Source: Anaerococcus sp. Marseille-Q5996
GTDB lineage: Bacteria; Bacillota; Clostridia; Tissierellales; Peptoniphilaceae
Direction of reading: 5' to 3'
DNA: 64,000 nucleotides
Assembly: GCF_946893725.1 (NCBI RefSeq)
Contig: NZ_CAMPPE010000001.1
Location: 186,001 to 250,000, forward strand
Shown here piece after piece: positions 1-64,000 of this stretch. The position numbers were made by a program, and so were the translations under genes. The notes under the pieces are model-generated. The model was given only the letters and a program-made list of their open reading frames with translations. It did no database searches and was not told the DNA's origin. Positions within the stretch are counted from its first letter, which is position 1, and each line of letters starts with the position of its first letter.

Positions 1-19
1 TTGCAAATTATTAAAAGTA

Positions 20-46
20 AAGGCAGAATCTATTCTGCCTTTATTA
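20..46 (+). terminator. Terminator-like hairpin of an upstream gene
   Basis: Inverted repeat with arms at 20-28 and 33-41 (AAGGCAGAA/TTCTGCCTT) and a 4-base loop. The T-tract is weak. It lies before the first complete gene, so it probably ends a transcript entering from outside the window. Confidence 0.6.
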
Positions 47-111
47 ATATATGGATTTTTATCCTCAAAGGGGCAAATATTTATTAACTATAACAAATTA
101 AAGGAGTATTT

Positions 112-819
112 ATGAAACTTAAAAAATTATTAGTATCAACATTATCAGTATCAATTTTATTTTCTGGACTTGCTAGCCCAGCTTTTGCAAGCAGTATCAA
201 TACAAATTCAGGTTTTTACAGGTCAAGAAGAACAAGAAATGCATACATAAATTTAACTGCTGGCCAAAGACAAGAACTTGATGCCATGAATACAAACAAC
301 AACAGCCAGCTAACTATAAAAGAAGTTAAAAATTATGGTAAATACAGATTGCCAATCGTAAAAGGCCAAAGCTACCTTTACCCATTTATGGATGATAGAA
401 ATAATAATGGCATGGTTGGTGAAAATGATAAAGATGCCATTAGTTCATCAAATACTGGTACAGTAGAAAATGTTGCCGCAATTGATGAGGAAATTACAAA
501 TAATGATGATCAAATAAATGAATTAGTAGATGATATGATCGAAGAAAACGAAATTGATGATTCAAATGAGCTAGAAAAAAATCCATCAGAAGAAAATATA
601 GAAAGCCCAATAATCGATACAGGATTATCGGAAGAAAGCCTAGATAGACTAGAAGAATCAGTAAAAAATGCAAAACAAACCATAGCAGGTGCTGAAATTT
701 TAGTACAAACTATGCCAAAATTTGCCAAAGAACACGGGGATGTTATAAACAAATTAATCCAAGAACAAATTAATAGGGTTGAACGAGGAGAATCTATTTT
801 AAGAGCAAATGGCAGATAA
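112..819 (+). CDS. Secreted protein with excalibur/EF-hand-like calcium-binding motifs
   Basis: This predicted exported protein of 235 residues has a signal peptide (K-rich start, hydrophobic stretch, ASPAFAS cleavage region near residue 27). Residues about 48-110 hold two D/N-rich loops, NTNNNSQLTIKEV and DDRNNNGMVGE, like the DxDxDG loops of excalibur or EF-hand-like secreted domains; many Asp positions are Asn here, so calcium binding is uncertain. A very acidic linker (about 125-165) leads to a helical C-terminus (about 175-230). The RBS AAGGAG at 101-106 supports the ATG at 112. It is monocistronic and followed by a shared terminator. There is no sortase LPxTG motif, so it is probably released or loosely wall-bound. 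Function is unknown. Confidence 0.75.
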   Translation: MKLKKLLVSTLSVSILFSGLASPAFASSINTNSGFYRSRRTRNAYINLTAGQRQELDAMNTNNNSQLTIKEVKNYGKYRLPIVKGQSYLYPFMDDRNNNGMVGENDKDAISSSNTGTVENVAAIDEEITNNDDQINELVDDMIEENEIDDSNELEKNPSEENIESPIIDTGLSEESLDRLEESVKNAKQTIAGAEILVQTMPKFAKEHGDVINKLIQEQINRVERGESILRANGR

Positions 820-820
820 A

Positions 821-848
821 AAGCGGGATTATACCCGCTATTTTTTAT
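821..848. terminator. Bidirectional terminator between convergent genes
   Basis: Stem AGCGGG (822-827) and CCCGCT (834-839), flanked by A-rich sequence on the left and T-rich sequence on the right, so it can end both the gene at 112-819 and the reverse-strand ClC gene. Confidence 0.8.
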
Positions 849-2371
849 TCGTTTTTTAAATATTCATCTATTTCTAGAGCATCTTCTGCATTCATCAAAA
901 CAGTTATTTTATCACCTAGTAAGATTTCATCATCAGCATTTGGCACAAATTCCTTGCCATCTCTTTCTATGGATATGATTAAAATATGTTTTGGAAATTT
1001 TATCTCCTTTAGTTTTTTACCAATCACATCTAGGCCATCAACCATGCTATATTCCAAAATAGAATAATTTCCCAAATCTCTTTCGTTAGGTACTAAAAGA
1101 TTTTTATCTATTAATTGTCTTTCAAAAAGTGTTTCATAAATTGGTTCTACTTTTAAAACCTCTGCTACAAAATATGAAACCAATACTACTATGGATAGGG
1201 CTATTAAGTGCTCAAAGGTTGAAGTCATTTCTGAGACTAAAATTACAGACAGGATAGGACTTCTCACTACTGAAGCAAGGATACCACCCATGCCCAAAAT
1301 TACAAAATTTATAAAATATGTATCTAAAATTATAAATTTTTCTAGGACTGCAAATACCAAAGCCCCACAACAACCACCAATTACTAGAACTGGCAGGAAA
1401 ATCCCTCCTTGGACACCAGATCCATAGCAAAATGTTGTATAAAATAATTTTGCAATAAGTATGGCCAATATGTATTTTACAGCAAATCTATTTACAGCCA
1501 TTTCTTCTAGTAGACCGTGTCCGCCGCCTGTCACCTCAAAAAATGAAAATCCAATTATAATTGTAACTCCCATTAATAGTCCATATTTTAAGAAGTTGGA
1601 ATCTATTTTTCTAAACAAATTTTGGGACTTAACAATCATAACATTATAAAAACAACCTATAAGTCCGGTCAAAATCCCAATTAAAATTACAATCCATTCC
1701 AAATTCATTGGCAAGGATTTTGTAACTGCAAATGAGAATGAAGTTTCGGCTCCCATAAGGACAAAGGAAATGTAATTTGCAATAATTGATGCTATAAAGG
1801 CTGGCAAGAGCACGTATTTTGAATAAGTTTTATGCAGCTCTTCTATGGCAAATATACAACCAGCCATTGGGGCATTAAATGCTGCAGCAAGTCCTGCTGC
1901 CGCACCAGCTGTAATCATATATTTTATTTCATCTGGAGGTCTTTTTAATATTTTGCCAGCAAACTTACCAATAGCCCCGCCCATTTGTATGGATGGACCC
2001 TCGCGGCCCAGTGAAAATCCCATGAGATTTCCAAGTCCACCTCCTAAAATTTTTGAAATAATGGTTGGCCACTCTTGCATTTTAAATTTTCCAAGGATTT
2101 CTCCTCTTATTTGCGGAATCCCACTTCCCCCAGAAAGGGGAGCCCATTTTAATAATTTGCTTATAATAAAAGAAATTATTACAGCTAAGATTATTAAAAT
2201 AAAGACAGATTTAAAATCAAGGTTGCTATATAAAAATTTTCTGGAAAGGTCCATTTTTGAAATTAAGAACCTATAAAAAACAGATAAAAGTCCAGCAAGG
2301 GTGCCGACTATTATGGAGTCGGCTAACATTCTAAATATTAATTTTTGCTTATTATTAAAATCATTTTTCAT
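845..2371 (-). CDS. ClC-family chloride/proton antiporter with C-terminal TrkA-C domain
   Basis: This is a polytopic ClC transporter of 508 residues. It shows the family signatures GSGIP (82-86), GREGP (122-126, with the gating Glu at 124) and GIFLP. The proton-pathway Glu of exchangers is present in IEEL (about 176-179), and a Tyr sits in PIYETL where the inner-gate Tyr is expected. This predicts a Cl-/H+ exchanger rather than a channel. GREGP rather than GREGT argues against a fluoride CLC-F exporter. Residues about 430-505 form a TrkA-C (RCK_C) regulatory domain, as in many Firmicute ClC proteins. An in-frame TGA just upstream fixes the ATG start, although no good RBS is visible; translation may be coupled to the upstream gene, which ends 33 bases away. 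Confidence 0.93.
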   Translation of the reverse strand: MKNDFNNKQKLIFRMLADSIIVGTLAGLLSVFYRFLISKMDLSRKFLYSNLDFKSVFILIILAVIISFIISKLLKWAPLSGGSGIPQIRGEILGKFKMQEWPTIISKILGGGLGNLMGFSLGREGPSIQMGGAIGKFAGKILKRPPDEIKYMITAGAAAGLAAAFNAPMAGCIFAIEELHKTYSKYVLLPAFIASIIANYISFVLMGAETSFSFAVTKSLPMNLEWIVILIGILTGLIGCFYNVMIVKSQNLFRKIDSNFLKYGLLMGVTIIIGFSFFEVTGGGHGLLEEMAVNRFAVKYILAILIAKLFYTTFCYGSGVQGGIFLPVLVIGGCCGALVFAVLEKFIILDTYFINFVILGMGGILASVVRSPILSVILVSEMTSTFEHLIALSIVVLVSYFVAEVLKVEPIYETLFERQLIDKNLLVPNERDLGNYSILEYSMVDGLDVIGKKLKEIKFPKHILIISIERDGKEFVPNADDEILLGDKITVLMNAEDALEIDEYLKNE

Positions 2372-2404
2372 CTTAGATCATGTATTCTTTTGCTATAAGT
2401 GGGA

Positions 2405-3067
2405 TTAGTTTTTTGGGAATATACGATAATTTATCCCATTTACCATTTCTACATCATAGGGACTGTCTGAAAAATATCCCCTTAAAAATTCATATCTATA
2501 ATCATGATAGGATGAATTTTCACTTTTTAGATTAATATCTTCCTTGCTTGATACTTCAAAATTTTCGTGGTGGTCATGGTCGTGACCGCCTTCGCAAACA
2601 TTGTCCCTTGCATCTTCTGGATTTATGTCTTGATTTTCATATTTGCTATGAAGATTTTTGTTTGTAATCAAATACAGACTGCCCATATCATCTATCTGAG
2701 CAGAAAGACCATTGTCACAAGGCATACCATCTAGTAGTAGCATATTTAAATCAGTAAATACACCATTAAAATCAGAAAAATCTTTGCCTTCTGCATTTAT
2801 TTTTCCAAATTCATACAATTTTTCTTTTGTATTTGTACTATGGTTAAGGGCGTAGTTTAACCTTTTTTCCACAACATCTATTTTTGAATCAAGCCAACCA
2901 TGTATATTTTCCTGATCAATTAAATTTTCTAGGGGTTCAGTGGATACTGGCTTATTTATTTTATCAACTTCACTTGTATCTCCATCTAATAAGTAGCTTG
3001 TTATTTTATCTTGAAATTTGATTTTGTCATACATCATAAAATGTATTGGACCTAAATTTTTACTCAT
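2405..3067 (-). CDS. Conserved protein of unknown function with His-rich segment
   Basis: I do not recognise a named domain in this 220-residue soluble protein. The N-terminus (MSKNLGPIHFMMYDKIKFQD) is helical and resembles hypothetical proteins I associate with clostridia that begin LGPIHxxxYxKI. Residues about 100-130 contain LNMLLLDGMPCDNG, and residues about 156-168 hold VCEGGHDHDHH, a Cys/His cluster that could bind metal. The C-terminus is aromatic-rich. A strong RBS (GGGAGGTGA on the minus strand, 3072-3080) precedes the start. It is probably co-transcribed with the downstream ClC gene and divergent from the ECF gene. Confidence 0.75.
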   Translation of the reverse strand: MSKNLGPIHFMMYDKIKFQDKITSYLLDGDTSEVDKINKPVSTEPLENLIDQENIHGWLDSKIDVVEKRLNYALNHSTNTKEKLYEFGKINAEGKDFSDFNGVFTDLNMLLLDGMPCDNGLSAQIDDMGSLYLITNKNLHSKYENQDINPEDARDNVCEGGHDHDHHENFEVSSKEDINLKSENSSYHDYRYEFLRGYFSDSPYDVEMVNGINYRIFPKN

Positions 3068-3134
3068 AATATCACCTCCCTTTTATTTTACTGTATATAT
3101 ATGTGATATACTATTAATAGATTTAGGAGGATTT

Positions 3135-3674
3135 ATGAAAAACTTAACCACAAAAAAACTTACATATATAGGGCTTTTCACAGCCTTGGCATTTTTGTCA
3201 AATTATTTACAGATTCCTTTAGTAACTCCCTTGGGCAATACTCGTTTTCATTTAGGAAATGTATTTTGCTTGCTGGCAGGGATTATTTTAGGACCACTTT
3301 ATGGGGGCCTTGCTGGTGGACTTGGTGCAGCACTTTTTGATCTTTTTGATCCAGTTTATTTTACATCTGCCCCATCTACTTTTATCAACAAATTTATAAT
3401 GGCAGCTATCGCTGGATATATTTTCCACAAAAAGTCTGGGGAAAATAACAAGCTAAGAATAGCAATTGCAGCTGCTTGCGGCCAATTAGCCTATATTTTG
3501 CTTTACTTATCTAAAACCTATATAGAAAATTATTTTATTCTAGATCTGACAAGAGAAGCGACAATGGTTGAGATTGTCCAAAAAGCTGGAGTTTCCCTTA
3601 CAAACGGCGTTATTTCTATAATTTTTGCAACCATCCTTGCCATTCCTCTTTTAAAAGCGGTCAAATTTGAATAG
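3135..3674 (+). CDS. ECF transporter S component (vitamin/precursor uptake)
   Basis: This small hydrophobic protein of 179 residues has about five to six membrane segments. The segment TRFHLGNVFCLLAGIILGP followed by a Gly/Ala-rich LYGGLAGGLGAALFD is typical of substrate-binding S components of energy-coupling-factor transporters (ECF_trnsprt / PF07155-like group). The shared ECF T and ATPase subunits are not in this window, so it is a group II S component. The substrate cannot be read from sequence. The start at 3135 is chosen because AGGAGG lies at 3125-3130; the longer open frame from 3018 overlaps the divergent gene and has no RBS. Confidence 0.85.
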   Translation: MKNLTTKKLTYIGLFTALAFLSNYLQIPLVTPLGNTRFHLGNVFCLLAGIILGPLYGGLAGGLGAALFDLFDPVYFTSAPSTFINKFIMAAIAGYIFHKKSGENNKLRIAIAAACGQLAYILLYLSKTYIENYFILDLTREATMVEIVQKAGVSLTNGVISIIFATILAIPLLKAVKFE

Positions 3675-3716
3675 TTAGCCTATTATTGGGTATCTATTTT
3701 TCTAAGAGGTGACTTT

Positions 3717-4136
3717 ATGGATTATAAGAGATTTGATAAAAAAATAGTACTTAGATTAAAAAAAGGTGATAAGATTATAGAATCCCTTGAAAAACTAGCA
3801 ATTGAGGAAAATATTACAGGCGCTCATTTTCAAGGCATAGGGGCAGTAAATGAATTAAAAATTGGAATTTTGCACTCAGGAGATGATGATTATCAATGGG
3901 ATACTTACAATGAAGATTTAGAAATTACTTCCCTTATTGGTAATATAACAATATTTGATCAAAAACCAATTGTACACACCCACATTACCTGTGCAGGAGA
4001 AGGCTCAAAGGTAATTGGCGGGCATTTGGGAGAAGCTACTTGCTCTTTTACAGCAGAAATTTTTATAGACTTAATAGATGGTAAACTAGAAAAACAAGCT
4101 GACACAGATCTTGGAATCAATATTATAGAATTTTAG
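3717..4136 (+). CDS. PPC/DUF296 (PCC) domain protein
   Basis: The 139-residue protein is a single PPC domain (PF03479), the fold found at the end of plant AT-hook proteins and as stand-alone trimeric proteins in bacteria. Seen here are the GAHFQGIGAVNEL strand-turn, the His pair in VHTHI (about 87-91) and the GGHLGEA loop (about 101-107), which together form the conserved possible metal site. Bacterial members lack AT-hooks and their biochemical role is unknown; DNA binding should not be assumed. RBS AGAGGTGA precedes the ATG. It sits 8 bases before the CpXC gene, suggesting co-transcription. Confidence 0.88.
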   Translation: MDYKRFDKKIVLRLKKGDKIIESLEKLAIEENITGAHFQGIGAVNELKIGILHSGDDDYQWDTYNEDLEITSLIGNITIFDQKPIVHTHITCAGEGSKVIGGHLGEATCSFTAEIFIDLIDGKLEKQADTDLGINIIEF

Positions 4137-4143
4137 GTGGATT

Positions 4144-4776
4144 ATGCAAACTAGAGAAAAAATATTTGGAATTACTTGCCCAGCTTGCGGCCAATCTTTT
4201 GAAAATGAAATGAACACTGCAGTTTTTTCTGCAACTGATGACAGAGAATTGATACTTCAAAACCAATTTGCCATCCAACATTGCCCAAATTGCAATCACG
4301 AATTTATTTTAAATTACAGATTTGCTTACACAGATGATGAAGTAAAATTTATGCTTGTAAATGACCCACAATTTGTGGATAAAAAAGCAAGACTTGCTTT
4401 TAAATCAAGTCTATCTTTGCTAGATAGATTTCACAAAGAAGAGCAAGAAAAATATCTAACAAGGATGACAAGTGATATAGAAGAAGTTAGAGAAAAAATT
4501 GTGATTTTTGAAAACTACCTGTCTGATAAGGCAGTAGAAATATTAAAATATATCTTACTAGAAAGTGATGAATTATTATTCAACCACGATGATGTCTTAT
4601 CATTTAGACTAGTAGATGCAAATACATTTTTAATCAAAACTACTGATGGTCAGGAGTATACTCTTGGTTTTGTAAGGGAAGTTTATGATAAAATCGTCAG
4701 CCAATATGACGGATTATTTGATGCTGATAAGGCAGAAAAGATTGATAAAAACTGGGCCTATGAGTTTTTAAAATAG
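4144..4776 (+). CDS. CpXC domain protein
   Basis: A 210-residue protein with two CxxC pairs, CPAC (about 12-15) and CPNC (about 48-51), plus an aromatic-rich strand region. This matches the CpXC domain (PF14353), thought to bind zinc and of unknown function. The C-terminal half (about 75-210) is helical with an acidic tail. The start codon follows RBS AGGTGG overlapping the stop of the PPC gene, so the two are probably translated from one mRNA. A strong terminator follows. Confidence 0.85.
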   Translation: MQTREKIFGITCPACGQSFENEMNTAVFSATDDRELILQNQFAIQHCPNCNHEFILNYRFAYTDDEVKFMLVNDPQFVDKKARLAFKSSLSLLDRFHKEEQEKYLTRMTSDIEEVREKIVIFENYLSDKAVEILKYILLESDELLFNHDDVLSFRLVDANTFLIKTTDGQEYTLGFVREVYDKIVSQYDGLFDADKAEKIDKNWAYEFLK

Positions 4777-4787
4777 GAAAAAAATTG

Positions 4788-4812
4788 CTAGCCTTTTAGG
4801 CTAGTTTTTTTG
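4788..4812 (+). terminator. Rho-independent terminator
   Basis: Stem CTAGCCT (4788-4794) and AGGCTAG (4798-4804) with a 3-base loop and a run of seven T. It ends the PPC-CpXC unit. Confidence 0.9.
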
Positions 4813-4911
4813 TGTCTAAAATTAGAGAATGGTCTAATTTCTTGACTAGAAACTACAAAAACTATAAAGTATAAATATATTTTTATATAAATTCATTTAT
4901 TTGGAGGTATT

Positions 4912-6456
4912 ATGACAGATAAAACTAAAAAATCTCAGACTAAAGAATCAGGATTTTTAGCCTGGGTTGAAAGAGTAGGAAATGCCCTGCCCCACCCTGC
5001 TATGATTTTTGTAATAATGATAGCAATTCTAGCAGTTATAGCACAAATTTGTTATATGAATGGGGTTTCTGTAGACTTTTTTGATGCAAGAGAGGGAAAA
5101 GTAGTTGAAATTTCAGCAGCTCCTCTTTTAAATGCGGAAGGAATCAGACACATTTTTAGCACAGCTGTTACAAATTTCACTGGATTTGCACCACTGGGTA
5201 CAGTTTTAGTGGCAATGCTTGGTGTAGGAGTGGCAGAATATGCAGGATTTTTTGATGCAGGTCTTAAAAAACTTTTATCAAATGTTCCATCACTTGTCCT
5301 AACTGCAACAGTAGTTTTTGTTGGAATCATTTCAAATATAGCATCTGATGCAGGTTATGTAGTTGTAATTCCACTTGGTGCTTTGATTTTCTTAACAGCT
5401 GGCAAACACCCACTTGCAGGGCTTGCTGCAGCCTTTGCTGGAGTATCTGGAGGATTTTCTGCTAACTTACTTTTCGGACCAACAGATGCCTTATTATCAG
5501 GACTTACAAATGAAGCCTTAAGAGCAGCAAGCATTGATGCAACAGTTGATGTTACAGGAAACTGGTTTTTCTTAATTTCCTCAACCATTTTTCTAACTTG
5601 TATAGGAACTTTGGTGACAGAACTTGTAGTTATACCAAAGTTAGGCCAATACAAATTAGCTGGCCAACACGAAGTAAAATCTGATGTAACAGAAGTAGAA
5701 AAAAAGGGATTAAGAAATGCACTTATTGCCTTATTAATTTATTTAATTATCCTTGGATTTTTGATGTTTCCTGAAAATGCGATTTTAAAAGAGCCAGACA
5801 AATATGGTGATGTAAATATCAACAATTTTTTGGCCAATGGTCTTATTCCAGCCTTATTTTTACTTTTCCTAATCCCAGGATTTGTCTATGGTAAAAGCGT
5901 GGGAACAATTAAAAATTCAAATGATTTAGTAAAAGCAATGTCAAAATCCATGGAGTCCATGGGTGGCTACCTAGTTTTAGCCTTCTTTGCTGCCCAATTC
6001 GTGGCATTTTTTGGATATACAAACTTAGGAACCATTCTTTCTGTGAACGGTGCAAATTTCTTAAATAATATTGGACTTACAGGTATCCCTCTAATTATAA
6101 TATTTATTTTATTAACATCATTTTTAAACTTATTTATGGGATCAGCCTCAGCAAAATGGGCAATTATGGCGCCGATTTTTGTACCAATGTTCTTTGAAAT
6201 GGGACTTTCACCAGAGTTAACACAAATGTCATATAGAATTGCTGATTCATCAACAAATATCATCAGCCCGCTTATGAGCTATTTTGCAATGATAGTAGTA
6301 TTTATGCAAAAATATGATAAAGATAGTGGACTTGGAACACTAATTTCAACTATGCTGCCATATTCAATTTCGTTTTTAATATTTTGGACAGTTTGGCTAA
6401 TAGTTTGGATGCTATTAGGATTACCACTAGGACCAGGCGCTGGGCTTTACGTTTAA
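4912..6456 (+). CDS. AbgT family transporter (p-aminobenzoyl-glutamate-type)
   Basis: An integral membrane protein of 514 residues, the normal AbgT length (about 500-510). The N-terminus FLAWVERVGNALPHPAMIF and the motif GVSGGFSANLLFGPTDALLSG (about 180-200) are characteristic of the family, as is FMGSASAKWAIMAPIFVPMF near residue 410. AbgT proteins import p-aminobenzoyl-glutamate, and some members act as drug (sulfonamide) effluxers, so direction and substrate remain open. RBS GGAGGT precedes the ATG. Monocistronic, between two terminators. No abgAB hydrolase genes are adjacent, although a dipeptidase lies 1.4 kb downstream. Confidence 0.93.
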   Translation: MTDKTKKSQTKESGFLAWVERVGNALPHPAMIFVIMIAILAVIAQICYMNGVSVDFFDAREGKVVEISAAPLLNAEGIRHIFSTAVTNFTGFAPLGTVLVAMLGVGVAEYAGFFDAGLKKLLSNVPSLVLTATVVFVGIISNIASDAGYVVVIPLGALIFLTAGKHPLAGLAAAFAGVSGGFSANLLFGPTDALLSGLTNEALRAASIDATVDVTGNWFFLISSTIFLTCIGTLVTELVVIPKLGQYKLAGQHEVKSDVTEVEKKGLRNALIALLIYLIILGFLMFPENAILKEPDKYGDVNINNFLANGLIPALFLLFLIPGFVYGKSVGTIKNSNDLVKAMSKSMESMGGYLVLAFFAAQFVAFFGYTNLGTILSVNGANFLNNIGLTGIPLIIIFILLTSFLNLFMGSASAKWAIMAPIFVPMFFEMGLSPELTQMSYRIADSSTNIISPLMSYFAMIVVFMQKYDKDSGLGTLISTMLPYSISFLIFWTVWLIVWMLLGLPLGPGAGLYV

Positions 6457-6461
6457 TAATC

Positions 6462-6495
6462 AAACAGGTTTTCAATTTTGAAGGCCTGTTTTTGC
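6462..6495 (+). terminator. Rho-independent terminator after AbgT gene
   Basis: Arms AAACAGG (6462-6468) and CCTGTTT (6485-6491), extended by a TTTTCAA/TTGAA inner stem, followed by T residues. Confidence 0.8.
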
Positions 6496-6520
6496 TTGCC
6501 CAAAAAAGTATAATTATTCC

Positions 6521-7813
6521 ATGAAAATTTACCTAAGTGATGAGAATAAAAGAAAAATTGTATATGATATTTTAAATATTTTTTATGATGATAGGCAGAT
6601 AAGCTTTGACCATGAGGGAGAAATAAAAATTTTAGATGATAAGATTATTTTTCAAGGCCAAACTTACCCTTATAAGGATAATTATGAATTAAAAGCTACA
6701 TTGTATAAGCTATTAGTAGAAATAAATGATTATACGTCACCATGGGGGATGCTGACTGGATCAAAACCATCAAAGCTTTTACAAAAACAAAGTCCGAGTC
6801 AAATAAAAGAAAAATATTTTGTTTCAGATGAGAAAATTAATTTGCTAGTGTATATTAAAAACGAGCAAGAAAAATTAGATTTTGATAAAAATAATTTTAA
6901 TTTATACATCAATATTCCATTTTGCCCAACTAGGTGCGATTATTGTTCTTATCCTACAATAATTGGACCCCACCATGACAAGAGCGAATATATTTCCTAT
7001 TTAATAAAAGAAATTAATAATATAAATCTGCCAAAAAACTTAGACACAATATATATAGGTGGAGGGACTCCTTCATATGTCAGCCACAAGGATTTGGAAA
7101 AATTATTGGATACAATAAATTATAAATTTTCCTACCAAGAATTTACTTTCGAAGCAGGTCGTGAAGATACTTTGGATAAGAAAAAATTAGAAATTTTAAA
7201 GGCAAAGGGAGTTGACAGGATTTCCTTAAATCCTCAGACCTTTAATCAAAAAATTATAAAATCAGTTGGTAGAAATCAGGATATGGACCATTTTCTAAAA
7301 ATCTATGAAAAAGCTGGTGAATTAGGATTTATAATTAATATGGACTTTATAGTTGGACTTGTTGGTGAAAATGCAGAAGCTTTTGCAAAAAATTTTGAAA
7401 TTCTAAAAAAACTTCAGCCTGATAATATAACTTTCCATGCCCTAGCAACAAAATCTGGCAGCAAGTATAGGGAAGAAAATAAAAAGGGGTCTATAGGAGA
7501 TGCTCTAACTATAAGTCAAGCTATAAAAGAATTTACTCAAAAAAATTCTTATAAAGCCTATTATCTCTATCGCCAAAAAAATATAATCAGCAATCTAGAA
7601 AATATAGGCTATCAAAAGGGAGACACAGCCCAAAGGTACAACATAATTATTAACGAAGAAATAGAAAATGTAATGGGCCTTGGTATGAATGCAAATAGCA
7701 AACTTATGAATGGGAAAAAATACAGAAACGACCGTAATATTCGTGACTATTACAATAATATAGATAAAAATATAAATGCTAAAAATAAATTAATTAATGA
7801 GTATAATAATTAA
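6521..7813 (+). CDS. hemZ: HemZ-like radical SAM coproporphyrinogen dehydrogenase family protein
   Basis: A 430-residue radical SAM enzyme with the CxxxCxxC cluster motif CPTRCDYC (Cys135, 139, 142) and the SAM-binding YIGGGTPSY (about 184-192). The N-terminal domain carries WGMLTGSKPSKL (75-86), typical of the clostridial/bacillary HemZ subgroup rather than HemN. HemZ is annotated as oxygen-independent coproporphyrinogen III oxidase, but no other haem genes are visible, and related HemN-like proteins do other jobs (haem trafficking, methyl transfer), so the reaction is unproven. It is somewhat shorter than typical HemZ (about 480-500). The ATG has no Shine-Dalgarno; a TATAAT ends only 6 bases before it. 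Confidence 0.82.
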   Translation: MKIYLSDENKRKIVYDILNIFYDDRQISFDHEGEIKILDDKIIFQGQTYPYKDNYELKATLYKLLVEINDYTSPWGMLTGSKPSKLLQKQSPSQIKEKYFVSDEKINLLVYIKNEQEKLDFDKNNFNLYINIPFCPTRCDYCSYPTIIGPHHDKSEYISYLIKEINNINLPKNLDTIYIGGGTPSYVSHKDLEKLLDTINYKFSYQEFTFEAGREDTLDKKKLEILKAKGVDRISLNPQTFNQKIIKSVGRNQDMDHFLKIYEKAGELGFIINMDFIVGLVGENAEAFAKNFEILKKLQPDNITFHALATKSGSKYREENKKGSIGDALTISQAIKEFTQKNSYKAYYLYRQKNIISNLENIGYQKGDTAQRYNIIINEEIENVMGLGMNANSKLMNGKKYRNDRNIRDYYNNIDKNINAKNKLINEYNN

Positions 7814-7830
7814 AAAAGGAGGCATTTATT

Positions 7831-9243
7831 ATGGAAATTAAAGATTTAAAACCTGAACTAGTTTGGAAATTTTTTGGACAATTAAGTGAAATTCCAAGAG
7901 GTTCTGGGGATGAAAAGGCTGTTTCTGATTATTTGGTAAATTTTGCAAAAGAAAGAAATTTAGAAGTTCGCCAAGATGAAGCTTTAAATGTTATTTTCAA
8001 AAAAGATGCAAGTGCTGGATGCGAAGATAAGCCAACTATTGCCCTTCAAGGTCACATGGATATGGTTTGTGTAAAAGAAAATGATTCTGACCATGACTTT
8101 AGCAAAGACCCTATAAAATTAATTGTTGATGGAGAATGGGTAAGAGCTGATGGTACAACATTAGGTGCTGATGATGGTATGGGAGTTGCTTATATTTTAG
8201 CAATCTTTGATGATGAAGAAGTAGCTCACGGCCCACTTGAAGCTATAATTACAACTGGTGAAGAAACTTCAATGGTAGGAGCAAATGCCCTTGATGCATC
8301 TGATATTAATGCAAAATACTTAATAAATATAGATACTGAAGAAGATGGAATCCTTACAATAGGTTGTGCAGGTGGATGTGATTTAGAAATCAGCTTTAAA
8401 AAAGAAAAAGAAGCTGCTGAGGGAGATTTCTTAAAACTTGACCTAAGAGGATTTGAAGGTGGACATTCTGGTATGGAAATTGACAGAGGACGCCTAAATG
8501 CAATCAAAACTATTGGTAGACTTTTAGCAGACATTGAGGGAGTACAAATTGCATCTATCAATGGTGGGGTAAAAAGAAATGCCATCGCATCAACTGCAGA
8601 AGTAGTATTTGCAGTAGCAGATAAAGAAGCCGCAAAAAAAGAAATCGAATCAAGAATTGCTGATATATTAAATGAATCAAAAGATACAGATCCAAAAGGC
8701 CAAATAACTCTTGAAGATGCAAGTTTTGATGGAGAAGTTTTAACAAAAGATCTTTCAGAAAATATTATAAACACTCTTTATACCCTACCAGATGGTTTGG
8801 TTAAAAAACACCAAGGCGAAATCATAACTTCATCAAACCTAGGTATACTTGAAGAAGATGAAAACGAAGTGAGAATCGTTTGCATGATTAGATCTCAAAT
8901 TGACTCTGCTAAATTTAATAGGGCAGCAATTGCTAAAAAAATTGCCCAACAATTTGAAGCTGATTGTGAAGTTACAAGTGCTTATACAGGCTGGCAAAGA
9001 GAAGAAACTAAACTAATTGATATTGCAAATGACATTTGGAAAGAACAAACTGGATCAGAAATGACAGTTGAAACCACTCACGGCGGTCTAGAATGTGGAC
9101 TATTCAAGGGTGTAATGCCAGATGTAGAAATGCTTTCATTTGGTCCAACTATAGAAGGAGCTCACTCTCCAAGCGAACGAGTAAACATAGAATCAACAGA
9201 AAAAAATTACAAATTCCTAGTAGAATTGCTAAAAAGGGTCTAA
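7831..9243 (+). CDS. pepD: Aminoacyl-histidine dipeptidase (PepD, M20 family)
   Basis: A 470-residue cytosolic metallodipeptidase of family M20. Visible metal and catalytic residues are GHMDMV (His75, Asp77), GADDGMG (Asp114/115) and the TGEETS pair of Glu (about 143-145), with the C-terminal GAHSPSERV histidine. FEGGHSGMEIDRGR is the lid/dimer-domain signature of PepD-type carnosinase-like enzymes. It would cleave Xaa-His and other dipeptides, fitting an amino-acid-fermenting anaerobe. RBS AAAAGGAGG precedes the ATG; it is followed by its own terminator. It lies 17 bases after hemZ, so the two may be co-transcribed. Confidence 0.93.
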   Translation: MEIKDLKPELVWKFFGQLSEIPRGSGDEKAVSDYLVNFAKERNLEVRQDEALNVIFKKDASAGCEDKPTIALQGHMDMVCVKENDSDHDFSKDPIKLIVDGEWVRADGTTLGADDGMGVAYILAIFDDEEVAHGPLEAIITTGEETSMVGANALDASDINAKYLINIDTEEDGILTIGCAGGCDLEISFKKEKEAAEGDFLKLDLRGFEGGHSGMEIDRGRLNAIKTIGRLLADIEGVQIASINGGVKRNAIASTAEVVFAVADKEAAKKEIESRIADILNESKDTDPKGQITLEDASFDGEVLTKDLSENIINTLYTLPDGLVKKHQGEIITSSNLGILEEDENEVRIVCMIRSQIDSAKFNRAAIAKKIAQQFEADCEVTSAYTGWQREETKLIDIANDIWKEQTGSEMTVETTHGGLECGLFKGVMPDVEMLSFGPTIEGAHSPSERVNIESTEKNYKFLVELLKRV

Positions 9244-9247
9244 TAAG

Positions 9248-9280
9248 AAATCCGCCCCTGAGTGGGTGGATTTTTTATTT
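9248..9280 (+). terminator. Rho-independent terminator after pepD
   Basis: Stem AAATCCGCCC (9248-9257) with GGGTGGATTT (9264-9273), one mispair or wobble, and a T-rich tail. Confidence 0.85.
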
Positions 9281-9385
9281 TAGCTAAGTTTACTTAAATT
9301 TAAAACAATTCTGGAAAATGTTTGCATTTTTATTTCTAATATTGTAATATGATAACAGGAAGAGAATTTACAAAAAGGAGGTACT

Positions 9386-9652
9386 ATGTACGAGCAAAAA
9401 GTCATACTAACTAATGAGATTGGCTTGCATGCAAGACCTGCATCGATTTTTATCCGTGCTGCAGTAAAATATCCTTGCGACATAACAGTTGAAAAAAACG
9501 GTAGAAGCTACAATGCAAAGTCAATAATGTCAGTTCTTAGCATGAGTGCTTCTAATGGGGATGAATTAACTTTAAGAGCAGACGGAGATAAGGAAGAAGA
9601 AGCTATAAAAAATCTTGTTGATGTTGTTGAAAACAAAATAAACAACCAATAA
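9386..9652 (+). CDS. ptsH: Phosphocarrier protein HPr
   Basis: An 88-residue HPr. It carries the phosphorylated His15 in GLHARPAS (13-20) and the regulatory Ser46 in KSIMSVLSM, the target of HPr kinase in Firmicutes, so it should serve both PTS transport and CcpA-dependent catabolite control. That fits the cre-like sites seen elsewhere in this window. A strong RBS (AAAGGAGG) precedes the ATG. Enzyme I is not adjacent; ptsH stands alone between two terminators. Confidence 0.96.
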   Translation: MYEQKVILTNEIGLHARPASIFIRAAVKYPCDITVEKNGRSYNAKSIMSVLSMSASNGDELTLRADGDKEEEAIKNLVDVVENKINNQ

Positions 9653-9671
9653 ATTTTATATAAATAAATCC

Positions 9672-9694
9672 ACGAGCCTAGGCTCGTTTTTTTA
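9672..9694 (+). terminator. Rho-independent terminator after ptsH
   Basis: Stem ACGAGCC (9672-9678) and GGCTCGT (9681-9687) with a T-run of seven. Confidence 0.92.
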
Positions 9695-9721
9695 TTGGTC
9701 AAAAATGGTACAATATGTAAA

Positions 9722-9743
9722 GAATTATAATAATTGATAATTC
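9722..9743. promoter_or_regulatory. Inverted repeat upstream of suf operon
   Basis: GAATTAT (9722-9728) and ATAATTC (9737-9743) form a 7-base inverted repeat with an 8-base spacer just downstream of a possible extended -10 (TGGTACAAT, 9706-9714). It is a candidate operator for suf control. The regulator is unknown, and AT-rich repeats of this length arise by chance. Confidence 0.3.
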
Positions 9744-9803
9744 CTAGTAAAGTAGTATATTTTAATTGAAAATTTATTACTAATTTTAAAAGAAGAGGTA
9801 TAT

Positions 9804-10535
9804 ATGTCTGAGTTATTAAAAATAGAAAATCTCCACGTATCAGTTGAAGATACTGAGATTTTAAAAGGTATAGATTTAACAGTAAACAAGGGTGAAGTTC
9901 ATGTTGTAATGGGATCAAATGGTTCTGGTAAGTCAACACTTATGAATACAATCATGGCAAATCCTGTTTATGAAGTAACAGAAGGTAAAATTTATTTTGA
10001 AGGTGATGACATCACAGAAGAATCTGTAGATAAACGTGCTCGCCGCGGAATATTTATGTCCTTCCAACACCCTGATGAAATTCCAGGTGTAAAATTAAAC
10101 GACTTTTTAAGAATTTCTGAAGAACAAATTACTGGTGAAAAACCACAAATGCTTAAATTTAGCAGGCAATTAGCAACAGAAATGGAAAACTTAAATCTTT
10201 CTGAAGATTATGCTAGTAGATATGTAAATGTTGGTTTCTCAGGTGGTGAACGTAAAAAATCTGAAATTTTACAACTAAAAATGCTAAATCCAAAACTAGC
10301 TATGCTAGATGAAACTGATTCAGGACTAGATGTCGATGCTGTAAGAATAGTAAGTAAGGGTATAAAAGATTATCTCACAGAAGATAATGCAGTAATTATC
10401 ATCACTCACCACAGAGAGTTATTAGAAAATATCGAAGCTGATTATGTTCACGTAATTAAAGATGGCAAAATCGCTCACGAGGGTGATGCAAGCCTAATGG
10501 ATGAAATCGAAAAACGCGGATACGAATGGGTGTAA
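9804..10535 (+). CDS. sufC: Fe-S cluster assembly ATPase SufC
   Basis: A 243-residue ABC-type ATPase of the SufBC2D scaffold complex. It has Walker A GSNGSGKST (37-45), the SufC-specific signature SGGERKKSEILQ and Walker B LAMLDETDSGLD, followed by the H-loop ITHHREL. SufC drives conformational change of SufB-SufD during cluster assembly in the cytosol. It is the first gene of a sufCBDSU operon in the usual Firmicute order. RBS AGAAGAGG precedes the ATG; sufB starts 4 bases after the stop. Confidence 0.97.
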   Translation: MSELLKIENLHVSVEDTEILKGIDLTVNKGEVHVVMGSNGSGKSTLMNTIMANPVYEVTEGKIYFEGDDITEESVDKRARRGIFMSFQHPDEIPGVKLNDFLRISEEQITGEKPQMLKFSRQLATEMENLNLSEDYASRYVNVGFSGGERKKSEILQLKMLNPKLAMLDETDSGLDVDAVRIVSKGIKDYLTEDNAVIIITHHRELLENIEADYVHVIKDGKIAHEGDASLMDEIEKRGYEWV

Positions 10536-10538
10536 AAT

Positions 10539-11951
10539 ATGCCAAGTAATAATATAGAAGAAAAAATAAAAGAATTGGATCGAGGTTTTTACGACTTTAT
10601 AGACGAATTTACCTACGATAAGATAACCGAAAAAGGAATCAATGCTGATATAGTAAACGAAATCTCTCGTGAAAAAGGCGAGCCAGATTGGATGAGAATT
10701 AGAAGATTAAAATCATTAGAAATCTTTAATCAACTAGAAAATCCAACTTGGGGACCGGATTTATCAGAGTTAAATGTAGATGACATTACAGCTTATGTAA
10801 AACCAAAAACAGATAAAAAATCAAATTGGGAAGCCTTACCAGAAGAAATCAAAGCAACCTTTGATAGATTAGGTATTCCACAGGCTGAACAAGAATCCTT
10901 AGCTGGTGTTGGTGCCCAATACGACTCTGAGGAAGTATATTTTTCAATCCAAAAACACTTGGAAGACCAAGGTGTTATCTTTATGGACTTTGCAACAGCT
11001 CTAAAAGAACACGAAGACCTTGTTAAAGAATATTTCCAAAGAGCAATTCCACCAACACTTCACAAATACGCAGCCCTACACGGTGCAGTATGGTCTGGTG
11101 GATCATTAATCTATGTGCCAGAGGGAGTAAAAGTAGATATTCCTCTACAATCATATTACAGATTAAATGCTCCTGGAGCTGGACAATTTGAACACACAAT
11201 GATAATTGCAGAAGACAATGCAAAAGTACACTTTATCGAAGGATGCTCAGCACCTAGATATAACGTAGTAAACTTACACGCAGGGTCTGTAGAAATTTTC
11301 GTTGGTAAAAATGCTGAAGTAAGATTTTCAACCATAGAAAACTGGTCAAGAAATATGTATAACCTAAACACCAAACGTGCTATCGTTGATGCGGGCGGAA
11401 AAGTAATTTGGGTTTCAGGATCATTTGGATCAAAAGTTTCTATGCTTTACCCAACATCAGTTTTAGCTGGTGAAGGCGCAAGCGCAGAATACACAGGAAT
11501 TACTTTTGCAGCTGATGGACAATACATTGACAATGGTTGCTCAATGATTCACCTTGCTCCAAACACATATTCAACAGCCCTTACAAAATCAATTACAGCT
11601 GGAACTGGTAAATCAATGACTAGATCTCTAGTTCAAATGAAGAAAAATGCAAAAGGCAGTCGTTCTACAGTTGACTGTGAAAACCTAATGCTAGGCGAAA
11701 ATGCTCAATCAGATACAATTCCAGTATTAGACATTAGAAATGATGATGTAGACTGTGGTCACGAAGCTAAAATTGGTTCACTAAACCAATCACAAATATT
11801 TTATCTAATGAGCCGTGGTATTCCAGAAGATGAAGCAAAATCAATGATTGTTCGTGGATTTGCAGAACCAGTTAGCCGCGAGCTACCACTAGAATATGCA
11901 GTTGAAATGAACCGCCTAATAGATATGGAACTAGAAGGAGCAAATGGTTAA
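10539..11951 (+). CDS. sufB: Fe-S cluster scaffold SufB
   Basis: 470 residues, the standard SufB length. The beta-helix core is clear (SGGSLIYVPEGVKVDIPLQSY, EGCSAPRY, TVDCENLMLG), and the C-terminal helical domain with GIPEDEAKSMIVRGFAEP is a family signature. The Cys in GCSAP and the one in TVDCEN are candidate cluster or persulfide residues. SufB receives sulfur from SufS-SufU and builds the cluster with SufC and SufD. Its stop overlaps the sufD start by one base (TAATG), so translation is coupled. Confidence 0.97.
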   Translation: MPSNNIEEKIKELDRGFYDFIDEFTYDKITEKGINADIVNEISREKGEPDWMRIRRLKSLEIFNQLENPTWGPDLSELNVDDITAYVKPKTDKKSNWEALPEEIKATFDRLGIPQAEQESLAGVGAQYDSEEVYFSIQKHLEDQGVIFMDFATALKEHEDLVKEYFQRAIPPTLHKYAALHGAVWSGGSLIYVPEGVKVDIPLQSYYRLNAPGAGQFEHTMIIAEDNAKVHFIEGCSAPRYNVVNLHAGSVEIFVGKNAEVRFSTIENWSRNMYNLNTKRAIVDAGGKVIWVSGSFGSKVSMLYPTSVLAGEGASAEYTGITFAADGQYIDNGCSMIHLAPNTYSTALTKSITAGTGKSMTRSLVQMKKNAKGSRSTVDCENLMLGENAQSDTIPVLDIRNDDVDCGHEAKIGSLNQSQIFYLMSRGIPEDEAKSMIVRGFAEPVSRELPLEYAVEMNRLIDMELEGANG

Positions 11952-12991
11952 TGAGTAGACTAAATGAAATGAGAATGTACACTTGGAATTCCCAAGGCCT
12001 AAATTATGTAGATGCAAATCTTGGCCTAAAAGAAAAACAAGAGTACTTTAAAAATAGCGAAGGCGAATCAATTAAAGACTTAGAAGATGCTTTTAAGGCA
12101 TATGAATACGGCCTTTCTGATGAGACAAAAAAAGAAAACCAAGAATTTAGAAACTTTAGCATCTACCGTGATGTAGAGGGCAAAAAAGATTTTGAATCTA
12201 TCGATCTAAAAGTAGATGATGAAAATAATATTTTGGTAGCAGGCATTGATATTAATGCCCGCGAAAATTCAGAATCTTCATTTTTAATTTCAGCCCTAGG
12301 TGAGGGAGAAAATTTATATTTAAATTCTCAAATAAGGGTAAATGTAGCTGATAATGCAAAGGTAAAATTAGTTGTAGTTACAAATTTTGGAGAAAACTCA
12401 ACTAATTTACAATCAGTAACTACAATTGTAGGAGAAAATGCGCTTTTAGATATTTCCTATATTGAAATTGGGGCTGATTACTCAATTGTAAATATAAACA
12501 ATATCCTAGCAGGCGATAGAGCTCATGTCATAGAAGATGGAATTTACTTTAAAGAAAAAGACCAATTCCTAGACATACTTGCAAACAATGATCATTACGG
12601 CAATGAAACTGATTCTGATGCTATGTTTAATGGTGCTCTAAAAGACAGTGCCCACAAAAATTGGAAGGGTGTAGTTGATCTAAAACACGGTTGCTTTGAA
12701 GCGGATGGTAAAATTGGGGATTACTCAATGATGTTTTCAGACAATGTAAAAAATAAAACTGCTCCAATCCTTCTTTGTGCAGAAAAAGAAGTAGCGGGTA
12801 ACCACGCAGCAAGTGTTGGTAGACTAAATAAAGAAATGTTATTTTATATCATGAGCCGTGGTTTTGACAAAAAACAAGCAGAATCAATGATGCTAGAAGC
12901 AACATTCTCAAAAGCCCTTGATAAAATTGAAGATGAATCTTTAAGAGATGAACTAAAAGAAAGAGTTCATCAAATGAACACAAGGAATTAA
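11951..12991 (+). CDS. sufD: Fe-S cluster assembly protein SufD
   Basis: A 346-residue SufD, paralogous to SufB, with a divergent N-terminal half and the conserved C-terminal region (CAEKEVAGNHAASVGRLN, FYIMSRGFDKKQAESMMLEATF). The NHAASVG histidine is the conserved SufD residue that pairs with SufB at the assembly interface. It is shorter than E. coli SufD (423) because the N-terminal domain is reduced. Coupled to sufB and followed 1 base later by sufS. Confidence 0.95.
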   Translation: MSRLNEMRMYTWNSQGLNYVDANLGLKEKQEYFKNSEGESIKDLEDAFKAYEYGLSDETKKENQEFRNFSIYRDVEGKKDFESIDLKVDDENNILVAGIDINARENSESSFLISALGEGENLYLNSQIRVNVADNAKVKLVVVTNFGENSTNLQSVTTIVGENALLDISYIEIGADYSIVNINNILAGDRAHVIEDGIYFKEKDQFLDILANNDHYGNETDSDAMFNGALKDSAHKNWKGVVDLKHGCFEADGKIGDYSMMFSDNVKNKTAPILLCAEKEVAGNHAASVGRLNKEMLFYIMSRGFDKKQAESMMLEATFSKALDKIEDESLRDELKERVHQMNTRN

Positions 12992-12992
12992 A

Positions 12993-14213
12993 ATGGATAT
13001 AGAAAAAATTAGAGCTGATTTTCCTTACCTAGATAGCCAAAAAGTAGGTAAGGAAGTCATCTACCTTGATACAGGTGCAACAAGTCAAAAACCAAAACAA
13101 GTTATAGAAGCGGTTGACAAATACTATAAATATCAAAATGCCAATCCACACAGGGGAGCCCACTATTTAAGCTATGTAGCAACAGAAGCCTATGAGGGTG
13201 CGCGTGATAGAATCGCTTCATATATTGGAGCAAAAAATCGTGAAGAAGTAATTTTTACTAGAAATGCTACAGAAGCACTTAATCTAATTGCTTATTCATA
13301 TGCTATGAACAATTTAAGTGCTGGTGATGAGATTTTAATTACAATCCTAGAACACCACGCAAACCTAGTGCCTTGGCAAATGGTGGCAAAACATACGGGT
13401 GCAAAGCTAGTTTATGCATATCTAAAGGATGATTATTCCCTAGATTATGATGATTTAAAATCAAAAATCAATGAGAATACAAAAATTGTTTCATTTACAG
13501 GTGCATCAAATGTGACAAGTGAAATAATCGATGTCAAAAAAATTACTAACTGGGCCCATGAAGTTGGGGCAATAGCAGTAGTTGATGCAGCCCAACTTAT
13601 CCCTCATTTAAAAACAGATGTGACTGATTTAGATTGTGATTTTATGGTATTTTCTGGCCACAAAATGCTTGCGCCAATGGGAATTGGTGTCCTATACGGC
13701 AAAAAAGAATTGCTTGAAAACATGGATCCTTTCCTAACAGGTGGGGATATGATAGAATATGTTTACGAACAAGAGGTAACTTTTGCAGAACTTCCATACA
13801 AATTTGAGGCAGGAACTCAAGATGTTGGAGGAGTTTTGGGACTATCAGCAGCTATTGACTATATTGAAGAAATTGGCATAGATAATATTTACCAATACGA
13901 ACACGACTTAACCCGCTATGCCTATGATTTGATAAAAGATATACCAAATATCAAAATTTTCTACCCAGAGAATGCAAAAACAGGAGCTGTTTTATCATTT
14001 ACTTTTGAAGATATCCACCCACACGATATTGCATCTATCCTTGATAGTAAGGGAGTTGCAGTAAGAAGTGGCCACCACTGTGCTATGCCACTTCACAAGT
14101 ATTTAGAAGTAAGCGCTACAACTCGTGCAAGCTTTGCCTTTTATAATACCAAGAAAGAGGCAGAGATCTTTGCCAAAGAGTTACTAAATGTTAGAAAGGT
14201 AATGGGTTTATAA
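12993..14213 (+). CDS. sufS: Cysteine desulfurase SufS
   Basis: A 406-residue PLP enzyme of the class V aminotransferase fold, group II desulfurase. The PLP lysine is in SGHKML (Lys224) and the persulfide-carrying cysteine in RSGHHCAMP (Cys363). It takes sulfur from L-cysteine and hands it to SufU. RBS AAGGAA sits at the end of sufD. It lies between sufD and sufU, the usual Firmicute position. Confidence 0.97.
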   Translation: MDIEKIRADFPYLDSQKVGKEVIYLDTGATSQKPKQVIEAVDKYYKYQNANPHRGAHYLSYVATEAYEGARDRIASYIGAKNREEVIFTRNATEALNLIAYSYAMNNLSAGDEILITILEHHANLVPWQMVAKHTGAKLVYAYLKDDYSLDYDDLKSKINENTKIVSFTGASNVTSEIIDVKKITNWAHEVGAIAVVDAAQLIPHLKTDVTDLDCDFMVFSGHKMLAPMGIGVLYGKKELLENMDPFLTGGDMIEYVYEQEVTFAELPYKFEAGTQDVGGVLGLSAAIDYIEEIGIDNIYQYEHDLTRYAYDLIKDIPNIKIFYPENAKTGAVLSFTFEDIHPHDIASILDSKGVAVRSGHHCAMPLHKYLEVSATTRASFAFYNTKKEAEIFAKELLNVRKVMGL

Positions 14214-14214
14214 T

Positions 14215-14643
14215 ATGAATATGGAAGAAATTTACTCACAAATTATCCTAGATCATTCTAGAAACCAAGCCAACAAACACGAATTAAAAGATGCTGATAT
14301 AAAAGAACCTGGCCATAACCCTTCTTGTGGGGATGAGATAGTCCTAGAACTAAAAACAGATGGGGATAAGATTGTAGATGCAGCCTTTACAGGTGATGGA
14401 TGTGCTATAAGCCAGGCAGCAACAAGCGTAATGTGCGATTCGATAAGAGGCAAATCCAAGGAAGAAGCCAAAAAAATGGCAGATATTTATATAAGAATGA
14501 TTAAAAGAGAAGAAGTAAGCGATGAAGAACTAGATAGCCTAGGCGATGCAGTTGCTTTTATTAACATTCAAAATATGCCACAAAGGGTAAAATGCGCCCT
14601 ACTTTCTTGGAAAACCTTAGACCAAGTTATTAAAGATGAATAA
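14215..14643 (+). CDS. sufU: Zinc-dependent sulfurtransferase SufU
   Basis: A 142-residue IscU-fold protein. The three Cys and the Asp expected of zinc SufU are at Cys38-Gly-Asp40 (PSCGD), Cys63 (GDGCAIS) and Cys127 (RVKCALL). The insert between the second and third Cys (GKSKEEAKKMADIYIRMIKREE) distinguishes SufU from the IscU scaffold. It accepts the SufS persulfide. The start could be ATG 14215 or 14221; neither has a strong RBS, and translation is probably coupled to sufS. Confidence 0.95.
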   Translation: MNMEEIYSQIILDHSRNQANKHELKDADIKEPGHNPSCGDEIVLELKTDGDKIVDAAFTGDGCAISQAATSVMCDSIRGKSKEEAKKMADIYIRMIKREEVSDEELDSLGDAVAFINIQNMPQRVKCALLSWKTLDQVIKDE

Positions 14644-14818
14644 AAATAGCTTAGAGCAAATGGAATTTTTGACAAGTGCAATTACAAGCTTGCTACTTGC
14701 GGCACTAACATTTTTACAATATCAAAAAAACCGCCCATATTGGTGGCTAATCTTAATAGTAACCATACTTATGGGGGCAAATGCTTATACCAAGTATAAA
14801 AAAATGAATAAAATATGA
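14636..14818 (+). CDS. Small two-helix membrane protein at the end of suf operon
   Basis: A 60-residue protein starting inside the last codons of sufU (8-base overlap), so it is almost certainly translated from the suf mRNA. It has two hydrophobic stretches (about 12-27 and 36-47) joined by a short basic loop, YQKNRPYWW. I recognise no family. It may be a conserved small membrane protein without a link to Fe-S assembly, or one adding membrane contact. A terminator follows directly. Confidence 0.6.
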   Translation: MNKNSLEQMEFLTSAITSLLLAALTFLQYQKNRPYWWLILIVTILMGANAYTKYKKMNKI

Positions 14819-14823
14819 TAGAT

Positions 14824-14864
14824 AAAAGAGATCTAAAAGTTAGAAAACATTAGATCTCTTTTTT
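14824..14864. terminator. Bidirectional terminator after suf operon
   Basis: Arms AAAAGAGATCTA (14824-14835) and TAGATCTCTTTT (14851-14862) with flanking A and T runs, serving both the suf operon and the convergent small membrane protein gene. Confidence 0.88.
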
Positions 14865-14866
14865 AA

Positions 14867-15157
14867 TTACTTATTATTTTCTTTTCTTTCTGTTTTAGAA
14901 TTATCAATCAGCATATTTTTAAAACCACTATAAATTCTGTGAATAGAATATATAATTAATAAAGGTCTTATGGCAAGTATGGAATAGAAGTCACCATCTA
15001 AACTAAAGTAACTTACATTATTTACTTTCATTATAATATCACTTATGTACGATGAATTTATAAAGAAAAATGCAATTAAAAGTCCACTAACTCCAAACAC
15101 AAAATCTAAGTGCATTAATTTCTTATAATCTATATCATTTACTTTATGCTCTTTCAT
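14867..15157 (-). CDS. Small membrane protein of unknown function
   Basis: A 96-residue protein preceded on the minus strand by an excellent RBS (CCAAGGAGG, 8 bases before ATG). It has a hydrophobic helix at about 19-36 (FVFGVSGLLIAFFFINSS) and another at about 57-72 (FYSILAIRPLLIIYSI), with charged ends (basic and acidic tail KTERKENNK). No family recognised. It is convergent with the suf operon and separated from the next gene by the long leader region. Confidence 0.65.
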   Translation of the reverse strand: MKEHKVNDIDYKKLMHLDFVFGVSGLLIAFFFINSSYISDIIMKVNNVSYFSLDGDFYSILAIRPLLIIYSIHRIYSGFKNMLIDNSKTERKENNK

Positions 15158-15671
15158 ATATCCTCCTTGGAATATGTTTACCTATGTTTATTATATCAGT
15201 AGAAATAATTAGAAATCAAGTTTAATATTTCTATGATTTGCTTAATTTCTTGCAAAATTTATTTAATAAAAAAGTGAAATACCAATATTGATAAAATTTA
15301 AACTAAATTTTTAGTTTTTATAGCAAATTTGATAAAAAATATTGGAAATCGTTTTATTTTATGTTATACTATGCTTAGGCAAAGGCCAAAAGAATTTTTA
15401 GGAGGAGTGTTAATAATAGGACTATTTTTTATTATTTCTTATAATATTTAAAAATATTTAAATCTAGCTAAAAATTATTTAACTAAGGCTTTTTATTTTT
15501 TTGAATATTTTTGTGATTTTTAAAAAATAACTATTAATTTTGGTTTTTGCAAATTATTATGATTCAATACCTGGGAAATATTTAACAAATGGGTAAGAAT
15601 TTATAAAAGACGATAAAAGTCTTAAAATTTAAGCCAAATATTTTTCATGGCATCTGGAGGTAATTAACTTA
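15158..15671 (+). promoter_or_regulatory. Promoter and about 295-base AT-rich leader of the clpB-like gene
   Basis: A good housekeeping promoter is visible: TTGGAA (15342-15347), 17-base spacer, TATACT (15365-15370), giving a start near 15377 and a leader of about 295 bases. The leader contains an unused Shine-Dalgarno-like AGGAGG at 15400-15405 and a small hairpin AAGAC/GTCTT (15607-15622). I see no CIRCE element and no CtsR repeat. The long untranslated leader suggests RNA-level control, but I cannot assign it to a riboswitch class. Bases 15158-15340 hold only AT-rich sequence and the minus-strand gene's upstream region. Confidence 0.55.
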
Positions 15672-18188
15672 ATGGATATCAAAAAATACTCACAAGCATC
15701 GGTAGATGTTATTAATCATGCAAATAAAATTGCAATTAGATATAGCAATTCGGAAGTGTCTGACTTGCACTTACTATATGCAATTTTACAAAATCCCGAT
15801 AATCAGATTGCAGAGTTTTTAAAAGAATCAGCTGTTAATTTCCAACAACTTAAGGATGACGTGGAAAATGCTCTGACAAAACTTAGAAGTGCAAAGGGTG
15901 TGACAAATCTTTATGTCAGCAGGTCTTATCAAAAAGTTTTGTTGGTTGCTGAAGAACTTACAAGAAATCTCTTTGAAGAAAAAATTAGACTAGAACATAT
16001 TTTTCTTGCCTTATTAAAGGAGACTGAAACTACAAGTTCCAAAATTTTGGGCCAGCATAAGCTTGATTATGATGGATTTATGCAATTCGTTTCAAGAAAG
16101 TTTAATGAGCAATTTTTAAATGGTATTGCTAAAGAAACCATTGCAAATCTTGAAAAATATGGTCGAAACCTAACCAAGGAAGCTATTGAAGGAAAACTTG
16201 ACCCCGTTATTGGCAGGGATGAGGAAACTCGTAGCGCTATCCGTGTTTTATCCCGTAGGATAAAAAACAATCCGATTTTAATTGGTGAGGCGGGTGTTGG
16301 TAAAACTGCTATTGTTGAAGGGATTGTCCAAAGGATTGTCCAAGGGGATGTGCCAGACAATCTAAAAAATAGGATGGTTTTTTCACTTGATATGACATCT
16401 CTGGTAGCAGGAACAAAATATAGGGGAGATTTTGAGGATAGATTAAAGAAAATCCTTGAGGTTGTAAGGGATTCTGAAGGCAAGATTATTTTATTTATCG
16501 ATGAAATCCACAATATTATTGGTGCAGGAAATACATCAGGAACTATGGATACTGCAAATATCCTAAAACCAATGCTTGCCCGTGGTGAAATCTTAACAAT
16601 AGGTGCAACAACTATCGAAGAATACAAAAAGTATATCGAACAAGATGGAGCCCTTGATCGTAGATTCCAAAAAATAATGGTAAATGAACCAAGTGTTGAA
16701 ACATCAATCGCCATCCTGAGAGGTGTGAAAGGCAAATATGAAAAACATCATATGGTACAAATTTCGGATACTGCTTTAGTAGAAGCTGTTAAGCTTTCAA
16801 AAAGATTTTTATCCTACAGAAAACTACCAGATGTTGCCATAGATGTCATCGATGAGGCTGCGGCATTAACGCGAATGACCAAAGATCAAAAACCTGTCGA
16901 AATAGACAACTTAAACCGCGCGCTAATCCAAGCTGAAATGGAAAAAATAGCCTTAAAGGATGAAACAGACAATATATCACGTGATAGGATTGTCGAAAAA
17001 GAAACAGAGATAGAAAATTTAAAAAACTCTTTGGAAGAAAAAACCAAGTTATACGAGCTTGAAAAAGAAAGACAAGAGCAAATTTTACTTTACGAAAAAG
17101 AACTTGATGACATTTTAGCTGACATAGAAATAGCTCAAAATGAACACAACATTAGCGAATTAGACGAAAAAATCAAGTCTAAAAAATTAGTAGAAGCAAA
17201 ACTTGATAAATTAAATGACCAAGAAGCCTACTATCCACTTTCAACTAGTGTGACAAGTTCTGAAGTAAAAGAGATTATTTCTAAATTATCAGGCATGCCA
17301 AAGGTAAAACTACAACTAAATAAAATCGAAAACCTCGATCAAATCAGGTCAAATATGAAAGAAGAATTTGTAGGCAATGACAAAATGATTGATAAAATCA
17401 TAGATACCTACCTAATTTCTGAGGGTGGTTTGTTTGAAAGAAGCAAACCAATCGGTAGTTTTTTAATTGGCGGCAAGGGCGCTGGCAAAAGTTATATAGC
17501 AGAGCTAACTTCAAAATATCTTTTTGATGGGGAAACTAGTCTTTTAAGATTTGATATGGGTGAATTTACAGAAAAATCAGCCGTTACAAAACTTATTGGA
17601 GCTCCTCCAGGATATGTTGGCTATGAAGTAGGGGGCATCCTAACTGAGGCTATAAGGACAAAACCATATAGCGTAGTTGTATTTAACAATATCGAGAAGG
17701 CAAATGTTGAAATTCAAAGTCTAGTCTCACAAATTTTAAGTGCAGGCAAGTTAAAAGACAACAAGGGCCGCAATATAGATTTGAAAAATACAATGATTTT
17801 CTTAACCACTTCGGAAAATATTAATAATAATTTAGAAAATGATATATCGGGTATAACTAATGTAGTGGATTATGTTTTTTATCTAAACGAACTAGAAAAA
17901 GACTCAATTGATAAACTAATAAAAATTAATTTAAGCAAATTAGAAAATGATTTGGAAGATAATCGTATCAGCCTTAGCTATGATGATCAGTTTATAAAAA
18001 ACCTATCAGCATTTGCAATTGAATATGATATGGACATCAGAGAAATCAAGAAATTTATCGAGCAAGAAGTCTATCTAGAAATTTCTAAAAAAATATTAGA
18101 AACCAAGTCAGATAATCCATTGCAAATAACATTAGCATTTGAAGATGAAAAACTAAATCTGACAGCACAAGAAAAAAATTGGAGGTAA
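15672..18188 (+). CDS. ClpB-like AAA+ ATPase with degenerate second ATPase domain
   Basis: 838 residues. Order: Clp N-domain repeats (about 1-145), AAA1 (about 175-400), a coiled-coil middle domain of about 100 residues (about 420-522) resembling ClpB more than ClpC, and AAA2 (about 560-835). AAA1 is intact: Walker A GEAGVGKT (205-212), pore loop KYRG (249-252), Walker B ILFIDE (273-278), Arg fingers 330-331. AAA2 keeps Walker A GGKGAGKS (600-607) and pore GYVG (647-650), but the Walker B acidic pair is Asn-Asn (FNNIEKAN, 672-673), the sensor-1 Asn position reads TTSEN, and the usual PEFxNRxD arginine-finger segment is absent. AAA2 may bind but probably cannot hydrolyse ATP. RBS GGAGG at 15656-15660. 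It ends 2 bases before the TIGR00300-like pair, suggesting a dedicated partner or chaperone. It is probably not the cell's main ClpB. Confidence 0.85.
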
Positions 18189-18190
18189 AA

Positions 18191-19363
18191 ATGGCTTTTC
18201 AAGTACCAGAATATGTTTGTCCAAACTTTTCAGATGAAAAGTTTAAAAACGCACAAGATGTAAAACTAGGTAAAGTTGAAAAAGATGGTGTAGCACCAGA
18301 TAACTTTTATCTAACAACTTACATGCCAACTTACTACAAAAAAGATGGCGAATGGATCCTACCAGAACACACATCACTTAACTGTGTAGCAGTTGCTGAG
18401 GGTGATGACATAGTTATCAAAGAAATCAGAGACCTAAAATCAGGTGATGAAGTAGTTTTAAGAGGCGATGATGATGCTGAAAGCGGAATTTATGTAAACG
18501 CAGAAGGATTCCCAGAAGAAGTTTACTCAAGACCTGGAAAATCAGTAGAAACATCATTCTCAAATGACTATGACAAATTATTTGAATTAATGGAACATGA
18601 ACGTGATAGCGAAGATGGATACATAGTTTGGGTTCTAGGACCAAGTGTAGTATTCGACTATGATACAAGAAATGCTTTAAACAAACTAGCAGAAAATGGT
18701 TACATTAACTCATTACTAGCAGGTAACGCTATGTGTACTCACGACCTAGAAGGTGGATTCTTACAAACAGCATTAGGTCAAAATATTTACACACAAGTTA
18801 ACCAACCAATGGGTCACTACAACCACTTAGACTTATTAAACGAAGTAAGAGATGCTGGTTCTATCAAAGAATTTATTGCTGGTGGTAATGTAAAAGATGG
18901 TATCATCAAAACACTTTCTGATATGGATGTTCCATTTGTACTTTCAGGATCAATCAGAGATGACGGTCCACTTCCAGAAGTACACGGAGATACAGATGAT
19001 GCACTAAATGCAACAAAAGAAGAACTTGATAAAGCAACAATGGTTATTTGTATAGCAACAATGCTTCACAGCTTATCAGTTGCAAACCTAGCATCAAGCT
19101 ACAAAAAAAGAACAGATGGAACAGTTTCACCAGTTTATATGTACTCAATCGACGTTACAGAAAACGTAGTACACAAAGTAGGTGCAGCAAGAGAATACAT
19201 GGGATTTGTACCAATGGTAACAAACGTACAAGACTTTGTAGTTAACTGTGAAAAAGCATTAGTTTCTCCAGCTCAAGGAGTACTTTCTGAAGATATGGAA
19301 ATTCCAGAAACTGAACACGTACAAATAACAGGCCACAAAGAACAAAGCAAGGAGGAATTATAA
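18191..19363 (+). CDS. TIGR00300/AgrE-C-terminal-like (ornithine cyclodeaminase-like) protein, subunit A
   Basis: 390 residues matching the C-terminal nucleotide-binding region of the TIGR00300 family (archaeal ornithine cyclodeaminase, C-terminal part of cyanobacterial AgrE/ArgZ). Family motifs seen: NFYLTTYMPTY (38-48), WVLGPSVV (147-154), LLAGNAMCTHDLE (175-187, His184), GHYNHL (208-213, His209 and His212), SGSIRDDGPLPEV (252-264) and ATMLHSLSVANL (289-300, His293). It lacks the roughly 100-residue N-terminal LOR/SDH domain of the archaeal enzymes and has an acidic C-terminal tail. Start 18191 is set by GGAGG at 18181-18185; a TTG further upstream is inside that RBS. Codon use suggests high expression. 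The neighbouring lar and nickel genes make a nickel-pincer cofactor a plausible partner. The exact reaction is unknown. Confidence 0.8.
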   Translation: MAFQVPEYVCPNFSDEKFKNAQDVKLGKVEKDGVAPDNFYLTTYMPTYYKKDGEWILPEHTSLNCVAVAEGDDIVIKEIRDLKSGDEVVLRGDDDAESGIYVNAEGFPEEVYSRPGKSVETSFSNDYDKLFELMEHERDSEDGYIVWVLGPSVVFDYDTRNALNKLAENGYINSLLAGNAMCTHDLEGGFLQTALGQNIYTQVNQPMGHYNHLDLLNEVRDAGSIKEFIAGGNVKDGIIKTLSDMDVPFVLSGSIRDDGPLPEVHGDTDDALNATKEELDKATMVICIATMLHSLSVANLASSYKKRTDGTVSPVYMYSIDVTENVVHKVGAAREYMGFVPMVTNVQDFVVNCEKALVSPAQGVLSEDMEIPETEHVQITGHKEQSKEEL

Positions 19364-19364
19364 G

Positions 19365-20459
19365 ATGAAATTTGAAATGCCAAAATATCATCATCCTGAT
19401 TTCGATCAAGATTTCTTAAAAAATGCACCAAATGTTAAACTTGAAGAAGTAACAGAAGAAGGCATCAGCCCACGTAACTACCACGCATTATCAGTATTCC
19501 CAGAATACTTCAAAGTTAATGACAAATGGGTACTTGCTACAGAATCAAGAATGGATACTGTTTGTGTAGTAAATGATACACCAGGTGAAGAAAGTGTCGA
19601 CATCGTTGAATTTAGAAACCTAAAAGTAGGCGATAAAGTAGCAATCGGACGTACAGAAGATGCTTCAGAAGGTATCTATGTATGGACTCAAGGATTCTTA
19701 GAAGAAGGATCAGAAAAAGATACATTTGCTTTCCGTTCAGGTCGTTCAAGAGAAACAGCTTTCTCAATGGACTATGACAACCTATACGAAGTACTTAAAC
19801 ACGAAAAAGAAAACAACGGCTATGTAACAATAGTAGTTGGTTCTGCAATTGCCCTAGATAGAGACGCTAGGCTTGCTTTACAAAGACTAGTTGAAAATGG
19901 ATATATCAACGCAATCTTCTGTGGTACTGAAACAGCAGCATTTGACCTTGAACGTGGATTATATGGTACATCTTGGGGACAAGAACACTTTGAAAAAGAA
20001 CAAAACTCTACAAGAAACCTATACGAAACTATCAACTTAGCTCGTAAATACGGTTCAACAAAAGCATTAGTAGAATCTGGACAAGTAAAAGATGGTTTCA
20101 TCAAAGCATGTGTTGAAAATGACGTAGATTTTGTAATCGCTGGTACAATCCGTGATAGATTTGGTCTTCCAGAAACAATCAACAATGTTTATGAAGCCCA
20201 AGATGCTATGAGAGCTCACTCAAGAAAAACTTCTACAATCATCATGCTTTCAGCAATCTTATTTACAATTGCAACAGGTAATATGACTCCATCATACAAC
20301 GAATTTGATGGCGAAGTAAGACCAGTTTACATGTACACAGTAGATATCCAAGAATTCGCTGTAAACAAACTTTCTGACAGGGGTACAGTAACAGCTGTTA
20401 CTATGGTAACAAATACACAAGACTTCATCAGAAACGTAGATAGAGCTTTAAATAACTAA
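19365..20459 (+). CDS. TIGR00300/AgrE-C-terminal-like protein, divergent subunit B
   Basis: 364 residues, a clear paralogue of the upstream gene along its whole length (shared GYIN, GSIKEF/GSTKAL, VKDGxIK, PVYMY, MVTNxQDF). The positions that hold conserved His in subunit A are changed: FDLE (Phe193) replaces HDLE, the GHxxH segment reads STRNLYE (215-221), and MLHS becomes AILFT (297-301). SIRDDGPLP becomes TIRDRFGLP (261-269). It may therefore be a structural or regulatory subunit, or act on another substrate. RBS AAGGAGG lies at the end of gene A and the start is one base after its stop, so the two are coupled and probably form a hetero-oligomer. Confidence 0.8.
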   Translation: MKFEMPKYHHPDFDQDFLKNAPNVKLEEVTEEGISPRNYHALSVFPEYFKVNDKWVLATESRMDTVCVVNDTPGEESVDIVEFRNLKVGDKVAIGRTEDASEGIYVWTQGFLEEGSEKDTFAFRSGRSRETAFSMDYDNLYEVLKHEKENNGYVTIVVGSAIALDRDARLALQRLVENGYINAIFCGTETAAFDLERGLYGTSWGQEHFEKEQNSTRNLYETINLARKYGSTKALVESGQVKDGFIKACVENDVDFVIAGTIRDRFGLPETINNVYEAQDAMRAHSRKTSTIIMLSAILFTIATGNMTPSYNEFDGEVRPVYMYTVDIQEFAVNKLSDRGTVTAVTMVTNTQDFIRNVDRALNN

Positions 20460-20548
20460 AAATAATATAAGAGCAAAAGCTCGCAGAAAATAGAATAAAT
20501 AAAATATTCATACTTTATGAGTATTTTATAAATTGATTCTAATAAATT

Positions 20549-20588
20549 AGGCTGATTTTTACACTTCTTTGTAGGATCAGCCTTTTTT
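20549..20588 (+). terminator. Rho-independent terminator after the TIGR00300-like pair
   Basis: Arms AGGCTGAT (20549-20556) and ATCAGCCT (20576-20583), then a T-run. It separates the clpB-like/TIGR00300 unit from the lar unit, so the two are probably independently transcribed. Confidence 0.88.
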
Positions 20589-20622
20589 TGGATAAAAATT
20601 AGAGAATAATAAAAAATCTTTG

Positions 20623-20636
20623 TATACATATGTATA
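20623..20636. promoter_or_regulatory. Perfect 14-base palindrome upstream of larE
   Basis: TATACATATGTATA lies about 125 bases before larE and overlaps a TATAAT-like box (20633-20638). A possible operator for a nickel- or cofactor-responsive regulator; it does not look like the E. coli NikR site. No direct evidence of binding. Confidence 0.35.
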
Positions 20637-20759
20637 ATTATTAGTAAAGAACTAAGGATTATACAAAAGTCTCGTACTATGATAAAATAATATTGTAAAA
20701 TGTCAATATAGCTACAAAATTATTTTAAAGTGTGGCTTTACTTATAGAAAGGATTTTTT

Positions 20760-21635
20760 ATGGAAAAAACAGTAACAAGTATTAATGCAGAAAAAAAGGA
20801 AAAGTTAAATAGCATCATAAAAGAATTGCTAGATGAAAAATTTGTTTTAGCATTTTCTGGTGGTGTAGATAGTACACTTATCTTAAAACTAGCTTCAGAA
20901 TTAAGAGAAAATCGTGATGACGTTGTTGCAATGACTTTTGTAACAGAGTTTTCGCCTAAAGATGAGCTAGATGAATGTATAAGACTTGCAAAAGAAATGG
21001 ATGTAGAACTTCACGTTGCAAATGTAAGTATCATGGACAATGAAAAACTACTTAACAACGTAAACTACAGATGCTACCACTGTAAAGGTGGACTTTTTGA
21101 AAACTGCTTTAACTTAAAAGATGAACTTGGTTATGGATTTGTAGTTGATGGTACAAACCTAGATGACTACCAAGTATTTAGACCAGGTATCAAAGCACTA
21201 AAAGACTTGGGCGCAAGATCTCCGCTTTATGAAGCTGGACTAAGCAAGGCAGAAGTACGCGCTTATTCAAAAGAACTAGGTGTAGAAACTCACAAAAAAC
21301 CTTCAAAACCATGTATGGCAACAAGATTCCCATATAATACAAGAATTGATATAGATAAATTCCCAATGATTGAAGAAGCTGAAAACTACTTAGAAAGCTT
21401 AGGTTTTGCGGTAAATAGAGTTAGAATTTACGGAGATAACACTAGAATTGAAGTAGAAAAAGAAAAACTAGGCCAAGTTTTTGAACACGCTGAAGAAATT
21501 GTAAAGAAATTCAAAGACTTAGGATTTAAATACGTAAATATCGACTTAGAAGGCTACAGATCTGGTTCTATGGATGAAGTTGTAGATGACAATTTAAAAA
21601 CAGAAGTAAATCCATGGTTAGCTAATGAACAATAA
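20760..21635 (+). CDS. larE: Nickel-pincer cofactor biosynthesis sulfur transferase LarE
   Basis: 291 residues of the PP-loop ATP pyrophosphatase fold. The PP-loop is SGGVDST (33-39); DGTNLDD (130-136) and PCMATRFPY (Cys185) are LarE signatures. In characterised LarE the equivalent Cys donates its sulfur to the pyridinium carboxylate intermediate made by LarB, leaving dehydroalanine. This protein also has CYHC (105-108), so it may belong to LarE variants with extra cysteines that bind an Fe-S cluster and work catalytically; this is inference. RBS GAAAGGA. larB starts within its last codons (11-base overlap). Confidence 0.93.
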   Translation: MEKTVTSINAEKKEKLNSIIKELLDEKFVLAFSGGVDSTLILKLASELRENRDDVVAMTFVTEFSPKDELDECIRLAKEMDVELHVANVSIMDNEKLLNNVNYRCYHCKGGLFENCFNLKDELGYGFVVDGTNLDDYQVFRPGIKALKDLGARSPLYEAGLSKAEVRAYSKELGVETHKKPSKPCMATRFPYNTRIDIDKFPMIEEAENYLESLGFAVNRVRIYGDNTRIEVEKEKLGQVFEHAEEIVKKFKDLGFKYVNIDLEGYRSGSMDEVVDDNLKTEVNPWLANEQ

Positions 21636-22371
21636 AGAATTTTTAGAAAAAATAAAAAATAATGAAATATCTATAAATGAAGGTCTAGATTACCTAAAAG
21701 AATTTAACTATAAGGACTTAGACTTTGCAAAATTAGATTTCCAAAGAAAAGAACGCCGCGGATTTGGTGAGACAATTTTTTGTGAGGGCAAGGAGGACTT
21801 TGCCCTTGCAGAAATTTATAAATCTTTTAGCGAGCGTAAGGAATCAGTAATTGGCACAAGAGCTACTCCTAGCCAATATGAAAGAGTCCTTGAACTTGTA
21901 CCAGAAGCAAAATATGATCCAACTGGAAGGATTATTTCTCTTGTTTATGAACAGAGTCCCAAAATAGGAAATATTGCCATTTGTACAGGTGGTACTGCAG
22001 ATTTAAAGGTGGCTGAAGAAGCTAGGATAACTGCAGAATTTTTTGGTGCAAATGTTAGTAAATTTTATGATGTTGGAGTTTCAGGACTTCACAGACTAAC
22101 TTCAAAAATTGATGAAATTTCAAAGGCCAATGTAATTATTGCAATTGCAGGTATGGAAGGTGCTCTTCCAACAGTTATTGGCGGTTTGGTAAATAAACCA
22201 ATTATTGCTGTGCCAACATCTATCGGCTATGGAGCAAATTTTAAGGGTCTTTCAGCCCTACTTACCATGCTAAATACCTGTGCTGAGGGTGTCAATGTTG
22301 TAAATATAGACAATGGATATAGTGCATCCTACAATGCTTGTCAGATTAATAAATTGATTGAGGAGAAGTAA
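21625..22371 (+). CDS. larB: Nickel-pincer cofactor biosynthesis carboxylase LarB
   Basis: 248 residues. The C-terminal half (about 115-245) resembles PurE (NCAIR mutase) with CTGGTADLKVAEEA and AGMEGALPTVIGGLVNKPIIAVPTS; the N-terminus carries the LarB-specific GFGETIFCEGK. LarB carboxylates nicotinic acid adenine dinucleotide at C5 and cleaves it to the dicarboxylated mononucleotide, the first step toward the nickel-pincer nucleotide. Overlap with larE and zero-spacing to larC indicate one operon. The absence of other pur genes nearby rules out a purine role. Confidence 0.95.
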   Translation: MNNKEFLEKIKNNEISINEGLDYLKEFNYKDLDFAKLDFQRKERRGFGETIFCEGKEDFALAEIYKSFSERKESVIGTRATPSQYERVLELVPEAKYDPTGRIISLVYEQSPKIGNIAICTGGTADLKVAEEARITAEFFGANVSKFYDVGVSGLHRLTSKIDEISKANVIIAIAGMEGALPTVIGGLVNKPIIAVPTSIGYGANFKGLSALLTMLNTCAEGVNVVNIDNGYSASYNACQINKLIEEK

Positions 22372-23639
22372 ATGGATTTATATTTTGAAATGAACTCTGG
22401 AATTGCTGGGGATATGACAATTGCAGCACTTCTAGATCTTGGAGCTAGTAAGGAAAAGCTAGTTAAGGCTATCGAATCAATGGGCATAGATGGCTATGAA
22501 TTGGTTTTTGATAGAAAAATTAAAAACAATATAGATGCAAATAACTTTGATGTTATTTTATCAAATCATGACCACGACCACCATCATGATCATGATCACG
22601 ATCATAACCATGACCACACTCATGAACACGTGGATGAAAATGGCAATACTTACACACATTCCCATTCTGATGACCACCATGGCCATAGACATTTAAAAGA
22701 AATTACAGACTTAATCAACAAAGCAGATATTTCTCAAAGAGCGAAAAAAGATGCCCTTGGTATCTTTGAAATCATTGCTGATGCAGAAGCAAAAGCTCAT
22801 GGGATTGAAAAATCAGCAGTTCACTTCCATGAAGTAGGAGCGGTTGATTCAATAATTGATATTATAGGCACAGCTGTCCTAATCGATGATTTGGGAGTGG
22901 AAAATATTTATTTTTCAGATCTTAGCGAGGGTTATGGCTACCAATATTCATCTCACGGGCAAATGCCAATACCAGTGCCAGCTGTCATAAATATCCTTGC
23001 AGGTTCTAATATAAATCTAAAACTTTTGGATGAAGAAGGCGAACACGTAACTCCAACTGGTGCTGCTATTGTAAGATATTATGATAATGGCGAAAAAATC
23101 AATAGTTTTAAAGTAAAAAATGTAGGACTTGGAGCTGGCAACAAAGACTTTGCAAAATACACAAATATCTTGCGAGTAATGGAAATTGAAAGCAGTAAAA
23201 AAAAACACTAGAAATACTGGAAACTAATATAGACGATAGTACAGGAGAGATTTTGGGTTTTATAGTAGATGAATGTATGAAATACGCCCTAGACGTCTTT
23301 TATACACCAATATTTATGAAAAAAAATCGCCCAGCCTATAAGCTTTCAATTATTTGCGATTTGGAAAATGAGAAAGCCATTGAAGATTTAATTTTCAAAC
23401 ATAGCACAAGCATTGGCATAAGAAAAATTCCAATTGAAAGGGACATCCTAGATCGCAAAAAAGAATCACTCACTTATGAGGGGAGTGAGTACGATTATAA
23501 AATTGTTAGTCACAATGGCGAAGAATATGTGTATCCGGAATTTGAATCAGCTAAGGACCTTGCAATTAAAAATGACATCGGCATAAAAACTGCCTTTGAT
23601 TTGTTAAAAAAATTATATGTTAAGAAGGAAGATAAATGA
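22372..23639 (+). CDS. larC: Nickel-pincer cofactor nickel-insertion protein LarC (made by -1 frameshift)
   Basis: LarC inserts nickel into the pincer nucleotide. It is encoded in two frames. Frame 0 (22372-23211, LarC1, 279 aa) has the N-terminal EMNSGIAGDMTIAALLDLGA, a His/Asp-rich metal-binding segment (66-107) and FHEVGAVDSIIDIIG. It ends at TAG after nine A residues (23197-23205). Slipping back one base on A AAA AAA continues into ACA CTA GAA and gives LEILETNIDDSTGE, then LDVFYTPIFMKKNRP, the conserved LarC2 sequence, to the stop at 23637-23639. The fusion is about 422 aa, the full LarC length. A programmed frameshift at the same junction is known for Lactobacillus plantarum larC. The ATP-binding protein gene overlaps its end by 4 bases. 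Confidence 0.9.
23197..23211 (+). other. Predicted -1 ribosomal frameshift site in larC
   Basis: Nine consecutive A (23197-23205) read as AAA AAA AAA, followed by CAC TAG in frame 0. The heptamer A AAA AAA at 23199-23205 lets two Lys-tRNAs slip back one base, entering the frame that encodes LarC2. I see no obvious strong downstream stem-loop. A sequencing error in the homopolymer is the main alternative. Confidence 0.75.
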
Positions 23640-24865
23640 AGTATTTCAAAGCATTATTACTATCTTTAATACTAATTTTAGCTGGATGTACAAACAATCA
23701 AGAAGCAAAAACTGATGAAAATACATCCACAGAAACAAAAGTAGAAGAAAATACAAGTGAGAAAGAAAAAACTGAGCTTTCTGAAAATAAAAAAGAAGAC
23801 TTAAATAGTGAAGAAAAAACGGGTGGCAAAATAGTTGTAAGAGACCTAGATGGCAATGAAATTACTTTAGACAAGCCACTTGAAAAAGTAATTATCCAAG
23901 GCTCATCATCAGGTGGTCCATTTATGACAATGATGTATTTGGATAAGGATAATTTCCTATCAAAAATCGCAGCCATGGATGATAGTGTAAAACTTGATAG
24001 AAACGATTTCTATACTCGTTTAGCACAAGTAATGCCAGAAATCGAAGATGTGCCACGTATTGCAAACTTCATGGATAACGATTTTTCTTATGAAGCTATC
24101 CTAAATACAGATGCTGATGGGATAATTGCACCAATCGGATTTAAAAGCCAAATTGAAGCAATCCAAGAAAAAATCGACATCCCAGTATTTTATGTGGACT
24201 ATCATTCACAAGAGTTTGATAAGCACATTGCTTCAACAAAATTGATTGCCCAAGTAACTGGACTTGATAAAAATTTGGATGAACTTATTGATTTTTACAC
24301 ATCAAAAGTAAGTCCAATCTTAGATAAAAAGTTTGAAGAAGATCAAAAACCAAAAGTTTATGTAGAACATGGTTACGAGGGTGAAAAAGAGTACGGAAAC
24401 TCTTATGGATCTAACAAAATGTGGGGCAAAATAATAGAAGATTGTGGTGGCCACAATATAGGTTCAGATGCTCTAGGATCTGATGAAGCAATCCCTTTAT
24501 CAAGTGAATTTGTTTTATCTGAAGATCCAGAAAAAATTATCCTAACAGGATCCCAATGGATAGAAAAACCACATTCTATGAAAATGGGCTATGACACAAG
24601 TACAGATCAAGTAAAAGAAAAAATTGATCTTTATAATTCTCGCTCAGGCTGGTCAGACTTAGAAGCTATGAGAAATAAAGAAATTTATGTTATTAGCCAA
24701 CAGCTAGTACGTGATATGAGTGACTTTTATTCATATGAATATATAGCAAAGACCCTACATCCAGAAGAGTATAAGGATTTAGATCCAGAAAAAGATTTTG
24801 AAGAGTTTTACCAAAAATTTATGCCAATTGGCTTAGAAGGAACTTGGTCATATAAATATGAATAG
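23636..24865 (+). CDS. ABC transporter substrate-binding lipoprotein, probably for nickel or nickel chelate
   Basis: 409 residues with a lipoprotein signal peptide (LILILAGC, lipid Cys18), a charged Glu/Lys/Thr-rich linker (about 20-60) and a BtuF/FepB-type periplasmic-binding fold (VVRDLDGNEITLDKPLEKVII start). This family carries vitamin B12, siderophores, haem or nickel. Its start overlaps the larC stop by 4 bases, and it is the first of a three-gene importer, so nickel is the most likely cargo. Lipid anchoring places it outside the cytoplasmic membrane. Confidence 0.85.
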   Translation: MKYFKALLLSLILILAGCTNNQEAKTDENTSTETKVEENTSEKEKTELSENKKEDLNSEEKTGGKIVVRDLDGNEITLDKPLEKVIIQGSSSGGPFMTMMYLDKDNFLSKIAAMDDSVKLDRNDFYTRLAQVMPEIEDVPRIANFMDNDFSYEAILNTDADGIIAPIGFKSQIEAIQEKIDIPVFYVDYHSQEFDKHIASTKLIAQVTGLDKNLDELIDFYTSKVSPILDKKFEEDQKPKVYVEHGYEGEKEYGNSYGSNKMWGKIIEDCGGHNIGSDALGSDEAIPLSSEFVLSEDPEKIILTGSQWIEKPHSMKMGYDTSTDQVKEKIDLYNSRSGWSDLEAMRNKEIYVISQQLVRDMSDFYSYEYIAKTLHPEEYKDLDPEKDFEEFYQKFMPIGLEGTWSYKYE

Positions 24866-25817
24866 AAATAAAAAAATAATTATTTCTACAATTTTATTAA
24901 TAATCGCTGGTATAATTGATTTATTTATCGGTGATAGCAAAATTGCCCTTAGCGATTTGTCAAATCTAAGTCAGATTCAAAGAACAATTTTATTTGATAT
25001 CCGCTTGCCTGAAGTAGCAACAGCAGGAATAGTTGGCTTGTCTTTGGGACTTGGTGGGGCAATTATGCAAACAATTTTAAATAATCCTCTGGCAGATCCC
25101 TTTACTCTAGGAATCTCATCAGCGGCAGGATTTGGTGCAAGCCTATTTTTGATTTTAGGCTTGTCACTTTCCTATGTTGCCTTTGGATCTATCATATTTT
25201 CACTAGTGTCCATGTTTTTTGTTTTTTACATATCAAAAAAGAAATCCATGAATACCGAAGATATGATCTTGGCAGGGATTGCTGTCAAATTCTTTTTTGA
25301 CTCACTGACCTCGCTTTTGCAATATTTAGCAACCGATGAAGCCCTAGCATCCATTGTTTTTTGGCTATTTGGCAATGTTACAAAAACTACTAGCAAAGAA
25401 ATTTTTATAATTTTAAGTGTTTTTCTAATTATAGTATTCTTTGCCCTAAAAGATGCCTGGAAGCTTACAGCCATGCGTTTTGGTGAGGACAGAGCAAGGG
25501 CTATGGGCGTTGATACAAAATTGCTAAAGATAAAAACTTTTATTTTAGTTTCGATTCTTGCCGCAGTTTCTGTATCCTATGTTGGAATTATTGGTTTTAT
25601 CGGGATTTTGGCCCCACATTTTGCAAGAAGAATGGTGGGAGAAGACCAAAGATATTATCTAATTTTATCTGCAATTATCGGAGGAATTCTTTTAGTAATT
25701 TCATCTATGGTTACTAAAATGATAAAACCTGGAGTTGTTGTGCCAATTGGCATTATCTCATCGCTTATAGGACTTCCACTAATATTTGTAATGCTTTTTG
25801 GAGTCAAAAATGATTGA
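24858..25817 (+). CDS. FecCD-family ABC transporter permease, probably nickel
   Basis: 319 residues with about nine to ten membrane helices. RLPEVATAGIVGLSLGLGGAIMQTILNNPLADPFTLGISSAAGFGA is the FecCD permease hallmark, and GFIGILAPHFARRMVG is the cytoplasmic coupling helix that contacts the ATPase. It overlaps the binding-protein gene by 8 bases and belongs to the same operon. Substrate assigned only by context with larEBC. Confidence 0.9.
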   Translation: MNRNKKIIISTILLIIAGIIDLFIGDSKIALSDLSNLSQIQRTILFDIRLPEVATAGIVGLSLGLGGAIMQTILNNPLADPFTLGISSAAGFGASLFLILGLSLSYVAFGSIIFSLVSMFFVFYISKKKSMNTEDMILAGIAVKFFFDSLTSLLQYLATDEALASIVFWLFGNVTKTTSKEIFIILSVFLIIVFFALKDAWKLTAMRFGEDRARAMGVDTKLLKIKTFILVSILAAVSVSYVGIIGFIGILAPHFARRMVGEDQRYYLILSAIIGGILLVISSMVTKMIKPGVVVPIGIISSLIGLPLIFVMLFGVKND

Positions 25818-26541
25818 TATAAAAAACCTTACAATAAACTATGAAAAAAATGTAATAGATGATATTAGTTTTTTTGCAGGTCCAGGCAAAGTCCACGTTC
25901 TTATGGGACGAAATGGTGCTGGAAAGTCCTCAATTTTAAATGCAATTAGCGGCTTGATAAATTACCATGGAGACATAAAAACAGATGGCAAAATCTCATA
26001 TCTAAATCAAAATGTAAATACAAAAGTGAACTTTACCGTTTTTGAAACTATAATTTTGGGTAAAGTAAAAAGTCTTAATTTTAAACTAAGCGATCAAGAC
26101 ATAATGGATACCTATGAAATAATGGACCTACTAAATCTTAGAAAATTTGAAAATAAGAAAATTTCAAAAATGAGTGGGGGTGAAGTCCAAAAAGTCCTCA
26201 TTGCCCAAGCCCTAATTAGCAAACCAGATATTTTATTGTTAGATGAACCAGTAAGTGCCCTTGATTTGCATAACCAATACGAAATACTAGCTATAATAAA
26301 AAATCTAACCCAAAAACTAAATCTTACAACCCTCATCACCCTCCACCAAATGGAATTAATCGAAAGATACGCTGATAATATAATTTTGATAAATGATAAT
26401 AAAATTTATGGAGTAGGCGATAAATACCAAATATTCACAAAAGAAATGTTTGATGAGGTATACAACATAGATGCTAACATAAAAAAGATGGATGACAGCT
26501 TGTTGTTTTTATTTAATATGAATAATAATCAACAATTTTAA
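25810..26541 (+). CDS. ABC transporter ATP-binding protein, probably nickel importer
   Basis: 243 residues: Walker A GRNGAGKSS (about 34-42), signature MSGGEVQKV (about 121-129), Walker B ILLLDEPVSALD and H-loop LITLHQ. It matches FepC/BtuD-type importer ATPases. The ATG at 25810 is chosen because GGAG at 25800-25803 precedes it; a TTG at 25798 lies in the RBS. It overlaps the permease gene by 8 bases and closes the lar-transport operon. No clear terminator is seen before the next gene. Confidence 0.92.
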   Translation: MIDIKNLTINYEKNVIDDISFFAGPGKVHVLMGRNGAGKSSILNAISGLINYHGDIKTDGKISYLNQNVNTKVNFTVFETIILGKVKSLNFKLSDQDIMDTYEIMDLLNLRKFENKKISKMSGGEVQKVLIAQALISKPDILLLDEPVSALDLHNQYEILAIIKNLTQKLNLTTLITLHQMELIERYADNIILINDNKIYGVGDKYQIFTKEMFDEVYNIDANIKKMDDSLLFLFNMNNNQQF

Positions 26542-26595
26542 AAAAAATAAGTTTATAAAACATATGTTTTGGATATAAACTAGGTAGGAGGAATT

Positions 26596-27534
26596 ATGAC
26601 AGAAAAAACAAAAAAACGTGACTATAACAAACTTGCCAAATTGGGCTTGCTTATTACAGCCATTCTTTGGGGAAGTTCACTGACAGTAGTAAAGGGAGCA
26701 ACAGATACTTTTAATCCAAACTTTATCCTTATGGTTAGGTTTGCTATTTCAGCAATATTACTTGCAATTATATTTAACAAAAAAGTTAGAAAAGCAACAA
26801 AAGATGACCTCAAAGCTGGATTTATAGTAGGATTTTTCTTATTTATTGCTTATTCATCTCAAACACTAGGTGTTACATACGCAGATCCAGGAAGAAGTGC
26901 CTTTCTTTCCGCATCCTATTGTGTAATAGTACCGTTCTTATCTTGGGCAATTACTAAACATAGACCTGATAAATATAATATGTGGGCAGCAGCCATTGCC
27001 ATTGTAGGTATTTATCTAATTTCTAAATCAGGAGTAGAAAAGGGAACATCAATATTTAACGCAAGCAAAGAAATGCTATTAGGTGATGGACTTGCCTTAC
27101 TAAGTGGTATCCTATTTGCAGCACATATAGTAGCAGTAAAATTGTTTACAAAAGGAAAAGACCCAATAGTAATGACTATTTTCCAATTTACATCAGCAGC
27201 AATTCTATCTGCAATAGTGACATTATTCTTTGAAGATAACTCAAATATGGTAATTAATTCTTCAAGACCAATTCTTGAACTTTTATACCTAGCTATCTTC
27301 TGTACAACAGTAGCACTATTACTACAAAACATTGGACAAAAATACACAGACGAATCCTCAGCAGCAATTATTCTAGGATTTGAATCAGTATTTGGAATTC
27401 TAATCCCAGTAATGCTAGGAATTGAAAGTCTAACACCAATGTCAATTGTAGGATTTGTTCTAATGTTTGCAGCAATAATGATTTCAGAAACTAAATTATC
27501 ATTCCTAAACAAAGACAAAGCTCCATCGGCTTAA
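26596..27534 (+). CDS. EamA/DMT-family transporter
   Basis: 312 residues with about ten membrane helices arranged as two EamA repeats. The first repeat begins ITAILWGSSLTVVKGA, the second GDGLALLSGILFAAHIVAVKLFTKG; SAAIILGFESVFGILIPVMLG is typical of the second half. DMT proteins export amino acids or other small metabolites; the substrate cannot be read. RBS TAGGAGGAA precedes the ATG. It follows the nickel importer by 54 bases but looks functionally separate. Confidence 0.88.
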   Translation: MTEKTKKRDYNKLAKLGLLITAILWGSSLTVVKGATDTFNPNFILMVRFAISAILLAIIFNKKVRKATKDDLKAGFIVGFFLFIAYSSQTLGVTYADPGRSAFLSASYCVIVPFLSWAITKHRPDKYNMWAAAIAIVGIYLISKSGVEKGTSIFNASKEMLLGDGLALLSGILFAAHIVAVKLFTKGKDPIVMTIFQFTSAAILSAIVTLFFEDNSNMVINSSRPILELLYLAIFCTTVALLLQNIGQKYTDESSAAIILGFESVFGILIPVMLGIESLTPMSIVGFVLMFAAIMISETKLSFLNKDKAPSA

Positions 27535-27545
27535 AAATAATAAAA

Positions 27546-27586
27546 AAAACCTCAAATTCATTTTGGATTTTGAGGTTTTTTTATTT
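27546..27586 (+). terminator. Rho-independent terminator
   Basis: Arms AAAACCTCAAA (27546-27556) and TTTGAGGTTTT (27569-27579) followed by T-rich sequence, ending the DMT transporter transcript just before the ribose promoter. Confidence 0.88.
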
Positions 27587-27597
27587 TTTAAAACTAA

Positions 27598-27626
27598 TTG
27601 ACAATAATTGTTAAAGATGCTATCAT
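27598..27626 (+). promoter_or_regulatory. Promoter of the ribose operon
   Basis: Perfect -35 TTGACA (27598-27603), 17-base spacer, -10 TATCAT (27621-27626). Transcription would start near 27633. Confidence 0.8.
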
Positions 27627-27633
27627 ATAGACA

Positions 27634-27649
27634 ATTAAAACGTTTTAAT
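27634..27649. promoter_or_regulatory. LacI-type operator (perfect palindrome)
   Basis: ATTAAAACGTTTTAAT is a perfect 16-base palindrome with the central CG of LacI/PurR-family operators. It covers about +2 to +17 of the predicted transcript, so binding of the encoded regulator would block initiation. Ten bases separate it from the regulator's ATG. Confidence 0.7.
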
Positions 27650-27658
27650 GGTGGTGAA

Positions 27659-28651
27659 ATGGCAAATATAAAAGATGTAGCAAAACTTGCGGGAGTATCA
27701 ATAACAACTGTATCAATGGTTTTGAATAATACTAAAAATAAAATATCTGAGCCAACCAAGAAAAAAGTTTTGGATGCTGCGAAAAGTTTAAATTACAATG
27801 CCAATGGCTATGCCAAGGCCCTTGCCAGCCAAAAAAGCAATATAATTATGGTTGTTGTGCCGGATATAAATAATCCATTTTTTTCAGCACTGGTGAAGGA
27901 ACTGACTCGATTTGCCCAAGAGTATTCGTATTTTTTGTATATTCATAACACTAACAACAAAAAAATTGGTAAGGATGAATTTTTAAATTTACTAGCAAAT
28001 AATATTTTTGCAGCTACTCTGGTAGTTGACCGAAATGTCAATTCTTTAAATGAGGATGATCTAAGAAAGCACAATATTATTTTCCTAGATGAGGTAGATT
28101 TTGATAGTAGAAACACTCAAATTGTAACAGGAAATAATGAAATGGGCGGATATCTTGCTATGGAATATCTCATAAAAAGAGGATTTAAAAATATTGGTCT
28201 TTTGATTGGACCAAGGTCAACAGCAAATTCTTCCCGCAGACTTTCTGGTGCTATAAAGGCTGCTATGAACTATGATATTTACATTGACTATAAAAATATA
28301 GTTCATGGAGATTATTCATATGAAGAAGGCTATAAGGCTGGGAAATTTTTCAAAGAAAAAAATGTCGATGCAATTTTTTCTTTTGCAGATATGTCTTCAT
28401 ATGGTCTAATAAATTACTTTGCTGAAAATGACATAATAATCCCTGATGACATTTCACTAATAAGTTATGACAATCTATTTTTAAACAAAATCATCAGCCC
28501 AAGACTTACATCCCTTGATCAAAACCTAAAAGAAATCGCCAAAAACGCAATGAGAATGGCTGATAATTTAATTAGAAATAAGACAGTTCAGGAAAAAATA
28601 ATGGTAGAGCCTAAAATTATTGAAAGAGAAAGTGTAGGTTTTAAAAAATGA
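27659..28651 (+). CDS. rbsR: LacI-family transcriptional regulator of ribose operon (RbsR-like)
   Basis: 330 residues. The N-terminal helix-turn-helix is textbook LacI (MANIKDVAKLAGVSITTVSMVLNN), followed by the hinge helix region and a periplasmic-binding-protein-like effector domain (about 60-330; GYLAMEYLIKRGFKNIGLLIG). The start at 27659 is fixed by the RBS GGTGGTG and homology; the open frame upstream runs through the operator. It is the first gene of the ribose operon, implying autorepression, with ribose or a phosphate as effector. rbsK overlaps its end by 4 bases. Confidence 0.9.
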   Translation: MANIKDVAKLAGVSITTVSMVLNNTKNKISEPTKKKVLDAAKSLNYNANGYAKALASQKSNIIMVVVPDINNPFFSALVKELTRFAQEYSYFLYIHNTNNKKIGKDEFLNLLANNIFAATLVVDRNVNSLNEDDLRKHNIIFLDEVDFDSRNTQIVTGNNEMGGYLAMEYLIKRGFKNIGLLIGPRSTANSSRRLSGAIKAAMNYDIYIDYKNIVHGDYSYEEGYKAGKFFKEKNVDAIFSFADMSSYGLINYFAENDIIIPDDISLISYDNLFLNKIISPRLTSLDQNLKEIAKNAMRMADNLIRNKTVQEKIMVEPKIIERESVGFKK

Positions 28652-29541
28652 AAATATTAAATTTTGGGTCTATAAATATAGATATTTTCTTTAGGGTAAA
28701 TCACATCGCACGTCCTGGTGAAACAATTAGTGCCCAAAGTATTGAGAAAAGAGCCGGAGGTAAGGGCTTGAATCAATCGGTTGCTTTGGCAAAAAACTCT
28801 AATAGAGTTTATCATGCAGGAAGCCTTGGTAGTGATGGAGCTTTTTTAAAAGAATACTTAGCAGGTGAGGGAATTGATACAAGTTTTATAAGAGATTCAG
28901 ATAATTCAACTGGAAATGCAATTATACAAGTTGATGACAATGGTGAAAACTCCATAGTTTTGTATAAGGGTGCAAATTTTGATATTGACAAAGACTTTAT
29001 CGATGAGGTTCTGTCAAATTTTGATAAAAACGATATCCTTGTATTGCAAAACGAAATAAATAATCTGGATTACATAATTAAAAAGGGTTATGAAAAAGGA
29101 ATGAAGATAGTTTTAAACCCCTCTCCAATTACAGATGAACTGAAAAATCTTGACTTTAAAAAAATTGACTTGCTAATGGTAAATGAAACTGAGAGCAAAG
29201 AAATATCTCTTTGTAATGATATAGAAGGCTGTATAGCTTATTTTAGAGAAAATTATCCAAATTTAAAGCTAGTTATAACTTTAGGTAGCAAAGGTTCTAT
29301 ATTTGTAGATAGGGATGATAAAATTTGCCAAAAAGCTTACAAGGTCAAGGCGGTAGACAGCACTGGAGCAGGAGATACATTTACTGGATTTTTTGTAGCT
29401 GAGTTTTATAAAAATACTGATGTTAAAAAATGTTTAGAACTTGCAACAAAAGCCTCAGCCCTATCTGTTAGAAAAAAGGGAGCAAGTATTTCTATACCAA
29501 ATTTAGAAGATGTAGAAAAATTTATTGGAGAAGATTTATGA
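28648..29541 (+). CDS. rbsK: Ribokinase
   Basis: 297 residues of the PfkB family. It has the N-terminal GSINIDIFFRV, the substrate motif GGKGLNQSVALAK (about 39-51) and the C-terminal catalytic DSTGAGDTFTGFF with the anion hole and base Asp. It phosphorylates ribose to ribose 5-phosphate after uptake by RbsABC. Four-base overlaps with the genes on both sides indicate tight coupling. Confidence 0.95.
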   Translation: MKILNFGSINIDIFFRVNHIARPGETISAQSIEKRAGGKGLNQSVALAKNSNRVYHAGSLGSDGAFLKEYLAGEGIDTSFIRDSDNSTGNAIIQVDDNGENSIVLYKGANFDIDKDFIDEVLSNFDKNDILVLQNEINNLDYIIKKGYEKGMKIVLNPSPITDELKNLDFKKIDLLMVNETESKEISLCNDIEGCIAYFRENYPNLKLVITLGSKGSIFVDRDDKICQKAYKVKAVDSTGAGDTFTGFFVAEFYKNTDVKKCLELATKASALSVRKKGASISIPNLEDVEKFIGEDL

Positions 29542-29930
29542 AGGAAAAAGGAATTTTAAATAGTGAAATTTCAAAACGATTATCGGATTTGGGTCACACA
29601 GATTTAATAGCTATTGGGGATTGTGGTTTGCCAATTGATCCAGATAAAAAAATTGATTTGGCCTTAAAGCTTGGTCAACCAAAGTTCATTGACGTCCTAG
29701 AAATTTTGTTAGAAGACTTCGGATGCGAACACTACATTTTAGCTAGCGAAATAAAGGATAAAAATCTAGACCAAGAAAATGCTATTAAAAAACTTTTGGA
29801 TGGTGTAAGTTGCGAGTACATATGCCATGAAGATTTTAAGAAAAAACTAGAAGATGTAAAATTTGTCATAAGAACTGGAGAGAACACCCCATATTCTAAT
29901 ATAATCTTGCAGTCAAAAAATATTTTTTAG
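29538..29930 (+). CDS. rbsD: D-ribose pyranase
   Basis: 130 residues matching RbsD: MKEKGILNSEISKRLSDLGHTD with the catalytic His20, IGDCGLPI, and the C-terminal RTGENTPYSNIIL. It interconverts beta-pyranose and furanose forms so that ribokinase receives furanose. It overlaps rbsK by 4 bases and precedes rbsA by 8. Confidence 0.95.
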   Translation: MKEKGILNSEISKRLSDLGHTDLIAIGDCGLPIDPDKKIDLALKLGQPKFIDVLEILLEDFGCEHYILASEIKDKNLDQENAIKKLLDGVSCEYICHEDFKKKLEDVKFVIRTGENTPYSNIILQSKNIF

Positions 29931-29938
29931 GAGCAATT

Positions 29939-31420
29939 ATGAATATTGAAATGAAAGATATCTACAAGTCCTTTGGAAAAAATGATGTCTTAAAGGGTGT
30001 AGATTTTAATCTTGGCCAGGGAGAAATTCACGCTTTGGTTGGAGAAAATGGAGCTGGAAAATCAACTTTGATGAATATCTTGTCAGGAGTTTTGAACAAG
30101 GATTCTGGAGAAATTCTAATCGATGGCCAAAAGGTGGACATTGCTGATACAAATATTGCTAAAGAATATGGAATAAGTTTTATCCACCAAGAGCTTAGTG
30201 ACTGGCCAGAATTAAGTGTTATGGACAATATATTTATGAATAACGAACTAAACAAAGGCTGGTTTTTGGATAGAAAATCCATGCGTCAAAAATGTGAGGA
30301 TTTATTAAAACGATTTGATTTAAATATTGATCCAGATACTAAAGTAGCAAATTTATCAGTTGGGCAAAGGCAAATGATGGAAATAGCCAAGGCAAATTTA
30401 AATAAAATAAATGTTTTGATTTTGGATGAGCCAACAAGCGCTTTAACCAATAATGAAATTGATAAATTGTTTTTACTCATCAAAAAATTAAAAGATGAAA
30501 ATGTATCCATGATATATATCTCCCACCGTATGGAGGAAATATTTGCTCTAACAGACAAGATTACAGTCATGCGTGATGGAAAATCAGTTGCAGTAATGGA
30601 TACTAAGCAAACTAACGAAAAAGAAGTGGTTTCTCATATGGTTGGCAGGGACATTGGTGATTTTTATCCAGAAATGAATGCTAAAGTTTCAGATGTAAAA
30701 ATAGAACTTAAAAATTTTTCAAAGGCTGATCTTTTTGAAAACATAAATATAAATGCAAAAAAAGGTGAAGTTTTGGGCATAGCTGGACTGATGGGAGCAG
30801 GTAGGACAGAAATAATGCGAGCTGTTTTTGGCCTAGATTCAAAAGATAGTGGGGAAATTTACATAGATGGCAAAAAAATTGAGATTACAAAACCAATGGA
30901 TGCCATAAACAATAAAATCGGATTTGTTACTGAAAATAGGCAAGAAGAAGGCCTAGTCCTTGATGAATCCATCAGAGAAAATATTTCCTTGCTAAATTTT
31001 AACAAATTTACAGAAAAATCATTTATTGATAAGAAAAAAGAAAAAGACTTGTCAAATTCTCTTGTAGATTCTTTTAGGGTCAAAACCCAATCTGCAGAAA
31101 GTAAGGTGCGTGACTTATCAGGCGGAAATCAGCAAAAAGTTGTTTTTGCAAAATGGTATGCAATAGATCCAGAAATTTTAATCCTAGATGAGCCTACAAA
31201 GGGTGTGGATGTCGGTGCAAAAAGAGAAATTTACGATTTGATTAAGCAATTGACCCACAAGGGAGTATGTATAATATTAATTTCAAGCGATCTTCCTGAA
31301 TTACTTTCTCTTTCAGACCGTATATATGTAATTCATGAAGGAGAAGTAAATGGAGAGCTTTTAAGGGAAGAAGCTAGTCAAGAAAAAGTAATGACCCTTG
31401 CAACAGGAGGAAAGCTATGA
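29939..31420 (+). CDS. rbsA: Ribose ABC transporter ATP-binding protein
   Basis: 493 residues with two fused ABC domains, as usual for RbsA/MglA. Domain 1: Walker A GENGAGKST (about 36-44), signature LSVGQRQM, Walker B LILDEPTSAL. Domain 2: an altered A-loop region GLMGAGRTE in place of Walker A, signature LSGGNQQKV, Walker B LILDEPTKGVDVGAK. The degenerate second Walker A is normal in this family. RBS AGGAGC precedes it. Confidence 0.95.
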   Translation: MNIEMKDIYKSFGKNDVLKGVDFNLGQGEIHALVGENGAGKSTLMNILSGVLNKDSGEILIDGQKVDIADTNIAKEYGISFIHQELSDWPELSVMDNIFMNNELNKGWFLDRKSMRQKCEDLLKRFDLNIDPDTKVANLSVGQRQMMEIAKANLNKINVLILDEPTSALTNNEIDKLFLLIKKLKDENVSMIYISHRMEEIFALTDKITVMRDGKSVAVMDTKQTNEKEVVSHMVGRDIGDFYPEMNAKVSDVKIELKNFSKADLFENININAKKGEVLGIAGLMGAGRTEIMRAVFGLDSKDSGEIYIDGKKIEITKPMDAINNKIGFVTENRQEEGLVLDESIRENISLLNFNKFTEKSFIDKKKEKDLSNSLVDSFRVKTQSAESKVRDLSGGNQQKVVFAKWYAIDPEILILDEPTKGVDVGAKREIYDLIKQLTHKGVCIILISSDLPELLSLSDRIYVIHEGEVNGELLREEASQEKVMTLATGGKL

Positions 31421-32361
31421 GCAATTTTAAAACAAAAATTAAAGAAAACCAGAATTTGGGCACTATCTTAGCACTAATTATCCTAATGGTTTTTGTTAGT
31501 ATATTAAATCCAACATTCTTACAAGCAAACAATCTAATGAATCTGATGAGGCAATTAATCATAAACGGATTTATTGCCCTAGGAATGACCTTTGTAATCT
31601 TAACTGGCGGTATTGACCTATCAGTAGGTTCTACTCTAGCAGTAACATCTGCAATTTTTGCAGGTCTTTTACAAAATGGGATGAACACAATCCTAGCTAT
31701 ATTAATCGCCCTAGGTCTTGGGCTTATTTTAGGTTTGATAAATGGGTTTTTAATTACCAAAGGAAAACTTGCCCCATTTATAGTAACCCTAGCCACAATG
31801 ACTATTTTTAGAGGGTTGACCCTAGTTTATACAGATGGGAGACCTATAGCTGGGCCAAAAGATAATTTTGCCTTCAAGTTTTTAGGAAAGGGCCAATTTT
31901 TTGGAGTTCCTTTCCAAGTAATCTTATTTGCCCTAGCATTTTTGATTTTGTGGACTATTTTAAATAAAACTGCCCTGGGTCGCAAAATATATGCTGTTGG
32001 GGGCAATGAAAAGGCAAGTTTTATTTCGGGGATTAATATAGATAAGGTAAAAATAAGCGTTTATGTAATATCATCACTTATGGCTGTATTATCAGGTTTG
32101 GTTTTAACTTCTAGATTAAACTCTGCCCAACCAACAGCGGGTGTTGCCTACGAAATGGATGCTATCGCTGCAGTTGTGCTTGGAGGGACAAGTATGACAG
32201 GTGGTAGTGGATCGCTAACTGGAACCCTAATTGGTATTTTGATTTTAGGTGTCCTTAACAATGGTCTTAATTTATTGGGAGTATCAAGTTTTTACCAGCA
32301 AATCGTAAAAGGGATTGTAATTTTAATTGCAGTTCTAATTGACCGCAAAAGAAACAAATAG
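31417..32361 (+). CDS. rbsC: Ribose ABC transporter permease
   Basis: 314 residues with about eight to ten membrane helices. The motifs GMTFVILTGGIDLSVGS (about 66-82), GLINGFLITKGKLAPFIVTLATM and the C-terminal AVVLGGTSMTGGSGSLTGT are characteristic of RbsC. It overlaps rbsA by 4 bases. Confidence 0.95.
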   Translation: MSNFKTKIKENQNLGTILALIILMVFVSILNPTFLQANNLMNLMRQLIINGFIALGMTFVILTGGIDLSVGSTLAVTSAIFAGLLQNGMNTILAILIALGLGLILGLINGFLITKGKLAPFIVTLATMTIFRGLTLVYTDGRPIAGPKDNFAFKFLGKGQFFGVPFQVILFALAFLILWTILNKTALGRKIYAVGGNEKASFISGINIDKVKISVYVISSLMAVLSGLVLTSRLNSAQPTAGVAYEMDAIAAVVLGGTSMTGGSGSLTGTLIGILILGVLNNGLNLLGVSSFYQQIVKGIVILIAVLIDRKRNK

Positions 32362-32370
32362 GAGAGTTTT

Positions 32371-33318
32371 ATGAAAACAATTAAAAAATATTTATCACTA
32401 GTCCTTGTTGCATTATTTGCATTTACTGCTTGTAGCTTAGAGGGACAAAGCAACAATGAATCAACAGAAAATAAAACAGAAACAAGCGAAACAGCAGAAA
32501 ACACCAGTACAGATGGAAAAATGAAAGTAGGTGTTTCACTTTCGACACTTAACAATCCATTTTTCGTATCAATTAGAGAAGGTATTGAAGAGGGTGCGGG
32601 AGAAGACGTAGAAACTGTAATATCCGATGCACAAAACGATTCTTCAACACAAAGTAACCAAGTAGAAGACTTAATTACTCAGGGAGTTGATTTAATCATA
32701 ATCAATCCGGTAGACTCAACAGCAATCGCACCATCAGTAGAAAAAGCAAATCAAGCAAATATTCCAGTTATCTGTGTCGACAGAGGAACAGATTCAGGAG
32801 AAATCGTAAGCTTTATTGCAAGCAACAACGTTGAAGGTGGTAAGATGGCAGGAGAATTTATCCTAGAGAAAGTTGGAGAAAATGCAGAAGTTATCCAACT
32901 AGAGGGAATCCCTGGAGCAAGTTCAACTCGTGAAAGAGGTGAAGGATTTAAAGAAGCTACAGATGGCAAAATTAATCTTTTAGCAAGCCAAACAGCTAAC
33001 TTTGATAGGGCAGAAGGTCTTACAGTTATGGAAAACTTGTTGCAAGCTCACCCAGATGTAAAAGCAGTATTCTGTCAAAATGATGAAATGGCCCTAGGAG
33101 CTAGTGAAGCAATAAAAACAAGTGGAAAAGATATTGTAATAGTTGGTTTTGATGGAAATGATGATGCAATAAATGCAGTAAAAGATGGAACACTATCAGC
33201 AACTGTTGCTCAACAACCAAAAGAAATGGGTAAATTAGCTATACAAACAGCTATCAAATACCTAAAAGGTGAAACAATAGAAGAAGAAGTAGATTCACCA
33301 CTTGAACTAATTAAATAA
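32371..33318 (+). CDS. rbsB: Ribose-binding lipoprotein
   Basis: 315 residues with a lipoprotein signal (ALFAFTAC, lipid Cys21), a Thr/Glu-rich linker (about 22-50) and a sugar-binding type I periplasmic-binding domain (MKVGVSLSTLNNPFFVSIREG; VVGFDGNDDAINAVKDG). The FNNPFF-like and DRG segments that contact ribose are present (NNPFF, VDRGTDSG). Last gene of the ribose operon, followed by a strong terminator. Confidence 0.94.
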   Translation: MKTIKKYLSLVLVALFAFTACSLEGQSNNESTENKTETSETAENTSTDGKMKVGVSLSTLNNPFFVSIREGIEEGAGEDVETVISDAQNDSSTQSNQVEDLITQGVDLIIINPVDSTAIAPSVEKANQANIPVICVDRGTDSGEIVSFIASNNVEGGKMAGEFILEKVGENAEVIQLEGIPGASSTRERGEGFKEATDGKINLLASQTANFDRAEGLTVMENLLQAHPDVKAVFCQNDEMALGASEAIKTSGKDIVIVGFDGNDDAINAVKDGTLSATVAQQPKEMGKLAIQTAIKYLKGETIEEEVDSPLELIK

Positions 33319-33350
33319 CTTAAAAACAAAATCCCAATAAATCCCATAAA

Positions 33351-33383
33351 AAAGTTGCAGATACTTATCTGCAACTTTTGTTT
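33351..33383. terminator. Bidirectional terminator after ribose operon
   Basis: Arms AAAGTTGCAGATA (33351-33363) and TATCTGCAACTTT (33366-33378), with A- and T-rich flanks; serves rbsB and the convergent glutaredoxin-like gene. Confidence 0.93.
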
Positions 33384-33647
33384 TTATTTTTCAATTAATT
33401 CTTGGACAAAATCTACTTCTTTACCATCCACAACCCTAGATGGGATTCCTATTCTGGATTCTTCTCTTACTTCTTTGTAACCATCTAGATTATCACGGTA
33501 TTTTAACAACCTTTTTAAATCAAGCAGGCTATCAGAAATATTTATTATTTCTACACCCTCATATTTTTCAGGATTTGCCTCATAGTCTTTAAAAACCCTT
33601 TGGCAATGTGGGCACTTGTCGCTTACAAAAATTTCAGTTTTACTCAT
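33384..33647 (-). CDS. Glutaredoxin-like protein
   Basis: 87 residues of the thioredoxin fold with a CPHC active site (Cys12 and Cys15) near the N-terminus and a cis-Pro region GIPSRVVDGKEV. The CPHC motif and short length place it with glutaredoxin- or NrdH-like proteins, but the exact redox partner is unknown. Its ATG overlaps the stop of the DHFR gene by 4 bases (minus strand), so the two are co-translated. RBS AGGAGGA. Confidence 0.82.
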   Translation of the reverse strand: MSKTEIFVSDKCPHCQRVFKDYEANPEKYEGVEIINISDSLLDLKRLLKYRDNLDGYKEVREESRIGIPSRVVDGKEVDFVQELIEK

Positions 33648-34126
33648 TTTTTCCTCCTATAATTTACATAAGAAAACTTTATTCCGTTTTCCTCATATAT
33701 TTGAGATTCACTTACAATCTCAAAATCTGGATCTTGGTCAAAATTATGCAAAAAGGTATCTGCATCTTTTATTGCATTTATTTTTGTGATTATGGCTTCA
33801 TCAGCGTATGGTAAAAAAATATCAACTATCTCAGACCCGCCTATTACAAAAACTTCTTTTTTACTAGTTTTAACATAGTTTATAACCTCACTTGGATTAT
33901 GAAAAACTTTTGCATTTTTTGCCTCATAATCGGGATTTTTTGATAAAATAATATTTTTCCTATCTGGCAAAGCATGACCAATTGATTCATAGGTATTCCT
34001 ACCCATTATCACAATATTTCCCATAGTAATTTGTTTAAAATGTTTCAAATCTTTTTTGATGCGAAATAGCATGTCATTATCTTTTCCGATTGCCCAATTT
34101 TCATCAACTGCTAAAATAATTTTCAT
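33644..34126 (-). CDS. folA: Dihydrofolate reductase
   Basis: 160 residues, standard DHFR length. MKIILAVDENWAIGKDNDML, VIMGRNTYESIG (NADPH site) and VIGGSEIVDIFLPYADE are family motifs. It reduces dihydrofolate to tetrahydrofolate. The start at 34126 is supported by RBS AGGAG on the minus strand; the longer reading frame to 34159 has no RBS. It is divergent from nagA and coupled to the glutaredoxin-like gene. thyA is not nearby. Confidence 0.94.
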   Translation of the reverse strand: MKIILAVDENWAIGKDNDMLFRIKKDLKHFKQITMGNIVIMGRNTYESIGHALPDRKNIILSKNPDYEAKNAKVFHNPSEVINYVKTSKKEVFVIGGSEIVDIFLPYADEAIITKINAIKDADTFLHNFDQDPDFEIVSESQIYEENGIKFSYVNYRRKK

Positions 34127-34189
34127 TTTTAAACTCCTATCCTTATAATACCCATCCAAAGCGGGTAAAATACTAGCAAAGGAGAGATT

Positions 34190-35317
34190 ATGTTTTATAC
34201 AGCTGATTATATTATTTTAGAAGATAAAGTTTTAGAAAATTATTATATGGAAGTAAAGAAAGGCAAAATAAAGTCATTTTCTAAAGAAGAACCAGAAACT
34301 TATGAATATTTGGGAGAAATTATTGCTCCAGGTCTGGTAGATACTCATATCCATGGCTATCATGGAGAAGACATCATGAATGCCAAAAAAGGTGCTCTGG
34401 AAATAATTTCTAAGGGACTTTTGGAAATGGGAGTTACAAGCTTTTTGCCAACAACACTTACAGATTCAACAGAGAGATTAAACCAAGCTTGCAAAGTGAT
34501 CGGTCAAGAATATAAGGATGTGACTGGTGCAAAAATCCGTGGAGTTTTCCTAGAAGGCCCATTTTTTACAGAAAAATATAAGGGTGCCCAAAATGAAAAA
34601 TATATGTCAGATCCAGATATAGAAAAACTAAAAAAATGGAAAGAATTATCAGATGGTTTGGTAAATAAAATTGCCATTGCCCCAGAAAGAGATGGAGTAA
34701 TAGACTTTATCCATAAAGCAAATGCAATGGGGATTGCAGTTGCCTTAGGACATTCTGATGCCAGCTATGAACAGGCAATGGATGCAGTAGAAGAAGGGGC
34801 AAATATTTTTGTCCACACCTATAATGGCATGAGTGGACTCCACCACAGAAATCCAGGAATGGTAGGAGCAGCAATGAATTCAGATGCTATAAGTGAATTA
34901 ATTTGCGATGGCCACCACGTAAGCCCAGCCAGTGCAAATGTTTTGATGAATGCAAAAGGCAGAGATAAAATCGCATTAATAACAGACTGTATGTCAGCAG
35001 GAGGCATGGCAGATGGAGATTACAAACTAGGAGAATTTGATGTAATTGTAGAAAATAGCACCGCAAGACTAAAAGAAGGCGGTAACCTAGCAGGGTCAAT
35101 TTTAAAATTAAAAGACGCTGTAAAAAATGTAGTAGACTGGCAAATAGCAGACACCTTTGAAGCCATCCAAATGGCCAGCCTAATCCCAGCTAAATCTGTA
35201 GGTATAGATAATGTGTGCGGAAAATTAAAAGTAGGATTTGATGCTGATTTTATAGTTTTGGATGATGATTTGGATTTAAAAGCTACTTATTTAAACGGTG
35301 AGAAAGTTTTTGAATAG
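34190..35317 (+). CDS. nagA: N-acetylglucosamine-6-phosphate deacetylase
   Basis: 375 residues of the amidohydrolase superfamily. Metal and substrate motifs: DTHIHGYHG (about 53-61), LEGPFF, GHSDASYEQA, VHTYNGMSGLHHRNPG, DGHHVSP and TDCMSAGG. It removes acetate from GlcNAc-6-phosphate in amino-sugar use and wall recycling. RBS GGAGAG. It is alone (no nagB adjacent) and ends at a strong terminator. Confidence 0.95.
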   Translation: MFYTADYIILEDKVLENYYMEVKKGKIKSFSKEEPETYEYLGEIIAPGLVDTHIHGYHGEDIMNAKKGALEIISKGLLEMGVTSFLPTTLTDSTERLNQACKVIGQEYKDVTGAKIRGVFLEGPFFTEKYKGAQNEKYMSDPDIEKLKKWKELSDGLVNKIAIAPERDGVIDFIHKANAMGIAVALGHSDASYEQAMDAVEEGANIFVHTYNGMSGLHHRNPGMVGAAMNSDAISELICDGHHVSPASANVLMNAKGRDKIALITDCMSAGGMADGDYKLGEFDVIVENSTARLKEGGNLAGSILKLKDAVKNVVDWQIADTFEAIQMASLIPAKSVGIDNVCGKLKVGFDADFIVLDDDLDLKATYLNGEKVFE

Positions 35318-35330
35318 AAGAAAAATATAA

Positions 35331-35356
35331 AACACCCCCTTGGGGGTGTTTTTTTG
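35331..35356 (+). terminator. Rho-independent terminator after nagA
   Basis: GC-rich stem AACACCCCC (35331-35339) and GGGGGTGTT (35342-35350), 2-base apex, T-run. Confidence 0.95.
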
Positions 35357-35397
35357 TGGTGATTTATTGAAGATGATTATTACATTAGTAAAATATA

Positions 35398-35444
35398 TTG
35401 ACAAATGTAAAAATGTGGATATAATATTTGTGAAAACGTTGTTA
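35398..35444 (+). promoter_or_regulatory. Promoter, SorC-type operator and cre-like site of the polyol operon
   Basis: -35 TTGACA (35398-35403), 16-base spacer, -10 TATAAT (35420-35425). The -35 is embedded in TTGACAAATGTAAA (35398-35411), nearly identical to an inverted repeat at 41832-41845 before the EIIA gene. A cre-like TGAAAACGTTGTTA (35431-35444) covers the transcription start and matches the CcpA consensus at all but one fixed base. Together they predict induction by SorC and catabolite repression by CcpA. Confidence 0.65.
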
Positions 35445-35461
35445 TAATATAGGAGGTAGAT

Positions 35462-36709
35462 ATGACTTTATATGGTCAATTATTAGAACGACAAAAAGAA
35501 CAAGACTCTATCAGAGTAGGTGTAATCGGTGCTGGACAAATGGGAAGAGGAATGGTTGCTCAAATATCAACAATACCAGGTATGATTGTTACCGGTATCA
35601 GTGATTTAAATATTGATGCAGCAAACGCAGCGAAAGATGCATTCAATAGCTCATCTGAAGAAAAAGTTGAAATATTAACAACTACAGATTTTAAAGAAGT
35701 TATTAATAATGAAAATATAGATGTAATAGTAGAAGCAACTGGTGTTCCAGAAGTAGGAGCTAAGGTTTGTTTAGAATGCTTACTAGCACACAAAAATATA
35801 GTTTTGTTAAATGTAGAGATTGATATCACAATTGGATCTCTTATGCATAAACTATTTAAATCTGCTGGTCTAGTATATACAGGATCTGCTGGAGATGAGC
35901 CGGCTGAGGTAGTTTCTTTATATGAATTCGCAAAATCAATGGGAATGGAAGTATTGGTTGCAGGAAAAGGTAAAAATAATAAACTTAAAGTCCATGCCAA
36001 TCCAGATACTGCAAAAGAAGAAGCTGAATCTAAAAATATGAATGCCCATATGCTTGCTGCATTCCAAGATGGTACAAAAACTATGGCTGAAATGAACTTA
36101 TTATCTAATGCGATTGGTTTTAAGCCTGATATTAAGGGAATGCATGGAATTTCAGGGGACTTAGACTCTACGGTTGATCAATTAAGCACAAAAGAAGAAG
36201 GTGGAGTTTTAAGCCAATACGGAGTAGTAGAATACGTTGATGGTTTAGCACCTGGTGTATTTGTAATAGTAAAAGGACAAAATGAAGGTGTTGTTGAAGA
36301 GTTAAATTATCTTATGAAAAAAGGAGATAAAGATAGACATATTTTATACCGTCCATTCCATTTAGCATCACTAGAAACTCCATTAACTGTTGCAAAAGTT
36401 GCTTTAAACAATGATACTTCAATAGTTCCATTAGGGGTACCTGTATCTGATACAGTTGCATTTACAAAAAAAGACATCAAAAAAGGTGAAAAAATAGATG
36501 GTATAGGTGGTTATTGTGTAAGAGGTCTTTTAGAAACCCACGAGGAATGTTTAAAAGAAAACCATATACCTATTGGACTAATAGCCGGAAATACAATTGC
36601 AAAAGAAGATATACCTGCAGATTCATTCTTAACTTTGGATAATACAGAGCTCGATACAACAACTACTGTATATAAATTAAGAAAATTACAAGATGAATTT
36701 ATTGGATAA
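35462..36709 (+). CDS. SAF-domain NAD(P)-dependent oxidoreductase (COG4091-like)
   Basis: 415 residues. The N-terminal Rossmann domain has GVIGAGQMGRGM (GxGxxG, 23-28) and resembles homoserine dehydrogenase or Gfo/Idh enzymes (VEATGVPEVGAK). The C-terminus (about 325-400) is a SAF domain (VAFTKKDIKKGEKIDGIGG, GLIAGNTIAKEDIPADSFLT). Such proteins are annotated as predicted homoserine dehydrogenases or FlgA-like, but recur in carbohydrate operons. As first gene of this operon it is the best candidate for oxidising the phosphorylated polyol, a role SrlD plays in classical glucitol operons. RBS AGGAGG. Confidence 0.8.
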   Translation: MTLYGQLLERQKEQDSIRVGVIGAGQMGRGMVAQISTIPGMIVTGISDLNIDAANAAKDAFNSSSEEKVEILTTTDFKEVINNENIDVIVEATGVPEVGAKVCLECLLAHKNIVLLNVEIDITIGSLMHKLFKSAGLVYTGSAGDEPAEVVSLYEFAKSMGMEVLVAGKGKNNKLKVHANPDTAKEEAESKNMNAHMLAAFQDGTKTMAEMNLLSNAIGFKPDIKGMHGISGDLDSTVDQLSTKEEGGVLSQYGVVEYVDGLAPGVFVIVKGQNEGVVEELNYLMKKGDKDRHILYRPFHLASLETPLTVAKVALNNDTSIVPLGVPVSDTVAFTKKDIKKGEKIDGIGGYCVRGLLETHEECLKENHIPIGLIAGNTIAKEDIPADSFLTLDNTELDTTTTVYKLRKLQDEFIG

Positions 36710-36711
36710 AA

Positions 36712-37113
36712 ATGATTAAAGAAGTCGTAATAATATTACTTTTTTTAGTCATATGCCAAGGGGTTTTAGGAATATATCAGTTAAAAAAATACGACAAATT
36801 TATAAAGAATCTACAAACCAAGTATCAAGGGTTGGATAGATATTACCTGCTTAGTGAAAGGGCAGGTGATAAATTCCAATCGTTAATCTTAATTGTAATA
36901 ATGGATAGCTCATATAATATTATTGAAGCCTATTATTATTCAGGATATACAGTATTTTCAAGTTTTAAAAATATAAAAAGTATAGAAAATAAAAATATAA
37001 ATGATCTTTTAAATAATAAAACGGGTTATAAAGATATAAGAAACTTAGACGTAGCCCTAGATAAAGTTAAGAACAAATATGATGTAATTTTAGGAGAGAA
37101 AGTTGTTAGTTAA
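36712..37113 (+). CDS. gutM: Glucitol operon activator GutM family protein
   Basis: 133 residues: an N-terminal membrane helix (about 4-22), then a soluble domain starting GIYQLKKYDKFIKNL and ending ALDKVKNKYD, as in GutM/SrlM. GutM proteins are always linked to glucitol-type PTS operons and are called activators, though their mechanism is unclear and the N-terminal helix argues for a membrane location. It begins 2 bases after the SAF gene stop. Confidence 0.82.
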   Translation: MIKEVVIILLFLVICQGVLGIYQLKKYDKFIKNLQTKYQGLDRYYLLSERAGDKFQSLILIVIMDSSYNIIEAYYYSGYTVFSSFKNIKSIENKNINDLLNNKTGYKDIRNLDVALDKVKNKYDVILGEKVVS

Positions 37114-37936
37114 TTCAAAAAAAGCTTTAGAAATAGCGAAATTAGAAAAATTTGCAATACCATCAACAAACTTCATAGACAATAATTCAGCGAGGGTATA
37201 TGTAAAAACAGCAGAAGAACAAAATCTACCATTGATACTATCTTATGCTCAATCACATGCTGATATACTATCATTAGAAGAAGCAGCTACATTTGGAAAA
37301 TATTTAGCAGAAGCATCAAAAGCACCAGTAATACTACACCTAGATCATGGTCAAGATAAAGAGACTGTATTCAAAGCTATAGAACTAGGATTTAGTTCAG
37401 TAATGATAGATGCATCAAACGAAAGTTTTGAAGAAAATATAAAAATAACAAAAGAAATAGTAGACTACGCTCACAAACATGATATAACTGTAGAAGCAGA
37501 ATTAGGTCATGTAGGTGCAAATGATACTTCAGAAGCGGCAGAAATAACAGATTCAATATACACAGAAGCAAAAGATGTAAAAGAATTTGTAGAAAAGACA
37601 GGCGTAGACTCATTAGCAATCTCAATAGGCACAGCCCATGGACTTTACAAAGGCGAACCAAAAATTAACTTTGAAAGACTAAAGGAGATAGATCAGCTTG
37701 TAGATATACCGCTGGTACTACACGGGGGTTCATCATCTGGAGATGAAAACTTAAACAGATGTGCCACAAATGGAATATCAAAAATAAATATTTACACAGA
37801 CTTCATAACAGCAGCTTACAAAAAAATAAAAGAAGGAAACTTCGAAAACTATATTCAAATGAAAGAAGCCTCAGATAAGGCTATGAAAGAAGTCTTAGAG
37901 CACTATTACAAAGTATTCGAAACAAAAAGCATATGA
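37103..37936 (+). CDS. Class II (ketose-bisphosphate-type) aldolase
   Basis: 277 residues, class II fructose-bisphosphate/tagatose-bisphosphate aldolase family. Zinc-binding and catalytic elements: LHLDHGQD (about 78-85), EAELGHVG, GTAHGLYKGEP and LHGGSSSGD, ending with NIYTDF. It would split a ketose phosphate into triose (or smaller) units. The start is a TTG at 37103, preceded by AGGAGAG (37092-37098) and overlapping gutM by 11 bases; no nearby ATG fits. Substrate unproven; the operon suggests a polyol-derived ketose phosphate. Confidence 0.88.
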   Translation: MLVNSKKALEIAKLEKFAIPSTNFIDNNSARVYVKTAEEQNLPLILSYAQSHADILSLEEAATFGKYLAEASKAPVILHLDHGQDKETVFKAIELGFSSVMIDASNESFEENIKITKEIVDYAHKHDITVEAELGHVGANDTSEAAEITDSIYTEAKDVKEFVEKTGVDSLAISIGTAHGLYKGEPKINFERLKEIDQLVDIPLVLHGGSSSGDENLNRCATNGISKINIYTDFITAAYKKIKEGNFENYIQMKEASDKAMKEVLEHYYKVFETKSI

Positions 37937-37954
37937 GATAATAAGGAGAAATCA

Positions 37955-38656
37955 ATGATTGAAAAAACAATAACAAAACCATTTTTCATCTTCAATCCAA
38001 AATCCTATCTATATGGGCAAGAACTATATGAACTCGTAGAAGTAGCCGAAGAATTAGCAGAAGAATACCAAGAAAAAATAACAATACTAGTAACAGGACC
38101 ATTTGCAGACCTAGCAAACATGGTAAAAATAAGTAAAAAAGCAAAAATATCAGCCCAACATATGGATGGAATACAACTAGGTCGTGGCATGGGATATGTA
38201 ACAGCAGAATCCCTATCAAATATAGGAGTAAAAGCAACATTCTTAAACCATGCAGAACACCAACAAAACCTAGCAGACCTAGCAAAATCCATAAAAAGAG
38301 CAAAAGAAAAACAAATATCAACCATAGTATGCGCTGACAGTCTAGAAGAAGCCAAAGCAATAGCAAAACTAAATCCAGACGTAATCCTATGTGAACCAAC
38401 CGAATTGATAGGGACAGGCAAAGTAAGCGATGAAAGCTACATTAACCAAACCAACCAAGCAATAAGAGAAGTAAACAAAGACATCCTAGTAATGCAAGCA
38501 GCAGGAATCAGCACAGCAGAAGACGTATATAGAACAATAAAACTAGGAGCAGACGGAACAGGATGCACAAGTGGCATAGTAAAAGCCGAAAATCCAAAAC
38601 AAATGCTAAAAGATATGGTAAAAGCATGTGTAAGAGCATACGAGGAGAGAAAATGA
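37955..38656 (+). CDS. Triosephosphate-isomerase-like isomerase
   Basis: 233 residues of the TIM family. The catalytic His is in LNHAEH (about 90-95), the Glu in CEPTELIGTGK (about 150-160, with the flexible loop), and the phosphate-binding Gly-rich loop is GADGTGCTSG. It is shorter than housekeeping TpiA (about 250) and closer to TIM-like isomerases of sugar operons, for example tetrose-phosphate isomerases of erythritol pathways. RBS AAGGAGA. The strand is unusually A-rich with many CTA/ATA codons. The yjbQ-like gene overlaps its stop (ATGA). Confidence 0.82.
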   Translation: MIEKTITKPFFIFNPKSYLYGQELYELVEVAEELAEEYQEKITILVTGPFADLANMVKISKKAKISAQHMDGIQLGRGMGYVTAESLSNIGVKATFLNHAEHQQNLADLAKSIKRAKEKQISTIVCADSLEEAKAIAKLNPDVILCEPTELIGTGKVSDESYINQTNQAIREVNKDILVMQAAGISTAEDVYRTIKLGADGTGCTSGIVKAENPKQMLKDMVKACVRAYEERK

Positions 38657-39171
38657 CTTATATAAAAACACTAGAACTAAAGTCAACAGGAAAAGAAGCA
38701 AGCTACCTAAACATAACCGAAGAAGTAAAATCAGCAATATCAGAAAGCAAAATAGAAAACGGAATATGCGTAGTAGTAAGCCCTCACACAACCTGCTCAA
38801 TCTTCTTTGAAGAATTCGCCCACGATAAGAATGAAAATGGTATCGAATCCCTACAAGAAGATTTAAACACAGTACTAAAAAAAATAATACCAGATCATGA
38901 CAGCGCAGACATCTACGTATATCCAGGAGAAGAACACTACAAAGCAGTAGAATCATGGCCAAATGCATCAGATTATCTACCAAACGGAGACAGAACAGCC
39001 CTATGGAATGGAGATGCTCACTTAAAATCCACCATACTAGGATCAAGTGAGACATTTGTAGTAGAAAATGGCAAACTAGGAGTAGGGACTACAGGATACA
39101 TCTATTTTGTAGACTTTGATACAACAAGATCTAGAGATAGAAAGTGTAAAGTTGTAATAATGGGTGATTAG
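38653..39171 (+). CDS. YjbQ (UPF0047) family protein
   Basis: 172 residues. YjbQ-family motifs: SPHTTCSIFFEEF (about 45-57), DHDSADIY, AHLKSTILGSS and the C-terminal GTTGYIYFVDFDTTRSRDRK. Usual YjbQ proteins are about 140 residues; here an insert lies between about 95 and 120. Some members show weak thiamin-phosphate synthase activity in E. coli complementation, but the true role is unknown. The ATG at 38653 overlaps the TIM-like stop and follows GAGGAGAG. Its place in a polyol operon suggests a catabolic or damage-repair role. Confidence 0.85.
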   Translation: MTYIKTLELKSTGKEASYLNITEEVKSAISESKIENGICVVVSPHTTCSIFFEEFAHDKNENGIESLQEDLNTVLKKIIPDHDSADIYVYPGEEHYKAVESWPNASDYLPNGDRTALWNGDAHLKSTILGSSETFVVENGKLGVGTTGYIYFVDFDTTRSRDRKCKVVIMGD

Positions 39172-39225
39172 TTCTCCCATTGTTCTAAAACGTAAGAAAA
39201 CGTTATTTTAAGAAATGGAGCAAAT

Positions 39226-39765
39226 ATGAAATATATAGAATGGTTTGGGACCAACTTTATAGGTCTCTTTGAAGCAGGTGCAGAAGTTTTTAAAAGCTTC
39301 ATGACAGGAATTATACCTTTATTAATCGTCTTGTTAACATTTACAAATGCGATCATCGCATTGATTGGGGCGGACAAGGTAGAAAATTGGGTTATTAAGA
39401 GATCTAATAATATATTTTTTAGATATACAATAATGCCAATATTAGCAGTCTTGCTATTAACAAACCCAATGTGTTATACATTTGGTAGATTTTTGAAAGA
39501 AGAACATAAGCCAGCATTTTATGATGCAACAGTAAGTTTTGTACATCCGGTTACTGGTATATTCCCTTATGCAAACGCTGGAGAGTTATTTGTATTCCTT
39601 GGTATTGCAGATGGAGTAGCAAAGGCAGGTTATAATCAGGGATCGCTTGCAGCTAGATACTTCATAGCTGGAATAATTGTAATATTTATTAGAGGAATTG
39701 TTACAGAAAGAATTACAAAATTTTTAACAAAAAGAAAAGTAGCTACTAGAGCTAGAGGTGTATAG
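39226..39765 (+). CDS. srlA: PTS glucitol/sorbitol-type EIIC component
   Basis: 179 residues, matching the SrlA/GutA EIIC half: [47 protein letters not shown] and [18 protein letters not shown]. About three to four membrane helices. With the following gene it forms the membrane channel. Sugar specificity in this family covers glucitol and probably other polyols. RBS GGAG. The 54-base gap before it contains a partial cre-like sequence (39195-39208). Confidence 0.92.
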
Positions 39766-39766
39766 T

Positions 39767-40792
39767 ATGTCAAAATATAAATCAGTATTTGTAAATAAAG
39801 GACAAGGAGGTTGGGGTAAAGGACTAACTATAACTCCAACTGAGAATAAGAATAAAGTTATATCTGTAACTGGTGGAGGCATACATCCAACAGCAGCTAA
39901 AATAGCAGAATTATCTGGCGCGGAAGTAAGAGATGGATTTAAAGAATCAATTCCTGATGATGAAGTTATTTGTGCAGTAATAGACTGTGGAGGGACAGCA
40001 AGAATTGGTGTATATCCAATGAAAGGAATATTAACGGTCGATATACTTGCTTCATCACCTTCAGGTCCGTTAGCAAAACACATTAATGAAGAAAATTTTG
40101 TATCTGGTGTTAGACCACAGGATGTTAAAATTTTAGATACAGTTTCTAATGATGAAATAGATAGAAAAGAAAGCTACGAATCTAAAGATAATGAATCAAT
40201 AAATAAAGAAAAATCCGAGATTTCTGAAGAAAAAACATTGTACACTAATAATAATCAAGGGAAAAAAGACTCTTTCATTCTTAGATTTTCTAAAGGCATA
40301 GGAAAAGTAATGGGAGTATTCTATCAAGCTGGTAGAGATACAATAGAAACAGTAATAAAAAATATCCTTCCTTTTATGGCATTTATTTCAATGCTTATAG
40401 GTATAATTAATTTTACAGGTTTAGGAGATGTAATTGCTAATCTAATAGCTCCTTTATCTAATTCTATATTAGGATTTTTAGTCATAGCATTTATTGCAAG
40501 CTTGCCATTTTTATCACCTATTTTAGGACCTGGTGCAGTTATAGCTCAGGTAGTAGGAGTATTAATAGGATCTCAAATAGCTACTGGAGCATTACCAGTT
40601 GGTTTTGCACTCCCAGCATTGTTTGCTATAAATGCACAAGTTGGTATGGACTTTATTCCAGTAGGTCTATCATTGGGTGAAGCAGAACCTGAAACAGTGG
40701 AAATTGGTGTTCCTGCTATACTTTACTCAAGACTAATAACCGGTGTTATTTCTGTTCTAATTGGATGGTTATTAAGTATCGGTATGTATTAA
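39767..40792 (+). CDS. srlE: PTS glucitol/sorbitol-type EIIBC component
   Basis: 341 residues. The N-terminal EIIB domain begins [18 protein letters not shown] and contains the phosphorylated Cys in [14 protein letters not shown] (about 71-84). A charged linker (about 125-165) leads to the second EIIC part with [21 protein letters not shown] and [36 protein letters not shown] sets the ATG at 39767. Last gene of the operon; a strong terminator follows. EIIA is encoded separately at 41881. Confidence 0.93.
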
Positions 40793-40798
40793 GACAAA

Positions 40799-40831
40799 AA
40801 AAGATGTTTAGTTTTCTAAACATCTTTTTAA
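40799..40831. terminator. Bidirectional terminator between EIIBC and sorC-like genes
   Basis: Arms AAAAGATGTTTA (40799-40810) and TAAACATCTTTT (40817-40828), 6-base loop, A- and T-rich flanks. It reaches the last codon of the convergent regulator. Confidence 0.9.
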
Positions 40832-41754
40832 TTGTTTAAAAGCATGGCTAGACTATAGTCTATAATTAAATGATTTATGTAACCTTTTTCTAATAAAGGT
40901 AGTACAGATTCATATTTTTCTTCGCCAGATGCTACTACGACTACTTCATTAATTTTTTTAATATCTTCAATATTCAATCCGATAAACTTTTTAGTAAGGG
41001 GGGTCGTAATAGGGTTTAAATCTTTATCATAAAATGTAGTAACAATATCACCAACTGCCTTTTTTTCTTCTAATATTTTATCATCCTCAGCTTGTATATA
41101 ATTTAGCCTCCTATATGTAGAACTTCTAATAGGATTACCAACTCCGATAAGAGCGATATCTACATTTTTTGCATTTTCTATTGATTGCCTAACCAATCTT
41201 GAATCCATTAATAGTTTTTTTTCATTTATATCCTCAGCTTTGACTGGAGAATAAAAGAACTTAGTTTTAGTAGAGTATTTTCTTGCAAGTGTAAAACATA
41301 GATGATTACAATGCAATGCTTCATTATCCATCTCAACCCCGCCTATTAGTGGAACTATTTCTTTAAAGTTAGTATTTATGTAGTTAGCATAATGTATAAA
41401 TTCATACAGAGTTGTTCCAAAACCAAGTCCAATTGTTAAATTTTCTAATCTGCGATTTTCTATATATTGAGCACAAAGAATTCCTATTTCTTTTTTCGGA
41501 TTGTCAGTTTGGGCGGGTGAAACAAACACGTTATCTAAATTATATTTTTTTTTAATGTTCATAGATAAAGAATGTGTATCGGAACCTAATTTTACTATTG
41601 ATATTTTAACAATACCCTTATCTTTAGCTTCATTAAGCATACTAGCTATTGTAGGCCTAGATAAGTTTAATTCTCTAGCAATCTCAGTTTGAGTTAAATT
41701 TTCTTCGTAAAACATACTTGCAACTTTTATTAGTAAATCTATTCTGTGAGTCAT
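40828..41754 (-). CDS. SorC-family transcriptional regulator
   Basis: 308 residues. The N-terminal helix-turn-helix (about 20-50: LTQTEIARELNLSRPTIASMLNEAKDKGIVKI) is followed by a sugar-phosphate-binding domain with IGLGFGTTLYEFIHY, VPLIGGVE, IALIGVGNP and VASGEEKYE. SorC proteins sense phosphorylated sugars and polyols. It lies between the main PTS operon and the divergent EIIA gene, and identical inverted repeats occur before both target units, so it is the likely controller. RBS AAAGGT (weak). Confidence 0.9.
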   Translation of the reverse strand: MTHRIDLLIKVASMFYEENLTQTEIARELNLSRPTIASMLNEAKDKGIVKISIVKLGSDTHSLSMNIKKKYNLDNVFVSPAQTDNPKKEIGILCAQYIENRRLENLTIGLGFGTTLYEFIHYANYINTNFKEIVPLIGGVEMDNEALHCNHLCFTLARKYSTKTKFFYSPVKAEDINEKKLLMDSRLVRQSIENAKNVDIALIGVGNPIRSSTYRRLNYIQAEDDKILEEKKAVGDIVTTFYDKDLNPITTPLTKKFIGLNIEDIKKINEVVVVASGEEKYESVLPLLEKGYINHLIIDYSLAMLLNN

Positions 41755-41831
41755 AAATTACCTTTTCTCTTATTATAATTAATATTTTAACATACAAATT
41801 TATAAACATCAATTTAAAATTGTAAAATATA

Positions 41832-41860
41832 TTTACAAATGTAAAAAAATGAAGTATTAT
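41832..41860 (+). promoter_or_regulatory. Promoter with SorC-type operator before EIIA gene
   Basis: TTTACAAATGTAAA (41832-41845) is an inverted repeat (TTTACA-AA-TGTAAA minus overlap) that covers the -35 TTTACA; a -10 TATTAT lies at 41855-41860 after 17 bases. The surrounding AAAATATATT prefix is also shared with the promoter at 35391-35411. Confidence 0.65.
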
Positions 41861-41880
41861 AATATTAAAAGGAGAGTAAT

Positions 41881-42234
41881 ATGAAATTAAAAATTTTAGA
41901 TATAGGGAAAATGGTTCCAGAATTTGAAGCTGAAAAACTATTTGTACTTTTTGGTAACTCAGCACCTCCAGAGCTTAGAGACATTAGTGTAATCATTGAT
42001 TTTGAACGCAATGATGATGGCATCTATTTTAAGGAAGGTAGTAAGTTAATTATATCAAATCAAGAATATGAAATCACTGAAGTTGGTAATATGGCTAATT
42101 CAAACTTTCATGAATTAGGACATTTATCAATTTATTTAAACAAAGACATGGAAACGCTTCCTGGGGCTGTACATGCTGTTCCTGATGTATTTCCAGAGTT
42201 TAATGTTGGTGATGAAATAGAAATTATTTACTAA
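41881..42234 (+). CDS. srlB: PTS glucitol/sorbitol-type EIIA component
   Basis: 117 residues matching SrlB/GutB. Family features: LFGNSAPPELRDISVIIDF and the C-terminal EVGNMANSNFHELGHLSIYL; one of the histidines accepts phosphate from HPr. It supplies EIIBC. It is split from the EIIC/EIIBC genes by the divergent regulator but shares their operator. RBS AAAGGAGAG. Confidence 0.93.
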   Translation: MKLKILDIGKMVPEFEAEKLFVLFGNSAPPELRDISVIIDFERNDDGIYFKEGSKLIISNQEYEITEVGNMANSNFHELGHLSIYLNKDMETLPGAVHAVPDVFPEFNVGDEIEIIY

Positions 42235-42358
42235 CTCATTAAAGAATGAGTGTTATATACAGAAATAGCAAACTTAGTTTGTTTCTTAATAAGTGATCGT
42301 TCATCATATATCCATGGAGTTACTATAAATGTAGCCGGTGGAAAAACTAGGGGTTAAT

Positions 42359-43039
42359 ATGAATTTACTGATAGATGATGCAAATATAGAGAACATAAAA
42401 TATCTATACGAATATTTTCCAGTATCTGGGGTTACAACTAATCCCAGTATACTTTTTAAAAATAAAAAAGACCCTATAGAAACTTTAACAGAAATTAGAG
42501 AATTTATTGGGGATGACCAGCTCCATATTCAAGCCTTATCTGACAAAGCTGATGATATTGTAAAAGAAGCTAGGCTTTTAAAAGAAAAATTTGGGGAAAA
42601 TACTTTTATAAAAGTCCCTACTAATAAAGAAGGTTTAAAAGCTATGAGTCTATTGAAAAATGAAAATACTAAGATAACAGCAACAGCAATTTATAGCCCA
42701 ACTCAGGCCTTTTTAGCATCTTTGGCTGGCGCGGATTACCTAGCACCATATGTAAATAGGATTGATAATTTAGGATATGATGGCATTGAAACAACGGTTA
42801 AAATTCAAAATATTTTAGATGAGACTAATCCAGATGCAAAAGTTCTAGCAGCTAGTTTTAAAAATACAAATCAAGTTTTAAAATTGGCAGAATATGGGAT
42901 AGACACAGCAACTTGCTCTTATGAAGTGTTTGAGAAATTTATAGATGATAGCAATATCAATAAGGCTGTGGATGCTTTTGTAAATGATTTTAAATCAATA
43001 AATGAAAGCAAAATATCTTGGCTTGATTATTTTAAATAG
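42359..43039 (+). CDS. Transaldolase/fructose-6-phosphate aldolase-like protein (first copy)
   Basis: 226 residues of the TalC/FSA group. The Schiff-base Lys is in TFIKVPTN (about 89), and VSGVTTNPSILF, TATAIYSPTQAFLA and APYVNRIDNLGYDG are family signatures. It is more divergent from standard short transaldolases than the next gene (C-terminal extension ISWLDYFK, SFKNTNQV in place of SIRHINHL), so it may act as an aldolase in the polyol pathway. The ATG at 42359 follows AGGGG; a GTG at 42338 has no RBS. Probably co-transcribed with srlB (125-base gap with a small hairpin). Confidence 0.83.
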   Translation: MNLLIDDANIENIKYLYEYFPVSGVTTNPSILFKNKKDPIETLTEIREFIGDDQLHIQALSDKADDIVKEARLLKEKFGENTFIKVPTNKEGLKAMSLLKNENTKITATAIYSPTQAFLASLAGADYLAPYVNRIDNLGYDGIETTVKIQNILDETNPDAKVLAASFKNTNQVLKLAEYGIDTATCSYEVFEKFIDDSNINKAVDAFVNDFKSINESKISWLDYFK

Positions 43040-43041
43040 AT

Positions 43042-43078
43042 TGTTTACGTTTTCTTATAAATCCTATCATGGTATAAT
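43042..43078 (+). promoter_or_regulatory. cre-like site and promoter of second transaldolase gene
   Basis: TGTTTACGTTTTCT (43042-43055) read on the minus strand is AGAAAACGTAAACA, close to the CcpA cre consensus. It overlaps the expected -35 region of a promoter with -10 TATAAT at 43073-43078, predicting catabolite repression. Confidence 0.5.
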
Positions 43079-43109
43079 AATCATAGAATCTTTTTAAAGG
43101 AGTTTGATT

Positions 43110-43763
43110 ATGAAATTTTTCTTAGATACTGCAAATGTTGATGAAATTAAAAGAATCAATGACCTTGGTCTTGTAGATGGGGTTACTACTAATCCGTCTT
43201 TAATCAAAAAAGAGGGGCGTGATTTTAAAGAGGTTATTTCTGAAATTACTGAATTAATTGATGGACCTGTTTCTGCTGAGGTAACTAGTTATGATTATGA
43301 AGGTATGGTAGAGCAAGCTCGTGATCTTGCTAAATGGGCGGATAATGTTGTCGTAAAAATTCCTATGACTGAAGATGGCCTAAAGGCTATCCATACTTTA
43401 AGCAAAGAGGGGATTAAAACTAACTGTACATTGATTTTCTCTGTTTCTCAAGGAATTATGGCTATGAAAGCTGGAGCTACTTTCATATCTCCATTTATGG
43501 GTAGAGTGGATGATATGGGTGAAGATGGGGCTCAGTTAATTGCTGAACTTCGTGATGTTATTGATATTTACGGTTATGAGTCAGAAATTATTGCTGCAAG
43601 TATCAGACACATCAACCACCTTGAAAAAGCTGCCCTAGCTGGTGCTCACATTGCGACTATCCCTGGTTCTCTATTTGAAAAATTATGGACACATCCACTT
43701 ACAACTGCTGGAATTGATGCATTTGTAAAAGACTGGGATGCTTTTGAGGCTAGAAATAAATAA
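43110..43763 (+). CDS. Transaldolase (short, TalC/FSA type)
   Basis: 217 residues, the usual length of the MipB/TalC family. [27 protein letters not shown], Schiff-base Lys in VVKIPMT (about 84), [14 protein letters not shown] and [24 protein letters not shown] are all present. It is probably the housekeeping transaldolase working with the transketolase downstream in the non-oxidative pentose-phosphate pathway. ATG 43110 follows AAAGGAG; an upstream TTG frame start is in the RBS. Confidence 0.92.
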
Positions 43764-43771
43764 GAAATTTT

Positions 43772-43803
43772 GGGTGGGTCTTTTGGCCCTCCCTCTTTTT
43801 TAT
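43772..43803 (+). terminator. Probable terminator after second transaldolase gene
   Basis: GGGTGGG (43772-43778 region) can pair with CCCTCCC (43788-43794) with one central mismatch, followed by a T-rich tail. Confidence 0.65.
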
Positions 43804-43851
43804 TTGACTACATAAGGGTATAAAGTTAGTAACTTGTATAAAGGAGAGATT

Positions 43852-45846
43852 ATGTTTAATAAAAATGATGAACGTGCAATTAGTGCCATTCGTGCACTTT
43901 CTATAGCTCAAATTGAGGCTGCCAATAGTGGTCACCCAGGGCTTCCTATGGGGGCTGCTCCTATGGCTTATGTTTTATGGAATAAATTTTTAAAGGCAAA
44001 TCCTAAAAATGCTAACTGGTTTAACCGTGATAGATTTGTTTTATCAGCAGGCCATGGTTCTTCTATGCTTTATTCTTTATTACATTTAGCAGGATATGAT
44101 TTGAGTATTAATGATTTAAAAGACTTTAGGCAGTTAGGTGCAAAAGCAGCAGGTCACCCAGAGCGCGGACACATCGAAGGTGTGGAAGTAACTACAGGCC
44201 CACTTGGTCAAGGATTTGCCCAAGCTGTAGGTATTGCTATGGCAGAAAAACATTTGGCAGCAATATATAACAAGAATGATGCCCAAATTATTGACCATTA
44301 CACTTACGTACTTTGTGGTGATGGCGACCTAATGGAAGGAATTTCTTATGAGTCAATGAGCCTTGCAGGTCATTTAAATCTTTCAAAATTAATCGTGCTT
44401 TACGATTCAAATGACATTTGCCTAGATGGAGCTACAAATACAACTTTCTCAGAAGATATTCAAAAACGTGCTGAGTCTTTAAATTGGAATTACATTAAGG
44501 TAGAAGATGGTAAGGATCTTGATCAGATTTATGAAGCTATAAGCCATGCTAAAGGCAATTTCCAAGGACCAACTCTTATCGAAGTAAAAACAATTATTGG
44601 ATATGGTTCAACCAAGCAAGGAACAAACAAAGTTCACGGGGCGCCAATTGGTGAAGAAGATTTCCTAAAGGCAAAAGAAATCTACGAATGGACTGAAGAT
44701 GACTTTAATGTTCCAGATGACATTTATGAAACTTTTGCTGATGGCATTGCTAGAACAGGTGAAGAAGAAAACCAAAAATGGGATGAGCTTTTAAAAACCT
44801 ATGAAGAAAAATACCCAGAAGATCACAAAAATCTAATGGCTGGTATAAACCGCGAATTGCCTGAAAACTTTATGGATGAAGTTAAAAAATATTCTTCAGA
44901 TGATAAAGCAATCGCAACTCGTGCCTCAAATGGGGAAATAATCCAAGACCTTGCAAAAATTAATCCAAACTTCTGGGGTGGATCTGCAGATTTATTCTCA
45001 TCAAATAAAACAAATATCAAAGATACAGTAGCTTTTACAGACAGAACTCCAGAAGGACGCAATGTTTGGTATGGTGTGCGTGAATTTGCTATGGCAGCAA
45101 TAGGAAATGGTATTATTGCCCACGGCGGAACATGGCATCACGTTTCAACATTCTTTGTATTTACAGATTATCTAAAACCAGCTATCAGATTATCTGCATT
45201 ATCAAAACTACCACTAACCTATGTAATGACTCACGATTCAATAGCTGTTGGTGAAGATGGTCCAACCCATGAGCCAATCGAACAACTAGCTATGATTAGA
45301 TCTATTCCAGATGCAATTATGCTAAGACCAGCAGATGCAAATGAAACAAGACTTGCTTGGAAACTTGCACTTGAGTCAAAAGAAAAACCAGTTGTAATGG
45401 CTCTTACTCGTCAAAATGTAGGAAACCTAAAAGAAACTGAAAATCTAACAGACATCAACAAGGGTGCATATGTAATCTCTGATAGTGAAGGAGATGCTGA
45501 TGCAATAATTATTGCAACAGGTTCAGAAGTAGAACTTGCCCTAGAAGCTAAGAAATTATTAGCAGAAAATGGAAAAAACATCCGTGTAGTTTCAATGCCA
45601 TCTATGGAATTATTTAGAGACCAAGATGAAGCTTACAAAGAAGAAGTTTTACCAAAAGAAGTTACAAACAGAATCTCTCTTGAAATGGGATCTACTTTTG
45701 GCTGGGCAGAATGGACTGGTACAGATGGATTAAATATCGGTATTGATAAATTTGGCCAATCTGGAAAAGGTGATGAAGTAACAGCAGAGTACGGATTTAC
45801 TCCAGAAAAAGTAGTTCAAAAAATTAATGAAAAATATTTTAACTAG
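43852..45846 (+). CDS. tkt: Transketolase
   Basis: 664 residues, standard length. Thiamin diphosphate site: GDGDLMEGISYESMS (GDG...N motif region) and the pyrimidine-domain REFAMAAIGNGI; SGHPGLPMGAAP, TTGPLGQGFAQAVG and HDSIAVGEDGPTHEP are transketolase hallmarks. It links pentose phosphates (ribose operon upstream) to glycolysis. ATG 43852 is set by AAGGAGAG; the frame opens 18 bases earlier without an RBS. Own terminator follows. Confidence 0.96.
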   Translation: MFNKNDERAISAIRALSIAQIEAANSGHPGLPMGAAPMAYVLWNKFLKANPKNANWFNRDRFVLSAGHGSSMLYSLLHLAGYDLSINDLKDFRQLGAKAAGHPERGHIEGVEVTTGPLGQGFAQAVGIAMAEKHLAAIYNKNDAQIIDHYTYVLCGDGDLMEGISYESMSLAGHLNLSKLIVLYDSNDICLDGATNTTFSEDIQKRAESLNWNYIKVEDGKDLDQIYEAISHAKGNFQGPTLIEVKTIIGYGSTKQGTNKVHGAPIGEEDFLKAKEIYEWTEDDFNVPDDIYETFADGIARTGEEENQKWDELLKTYEEKYPEDHKNLMAGINRELPENFMDEVKKYSSDDKAIATRASNGEIIQDLAKINPNFWGGSADLFSSNKTNIKDTVAFTDRTPEGRNVWYGVREFAMAAIGNGIIAHGGTWHHVSTFFVFTDYLKPAIRLSALSKLPLTYVMTHDSIAVGEDGPTHEPIEQLAMIRSIPDAIMLRPADANETRLAWKLALESKEKPVVMALTRQNVGNLKETENLTDINKGAYVISDSEGDADAIIIATGSEVELALEAKKLLAENGKNIRVVSMPSMELFRDQDEAYKEEVLPKEVTNRISLEMGSTFGWAEWTGTDGLNIGIDKFGQSGKGDEVTAEYGFTPEKVVQKINEKYFN

Positions 45847-45868
45847 AAATATTAATTAATAAACTATA

Positions 45869-45900
45869 TCCTCAAATTAATGCAATTTGGGGATTTTTTG
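45869..45900 (+). terminator. Rho-independent terminator after tkt
   Basis: Arms TCCTCAAATT (45869-45878) and AATTTGGGGA (45884-45893) with one wobble, then a T-run. Confidence 0.85.
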
Positions 45901-45958
45901 TTTTATTTGCAAGTTTTTATGATATTATATTAATTAGATAAATAGAAATGAGGAATTG

Positions 45959-46522
45959 ATGCAAAAAGAGAAAAATTTATGGGATTTATTTAAGTCAACC
46001 CTTTATCTATCAGCCTTTACCTTTGGTGGGGGATATGTGATTTTATCCCTAATGAAGGAAACTTTTGTAGAAAAATTAGGATGGATTAGCAAGGAAGAAA
46101 TGCTAGATATGACAGCTATTGCCCAATCAGCACCAGGAGCAGTTGCGGTTAATGCTGCAGTTGTCGTAGGATTTGAAACACTTGGCTTACCGGGTATGCT
46201 TGTTGCAATCTTAGGAACAATTATCCCGCCACTTATAATAATTTCTTTAATATCAATAGCCTATCAAGCTTTTATAACAAATCGATATATTGCCTTGTTT
46301 TTAAAGGGTATGCAGGCTGGGGTGGGGGCTTTGATTATAAAAGTTGTAATCGATATGGCCAAAGATTTACTAAAGACAAAGTCAAAAATTATCCCACTTA
46401 TAATGATCTTAGCATTTATTTTAGGATTTTTCTTTGATGTAAATGTTGTTTATATTATTGCAACTTTAATTGTAATTGGCGTAATTTATACATTTGTGAA
46501 AAGAGGTCAAGATGCTGATTAA
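45959..46522 (+). CDS. Chromate transporter family protein, half-size subunit 1
   Basis: 187 residues, one CHR domain (PF02417) with about six membrane helices. AFTFGGGYVILSLMKETFVEK and AIAQSAPGAVAVNAAVVVG are the family motifs (FGGG and APG). Half-size CHR genes come in pairs whose products are thought to heterodimerise; the partner follows with an 11-base overlap. Native substrate in anaerobes is unclear and need not be chromate. ATG 45959 follows GAGGA. Confidence 0.9.
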   Translation: MQKEKNLWDLFKSTLYLSAFTFGGGYVILSLMKETFVEKLGWISKEEMLDMTAIAQSAPGAVAVNAAVVVGFETLGLPGMLVAILGTIIPPLIIISLISIAYQAFITNRYIALFLKGMQAGVGALIIKVVIDMAKDLLKTKSKIIPLIMILAFILGFFFDVNVVYIIATLIVIGVIYTFVKRGQDAD

Positions 46523-47069
46523 ATTATTTATAAGTTTTCTAAAAATTGGTCTTTTTTCTTTTGGTGGAGGCTACGCAGCCTTGCCCATAATCCAAGAAGA
46601 AGTAGTAGATTTAAATAATTGGCTGACCTTAAGTGAATTTAACGATCTTATTACCATCTCCCAAATGACACCGGGACCTATCGCAATAAATTCTGCAACT
46701 TTTGTCGGCACGAGATTGGCAGGATTTCCTGGAGCCTTGGCAGCAACCCTAGGATGTGTTTTGCCTTCAGCAATTATTGTCGGTACAATTTCCTATTTTT
46801 ACAAAAAATATAAGAATCTCGATGCTATGACCAATATCCTTTATTTTTTAAGGCCTGCAATTGTCTCAATGATTTTGATAGCAGGTGTTCAAATCCTAAG
46901 AACTGCATTTTTTGATACAAATGCAATTGCCATTTCAAATTTGGATTATTTGATGCTAATCATTTTTGCTGCAGCACTTTTTGCTATGTATAAATTTAAA
47001 ACTGACCCCATAAAAATAATGCTAGCAAGTGGGGCAGTCTACCTACTCATTTCTCTAGTGATTTTTTAA
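46512..47069 (+). CDS. Chromate transporter family protein, half-size subunit 2
   Basis: 185 residues, second CHR half: LFSFGGGYAALPIIQEEVV and TISQMTPGPIAINSATFVG with TPG in the place of APG. It has about six membrane helices and overlaps the first half by 11 bases. The pair corresponds to one full-length ChrA. The DMT gene begins 9 bases later. Confidence 0.9.
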   Translation: MLIKLFISFLKIGLFSFGGGYAALPIIQEEVVDLNNWLTLSEFNDLITISQMTPGPIAINSATFVGTRLAGFPGALAATLGCVLPSAIIVGTISYFYKKYKNLDAMTNILYFLRPAIVSMILIAGVQILRTAFFDTNAIAISNLDYLMLIIFAAALFAMYKFKTDPIKIMLASGAVYLLISLVIF

Positions 47070-47078
47070 GGAGATTTT

Positions 47079-48008
47079 ATGCTGGAAATATTTAAAGAAA
47101 AGAAAACTGCAATACTTTTTACCCTTTTTGCCATGCTTTTGTGGGGGTCAGCTGTTCCAACCATAAAAACAACCTATGCCGAAATGAATGTTAGCTCATC
47201 TGATACGGGTGCACAAATTTTGATAGCAGGCATAAGATTTTTCCTGGCAGGTCTTTTGGGTTTTGTATATTACCTGACAGTCAATAAAAATAGGGTAAAT
47301 AAAAAAACAATCGATTGGAAGTATATTATTATTCTTTCCCTTATCCAAACCTTTGTACAATACTTGATTTATTATATAGGAATGATAAATACAAGTGGTA
47401 TAAAAGCATCCATAATCCAGGCCATGAACTCATTCATAGTTGTAATCTTATCGGCAATTATGCTGCCAAGTGAAAAAATAAATAATACGACAATTTTTGC
47501 AATAGTTCTAGGAACTTTTGGAATTGTAATTGCAAATGGTGGATTTGGCAATATTGGCACTGGATTTACCCTACTTGGCGAAGGATTTATCCTAATAGCG
47601 ACTACATTTAATGCACTTTCGGCAGTTTATGTCAGAAAATACGGGGCAAATCAAAATGAATTTTTTGTAACAGCAGCACAATTTGTAATGGGATCTATAC
47701 CCCTAATCATAATTGGCCTGATGATGAATAAAACAAATCTTGTATTTACTCCCCTTGCAATAATTTTGCTAATCTATGGAGCCTTTATTTCAGCAACTGC
47801 CTATGTAATTTGGAACACTGTTTTAAAATACCATCCAGCTGGAGAAATGGGCATGTACAAATTATTCATCCCAATATTTGGATCTATGCTTTCGGTATTA
47901 ATTCTAAATGAAAGCTTTACTATAAATCTTTTAATAGGTCTAATATTGGTGATTTTTGGATCACTAATTTTAAATATCAATAAAAAATACATCAGAAGAA
48001 AAAATTAG
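47079..48008 (+). CDS. EamA/DMT-family transporter
   Basis: 309 residues, about ten membrane helices with two EamA repeats (FAMLLWGSAVPTIKTTYAEM start; LLGEGFILIATTFNALSAVYVRKYG in the second half; YHPAGEMGMYKLFIPIFGSMLSVL). Substrate unknown. RBS AAGGAGA. It is closely linked to the two CHR genes and ends at a shared terminator. Confidence 0.88.
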   Translation: MLEIFKEKKTAILFTLFAMLLWGSAVPTIKTTYAEMNVSSSDTGAQILIAGIRFFLAGLLGFVYYLTVNKNRVNKKTIDWKYIIILSLIQTFVQYLIYYIGMINTSGIKASIIQAMNSFIVVILSAIMLPSEKINNTTIFAIVLGTFGIVIANGGFGNIGTGFTLLGEGFILIATTFNALSAVYVRKYGANQNEFFVTAAQFVMGSIPLIIIGLMMNKTNLVFTPLAIILLIYGAFISATAYVIWNTVLKYHPAGEMGMYKLFIPIFGSMLSVLILNESFTINLLIGLILVIFGSLILNINKKYIRRKN

Positions 48009-48013
48009 ATTTT

Positions 48014-48058
48014 AAAAGCTCTACCTGGCAATATCAAGTAGAGCTTTATTTTTTTATT
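48014..48058. terminator. Bidirectional terminator
   Basis: Arms AAAGCTCTAC (48015-48024) and GTAGAGCTTT (48038-48047), T-run on the right and A-rich left flank; between the DMT gene and the convergent phosphofructokinase gene. Confidence 0.88.
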
Positions 48059-49274
48059 TTATAAAATCACTTAGTTTTACAAAAACAGGCATACCATTTT
48101 CATAATTTTGCTCAACACTTCCTTCTATTAAGGGTAGGGTGTAGGCTGTAATTTTTTCTGCCAAAGTTTTTTTATCAGCAAGCCAATCCTGTGGAACTTT
48201 CATTTCATTATTGGCAATTTTGTCTGGACTTACAGATTCGTAGTAAACTTCATATTCATTTGTATCTTTTCTTTTTAGTACAGGGACAAGATTTGTATTG
48301 TCTATGCCAAGTTTAGCGGCCATATATCCTAGTTTAAAGGCTTCATCTGCATCTGTTTTGCTAATTAGATTGCTTGTTCTTTGGACAATAGAAAGTTCTA
48401 CTGCACGAGATTTGATTTCAAGTTTATTTCTGACCAAATCTGCTAGCCTACTAGCAACTCCTGATACGATTTTGTGGCCAAAGGCATCGTTTTGGTTGGA
48501 GAATCTTTCTTCATCTAATTTATTGTCTTTATCCCTAAAACCTTCTGCTAGGGCAACTATGAGGTTGTTTTCATATTTTAAAGCTTCTTTTATTTCATCA
48601 AATACTTGGTCCAAGGATTTTTTATCCTCTGGCATATAAACAAGATTTACAACTTTCTTGTCTATCCCATAATTTGCACTAAGGGCTGAAGCAGCAAGCC
48701 ATCCAGCGTGCCTACCCATGATTTCTACAAAGGTAACTGATTTTAAATCATAAATGTCAACATCAGTTCTAAGAGTTCTTAAGGTTGTTCCTATGTATTT
48801 TGCTGCAGATCCAAATCCCGGAGAATGATCCATGCCCATTAGGTCATTGTCAATAGTCTTTGGGCAACCCATAATATTTATATCAGCGATGTTATTGTCT
48901 TTCATATAGTTATTAAGCTTCATAACCGTATCCATAGAGTCATTTCCACCTATGTAGACAAAAGTAGATATTTGATAAGCTTTCAAAGTTTCAAATATTT
49001 TCTCATAAATTTCATCATCAAAATTTGCTGGCAGCTTAAAACGGCAGGAACCTAAAATCGAAGATGGTCTAGCCATCAACTTTGCTTTTATATTTTCACT
49101 TGCATATTTATCCTTATCCACCTCAGCAATTTCACCATTAATTATCCCCTCAATGCCATGAAGACTTAAATAAATCTTATCAAAATCATTTTCAATCCCA
49201 GCAGAAATCACTCCAGCAAGGGAAGAATTAATAACACTAGTAGGACCACCAGACTGAGCAACTATAATATTCAT
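48054..49274 (-). CDS. pfp: Pyrophosphate-dependent 6-phosphofructokinase
   Basis: 406 residues, longer than ATP-PFK (about 320). AQSGGPTSVIN replaces the ATP-type GGDAPGMN, the second motif is GGNDSMDT (109-116; Asp in place of Gly for the ATP-type), and PKTIDND (138-144) carries the Lys that marks PPi-type enzymes. MGRHAGWLAASA is the fructose-6-phosphate site. It uses pyrophosphate reversibly, saving ATP in fermenters. RBS AAGGAG on the minus strand. Confidence 0.93.
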   Translation of the reverse strand: MNIIVAQSGGPTSVINSSLAGVISAGIENDFDKIYLSLHGIEGIINGEIAEVDKDKYASENIKAKLMARPSSILGSCRFKLPANFDDEIYEKIFETLKAYQISTFVYIGGNDSMDTVMKLNNYMKDNNIADINIMGCPKTIDNDLMGMDHSPGFGSAAKYIGTTLRTLRTDVDIYDLKSVTFVEIMGRHAGWLAASALSANYGIDKKVVNLVYMPEDKKSLDQVFDEIKEALKYENNLIVALAEGFRDKDNKLDEERFSNQNDAFGHKIVSGVASRLADLVRNKLEIKSRAVELSIVQRTSNLISKTDADEAFKLGYMAAKLGIDNTNLVPVLKRKDTNEYEVYYESVSPDKIANNEMKVPQDWLADKKTLAEKITAYTLPLIEGSVEQNYENGMPVFVKLSDFIK

Positions 49275-49351
49275 TTATTATTCTCCTTATTTTCTAATAC
49301 TATTACCTTACTATATTTTTTGTGTTTTATCTTAATAACTATTAAATCCAT

Positions 49352-49378
49352 AAAAAAACTAGCTTATCAAGCTAGCTT
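49352..49378 (-). terminator. Rho-independent terminator (minus strand)
   Basis: Stem CTAGCTT (49359-49365) and AAGCTAG (49369-49375); on the minus strand it is followed by seven U (49352-49358). It ends the EIIA-HAD-hydrolase transcript. Confidence 0.9.
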
Positions 49379-50320
49379 TTATATTTGACTTAAAAAATCA
49401 AATATTTTTTCATAATAAATTTCTGCATCATAAAGTTTGCTTTCGGCATGTCCTGCGCCTTTTGCTATATGTATATCTTTTTTGCCATTGTGGGCTTGGT
49501 ATAGTTTTTCGCACATTTTGACTGGGACTAGGCGGTCTTTTGCTCCGTTTATAAAGAGGGTGGGGATTTTTGTTTTTTGCATTGATTCTATATTTGATTT
49601 GAATAAATCGGCACCAATTACTGGTTTTATGAACAAATTTGCAAGAATACCTATGGGTTTGGTCAAAAATTTTAGTCTTTTTGGAAATTGGTTGGCATAC
49701 ATTTCAAAATAGCTGGTATAACCGCAATCTTCCACACAGGCGATGACATCTTTTGGATTCTCTCCTACTAAAAACATGGCACTTGCAGCTCCTAATGATT
49801 CGCCTTGCAAAACTATTTTGGCATCTGGAAAAGAAGATTTTATCCACTTTATCCGTGCTTTTATATCTTCTTTTTCCTTGATACCATAGGTTGTAAATAT
49901 TCCCTCGCTATTTCCATGGCCCCTTAGATTTGGAGCAAGAATTGAAAATCCTCTTTTGTAATACTCGTCTGCTATGGTAAACATGGTTTTATTTGTTGCA
50001 GTGTATCCATGGATTAATATTGCCCAAAGATTTGTATTTTCTCCTAAAAGATAAGACCCGCCAAGTTTAGTATTGTCATATGATTTAATGAATACATCTT
50101 CCATGGAATTTGCATAGTCACTTAAGATTTTAAAAACCTTATCCCTATCTTCAAAATGGTGTTCGCCAGCGTGTTGGTCTATGTTTTCTTTTATATCTGG
50201 CCTATAGTCCATATTGCCCAACTTTGCATTTAGCCAAGTGTTTAATTTGGCAATATGGCTGGTGGTTACAAAAATTGCAGAAACTACAATAATTGCAAGT
50301 AATATTTTTATTATTTTCAT
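49379..50320 (-). CDS. Membrane-anchored alpha/beta hydrolase
   Basis: 313 residues: an N-terminal hydrophobic segment (about 4-22) and an alpha/beta hydrolase domain. The nucleophile elbow is LQGESLGAAS (GxSxG), the oxyanion His region IHGYTATNK, the acid INGAKDRLVP and the catalytic His GAGHAES. It resembles the YqkD/BAAT-like hydrolases of Firmicutes, whose substrates are unknown. RBS GGGAGAGG on the minus strand. Its start is 17 bases after the HAD gene. Confidence 0.88.
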   Translation of the reverse strand: MKIIKILLAIIVVSAIFVTTSHIAKLNTWLNAKLGNMDYRPDIKENIDQHAGEHHFEDRDKVFKILSDYANSMEDVFIKSYDNTKLGGSYLLGENTNLWAILIHGYTATNKTMFTIADEYYKRGFSILAPNLRGHGNSEGIFTTYGIKEKEDIKARIKWIKSSFPDAKIVLQGESLGAASAMFLVGENPKDVIACVEDCGYTSYFEMYANQFPKRLKFLTKPIGILANLFIKPVIGADLFKSNIESMQKTKIPTLFINGAKDRLVPVKMCEKLYQAHNGKKDIHIAKGAGHAESKLYDAEIYYEKIFDFLSQI

Positions 50321-50337
50321 AAGCCTCTCCCAAAGAC

Positions 50338-51138
50338 TTAATTTAGTACAAATTTCTCCAAATAATCTGCTATCCCATCTTCATCATTGGATAAGGTAAT
50401 ATAGTCTGAGATTTCTTTTATTTTTTCTACTGCATTGCCCATGGCTACTCCTGTACCGGCAACTTCTATCATGGTTTCATCGTTTAGCTCATCACCAAAG
50501 GCAATTATATTTTCTTGGTCGATTCCATAATATTTTGCAATTTCTAAAAGACTAGCCCCTTTTGAAAGGCCTTTTGGCATGATTTCATAATAAAATCTTT
50601 GGCTTCTTACTTGGGCAGTGTGCTGTCCGTAAGTATCTATCAAAAATTCTAGGTGTTGTTCAAGTATTTCTGGATCATTGGCAAAAATAATTTTGTTTGG
50701 ACCAAAATCTAAATTTTCGCGAAGTCCTTCTATTGCTTCTGTCTCAACTTTTAATAAATCTCTTTCAACATCCAAATATTTATTTTCAGAATCAGAAATA
50801 ATCTTATCCCCACTTGGGATAATTATTTCAAGAGGCAAATCCTTGGTAGCGGCTAAAATTTCCTTTGCCAAATCTAAGTCCAATGTATGATTTGAAATAA
50901 CTTCGCCAGTTTTAAAATTTGTTATGGATCCTCCATTATAGTTTGAAAGCAGTCCTCCATATTTTTCAAATTCTAATTCTTTTGCAAGATATCTTACTCC
51001 TGATGTTGGACGTCCAGAAACTATTGCCACTTTGTGGCCGGCTTCTCCAGCCCTTATCAAAGATTCTTTAGTTTTTGGGGAAATTTCATTTTTGCTATTT
51101 AAAAGCGTCCCATCTACATCTACTGCAATTAATTTCAT
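50338..51138 (-). CDS. Cof-type HAD-IIB phosphatase
   Basis: 266 residues of the haloacid dehalogenase superfamily with a type IIB cap. Motif I is DVDGTLLN (Asp7, Asp9), motif II SGRPTSG, motif III Lys in KGLSKGASL, and motif IV GDELNDETMIEVAG. It likely dephosphorylates sugar phosphates or flavin/PLP-type cofactors. It lies 9 bases after the EIIA gene, in one operon with the hydrolase. Confidence 0.92.
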   Translation of the reverse strand: MKLIAVDVDGTLLNSKNEISPKTKESLIRAGEAGHKVAIVSGRPTSGVRYLAKELEFEKYGGLLSNYNGGSITNFKTGEVISNHTLDLDLAKEILAATKDLPLEIIIPSGDKIISDSENKYLDVERDLLKVETEAIEGLRENLDFGPNKIIFANDPEILEQHLEFLIDTYGQHTAQVRSQRFYYEIMPKGLSKGASLLEIAKYYGIDQENIIAFGDELNDETMIEVAGTGVAMGNAVEKIKEISDYITLSNDEDGIADYLEKFVLN

Positions 51139-51147
51139 ATATTAACC

Positions 51148-51648
51148 TTATTTAGCTTCGATTAACTCATCACCATGATTTACATTGCCAGTTTTTAGGA
51201 CAGAAATTTCATAATTATCTGGATTTGTAATTATAACTGGTGATTGGGTTGATTTTCCATTTGCTTTGATTTGTTCAATATCAAATCCTAAAAGTAAATC
51301 GCCTTTTTTGACATTTTGATCTTGGATAACTTTTACATCAAATGGTCCACCTTGAAGCTCAACTGTATCAAGGCCAATATGAATTAAAATTTCTAGGCCA
51401 CTTGTAGATGTAATACCAAGTGCATGACCTGTATCAGCTACCATTGAAATATTTCCATCTACTGGTGCATAAAGTTTACCCTCAGATGGTATAATCATAG
51501 TCCCTTTACCTACAATTTCCTGAGCAAAAACTGGGTCTTCGCATTCGCTTATATTTTTTGCCTCACCTGTCATTGGTGCATAAACTATATTTTCATTTGT
51601 ATTTGTGTTTTCGTTATTATTTGTCTTGAATATATCAAAAAGTCCCAT
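51148..51648 (-). CDS. crr: PTS glucose-type EIIA protein (Crr-like)
   Basis: 166 residues. VYAPMTGEAKNISECEDPVFAQEIVG and the two active-site His regions, DTGHALGI and EILIHIGLDTVEL (phosphorylated His), identify EIIA-Glc. It is free-standing rather than fused to EIIBC, and would pass phosphate from HPr to one or more glucose-family EIIBC proteins elsewhere. A strong RBS (AAGGAGGAAA) precedes it. Divergent from hcp. Confidence 0.95.
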   Translation of the reverse strand: MGLFDIFKTNNNENTNTNENIVYAPMTGEAKNISECEDPVFAQEIVGKGTMIIPSEGKLYAPVDGNISMVADTGHALGITSTSGLEILIHIGLDTVELQGGPFDVKVIQDQNVKKGDLLLGFDIEQIKANGKSTQSPVIITNPDNYEISVLKTGNVNHGDELIEAK

Positions 51649-51727
51649 AATTTCCTCCTTATGTGCTTAACTTTTTTATATTATACCCATTATTATTATA
51701 GGATTTATAGCATAAAAATATTGATTT

Positions 51728-51769
51728 GTAACATATGTTACCGATTTTTTAAAAAATCTATCCTATAAT
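51728..51769 (+). promoter_or_regulatory. CRP/FNR-type (HcpR-like) site and promoter of hcp
   Basis: GTAACATATGTTAC (51728-51741) is a perfect palindrome. The -10 TATAAT is at 51764-51769, so the transcript should start near 51776 and the palindrome is centred about 41.5 bases upstream, the class II activator position for CRP/FNR proteins. No good -35 is present. The CRP/FNR gene 3 kb downstream is the likely activator. Confidence 0.7.
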
Positions 51770-51816
51770 AGGATTGTAGGAAATACTAATACTTGAATTT
51801 CAAAAAGGAGTAATAT

Positions 51817-53436
51817 ATGTTTTGTTACCAATGTCAAGAAACAGCAAAAAATGAAGGATGTACTATCCAAGGTGTTTGTGGTAAAAAAGAAGATACTGCA
51901 AATAGCCAAGACTTATTAATATATGTAACAAAAGGACTTGCTGAAGTTGCTAATAGACTAGGCGAGGACAATGAAAAAGTTTATGAAAAAATTTCAAAAA
52001 ACTTATTCGTAACAATTACAAATGCAAACTTTGATACAGAAGCTATCTTTAAAATAGTTAAAGAAACAATCAAAATGAAAGATGAACTTTTAGAAAAAAT
52101 TGAAGATAAAGAAGGTCTATCAGACTTTGCTCTTTTCTCAACAATGGATGATAGCGAATTAGAAAAAAAAGCTATAGAAGTTGGCGTTTTAAATATCTTA
52201 AATGAAGACGAAAGATCTCTTACAGAACTAACTACATACGGTCTAAAAGGCATGGCTGCTTATAACCACCACGCAAATGTCCTAGGATATAAAGATGTGG
52301 AAGTTGATAGATTTATCGCTAAAGCACTTGAAGAAACAACAAAAGCTGATAAAGAAATTCCAAATCTAATCGATCTTGTAATGGCAACTGGTGAACACGG
52401 TGTAAAAGCTATGGCTCTTTTAGATAAGGCAAATACAACAAGCTACGGTCACCCAGAAATAACAGAAGTAGACTATTCTGCAGGCAATAAACCAGGAATC
52501 CTTATTTCAGGCCACGACTTACACGATATGAAAATGCTACTTGAACAAAGTAAGGATAGCGGGGTAGAAATCTATACTCACTCAGAAATGCTACCTGCAA
52601 ACTACTATCCAGAATTTAAACAATACGACCACTTCCACGGAAATTATGGTTCATCTTGGTGGCACCAAAATGAAGAATTTGAAGCATTTAATGGTCCAAT
52701 TCTTATGACAACAAACTGTATTGTACCAATGAAAAAAGACAATACTTACCAAGATAAGATGTTTACATCTGGCCAAGCAGGTTACCCAGGTTGCAAACAC
52801 ATCGAAGCTGATGAAAATGGCTACAAAGATTTTTCAGAAATTATCGAACTTGCTAAAACTTGTGAGGCTCCAACAAACCTTGAAGATTTAAAAGTAGTAG
52901 GTGGTTTTGCCCACAACCAAGTTATCCAATTAGCTGATAAAGTTGTAGAAGAAGTTAAAGCTGGAAATATCAAAAAATTCGTAGTAATGGGTGGATGTGA
53001 CGGTAGATTTAAAGAAAGAAATTACTACTCAGAATTTGCCCAAGGTCTTCCAGAAGATCACGTAATTCTAACAGCTGGTTGTGCAAAATATAGATACAAC
53101 AAATTAGGACTTGGAGATATAAATGGTATCCCAAGAGTACTTGATGCAGGTCAATGTAACGACTCATACTCACTAGTTCAAATTGCTCTTGCACTTAAAG
53201 ATGCTTTTGGATTAGATGATATCAATGATTTACCAATCGAATACAATATTGCTTGGTATGAACAAAAAGCAGTAATAGTTTTACTAGCTTTACTAAGTCT
53301 AGGAGTAAAAAATATCCACCTAGGACCAACACTACCAGCATTTTTATCACCAACAGTTGTAGATTTCTTAGTAGAAAACTTTGGAATTTCACCAATTTCT
53401 ACAGTAGAAGAAGACCTAGCAACAATGACAGCTTAA
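51817..53436 (+). CDS. hcp: Hybrid cluster protein / hydroxylamine reductase, class I
   Basis: 539 residues. The N-terminal cluster motif [15 protein letters not shown]...CGK has Cys3, 6, 15 and 21 (C-x2-C-x8-C-x5-C), the spacing of class I Hcp from strict anaerobes. Hybrid-cluster ligands lie in [48 protein letters not shown] and GQCNDSYS. Hcp protects against nitrosative stress; NO reductase and hydroxylamine reductase activities are reported. Monocistronic with its own terminator; RBS AAAGGAG. Confidence 0.97.
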
Positions 53437-53448
53437 TAAAATATATTA

Positions 53449-53480
53449 ATCAGGTTCTAAAAAGGACCTGATTTTTTTAT
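53449..53480 (+). terminator. Rho-independent terminator after hcp
   Basis: Arms AATCAGGT (53449-53456) and ACCTGATT (53466-53473) plus a T-run. Confidence 0.92.
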
Positions 53481-53572
53481 ATATAAAAATTTTAAAAAAT
53501 AATGTGCAACAAAATATGAAAACCTTTGCCATTTGTTAAAGATTTTACTATAATTAAAATGGAGGCGAAATT

Positions 53573-54847
53573 ATGGATGATATGCAAAGGGAATTAATCA
53601 ATATAGTTGGAGAAGATTCCACAAAGGCTATAGGATGCACAGAACCAGTGGCAGTTGCCTATGCAGCTAATATAGCTAGTGATTACATAAATAAAGAAGA
53701 AATTTCAAAAATAAATTTAAAAGTAAGTAAAAATATTTACAAAAATGGCAAAGCAGTAAAAATTCCAAATACGGGAGACCATGGCTTGGACCTAGCAGCT
53801 AGCCTTGGAGCCTTTACAAGCAAAACCGATAAGGCATTTTTGGTTTTTTCAAATCTAACTGATGATCAAATAAAAAAATCTAGAGAATTTGTAAATGCAA
53901 ACAAAGTTAACTTAAATTACATAGACGATGTGCCAGACATCTACATAGAAGCAACAATTATTGCTAATAATGACCAAGTTACAAGTATCATTTCACATTC
54001 TCACTCCCATATAAGCAAAATAATCAAAAATGGCAATGTTATTTTGGATAATCCATTTATAAAAAATAAAAATTCTGAATTTTCTATTAAGAATATGACT
54101 TTTGCAGATTTAGAAAAAATTGTAAGAGACATGGACATAAATGAAATTGACTTTGTATTAGAAGGTGTGGATGTAAACCTAAAGGCAGCCGAAGAAGGCC
54201 TAAAGGGCTATGGCTTGGGTATTGGCAAAAAGTTAAATGAGCTTAAGGAAAATAAAATTTTGCCTGATAATTTTATAAGTGAAACTAGGATTTTAACTGC
54301 AGCTGCAGCTGATATGCGTATGGGTGGCGGCCCACTTCCAATTATGACATCAGGTGGTAGTGGCAATCAAGGTGTAGGAATTATTTTGCCAGTCTATATG
54401 GTTGCAAAACACGAAAATTTGGATGATGAAATTTTAGCACGAGGCTTGTTTTTTGCTCATATAATCAATCGTTATGTAAAAGAATACGCAGGAAAACTTT
54501 GTGGAATCTGTGGTTGTGCCATTGGTGCGGCTATTGGTTCATCGGCAGCCATTGCCTTTATGCTAGGTGGTGGACAAAAAGAAATTGCGGGGGCTTGTAC
54601 AAATATTTTTGCAAATCTAACTGGCATGCTTTGTGATGGAGCCAAGGAATCTTGTTCTATGAAGCTATCTACCAGCGCAGAGGAAGCGATAATTGCAGCT
54701 TATCTTTCACTAAATGGTGTTGTAAGTGAAGCAAATGTTGGTGTAGTAGGAGAAAACATTGAACAGACCATTGCAAATATCGGCAAACTCGCCCACCAAG
54801 GTTTTAAGTCAGCAGACAAGACCATCCTTGAGATAATTGATAAATAA
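53573..54847 (+). CDS. L-cysteine desulfidase family protein (UPF0597/CyuA-like)
   Basis: 424 residues. The signature GCTEPVAVAYAA (about 23-34) contains the catalytic/cluster Cys; CGICGCAIGAAIGSSA and CDGAKESCSMKLS supply the other conserved Cys of the serine dehydratase alpha-like fold, and GGGPLPIMTSGGSGNQG is family-typical. Archaeal and enterobacterial relatives cleave L-cysteine to pyruvate, ammonia and sulfide using an Fe-S cluster. It fits amino-acid fermentation and sits between hcp and the CRP/FNR gene. RBS GGAGG at 53561-53565. Confidence 0.9.
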   Translation: MDDMQRELINIVGEDSTKAIGCTEPVAVAYAANIASDYINKEEISKINLKVSKNIYKNGKAVKIPNTGDHGLDLAASLGAFTSKTDKAFLVFSNLTDDQIKKSREFVNANKVNLNYIDDVPDIYIEATIIANNDQVTSIISHSHSHISKIIKNGNVILDNPFIKNKNSEFSIKNMTFADLEKIVRDMDINEIDFVLEGVDVNLKAAEEGLKGYGLGIGKKLNELKENKILPDNFISETRILTAAAADMRMGGGPLPIMTSGGSGNQGVGIILPVYMVAKHENLDDEILARGLFFAHIINRYVKEYAGKLCGICGCAIGAAIGSSAAIAFMLGGGQKEIAGACTNIFANLTGMLCDGAKESCSMKLSTSAEEAIIAAYLSLNGVVSEANVGVVGENIEQTIANIGKLAHQGFKSADKTILEIIDK

Positions 54848-54851
54848 AATA

Positions 54852-54885
54852 AAAGACGCATTGAAAAATATTGCGTCTTTTTTTA
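54852..54885 (+). terminator. Rho-independent terminator
   Basis: Arms AAAGACGCA (54852-54860) and TGCGTCTTT (54872-54880) with a T-run, between the desulfidase and CRP/FNR genes. Confidence 0.9.
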
Positions 54886-54905
54886 TACTTAAATTGAGGT
54901 GAAAT

Positions 54906-55553
54906 ATGAATTTAAGAGAAATATCTATATTTAAAGACTTATCCGATGAAGATTTAAAAAAAATAACTCAGAAAACAAGATTTGAAGAAAAAATATATCA
55001 AAAAGATTCACAAATATTTACCGTAGGCGAAGTAACAGGAGCAATGTATTACCTCCTAGAAGGTAGTATTTTAGTCTATAAAATCGATCCAAATGGCAAA
55101 AGATTTATAATTAGAAAATTTAATACGCCAGCCATATTTGGAGAAGTTTACTCGTATTTTGACGAGCCCTTTGATTTTTCTGCCCAAGCAGAAACTGACT
55201 CCAAAGTCCTAGTAATCCATGATTTTAAGAAACTTTTTACAGATGACACTCCCAAAGATTTTTTAATTGCCTATACCAATGTAGTTTCAAGAAAATGCTT
55301 GCAATTAAGTAGATCCAATCAAATTACCTCTCAGTCAACCCTAAGGCAAAAAATTGCTAAATATTTAATAACCAACGAAGAAAATGGACTTGTAAAAACA
55401 AATTTGTCTCGCGAAGAGTGGGCAGATATTTTGGCAACAACAAGACCCTCACTTTCTCGTGAACTTTCAAAAATGACAGATGATGGATTGATTGAAATTA
55501 AAAATAAGACAATCAAAATACTAAATAAATCTGATTTTGCAGATATTATTTAA
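54906..55553 (+). CDS. CRP/FNR-family transcriptional regulator (HcpR-like)
   Basis: 215 residues: an N-terminal cyclic-nucleotide-binding fold (about 5-120; YLLEGSILVYKIDPNGKRFIIRKF, FGEVYSYFDEP), the long dimer helix (about 125-145) and a C-terminal winged helix with LSREEWADILATTRPSLSRELSKM (about 170-193). There is no FNR-type Cys cluster. The closest role I can suggest is HcpR, the redox/NO-responsive activator of hcp, given the palindrome before hcp. RBS GAGGTGA. Confidence 0.85.
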   Translation: MNLREISIFKDLSDEDLKKITQKTRFEEKIYQKDSQIFTVGEVTGAMYYLLEGSILVYKIDPNGKRFIIRKFNTPAIFGEVYSYFDEPFDFSAQAETDSKVLVIHDFKKLFTDDTPKDFLIAYTNVVSRKCLQLSRSNQITSQSTLRQKIAKYLITNEENGLVKTNLSREEWADILATTRPSLSRELSKMTDDGLIEIKNKTIKILNKSDFADII

Positions 55554-55687
55554 TAATTATTTAGAATAAAGATTTATTTATAGTTTTTTATCCTAGTAAT
55601 AGGTGCGATTTAAGAATAAAAATAAAAAATTTTTTATTTTTAAAAATTGTAGTATAATTATCCCTGAATTGAAAAAAGGGAGAGTTT

Positions 55688-56221
55688 ATGAAAAATAAAA
55701 AATATTTATCACTAGCTTTGATTTTAGCCTTATCTGCACCACTTGCAGCTTGTGGCAATACTCATACAGCAGAAGAAAAGCCAGCAAACGAAGCAAGCGA
55801 AGAAGTAAAAGAAGCTGAAAAAACAGAAGATGTAGCAGTAGAACCAGAACCAGCTAATGAAATAGAAAACAAAGAATCTGGAGACAAAGGCATCTATGAT
55901 TTAGAATTTGGATATTTACCAGAAAACTTTGTAGAAAACTTCAAAGATGAAAAAAATGATTTAAGAACTGTAGAATATATGGCAGAAAACAATCCTGCTA
56001 AAAAAATTACAATTCAAATCACACCAAAAGATGAAAGATTAGAAGAAATTGTAACAATTCCAGATGATGCAGAGGAAATCACAATTGGCGAAAATACAGG
56101 CAAATTCTGGGATGATGGATCATTTAATTACATCGTAATCAAAGACGGCCAAAATCATATCTACACAAGAAGTACTCTTGAAAAAGAAGAAGCTGTAAAA
56201 GTTATTGAAGAAATAAAATAA
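55688..56221 (+). CDS. Putative lipoprotein of unknown function
   Basis: 177 residues. Lipoprotein signal (LSAPLAAC, lipid Cys22), an acidic Glu/Ala/Pro-rich linker (about 25-65), and a C-terminal beta-rich domain (about 68-177) with YDLEFGYLPENF, similar in style to DUF4367-type domains that follow signal-transduction or sporulation-like proteins. Function unknown. RBS AAGGGAGAG; an upstream TATAAT (55653-55658) may be its -10. Confidence 0.75.
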   Translation: MKNKKYLSLALILALSAPLAACGNTHTAEEKPANEASEEVKEAEKTEDVAVEPEPANEIENKESGDKGIYDLEFGYLPENFVENFKDEKNDLRTVEYMAENNPAKKITIQITPKDERLEEIVTIPDDAEEITIGENTGKFWDDGSFNYIVIKDGQNHIYTRSTLEKEEAVKVIEEIK

Positions 56222-56233
56222 AGTTGTAAAATT

Positions 56234-56268
56234 ACTCTTAAGAAGCAATTCTTAGGAGTTTTTTATTA
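56234..56268 (+). terminator. Rho-independent terminator after lipoprotein gene
   Basis: Arms ACTCTTAAGAA (56234-56244) and TTCTTAGGAGT (56249-56259), one G-T pair, GCAA tetraloop, T-run. Confidence 0.9.
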
Positions 56269-56277
56269 GGAGTTAAT

Positions 56278-57057
56278 ATGTTAAATGCTTATTATATAAT
56301 TTATTTTTTTATATATGCAATAATTGGTTGGGCCATGGAAGTTACATATAATGGAATTCGTCAGGGAAAATATATCAACTGTGGAGTTTTAAATGGCCCT
56401 TGGTGTCCCATTTATGGATTTGCAGCCATTTCTATCTTATTTATGTTGGGAAAGGTAAATACATATAGCAAATTGTTTTTATTTTTTGCATCCATGCTTG
56501 TGGCCTCAGTTATTGAACTAGTTACAGGATTTATATTAGAGAAAGTTTTTCACAAAAAATGGTGGGACTACACAGACAAAAAGCTTAATATAGGTGGCTA
56601 TATTTGTGCAGAATATTCACTAATTTGGGGAGCCCTATGCTTTATCCTCTATGAAGCAATCCACCCAATGATAGTAAAATTTGTATCAGCCTTTCCAGTG
56701 AAGATATTAATAATTGTAAATATTATTATTGCTATAATTTTCCTTATAGACCTAATAGCAACAGTAAATACTATCTTAGGCATCAATAAGAAATTTAGAG
56801 AGATTGAAAAGTCAAAACAAAGACTAGGAGAAGTTACAACAGATATTGGAGAAAAAATTGCTCAAAGAGGTATAGAAAGAGCAGAAAAAACTAGTGAAAA
56901 ACGCAAAGAATTTGATGAACGCAGCCAAGAATTTAAAAATAACTTACAAAAATATGGAGAAAAACGTCTACTAAAGGCCTTCCCAAATTTAATCCATGAT
57001 TTGGAAGATAGGGGATATGATTTTGAAAATTTGAAAAATAAAATAAGTAAGAAATAA
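56278..57057 (+). CDS. Putative ABC-transporter type IV (PF06541) membrane protein
   Basis: 259 residues. The N-terminal 160 residues hold about five membrane helices with FIYAIIGWAMEVTYNGIRQGKYINCGVLNGPWCPIYGFAA and WWDYTDKKLNIGGYICAEYSLIWG, the PF06541 signature. A basic, Glu-rich C-terminal helix (about 175-245) is probably cytoplasmic coiled coil. These proteins are called CmpB-type permeases, but transport has not been shown. RBS TAGGAG; terminator follows. Confidence 0.85.
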   Translation: MLNAYYIIYFFIYAIIGWAMEVTYNGIRQGKYINCGVLNGPWCPIYGFAAISILFMLGKVNTYSKLFLFFASMLVASVIELVTGFILEKVFHKKWWDYTDKKLNIGGYICAEYSLIWGALCFILYEAIHPMIVKFVSAFPVKILIIVNIIIAIIFLIDLIATVNTILGINKKFREIEKSKQRLGEVTTDIGEKIAQRGIERAEKTSEKRKEFDERSQEFKNNLQKYGEKRLLKAFPNLIHDLEDRGYDFENLKNKISKK

Positions 57058-57058
57058 T

Positions 57059-57087
57059 AAGCCGCCTTATGGCGGTTTTATTTTTTG
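57059..57087 (+). terminator. Rho-independent terminator
   Basis: Stem CCGCC (57062-57066) and GGCGG (57071-57075) extended by A-T pairs, TTAT loop, T-rich tail. Confidence 0.85.
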
Positions 57088-57126
57088 ATTTTTAACTTAT
57101 AATTATAGTTAAGAAAGCAGGTAATT

Positions 57127-57813
57127 ATGGATCCTATAAAAGTATATGTAGTTGAAGATGATGATGTTATTTTAAAGGCCTTAAAAAAGTTTTTGCAAAA
57201 TTGGTCCTATGAAGTCCACGTTGCTGATGACTTTTCCTCAGTTTATGAAAAATTTTTAAAAGTAAATCCAGACTTGGTTTTGCTTGATGTTTCCTTGCCT
57301 TTTTTTAATGGTTATTATTGGTGTGAGCAGATTCGAAAATCATCTAATGTCCCTATAATTTTTATCTCTTCTGCAGATGAAAATTTAAATAAAATTATGG
57401 CCATGAATATGGGGGCTGATGATTATATTACAAAACCCTTTGATTTGGAACTGCTCCTTGCAAAGATAAAGGCAATTTTAAGACGCACTTTTGAATATAG
57501 TGAGTCTACTAATAATATTTCCTACAAGGATGTAATTATTGACAGGGATAGGATGCTTTTAAAATTTGCTAATGAGGAAATATCTTTATCAAAAAATGAG
57601 TATTTAGTTTTAGAAATGATGTTTGAATACCCGGAAAAAGTTTTTAGGCGTGAAGAATTTATGGATAAGATTTGGCAGACTGATGAATTTATAGACGATA
57701 ATACTTTGACTGTAAATATTATGAGACTAAGAAAAAAACTAGAAGATATTGGCCTTAAAAATTTTATAAAAACCAAGAAAAAGGTGGGATATTATATTGA
57801 AAGAGATGTCTAA
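57127..57813 (+). CDS. OmpR-family response regulator (BceR-like)
   Basis: 228 residues. The receiver domain has acidic pocket EDDD (about 10-13), phosphorylated Asp in LLDVSLPFF (about 54) and Lys in TKPF (about 103). The C-terminal winged helix (about 135-228) is OmpR-type with LSKNEYLVLEMMFEYPEKVFRREEFMDKIW. It pairs with the downstream intramembrane-sensing kinase and probably controls the adjacent ABC transporter. The kinase gene overlaps it by 17 bases. Confidence 0.92.
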   Translation: MDPIKVYVVEDDDVILKALKKFLQNWSYEVHVADDFSSVYEKFLKVNPDLVLLDVSLPFFNGYYWCEQIRKSSNVPIIFISSADENLNKIMAMNMGADDYITKPFDLELLLAKIKAILRRTFEYSESTNNISYKDVIIDRDRMLLKFANEEISLSKNEYLVLEMMFEYPEKVFRREEFMDKIWQTDEFIDDNTLTVNIMRLRKKLEDIGLKNFIKTKKKVGYYIERDV

Positions 57814-58753
57814 GTTTATAAAATTTCATAGCCATAATTTTATAATTTTTTTAATTTATATCCTAGCCTTATACGCAAGTATCTGGTTTGGCATAGATAA
57901 AAATTATATCTTGTATATTATTTTATTTTCATTTTTGATGTTTGCAATTTCTATGGTCCTATCATATTTTAGATTTAAAAACACTATCCAAGATTTAAAT
58001 GACTGGGCTAAGGATACTTCCATAAAGAAACCTTATTTGATTAGGGATACAAAATTTGCTGAAAGAATGATAAGTATCCAAGAAGAAAATAAGCAAATAT
58101 CAAATGCCTTTGAATTAAAGATGAAAGATTTTAAAGAATACATAAGCATTTGGACCCATCAAATCAAAACTCCCTTGTTCTCCCTAGATTTGATTTTAAA
58201 TGATCATCCAGTCGATAGTCATGCTGCAAAAAATGAAGTTTTTGAAATTGAGGAATACATAAATAGTCTTTTGTCTTATATGAGACTGGAGTCACTTTCT
58301 ACAGATTTTGTTTTTGAGCAGACTAGCCTTGATGAGCTTATAAATTCTTCGATAAAAAAATATGCCAAAGTCTTTATCCGAAAGAAAAATAAGGTTGATT
58401 TTAAAGCTAGCAAGCTAAAACTTACCACAGATAAAAAATGGTTTGGATTAATTCTAGATCAAATTTTGTCAAATGCTAATAAATACACTGATAAGGGAGA
58501 AATTTCTATTTATATAGAAGGGGAAAATCTAATAATCGAGGATACTGGCATTGGCATTAGAAAAGAAGATTTGCCTAGGGTTTTTGATAAGTCCTATACG
58601 GGATATAACGGGCGCATTTACAAAAAATCTACTGGTATTGGTTTAAATTTAGTAAAAACTGCAGCAGAAAATTTGTCCATAGATGTTAGCATAGAATCAA
58701 AAGTAGATGTAGGAACAAAAGTAATATTAAATCTAAGCCGAGTTTTAAACTAA
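57797..58753 (+). CDS. Intramembrane-sensing histidine kinase (BceS-like)
   Basis: 318 residues. Two membrane helices (about 14-32 and 36-56) with almost no external loop, a short linker, then an H-box EYISIWTHQIKTPLFSLDL (His about 121), N-box DQILSNANKYTDKG, and G-boxes EDTGIGIRKEDLPRVFDKSYTG and STGIGLNL. This is the BceS layout: the kinase lacks its own sensor and responds to its ABC partner. Start is TTG 57797 (RBS GGTGGGA) or ATG 57806; the choice is uncertain. Confidence 0.9.
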   Translation: MKEMSKFIKFHSHNFIIFLIYILALYASIWFGIDKNYILYIILFSFLMFAISMVLSYFRFKNTIQDLNDWAKDTSIKKPYLIRDTKFAERMISIQEENKQISNAFELKMKDFKEYISIWTHQIKTPLFSLDLILNDHPVDSHAAKNEVFEIEEYINSLLSYMRLESLSTDFVFEQTSLDELINSSIKKYAKVFIRKKNKVDFKASKLKLTTDKKWFGLILDQILSNANKYTDKGEISIYIEGENLIIEDTGIGIRKEDLPRVFDKSYTGYNGRIYKKSTGIGLNLVKTAAENLSIDVSIESKVDVGTKVILNLSRVLN

Positions 58754-58754
58754 C

Positions 58755-58789
58755 AAATTGTCACTTTAAGCTAAAAATTGTTATTTTAA
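58755..58789. promoter_or_regulatory. Tandem direct repeat upstream of BceAB-like genes
   Basis: AAATTGTCACTTTAA (58755-58769) and AAATTGTTATTTTAA (58775-58789) differ at two positions and are exactly 20 bases apart, two helical turns. They lie before a promoter that lacks a good -35, as expected for an activator site of the OmpR-type regulator encoded upstream. Confidence 0.5.
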
Positions 58790-58853
58790 TCGAGGGATTT
58801 TTATTTTTTTATCTTGTAATATATAGACAAAGATAAGAAAGGAAAGTGATAAT

Positions 58854-59612
58854 ATGTTATTAGAAGTATCAAATTTAGAAAAAATATATAAAACACGATT
58901 ATCAGATAATGAGGTGCTTGCCCTTAATAATGTAAATTTTTCGGTAGAAGAAGGAGAATACATAGCTATAATGGGTGAGTCCGGATCAGGAAAAACTACC
59001 TTGCTTAACCTATTAGCTCTCTTAGATAAGCCTAGTAAAGGGAATATAGTTTTAGAAGGTAAAGACTTATCGACCATAAGTGATTCTGAGATTTCAAAAT
59101 TTAGACGTGACCACCTAGGATTTGTATTCCAAGATTTTAACTTACTCGATACCCTTACTTTAAAAGAGAATATCCTCTTGCCTCTAATACTAGCAGAAGA
59201 TGACCCCAAAAATTTTGATAAAAAACTCTTGCAAGTGGCTAAGCCACTAAGGATAGATGACATATTAAACAAATATCCATATGAAGTATCTGGAGGGCAA
59301 AAACAACGCTGCGCAGTAGCAAGGGCCCTTATTACAAATCCAAAATTACTCCTAGCAGATGAACCAACTGGTGCTTTGGATTCTAACTCTTCTAGGGAAT
59401 TGATGGAAGTTTTCAAATACTTAAATAAAAATGGACAAACTGTAATAATGGTAACCCATTCCATCCAAGCAGCCTCTGAAGCAAAGAGAGTATTGTTTAT
59501 CAAAGACGGTAAAATATTCCATGAACTATATAATTCTGCATTTTCAAAATATGAAATGGGCGAAAAGATTGCTGATACTATGCAAATGCTTCAAAGGGGT
59601 GAGATCAGATGA
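58854..59612 (+). CDS. ABC transporter ATP-binding protein (BceA-like)
   Basis: 252 residues of the MacB/BceA group. Walker A GESGSGKTT (about 41-49), Q-loop VFQDFNLLDTLTLKENI, signature VSGGQKQRCAVARAL, Walker B LLLADEPTGALDS, H-loop MVTHS. Together with the next gene it forms an ABC module that removes or senses cell-wall-active peptide antibiotics. RBS GGAAAGTGAT. The permease gene overlaps its stop by 4 bases. Confidence 0.93.
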   Translation: MLLEVSNLEKIYKTRLSDNEVLALNNVNFSVEEGEYIAIMGESGSGKTTLLNLLALLDKPSKGNIVLEGKDLSTISDSEISKFRRDHLGFVFQDFNLLDTLTLKENILLPLILAEDDPKNFDKKLLQVAKPLRIDDILNKYPYEVSGGQKQRCAVARALITNPKLLLADEPTGALDSNSSRELMEVFKYLNKNGQTVIMVTHSIQAASEAKRVLFIKDGKIFHELYNSAFSKYEMGEKIADTMQMLQRGEIR

Positions 59613-61576
59613 AATCACTCTACCAAAGACTAGCCATAGATGGAATCAAAAGGCATAAAAGGCTCTATATACCATTTATAGGTACAACAGTATTTTTCAT
59701 AGTTTTAATAAATATATGCCTATCAATAAGTGCAGATCCATTGACAAAAAACTTTTTCGGACAAACAACCATAAGAACTTTGATGAATTTGGGTTCTATA
59801 ATATTGTTGATATTTGCACTATTAACAATTTTGACCAACTATAATTTTATACAGAAAAATAAAGCGGAAGAATCTGCCCTATATTTGACTTTGGGTATGG
59901 AAAAAAAGCATTTGGTAAAAATCTATATCTATGAGTTAATTAACCTATATATAAAGTCAATAATTATTGGAACTATAATTTCAGCTATTATATATAAACT
60001 AGTTTTTGCCGGATTTTTGCAAATGCTAGACACAGATATGAATGTTCTAGAAACTGGGATATTTCCTACAATCCAGCCCCTCTTACTCACAGCCCTTATA
60101 TTTTTTATAATATTTGCCTTATTATTAGCTAGGCAAATATTTAAAAGTAGGAACTTTAGCCCTATGTCTTTCAGATACCAAGCAAAAGCAGGGCAAAAAA
60201 CTCCAAAATATCCAATAGCTACAGGTATATTTGGAATTTTGTGCATAGGGGCAGGTTATTATATCAGCCTTACAACGCAAAATCCCATGGATGCTTTCAA
60301 ACTATTTTTCCTTGCCGTAATGCTAGTAATTGTAGGAACCTACGCAGCATTTTCGGTTATAGTATCAGGTGTACTAAAACTCCTTCAAAAAAACAAGAAC
60401 TTTTATTATAAAAAATCCAATTTTACGGCAGTTTCTGGTCTTATATATAGGGTAAGGAATAGTGCCAAAACCCTTGCAAGCATTGCTATACTATCTACTA
60501 TGGTAATCATAGTATTAACATCTGGTTTCTCCCTTTACTTTGCAACAAGTGAAGTCCAAGAACAAATGTTTGCAACTGACTATAAGTTGTCATTTCCAAA
60601 TACCAATGACATTGATTTATTTAGGGATGAAGTAGATAGGATTTTAAAAGAAAATAATAAAACAGGACATATATGGACCTACGAGAGTGCAGTACTTCCA
60701 GTTGATAGGGATGGAACAAGCATAAAAAAGAAAATCACAGATGACCAATCTATGGATGGCAGTCAGATTGATATGGTATTTTTTGTCCTAGATCACGATT
60801 CAGCTTATGACTTTAAAGACAATGATGTTATTTTTTTACAAAGTAATGACAAAAGACAAATAGAAAAAATAGAGGGCATGGATTTAAAGATAAAAAGAGA
60901 ATTGGCAGAAAAATATCCTACTCCTATATCCATAGCTGATATATCTATCAATGACAAAGACCAGCTTATCTTTAAGGATCCTAAAATATTTGAAAAAGTC
61001 ATACGTGACTTTACCCCAAAATGGTATGGTGGTGGCTATGAAACTGTAAATAATGTCAATTTTGATGTAGAGGGAAACTATGATCCGTATTTAAGAGATA
61101 AATTATGGGATGAACTAAAAGACAATATGGATAATGATTGGTTTTCCTTACAAGATAGCCAAGTTGATAGAAATGACCTTCTAGCAGTATATGCCGGCAT
61201 ATTCTTTGTGGGTATTATCCTAGGCCTAGGATTTTTGGTATCCACAGTTCTTGCCATATACTATAAGCAACTTTCAGAAGGTATAGAAGATAAGGCAAGA
61301 TTTAAAACAATGAGACAACTAGGTATGACAGACAGGGAAGCTAAAAAGTCAATTTCAAAACAAATGGGTCTGGTATTTTTCTTACCCCTAATATTTGCCT
61401 TCGCCCATTCATTATTTGCTATCCCTATCATAACTAAGTTTTTACAAATACTAAGTTTAAATAATGTTAGATTATATCTAATGTGTTTAATTTCTGTATT
61501 TATAGCCTATATCATTTTTTACCTACTAACATTTAAATCGACAGAAAAAACTTATAATGAGATAGTTTTAGAATAA
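59609..61576 (+). CDS. ABC transporter permease (BceB-like, FtsX family)
   Basis: 655 residues with the ten-helix BceB plan: one helix at about 20-40, three more by 170 within an FtsX domain (EESALYLTLGMEKKHLVKIYIYE), helices at about 205-225 and 235-260, one at about 290-310, a large extracellular domain of about 205 residues (about 315-520), and a final FtsX domain (about 525-650; RFKTMRQLGMTDREAKKSISKQMG). The large loop is the proposed peptide-binding and sensing domain for the kinase. Overlaps the ATPase gene by 4 bases. Confidence 0.92.
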   Translation: MKSLYQRLAIDGIKRHKRLYIPFIGTTVFFIVLINICLSISADPLTKNFFGQTTIRTLMNLGSIILLIFALLTILTNYNFIQKNKAEESALYLTLGMEKKHLVKIYIYELINLYIKSIIIGTIISAIIYKLVFAGFLQMLDTDMNVLETGIFPTIQPLLLTALIFFIIFALLLARQIFKSRNFSPMSFRYQAKAGQKTPKYPIATGIFGILCIGAGYYISLTTQNPMDAFKLFFLAVMLVIVGTYAAFSVIVSGVLKLLQKNKNFYYKKSNFTAVSGLIYRVRNSAKTLASIAILSTMVIIVLTSGFSLYFATSEVQEQMFATDYKLSFPNTNDIDLFRDEVDRILKENNKTGHIWTYESAVLPVDRDGTSIKKKITDDQSMDGSQIDMVFFVLDHDSAYDFKDNDVIFLQSNDKRQIEKIEGMDLKIKRELAEKYPTPISIADISINDKDQLIFKDPKIFEKVIRDFTPKWYGGGYETVNNVNFDVEGNYDPYLRDKLWDELKDNMDNDWFSLQDSQVDRNDLLAVYAGIFFVGIILGLGFLVSTVLAIYYKQLSEGIEDKARFKTMRQLGMTDREAKKSISKQMGLVFFLPLIFAFAHSLFAIPIITKFLQILSLNNVRLYLMCLISVFIAYIIFYLLTFKSTEKTYNEIVLE

Positions 61577-61609
61577 AAAACTGCAGGACTAACTTTCCTG
61601 CAGTTTTTC
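61576..61609. terminator. Bidirectional terminator
   Basis: Arms CTGCAGGA (61581-61588) and TCCTGCAG (61596-61603) flanked by A5 and T5, between the BceB-like gene and the convergent lrgB gene. Confidence 0.93.
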
Positions 61610-62311
61610 TTATATTGAATTTAAAATTAAAACCATAACTGGCATTAGAGCAACTGTCATTATTCCAGCTACGGCTATGGATAAGCCGGCCATGGCTCCT
61701 TGGACATTTCCCATATCACGGGCTTTTGTAGTCCCTAGAGCGTGGGCAGCTGTTCCAAGGCCAATTCCTTGGGCAACTGGATTGTAGATTTTAAATACTT
61801 TTATAATTATTGGAGCAATTATTATTCCAACTATGCCTCGAATAATAACCGCTATTGCTGCTAGAGCTGCAATGCCGCCGTATTCTTCGGCAAGGCCAAC
61901 TGCAATTGCTGTGGTTACTGATTCTGGAAGCATGGTGATTATAATCATATCATCCACTCCCATTACTTTTGAAAGTAGGACAGTAACAAGCATAGAAACG
62001 AAACTACCTACAAAAATTCCTATCATAATGGCAGCAAAATTTTTCTTTAAAATATCAATGTTATCATAAAGGCTTACCATTAGAGCAACTGTTGCTGGCC
62101 CTATAAAAAATGAAACTAAAGACCCACCTTGGTTATAATCCTTATAAGAAATGCCAGCTGCGGATAAAATAATTGAAATAACTATAATTGAAATTAAAAG
62201 TGGATTAAAGATTGATCTTAAAATCCCGTTATGTATTTTATTTGTAAATTTTTTTGCTAATTGAAATACTACAAAAGATAAGACTATGCCAAAATATGAA
62301 TTACTAAACAT
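61610..62311 (-). CDS. lrgB: LrgB/CidB family membrane protein
   Basis: 233 residues, about six to seven membrane helices. LLPESVTTAIAVGLAEEYGG and the C-terminal GLGTAAHALGTTKA are LrgB signatures. With LrgA it is linked in other Firmicutes to murein hydrolase control and to transport of small metabolites such as pyruvate. RBS AAAGGAG on the minus strand; it overlaps the end of lrgA by 8 bases. Confidence 0.93.
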   Translation of the reverse strand: MFSNSYFGIVLSFVVFQLAKKFTNKIHNGILRSIFNPLLISIIVISIILSAAGISYKDYNQGGSLVSFFIGPATVALMVSLYDNIDILKKNFAAIMIGIFVGSFVSMLVTVLLSKVMGVDDMIIITMLPESVTTAIAVGLAEEYGGIAALAAIAVIIRGIVGIIIAPIIIKVFKIYNPVAQGIGLGTAAHALGTTKARDMGNVQGAMAGLSIAVAGIMTVALMPVMVLILNSI

Positions 62312-62657
62312 GTTTGCTCCTTTTTTGTATAAAGCTTACAACAAGCATGGTTACAGCCATGGCAATAGTACTTGCAACAATTGTCACCACAAACATTGCA
62401 ACAAAATTTTGAGTAAACAAATCAAAATTTTCAATTATACCAACCCCAACAGGTACAAACAAAAAACTCATATTATCTAGTATGACATTAGAAGTTTTCC
62501 TTACTTGGTCAGGATTAAGCTTTTTGCTAACAAAAAGTAAAAATAAGATTAGCATCCCATAAATAGTTTCAGGAATCGGCAGGGGAATTAAGTACTTTAG
62601 AACGCTACCAGCTAGAAGGCAGGCGCATAAGATTACAAATTCTTTTAAGATTTTCAT
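62304..62657 (-). CDS. lrgA: LrgA/CidA family holin-like protein
   Basis: 117 residues with four membrane helices. LLAGSVLKYLIPLPIPETIYGMLILFLLF and FLFVPVGVGIIENFDL match LrgA/CidA. The ATG at 62657 follows GAGGTCA on the minus strand; the longer reading frame to 62777 runs into the promoter region of rpsJ and has no RBS. First gene of lrgAB. Confidence 0.92.
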   Translation of the reverse strand: MKILKEFVILCACLLAGSVLKYLIPLPIPETIYGMLILFLLFVSKKLNPDQVRKTSNVILDNMSFLFVPVGVGIIENFDLFTQNFVAMFVVTIVASTIAMAVTMLVVSFIQKRSKHV

Positions 62658-63037
62658 TATTGACCTCAAATTCTTTTTATTAATGATACAAGTTCTATTA
62701 TAATTTAATAAAAATATTTTACAAATTTTTATTTGACATAGGTTATTTTGCCGGTATATTATTGGAACGTTACACAAGAAATGCTGAAAAATTAAGCTTT
62801 GTAAACAAGCTTTATAAATATTTATAAATTTATATAAATGTTTGTAAAATGTATACTTTACACTTGATTTTGTAGTGTTTTTGTTGTATTATATTATGGT
62901 GCTTTGAAGCAAGATGTTGCTTGTGACTTAGGCCAAAATCACAAGGGAACTTTTGCCTAGCAAGTTTAGAAATAATTCTAAGCGGTTTCCACACACATAA
63001 AACGCCCGGAGGCGTGGTAAAGAAAGAGAGAGGAAAA
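62658..63037 (+). promoter_or_regulatory. Promoters and structured leader of the S10 ribosomal operon
   Basis: Two likely promoters: TTGACA (62733-62738), 16 bases, TATATT (62755-62760); and TTGATT (62864-62869), 17 bases, TATTAT (62887-62892). The second is preceded by an A/T-rich stretch with three TTTATAAA-like repeats (about 62810-62845), possibly an UP element. The transcript from 62899 has hairpins AAGCAA/TTGCTT (62907-62922) and ACGCC/GGCGT (63002-63015) and a possible long-range TAGGC/GCCTA pair. This looks like a ribosomal-protein autoregulatory leader, as in other S10 operons. RBS GAGAGAGG. Confidence 0.6.
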
Positions 63038-63349
63038 ATGGCTAATCAACAAAAAATCAGAATTAGATTAAGAGCTTACGATCACGAAGTAATCGATAGC
63101 TCAGCAGAAAAAATCGTAGAAGCGGTTAAAAGAAGCGGAGCAGAAGTATCTGGACCAATTCCACTTCCAACAGAAGTAGAAAAAATCACAATTTTAAGAG
63201 CGGTTCATAAATACAAAGACTCTAGAGAACAGTTTGAACAAAGAACACACAAAAGATTAATCGATATCTTAGGCCCAAATGCCAAAACACTTGATGCACT
63301 TAAGAAATTAAACTTACCTGCAGGTGTTGATATCGAAATTAAGTTATAA
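63038..63349 (+). CDS. rpsJ: Ribosomal protein S10
   Basis: 103 residues, a complete S10: [64 protein letters not shown] and [11 protein letters not shown]. The start at 63038 is fixed by homology ([11 protein letters not shown]) and the GAGAGAGG RBS; an upstream in-frame start at 63014 is within the leader. First gene of the S10-spc cluster; S10 also acts in transcription antitermination as NusE. Confidence 0.97.
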
Positions 63350-63403
63350 CAACTGTAATTAGAATGATTGGATAATCAATCCGCTGTAATTAAGGAGGTA
63401 CTC

Positions 63404-64000
63404 ATGAAGAGTATATTTACAACAAAAGTAGGCATGACTCAAGTCATCGATGAAGATGGAGTTATCACTCCAGTTACTGTTCTAAAAGCTGATGAAAATG
63501 TAGTTGTACAAATTAAAACAGACGAAACAGACGGTTACAACGCAGTTCAAATCGGTTATATGGACAAAAAAGAAAAAAATGTTAAAAAACCTATTAGAGG
63601 TCATTTTGACAAAGCAGGCGCATCTTACAAAAGATATTTAAAAGAAGTTAACTACGGAAATGACCCAATCGACTTAGTAGTTGGTGATAAAGTAGCAGTA
63701 GACATCTTTGAAGAAGGCGAAATCGTAGACGTTGTTGCAACAAGCAAGGGTAAGGGTACCCAAGGTGCTATCAAAAGATGGAACTATGGTAGAGGTCCAC
63801 AATCTCACGGTTCTAAATCTCACAGAGTAGCAGGTGCTCGTTCAGCAGGTTCAGATCCAGCAAGAGTATTCAAAGGTAGAAAAGGCTCAGGAAAAATGGG
63901 AAATGAAAGAGTTACAATCCAAAATTTACAAGTAGTTAAAGTAAATACAGAAGACTCTTACATCCTAGTTAAAGGTGCGGTTCCAGGACCTAAAGGCGGA
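63404..64000 (+). CDS. rplC: Ribosomal protein L3 (partial, runs off the window end)
   Basis: The first 199 codons of rplC: MKSIFTTKVGMTQVIDEDGV, TSKGKGTQGAIKRWNYGRGP, SHGSKSHRVAGARSAGSDPARVFKGRKGSGKMGNERVT, ending KGAVPGPKGG at the last base. Normal L3 is about 205-215 residues, so only about 10-15 C-terminal residues are missing. RBS TAAGGAGG lies 8 bases before the ATG. Second gene of the S10 operon, as in most bacteria. Confidence 0.96.
   Translation, partial: MKSIFTTKVGMTQVIDEDGVITPVTVLKADENVVVQIKTDETDGYNAVQIGYMDKKEKNVKKPIRGHFDKAGASYKRYLKEVNYGNDPIDLVVGDKVAVDIFEEGEIVDVVATSKGKGTQGAIKRWNYGRGPQSHGSKSHRVAGARSAGSDPARVFKGRKGSGKMGNERVTIQNLQVVKVNTEDSYILVKGAVPGPKGG

What the first reader, a model, noticed from the sequence alone, without database searches (positions are those of the whole stretch)
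15672..26541. Nickel-pincer cofactor genes without larA, next to a TIGR00300-like enzyme pair and a ClpB-like ATPase
Seen: clpB-like ATPase plus two TIGR00300/AgrE-C-terminal-like paralogues in one unit, then larE, larB, larC and a three-gene ABC importer in a second unit. Known: LarEBC make the nickel-pincer nucleotide, used by LarA-family racemases. Inference: with no LarA in the window, the nearest candidate client is the TIGR00300-like pair, which keeps several His that could bind metal. I have an unverified recollection that some annotation pipelines connect this family with the pincer cofactor. If true, this is a heteromeric nickel enzyme with its own cofactor supply, nickel uptake and possibly a dedicated remodelling ATPase.
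Basis: partly seen in the sequence, partly recalled or inferred. Interest (0 to 1): 0.85.

Follow-up and report, generated by a model that had tools for sequence, protein, structure and literature searches.

The report
Split nickel-cofactor ornithine enzyme pair
Two neighbouring bacterial genes look like halves of one ornithine-processing enzyme, each having lost a different half of the ancestral conserved site, and they sit beside the genes for a rare nickel cofactor that in many genomes has no known user.

Summary
In detail: ClpB-like ATPase, two TIGR00300-like paralogues (A, B), larE, larB, a frameshifted larC, a three-gene importer, and no larA in the near-complete genome (Anaerococcus). 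The client guess is largely supported, but the link is not new: NCBIfam 20.0 already names the family 'putative NPN-dependent ornithine cyclodeaminase'.

What appears new is the split. A and B descend from one duplication of a single-gene enzyme found across Clostridia. All 58 single-gene relatives keep essentially all ancestral conserved residues. In the 53 pairs examined A has lost one set (MD, FF, LxDRG), B the complementary set (GNA, HD, GxxxH, RDDGP). The best reading is an obligate heteromer with one composite active site. The nearest other fold, deoxyhypusine synthase, builds its sites from two protomers and evolved an active/dead pair in trypanosomes.

Neighbours (ornithine carbamoyltransferase, carbamate kinase, amino-acid carrier) point to ornithine catabolism. 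Single-gene versions lie in one apparent operon with a NikA-type importer and larBCE. Against: pairs in two genera, and most TIGR00300 genomes of the phylum sample, lack larB and larC; AgrE was crystallised with NAD+. Cofactor and complex are untested.

The parts
15672..18188 (+). ClpB-like double-AAA+ ATPase, 838 aa. D1 Walker A/B, Arg finger and pore loop intact; D2 Walker B degenerate ([11 protein letters not shown]).
   Evidence: 773 bits to TIGR03346, cut-off 1232. D1 motifs intact in nearly all of 28 homologues; D2 Walker B catalytic Glu lost in most Peptoniphilaceae-type copies.
18191..19363 (+). Subunit A, 390 aa. Keeps the middle block of conserved residues (H184, H212, D258, G259, P260, H293, numbered from the ATG at 18191) and has lost MD, FF and LxDRG.
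   Evidence: NF052526, 436 bits; cut-off 440; fold Z 35.8 to 3c2q.
19365..20459 (+). Subunit B, 364 aa. Keeps the end blocks (M63, D64, F121, F123, G305, L336, D338, G340) and has lost both conserved His and the RDDGP motif.
   Evidence: NF052526, 464 bits; cut-off 440; Foldseek E 4e-32 to 3c2q.
20549..20589 (+). Probable intrinsic terminator between the ClpB-like/A/B unit and the lar unit.
   Evidence: RNA fold -15.5 kcal/mol, z -3.95, followed by T7.
20760..21635 (+). larE, sacrificial sulfur transferase.
   Evidence: TIGR00268, 281.6 bits, cut-off 150.
21625..22371 (+). larB, pyridinium carboxylase/hydrolase.
   Evidence: NF033503, 283.3 bits, cut-off 175.
22372..23211 (+). larC, first part (LarC1), ending after an A9 run.
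   Evidence: TIGR00299, 189.8 bits, cut-off 90; sequence.
23208..23639 (+). larC, second part (LarC2), read in the -1 frame after slippage at about 23197-23205.
   Evidence: NF052512, 98.3 bits, cut-off 50. A split LarC is also found in L129 and in G083, G090, G036, G045.
23636..24865 (+). Substrate-binding lipoprotein of a FecCD-type importer (metal or metal chelate; cargo not shown).
   Evidence: PF01497.
24858..25817 (+). FecCD-type permease.
   Evidence: PF01032.
25798..26541 (+). ABC ATPase of the importer.
   Evidence: PF00005.
26596..27534 (+). EamA/DMT-type transporter, likely last gene of the lar unit; 41% identical to the EamA gene that directly follows the single-gene enzyme in the Peptacetobacter hominis operon.

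Best explanation
A and B together form one enzyme, an obligate heteromer derived from a homomeric nickel-pincer-type ornithine cyclodeaminase (NF052526 family). In the ancestor each active site was probably shared between two identical protomers. After one duplication A kept one side of the site (GNAxxxHDxE, GxxxH, SIRDDGPLP and LH motifs) and B kept the other (MD, FF, AGN and KLxDRG motifs), so an A-B pair makes one working and one dead site, as in the trypanosome deoxyhypusine synthase pair. LarB, LarE and LarC make the nickel-pincer nucleotide from nicotinate adenine dinucleotide; the importer probably supplies nickel. The proposed chemistry is a hidden redox reaction: hydride moves from C-alpha of ornithine to the cofactor, the imine cyclises with loss of ammonia, and the hydride returns to give proline. 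Ornithine would come from citrulline through ornithine carbamoyltransferase, with carbamate kinase making ATP. Shown by sequence: complementary residue loss, single duplication, gene linkage, co-distribution. Inferred: physical heteromer, interface site, NPN occupancy, substrate.
For: Complementarity: of 44 columns invariant in 32 TIGR00300 homologues and 58 single-gene NF052526-type proteins, A departs at 14 and B at 21; only 1 is shared (6.7 expected, p = 0.0002; Spearman -0.56). A and B are each monophyletic (53/53, support 1.0) and nested among single-gene relatives. Cofactor link: own genome and 14 of 14 clade-I pairs have larB, against 25 of 86 other genomes (p = 3e-7, not corrected for phylogeny); genus level p = 0.003; within genus g1, 3 of 3 with the pair and 0 of 5 without it. 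Peptacetobacter hominis, Faecalimonas and Suipraeoptans carry [single-gene enzyme]-EamA-136 aa ORF-NikA-type ABC importer-larB-larC-larE in a row. Family name in NCBIfam. In the control genomes TIGR00300 occurs in M. jannaschii and H. volcanii, both with LarB and without LarA. Ornithine: all 13 clade-I clusters outside the window hold ornithine carbamoyltransferase and most hold carbamate kinase; the own genome has the same set 160 kb away. Interface logic: fold Z about 16 to deoxyhypusine synthases, whose sites use two protomers (PMC7581365; PMC7432094). B segments 114-135 and 328-342, which carry invariant residues, are pLDDT below 50 in the monomer model.
Against: Seven pairs in two genera (five genomes at 99% completeness) have no larB or larC. 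In the phylum sample only 10 of 40 TIGR00300 carriers have LarB, below the 217/398 background. AgrE was crystallised with ornithine and NAD+ (6lrg), so the fold can hold NAD+. No structure or complex model of A+B was made; the interface placement rests on a remote relative. No arginine deiminase in the own genome. Association tests are not phylogenetically corrected beyond genus level.
Confidence: 0.55

Rival explanations
1. A+B is a heteromeric ornithine cyclodeaminase that uses tightly bound NAD+, and larEBC serve another, unrecognised client.
For: AgrE/NAD+/ornithine structure 6lrg. Pairs without larB and larC in genera g22 and g27. Most TIGR00300 genomes of the phylum sample lack larB and larC. 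Genus g3 has LarB/LarC with neither LarA nor this family, so other clients exist.
Against: Contiguous arrangement with larBCE and a NikA-type importer in three genera; co-distribution in the family; curated naming.
Confidence: 0.22
2. Only one subunit is catalytic and the other is a regulatory or structural dead paralogue (classical prozyme), without a shared site.
For: A keeps both conserved His and the RDDGP motif. Trypanosome DHSp activates a paralogue that keeps limited activity of its own (PMC3663545).
Against: A has also lost residues invariant in all homomers (MD, FF, LxDRG), while B holds exactly these at 100%. Dead paralogues do not normally preserve a strictly complementary set.
Confidence: 0.12
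3. The pair has moved to another substrate or reaction, such as another diamino acid.
For: No arginine deiminase in the own genome; I found no paper showing the substrate of any NF052526 member.
Against: Clade-I clusters carry ornithine carbamoyltransferase and carbamate kinase; the residue sets are those of ornithine cyclodeaminases of known structure.
Confidence: 0.15

Closest known systems
NF052526 single-gene 'putative NPN-dependent ornithine cyclodeaminase' (for example Peptacetobacter hominis, 621 bits)
   Same: Same family, about 48-50% identical to A and B over their length; same larBCE, importer and EamA partners.
   Different: One gene that keeps every ancestral conserved residue; in the window these are divided over two genes.
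TIGR00300 / AgrE and ArgZ C-terminal domains / MMP1218 (6lrg, 6juy, 3c2q)
   Same: Same fold (Z 29-36) and about 30% identity; same conserved positions.
   Different: Homomeric; A and B score about 193 bits against a cut-off of 410.8; AgrE was crystallised with NAD+ (6lrg).
Trypanosomatid deoxyhypusine synthase DHSc/DHSp heterotetramer (6dft)
   Same: Related Rossmann-type domain (Z about 16); duplication, loss of key residues, one functional and one dead site per heterodimer; hydride-transfer chemistry.
   Different: Different reaction (spermidine to eIF5A), eukaryotic, NAD+; about 8% identity; not the same family.
Lactate racemase LarA with LarBCE
   Same: Same cofactor synthesis genes, including split larC.
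   Different: LarA is absent from this genome; unrelated family.
ClpB (TIGR03346)
   Same: Domain order and D1 motifs.
   Different: 773 bits against a cut-off of 1232; D2 Walker B lost; travels with this catabolic cluster.

Membership tests
NF052526 (putative NPN-dependent ornithine cyclodeaminase) | Score at or above the 440-bit cut-off | tested here: inconclusive
   B 464.5 passes; A 436.4 falls just short. Single-gene members score 590-620.
NF052526 (putative NPN-dependent ornithine cyclodeaminase) | Full set of ancestral conserved residues in one chain | tested here: not met
   Divided between A and B; only their union has it.
NF052526 (putative NPN-dependent ornithine cyclodeaminase) | Binds the nickel-pincer nucleotide and turns ornithine into proline | not testable with these tools
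   Needs protein; the curated name itself says 'putative'.
TIGR00300 | Score at or above the 410.8-bit cut-off | tested here: not met
   193.2 and 193.7 bits.
NPN biosynthesis LarB/LarE/LarC | Curated cut-offs for LarB, LarE, LarC1 and LarC2 | tested here: met
   283/175, 282/150, 190/90 and 98/50 bits.
LarA racemase family (PF09861) | Lar_N domain present in the genome | tested here: not met
   No match in G000.
Deoxyhypusine synthase | Shared fold of the NAD-type domain | tested here: met
   Z about 16 over about 219 residues. Similarity of fold only, not filed as a member.
Deoxyhypusine synthase | Two-protomer active site | not tested
   Known for DHS (PMC7581365); no complex model could be made for A+B here.
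ClpB chaperone | Score at or above the 1232-bit cut-off and active D2 | tested here: not met
   773 bits; D2 Walker B is VVVFNN.

The most novel reading that the evidence does not exclude
A/B is a heteromeric nickel-pincer enzyme with one composite site per heterodimer, evolved independently along the same route as trypanosome deoxyhypusine synthase, and in one clade it has a dedicated ClpB-derived AAA+ ATPase that assembles it or removes damaged nickel cofactor.
Probability: 0.2. Interest if true: 0.85.

Novelty: new variant of a known kind. Interest (0 to 1): 0.62.

Why it matters
About 15% of surveyed genomes have larBCE but no larA, and in 2024 the other users of the cofactor were still unidentified (PMC11796402). 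The NF052526/TIGR00300 family is a strong candidate, and the split pair gives a sharp test: two inactive halves that should work only together and only with LarBCE. The pattern also shows two gene copies dividing one site between them, seen in a related fold in trypanosomes. If the family does use the cofactor, it would extend nickel-pincer chemistry from hydroxy-acid racemases to amino-acid catabolism in anaerobes.

Tried and rejected
LarA elsewhere in the genome: none. A riboswitch or known RNA upstream: no Rfam match up to E 0.5. Arginine deiminase in the own genome: none. Anti-phage role of the ClpB-like gene: only weak candidate-model hits covering its C-terminal half, not pursued. A published paper on nickel-pincer ornithine cyclodeaminase: none found in the open library; the AgrE and ArgZ structure papers are not held. 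An A-B fusion for a complex model was not attempted, because it would need a changed sequence. A conserved neighbourhood of single-gene enzymes beyond the three larBCE operons: none found. A first overlap test with loose loss thresholds gave p 0.04-0.2; the larger alignment with stricter columns gave p = 0.0002, so the strength of that p-value depends on the choice of columns. One column (ArgZ 102) was shifted in the large alignment and was disregarded.

Full report
What is there. The window (Anaerococcus; A is 96% identical to Anaerococcus sp. mt242) holds, on the + strand, a ClpB-like ATPase, A, B, a hairpin terminator, larE, larB, a larC split over two frames, a FecCD-type importer and an EamA-type transporter. 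The genome, 99.75% complete, has no LarA and no second copy of the A/B family.

The family. NCBIfam 20.0 calls TIGR00300 'ornithine cyclodeaminase, nickel-pincer nucleotide-dependent' and NF052526 'putative NPN-dependent ornithine cyclodeaminase'. I found no paper that shows it in the open library. A December 2024 paper still calls the cofactor's user in larA-less cyanobacteria unidentified and reports that about 15% of genomes have larBCE without larA (PMC11796402).

The split. Aligning 53 A/B pairs, 58 single-gene NF052526-type proteins and 32 TIGR00300 homologues (plus three of known structure) shows that the single-gene proteins keep essentially all ancestral conserved residues, while A and B have lost different ones. 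With columns invariant in both homomeric groups (44), A departs at 14, B at 21, and only one is common, against 6.7 expected (p = 0.0002). A has lost MD, FF, AG and LxDxG; B has lost P, NA, H, L, G, H, DGP and a further H. In window numbering A keeps H184, H212, D258, G259, P260 and H293 (ATG at 18191); B keeps M63, D64, F121, F123, G305, L336, D338 and G340. A and B are each monophyletic with support 1.0 and sit inside the single-gene group, so one duplication explains all pairs. Pairs occur in Peptoniphilaceae, in cold-adapted Clostridium species and in a few other Clostridia and one Treponema bin.

Why this implies a heteromer. Two paralogues that keep strictly complementary halves of an invariant set, always adjacent, can hardly function apart. 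The nearest fold outside the family is deoxyhypusine synthase (Z about 16). [quoted passage not shown] PMC7432094), and trypanosomes have an impaired plus a dead paralogue that gain about 3000-fold activity together (PMC3663545). I infer the same layout here. The monomer models have the expected fold (A mean pLDDT 85, B 80); in B the two segments that carry its invariant FF and LxDRG residues are below pLDDT 50, which would fit segments ordered only by a partner or cofactor, but the alignment had only 19 sequences. No complex model was made.

The cofactor. In 100 genomes of the window's family, genomes with the pair or a single-gene version have LarB in 22 of 30 cases, others in 17 of 70 (p = 1.1e-5); at genus level p = 0.003. 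Pairs of the ClpB-linked clade have LarB and LarC in 14 of 14. Within genus g1, three genomes have pair and lar genes, and five have neither. In genus g32 one genome has a single-gene enzyme and no LarA, the other LarA and no such enzyme, both with larB and larC. In Peptacetobacter hominis, Faecalimonas and Suipraeoptans the single-gene enzyme, an EamA transporter, a 136-residue protein, a NikA-type importer, larB, larC and larE follow one another (in L200 the ORF caller chose an opposite-strand ORF over the EamA gene, but tblastn finds it there). The window's EamA gene after its importer is 41% identical to that one. Among control genomes TIGR00300 occurs in M. jannaschii and H. volcanii, both with LarB and without LarA.

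Counter-evidence. Five genomes of genus g22 at 99% completeness, and two of g27, have the pair without larB or larC. In a 398-genome phylum sample only 10 of 40 TIGR00300 carriers have LarB, while 34 of 40 have LarA-type genes; G120, a single-contig genome, has seven LarA-type genes and neither LarB nor LarC. Either another supply route for the cofactor exists, or these proteins use something else. AgrE was crystallised with NAD+ and ornithine (6lrg). I therefore do not treat NPN use as shown.

Substrate. Clade-I pairs sit with ornithine carbamoyltransferase, carbamate kinase, an AgcS carrier, a CD0519/CD1768-family membrane protein, an AraC-type regulator and the ClpB-like ATPase. The own genome has ornithine carbamoyltransferase, carbamate kinase, AgcS and AraC-type genes together 160 kb away. 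This fits citrulline to ornithine plus ATP, then ornithine to proline. No arginine deiminase was found, so citrulline would have to be imported or made otherwise.

The ATPase. D1 motifs are intact in nearly all of 28 homologues; the D2 Walker B glutamate is lost in most copies of the Peptoniphilaceae clade and kept in others. It lies within about 10 kb of all clade-I pairs but not of clade-II pairs. A role in assembling or reactivating the enzyme is a guess.

Verdict. Observation confirmed; interpretation partly supported; a new variant (split, heteromeric) of a recently named but still putative enzyme family.

Noticed in passing
Genus g3 of the window's family (8 genomes; loci L044, L045, L126, L127): LarB in all eight and LarC in seven (LarE-LarC adjacent, LarB elsewhere), with neither LarA nor the TIGR00300/NF052526 family: a further unknown cofactor user is likely.
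   Followed up: partly
G120, G147, G163, G221 and relatives (phylum sample; L108-L113, L209-L218): Genomes with several LarA-type genes plus TIGR00300 but no LarB or LarC, including a single-contig genome with seven LarA-type genes: another cofactor supply, or LarA-type proteins that do not use it.
   Followed up: partly
G008, G077, G066 (L124, L125, L128) and G039: LarC1-like and short LarC2-like genes in reversed order or duplicated, in genomes without LarB.
   Followed up: no
window 23190-23211: A9 run where larC changes to the -1 frame; the split is shared with related species, so programmed slippage rather than an error is likely, as known for Lactiplantibacillus plantarum.
   Followed up: partly
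window 15672-18188 and homologues (L133, L134): The D2 domain of the ClpB-like ATPase is decaying: Walker B Glu lost in most, Walker A lost as well in two.
   Followed up: partly
L119 (G000:C1:34000-53900): A second, separate ornithine carbamoyltransferase, carbamate kinase and AgcS cluster with its own AraC-type regulator in the window's genome.
   Followed up: partly
L062 and L066 (G042, G063), L054 (G004), L059 (G033): larEBC and a dipeptide/nickel-type ABC importer lie within 20 kb of the pair cluster, with a small membrane protein and a methyltransferase between them in G042 and G063.
   Followed up: no
window 10539-14643: sufB, sufD, sufS and sufU-like iron-sulfur assembly genes directly upstream; LarE here has three Cys placed as in the 4Fe-4S type, by eye only.
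   Followed up: no

Follow-up and report, generated by a model that had tools for sequence, protein, structure and literature searches.

ClpB is the textbook general disaggregase, and its M-domain is the contact for DnaK. ClpX has one ring and many clients, and Clp unfoldases often recognize their clients by tails. A tandem AAA+ assembly with one inactive ring is known from Pex1/Pex6, a eukaryotic type II AAA in which D1 is the inactive ring, while CbbX belongs to another AAA+ clade and has a single ring. According to passages of one study, CbbX, the red-type Rubisco activase, threads an 11-12 residue C-terminal extension of RbcL into its pore, and activation is lost when two or four residues of this extension are deleted (PMC5437159). 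Excerpts of a second study describe the activation of ALAS by mitochondrial ClpX through cofactor binding (PMC7077987), and those of a third describe the nickel-pincer nucleotide as labile, since it can lose its nickel and break down while on the protein (PMC11796402). A literature search, most subscription papers lying outside its scope, found no paper on ClpB together with ornithine cyclodeaminase or on the nickel-pincer nucleotide together with ornithine.

The window, i.e., the whole stretch of DNA analyzed, comprises 64,000 nucleotides of contig NZ_CAMPPE010000001.1 (positions 186,001 to 250,000) of Anaerococcus sp. Marseille-Q5996. The genome of this host (G000) is 1.65 Mb in size and 99.75% complete. 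A ClpB paralogue, termed here ClpBx, is followed after a 5-base gap by two enzyme subunits and four lar genes (window coordinates):

15672-18188, + strand: ClpBx, ClpB paralogue of 838 aa with N-domain, AAA1, M-domain, and AAA2 (open reading frame, domain profiles, alignment, structure match)
18194-19363, + strand: ODC1, putative nickel-pincer-nucleotide-dependent ornithine cyclodeaminase, catalytic-like subunit, 389 aa (NCBIfam, solved relatives, conserved residues)
19365-20459, + strand: ODC2, partner subunit, without H183, D257, and G258 of ODC1 and without a tail (NCBIfam, residue comparison)
20760-21635, + strand: larE, sulfur transferase of nickel-pincer nucleotide synthesis (NCBIfam)
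21625-22371, + strand: larB (profile match)
22372-23211, + strand: larC1 (profile match)
23253-23639, + strand: larC2 (sequence match)

The full domain order of ClpB (N, AAA1, M, AAA2) was found in ClpBx, which matched solved ClpB 4d2q along the whole chain (E 2.6e-167). Its top NCBIfam match was TIGR03346 (ClpB), at 773 bits. The closest ClpBx proteins were those of Anaerococcus sp. mt242 (97% identical) and A. octavius (89%). The preliminary description, which dealt with residues 601-763 of ClpBx, had also proposed a search for a separate canonical clpB. Such a gene is present in G000 (G000:C2:337557-340073); it encodes a protein of 861 aa with DE and NRIDD, and ClpC is encoded in the same genome.

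The motifs of ClpBx were read from its alignment with canonical ClpB, ClpC, and orthologues:

16284-16307, + strand: AAA1 Walker A, GEAGVGKT (residues 205-212), intact (alignment)
16500-16505, + strand: AAA1 Walker B, D277-E278, intact (alignment)
16947-17261, + strand: M-domain, residues 426-530 (alignment)
17469-17492, + strand: AAA2 Walker A, GGKGAGKS (residues 600-607), consensus kept (alignment)
17598-17621, + strand: AAA2 pore loop, GAPPGYVG (residues 643-650), the best conserved stretch of AAA2 (alignment and conservation)
17685-17690, + strand: AAA2 Walker B site, Asn672-Asn673 in place of Asp-Glu (alignment)
17811-17876, + strand: sensor-1 region degenerate, arginine-finger segment deleted (alignment)

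AAA1 further contains sensor-1 GATT and the Arg pair 330-331. In AAA2, which is one residue shorter just upstream of Walker A, the Walker B region reads FNNIEKAN in place of FDEIEKAH, sensor-1 reads TTSEN in place of TSNIG with the sensor-1 Asn absent, and a stretch of about 27 residues including FKPEFLNRIDD is missing. Pfam AAA_2 covers profile positions 1-132 of 166 only, and the AlphaFold2 model retains the AAA2 fold (mean pLDDT 82.5). Everything that the preliminary description had reported of the two ATPase domains is confirmed by the alignment: Asn-Asn at the AAA2 Walker B (672-673), an altered sensor-1, the loss of the arginine-finger segment, the retention of Walker A and of the GYVG pore loop, and an intact AAA1.

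Judged by its sequence, ClpBx is derived from Hsp100/ClpB and departs from ClpB membership in three tested features: its score is below the equivalog cut-off, it does not have two catalytically complete rings, and it does not group with canonical ClpB in the tree. Domain order, the AAA1 motifs, the AAA2 pore loop, and an identity of about 40% with the canonical ClpBs of its kin are common to ClpBx and ClpB/Hsp104 (TIGR03346; 4d2q, 1qvr). Unlike them, ClpBx has an AAA2 without catalytic residues and a sub-cut-off score (773 vs 1232 bits), is tied to one enzyme, coexists with a canonical ClpB, and has lost the M-domain in two members. ClpBx also differs from the protease unfoldases ClpC, ClpA, and ClpX in having no ClpP-binding loop in its last AAA domain, where the segment from sensor-1 to the arginine finger is deleted.

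The length of the M-domain is near normal in most ClpBx members. The two ODC-linked ClpBs in which it is missing are those of G095 (P_G095; L076:6319-8721) and Bacillota Bin_4 (L158); these losses were apparently independent of each other.

Eighteen orthologues of ClpBx were found among 130 genomes of the family Peptoniphilaceae, one of them (in G095) first detected by AAA1 alone, and two more, in Falseniella ignava (Lactobacillales) and Pyramidobacter (Synergistota), among the 80 of 527 relatives taken in. The catalytic Glu and the arginine finger of AAA2 were absent in 20/20. The catalytic position is occupied by Asn in 15 and by Asp in 3 of the family orthologues, by His in Falseniella, and by Ser in Pyramidobacter. 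It is extremely improbable that AAA2 still hydrolyses ATP using substitute residues. The Walker A consensus in most members and the Asp at the catalytic position in three would fit such activity, but AAA2 has lost the catalytic Glu, the sensor-1 Asn, and the arginine finger together, and in the other 17 orthologues the catalytic position holds Asn, Ser, or His. In G018 and G019 even the AAA2 Walker A is destroyed; thus, not every member needs its AAA2 to bind nucleotide.

A pseudogene or a sequencing error was ruled out, since the orthologues at 97% and 89% identity have the same NN and the same deletion and selection is purifying. By the Nei-Gojobori method, with several dS values near saturation, dN/dS was 0.05-0.19 for the AAA2 of ClpBx (7 pairs), 0.02-0.05 for its AAA1 (6 computable pairs), and 0.03-0.06 for the AAA2 of canonical ClpB (3 pairs). 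Invariant columns in the 18 orthologues numbered 25 in AAA2, nine of them at 643-655 (the pore loop and its flank), and 98/266 in AAA1. Mere decay of AAA2 under relaxed selection, with no role left, would be in line with the AAA2 identity among eight genomes (0.41 in ClpBx vs 0.69 in their canonical ClpBs), with the loss of Walker A in G018 and G019, and with a dN/dS above that of AAA1. It is nevertheless highly unlikely, given the range of dN/dS, the kept pore loop, and the retention of the open reading frame and the AAA2 domain in 20/20 orthologues. The AAA2 of ClpBx is under constraint, though not for catalysis.

The ClpBx-ODC cassette of Pyramidobacter (L148) and Falseniella (L139) nests inside the Peptoniphilaceae clade, which suggests that it probably reached Synergistota and Lactobacillales via horizontal transfer.

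Both ODC1 and ODC2 are named putative nickel-pincer-nucleotide-dependent ornithine cyclodeaminases by NCBIfam. With NF052526 (ODC_var, cut-off 440), ODC2 scores above the cut-off (464.5) and ODC1 just under it (436.4). The solved relatives are LOR/SDH (3c2q) and cyanobacterial ArgZ and AgrE. Residues H183, H208, H211, D257, G258, P259, and H292 are present in 39/39 ODC1 rows; H183, D257, and G258 do not appear among the four commonest residues at their sites in the 38 ODC2 rows. ODC1 is therefore read as the catalytic-like subunit and ODC2 as a degenerate partner. Compared with ornithine cyclodeaminases of the ArgZ/AgrE and LOR/SDH types (6juy, 6lrg, 3c2q), ODC1 has the same fold and conserved residues; the difference lies in the two-protein enzyme, the degenerate partner, and the C-terminal tail. 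The residues lost by ODC2 (19365-20459) are the ones that ODC1 has in common with the single-chain relatives.

Most of the relatives' loci add genes for ornithine carbamoyltransferase, a sodium:amino-acid symporter, a CD0519/CD1768 membrane protein, carbamate kinase, and a divergent AraC-type regulator, and arginine deiminase was found in two of the loci. By its gene content, the locus is an arginine/ornithine fermentation operon. A scan for promoters and terminators was uninformative (32 and 4 matches, respectively, vs 40.7 and 3.9 in shuffled sequence).

The nickel-pincer cofactor of ODC is an assignment by NCBI; the solved relative AgrE was crystallized with ornithine and NAD+. G000 has lar genes and no LarA, so ODC is the likely user of the nickel-pincer nucleotide there. 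LarB was found in 53/130 family genomes, in 22/22 of those with ClpBx, and in 31/39 of those with the ODC pair, being absent from the remaining 8/39. Loci L104-L108 (genus g4 of the family) have ODC pairs without LarB, which may mean another source of the cofactor or a cofactor-free variant.

In the window, larC consists of two open reading frames, larC1 and larC2, that differ in frame (23190-23260). Just ahead of the larC1 stop, nine consecutive A precede a C (heptamer AAAAAAC), which makes a candidate site of programmed -1 frameshifting; larC is a single longer open reading frame in G069 and G106. Programmed -1 frameshifting reportedly occurs in larC of lactobacilli.

The ODC pair was found in 39/130 family genomes, with one weaker match in four more. 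ClpBx, counting four divergent Anaerococcus copies with intact AAA2, was found in 22/130; all 22 also have the ODC pair, in the same locus every time. Over all 29 loci with ClpBx, it is encoded with its enzyme pair in each, usually inside the catabolic operon. The ODC pair occurs, and presumably works, without ClpBx in 17/39 family genomes; hence, ClpBx is not strictly required for such enzymes. Canonical ClpB coexists in ClpBx genomes; it was not found in the Peptostreptococcaceae MAG G251.

The catalytic-like subunit ends in an extension:

19262-19360, + strand: C-terminal tail of ODC1, residues 357-389, 33 aa, predicted disordered (length comparison, structure prediction)

The tail starts after Leu356 and has a pLDDT of 31-40. 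It was compared in 61 ODC-pair loci: 39 of the family, 3 of family f15, and 19 from the 80 of 527 relatives, the rest of the 80 being repeat family or f15 loci, loci with no ODC1-ODC2 pair, or loci with truncated ODC1 (L184, L189). Alignment A1, the query for the scan of relatives, includes one ODC2 row (L084:5289-6380) in error. The tail is 31-38 aa long in 29/29 loci with ClpBx and 1-18 aa long in 31/32 loci without it, the exception being G025 (32 aa). Absence of ClpBx was checked genome-wide for the 17 family genomes and for 10/15 other negatives, the latter by taking the single match per genome as canonical ClpB without a tree; for the five Clostridium loci L165, L167, L170, L171, and L173, it refers to the locus. 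G025 is next of kin to the four Anaerococcus genomes with intact AAA2, and the stretch matching their tail motif differs in it; its tail is thus read as a relic. A motif [DE][YHF][VI] lies about midway in many tails, including those of distant lineages (MEYVE, HEYVE); exceptions are TANVE in G011, MDYAK in G069, and NEYCE in G187. ODC2 served as an internal control: no tail was seen in the ODC2 rows inspected. The tail sits on the subunit keeping the conserved residues.

On the ODC1-core tree, from which the tail columns were excluded, 8 changes of state are counted for ClpBx and 7 for the tail. Six independent contrasts were drawn on starred branches: on average, 5.7 of them show the tail following ClpBx, and none shows it opposed; with the tail cut-off of 25 aa set after the lengths had been seen, the test is borderline (median p 0.031, range 0.031-0.0625). 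Among ten neighbour classes, scored as present within the sequence stretches around each locus, ClpBx tracks the tail with phi 0.97, the next best being AGCS with 0.61. Other candidate partners of the tail, namely memF7 (the CD0519/CD1768 membrane protein), the AGCS symporter, OTC, carbamate kinase, and the AraC-type regulator, were rejected because they track it far less. Group-specific residues of the N-domain were considered as the tail-binding site and also rejected: only four positions passed (67, 84, 95, 98), three of them in every subgroup, which is too few.

An out-of-sample search for ODC1 in 391 class and 249 order genomes gave two new pairs, and tail and ClpBx agreed in 2/2. G187 has a tail of 40 aa (NEYCE) and a second ClpB beside its ODC pair; G286 (L247) has a tail of 11 aa and an operon complete except for ClpBx, with no match to ClpBx at E 1e-100 in the genome. 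G230 is the same contig as L152 and was left out as a new test. In the single-type ODC matches retrieved from the class and order searches, Leu356 is followed by 1-4 residues, and the retrieved stretches contain no ClpB; for one of them, G601, no ODC reading frame was recovered. The G286 operon, without ClpBx, a long tail, or a strong ClpB match, is a natural control.

The proposal of the preliminary description that the machine serves the enzyme pair downstream is strongly supported by comparison, through linkage, co-occurrence, and the co-varying tail of ODC1. That ClpBx is instead an auxiliary general disaggregase riding with the operon, the tail having another role (ODC1-ODC2 assembly or contact with a membrane transporter), is very unlikely: homology to ClpB over the whole chain and the near-normal length of the M-domain in most members agree with it, but the same genomes, G251 apart, already have canonical ClpB, two members lack the M-domain, and the tail tracks ClpBx far better than it does other neighbours.

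The same comparative facts (tail lengths, contrasts, and neighbour tracking) would also fit an off-switch, in which the tail lets ClpBx sequester the enzyme, disassemble it, or pass it on for turnover, for instance when arginine is exhausted; the common recognition of tails by Clp unfoldases agrees with this. We regard such a role as unlikely, since ClpBx is without the region where ClpC has its ClpP-binding loop and its gene usually lies within the catabolic operon, which favours a helper.

The order of events was read from a ClpB tree built on the N-domain and AAA1, with AAA2 excluded. The 23 canonical ClpBs form one clade (98/95), and the 30 ODC-linked ClpBs fall outside it in one group with modest support (68/87). 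The proteins with dead AAA2 form one clade (99/100), for which one change is needed. A first, quick tree had included the long-branched row X_G251, which was left out of the later one. AAA2 with DE and NRLD was found in family f15, G187, the Peptostreptococcaceae MAG, Bacillota Bin_4, and the four Anaerococcus copies. These relatives have the same client, ODC1 with the tail, in the same locus; therefore, ClpBx joined ODC first, and AAA2 catalysis was lost later, once. The dead ring is thereby ruled out as the cause of specialization, and the preliminary description, which took it as a sign of a specialized role, is not upheld on this point, the locus and tail being found with intact AAA2 too. 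It had also set against its own reading any homologues in this position with DE and the arginine finger; they do exist in the sister lineages, and none is among the orthologues.

A divergent copy with intact AAA2 in G017 (L042:1226-3712) has DV rather than DE at the AAA1 Walker B and one TAA inside the match, which may be a draft-assembly error or indicate a decaying copy.

We consider that ClpBx is probably a client-dedicated AAA+ remodelase of ODC1/ODC2, gripping the ODC1 tail and powered by AAA1, with AAA2 as a passive ring. This remodelase reading draws on the linkage to a single partner, the co-varying tail, the intact AAA1, and an AAA2 with fold and pore loop but no catalytic residues. 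The tail of ODC1 would be captured by the ClpBx hexamer, the power stroke would come from AAA1, and AAA2 would form the passive lower ring, still lining the pore. The pull would be partial and non-proteolytic, opening ODC1, so that the client would be remodelled and then released; the deletion of the ClpP-loop region argues against delivery to ClpP. The purpose may be activation, by seating the labile nickel-pincer nucleotide, or reactivation, by removing a damaged cofactor or an inhibitor, as suggested by the lability of this nucleotide and by the case of ClpX and ALAS.

Among known systems, Pex1/Pex6 likewise forms a hexamer in which one ring is active and the other inactive, as would ClpBx; however, ClpBx is a bacterial Hsp100, and its dead ring is the second. 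For the pull itself, the parallel would be the threading of the RbcL C-terminus by red-type Rubisco activase. As far as the passages of PMC5437159 describe it, CbbX is also an AAA+ helper encoded in the operon of its enzyme, with a C-terminal extension on the enzyme and a conserved pore loop, whereas ClpBx is a double-ring Hsp100, its client is not Rubisco, and threading would be by analogy. Mitochondrial ClpX, in the excerpts of PMC7077987, is a Clp unfoldase activating a metabolic enzyme by promoting cofactor binding, which for ClpBx is a proposal; unlike ClpX, ClpBx has one linked client and one dead ring.

In its apparent mode of action, ClpBx resembles a client-dedicated AAA+ activase, one derived from ClpB. 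More tentatively, an Hsp100 may have become an activase dedicated to a nickel-pincer-nucleotide enzyme, pulling a purpose-made tail to install or renew a fragile cofactor; as little force would be needed, its second ring could have been retired to a passive pore-lined clamp, just as the enzyme retired one of its subunits.

A ClpB paralogue linked to a single enzyme whose tail co-varies with it is a natural system for asking about the role of each ring, and the sister lineages with live and dead AAA2, having homologous clients, provide a natural comparison. The prediction is that certain nickel-pincer-nucleotide enzymes depend on a helper driven by ATP, and the presence or absence of the tail would give a sequence rule for which of them do.
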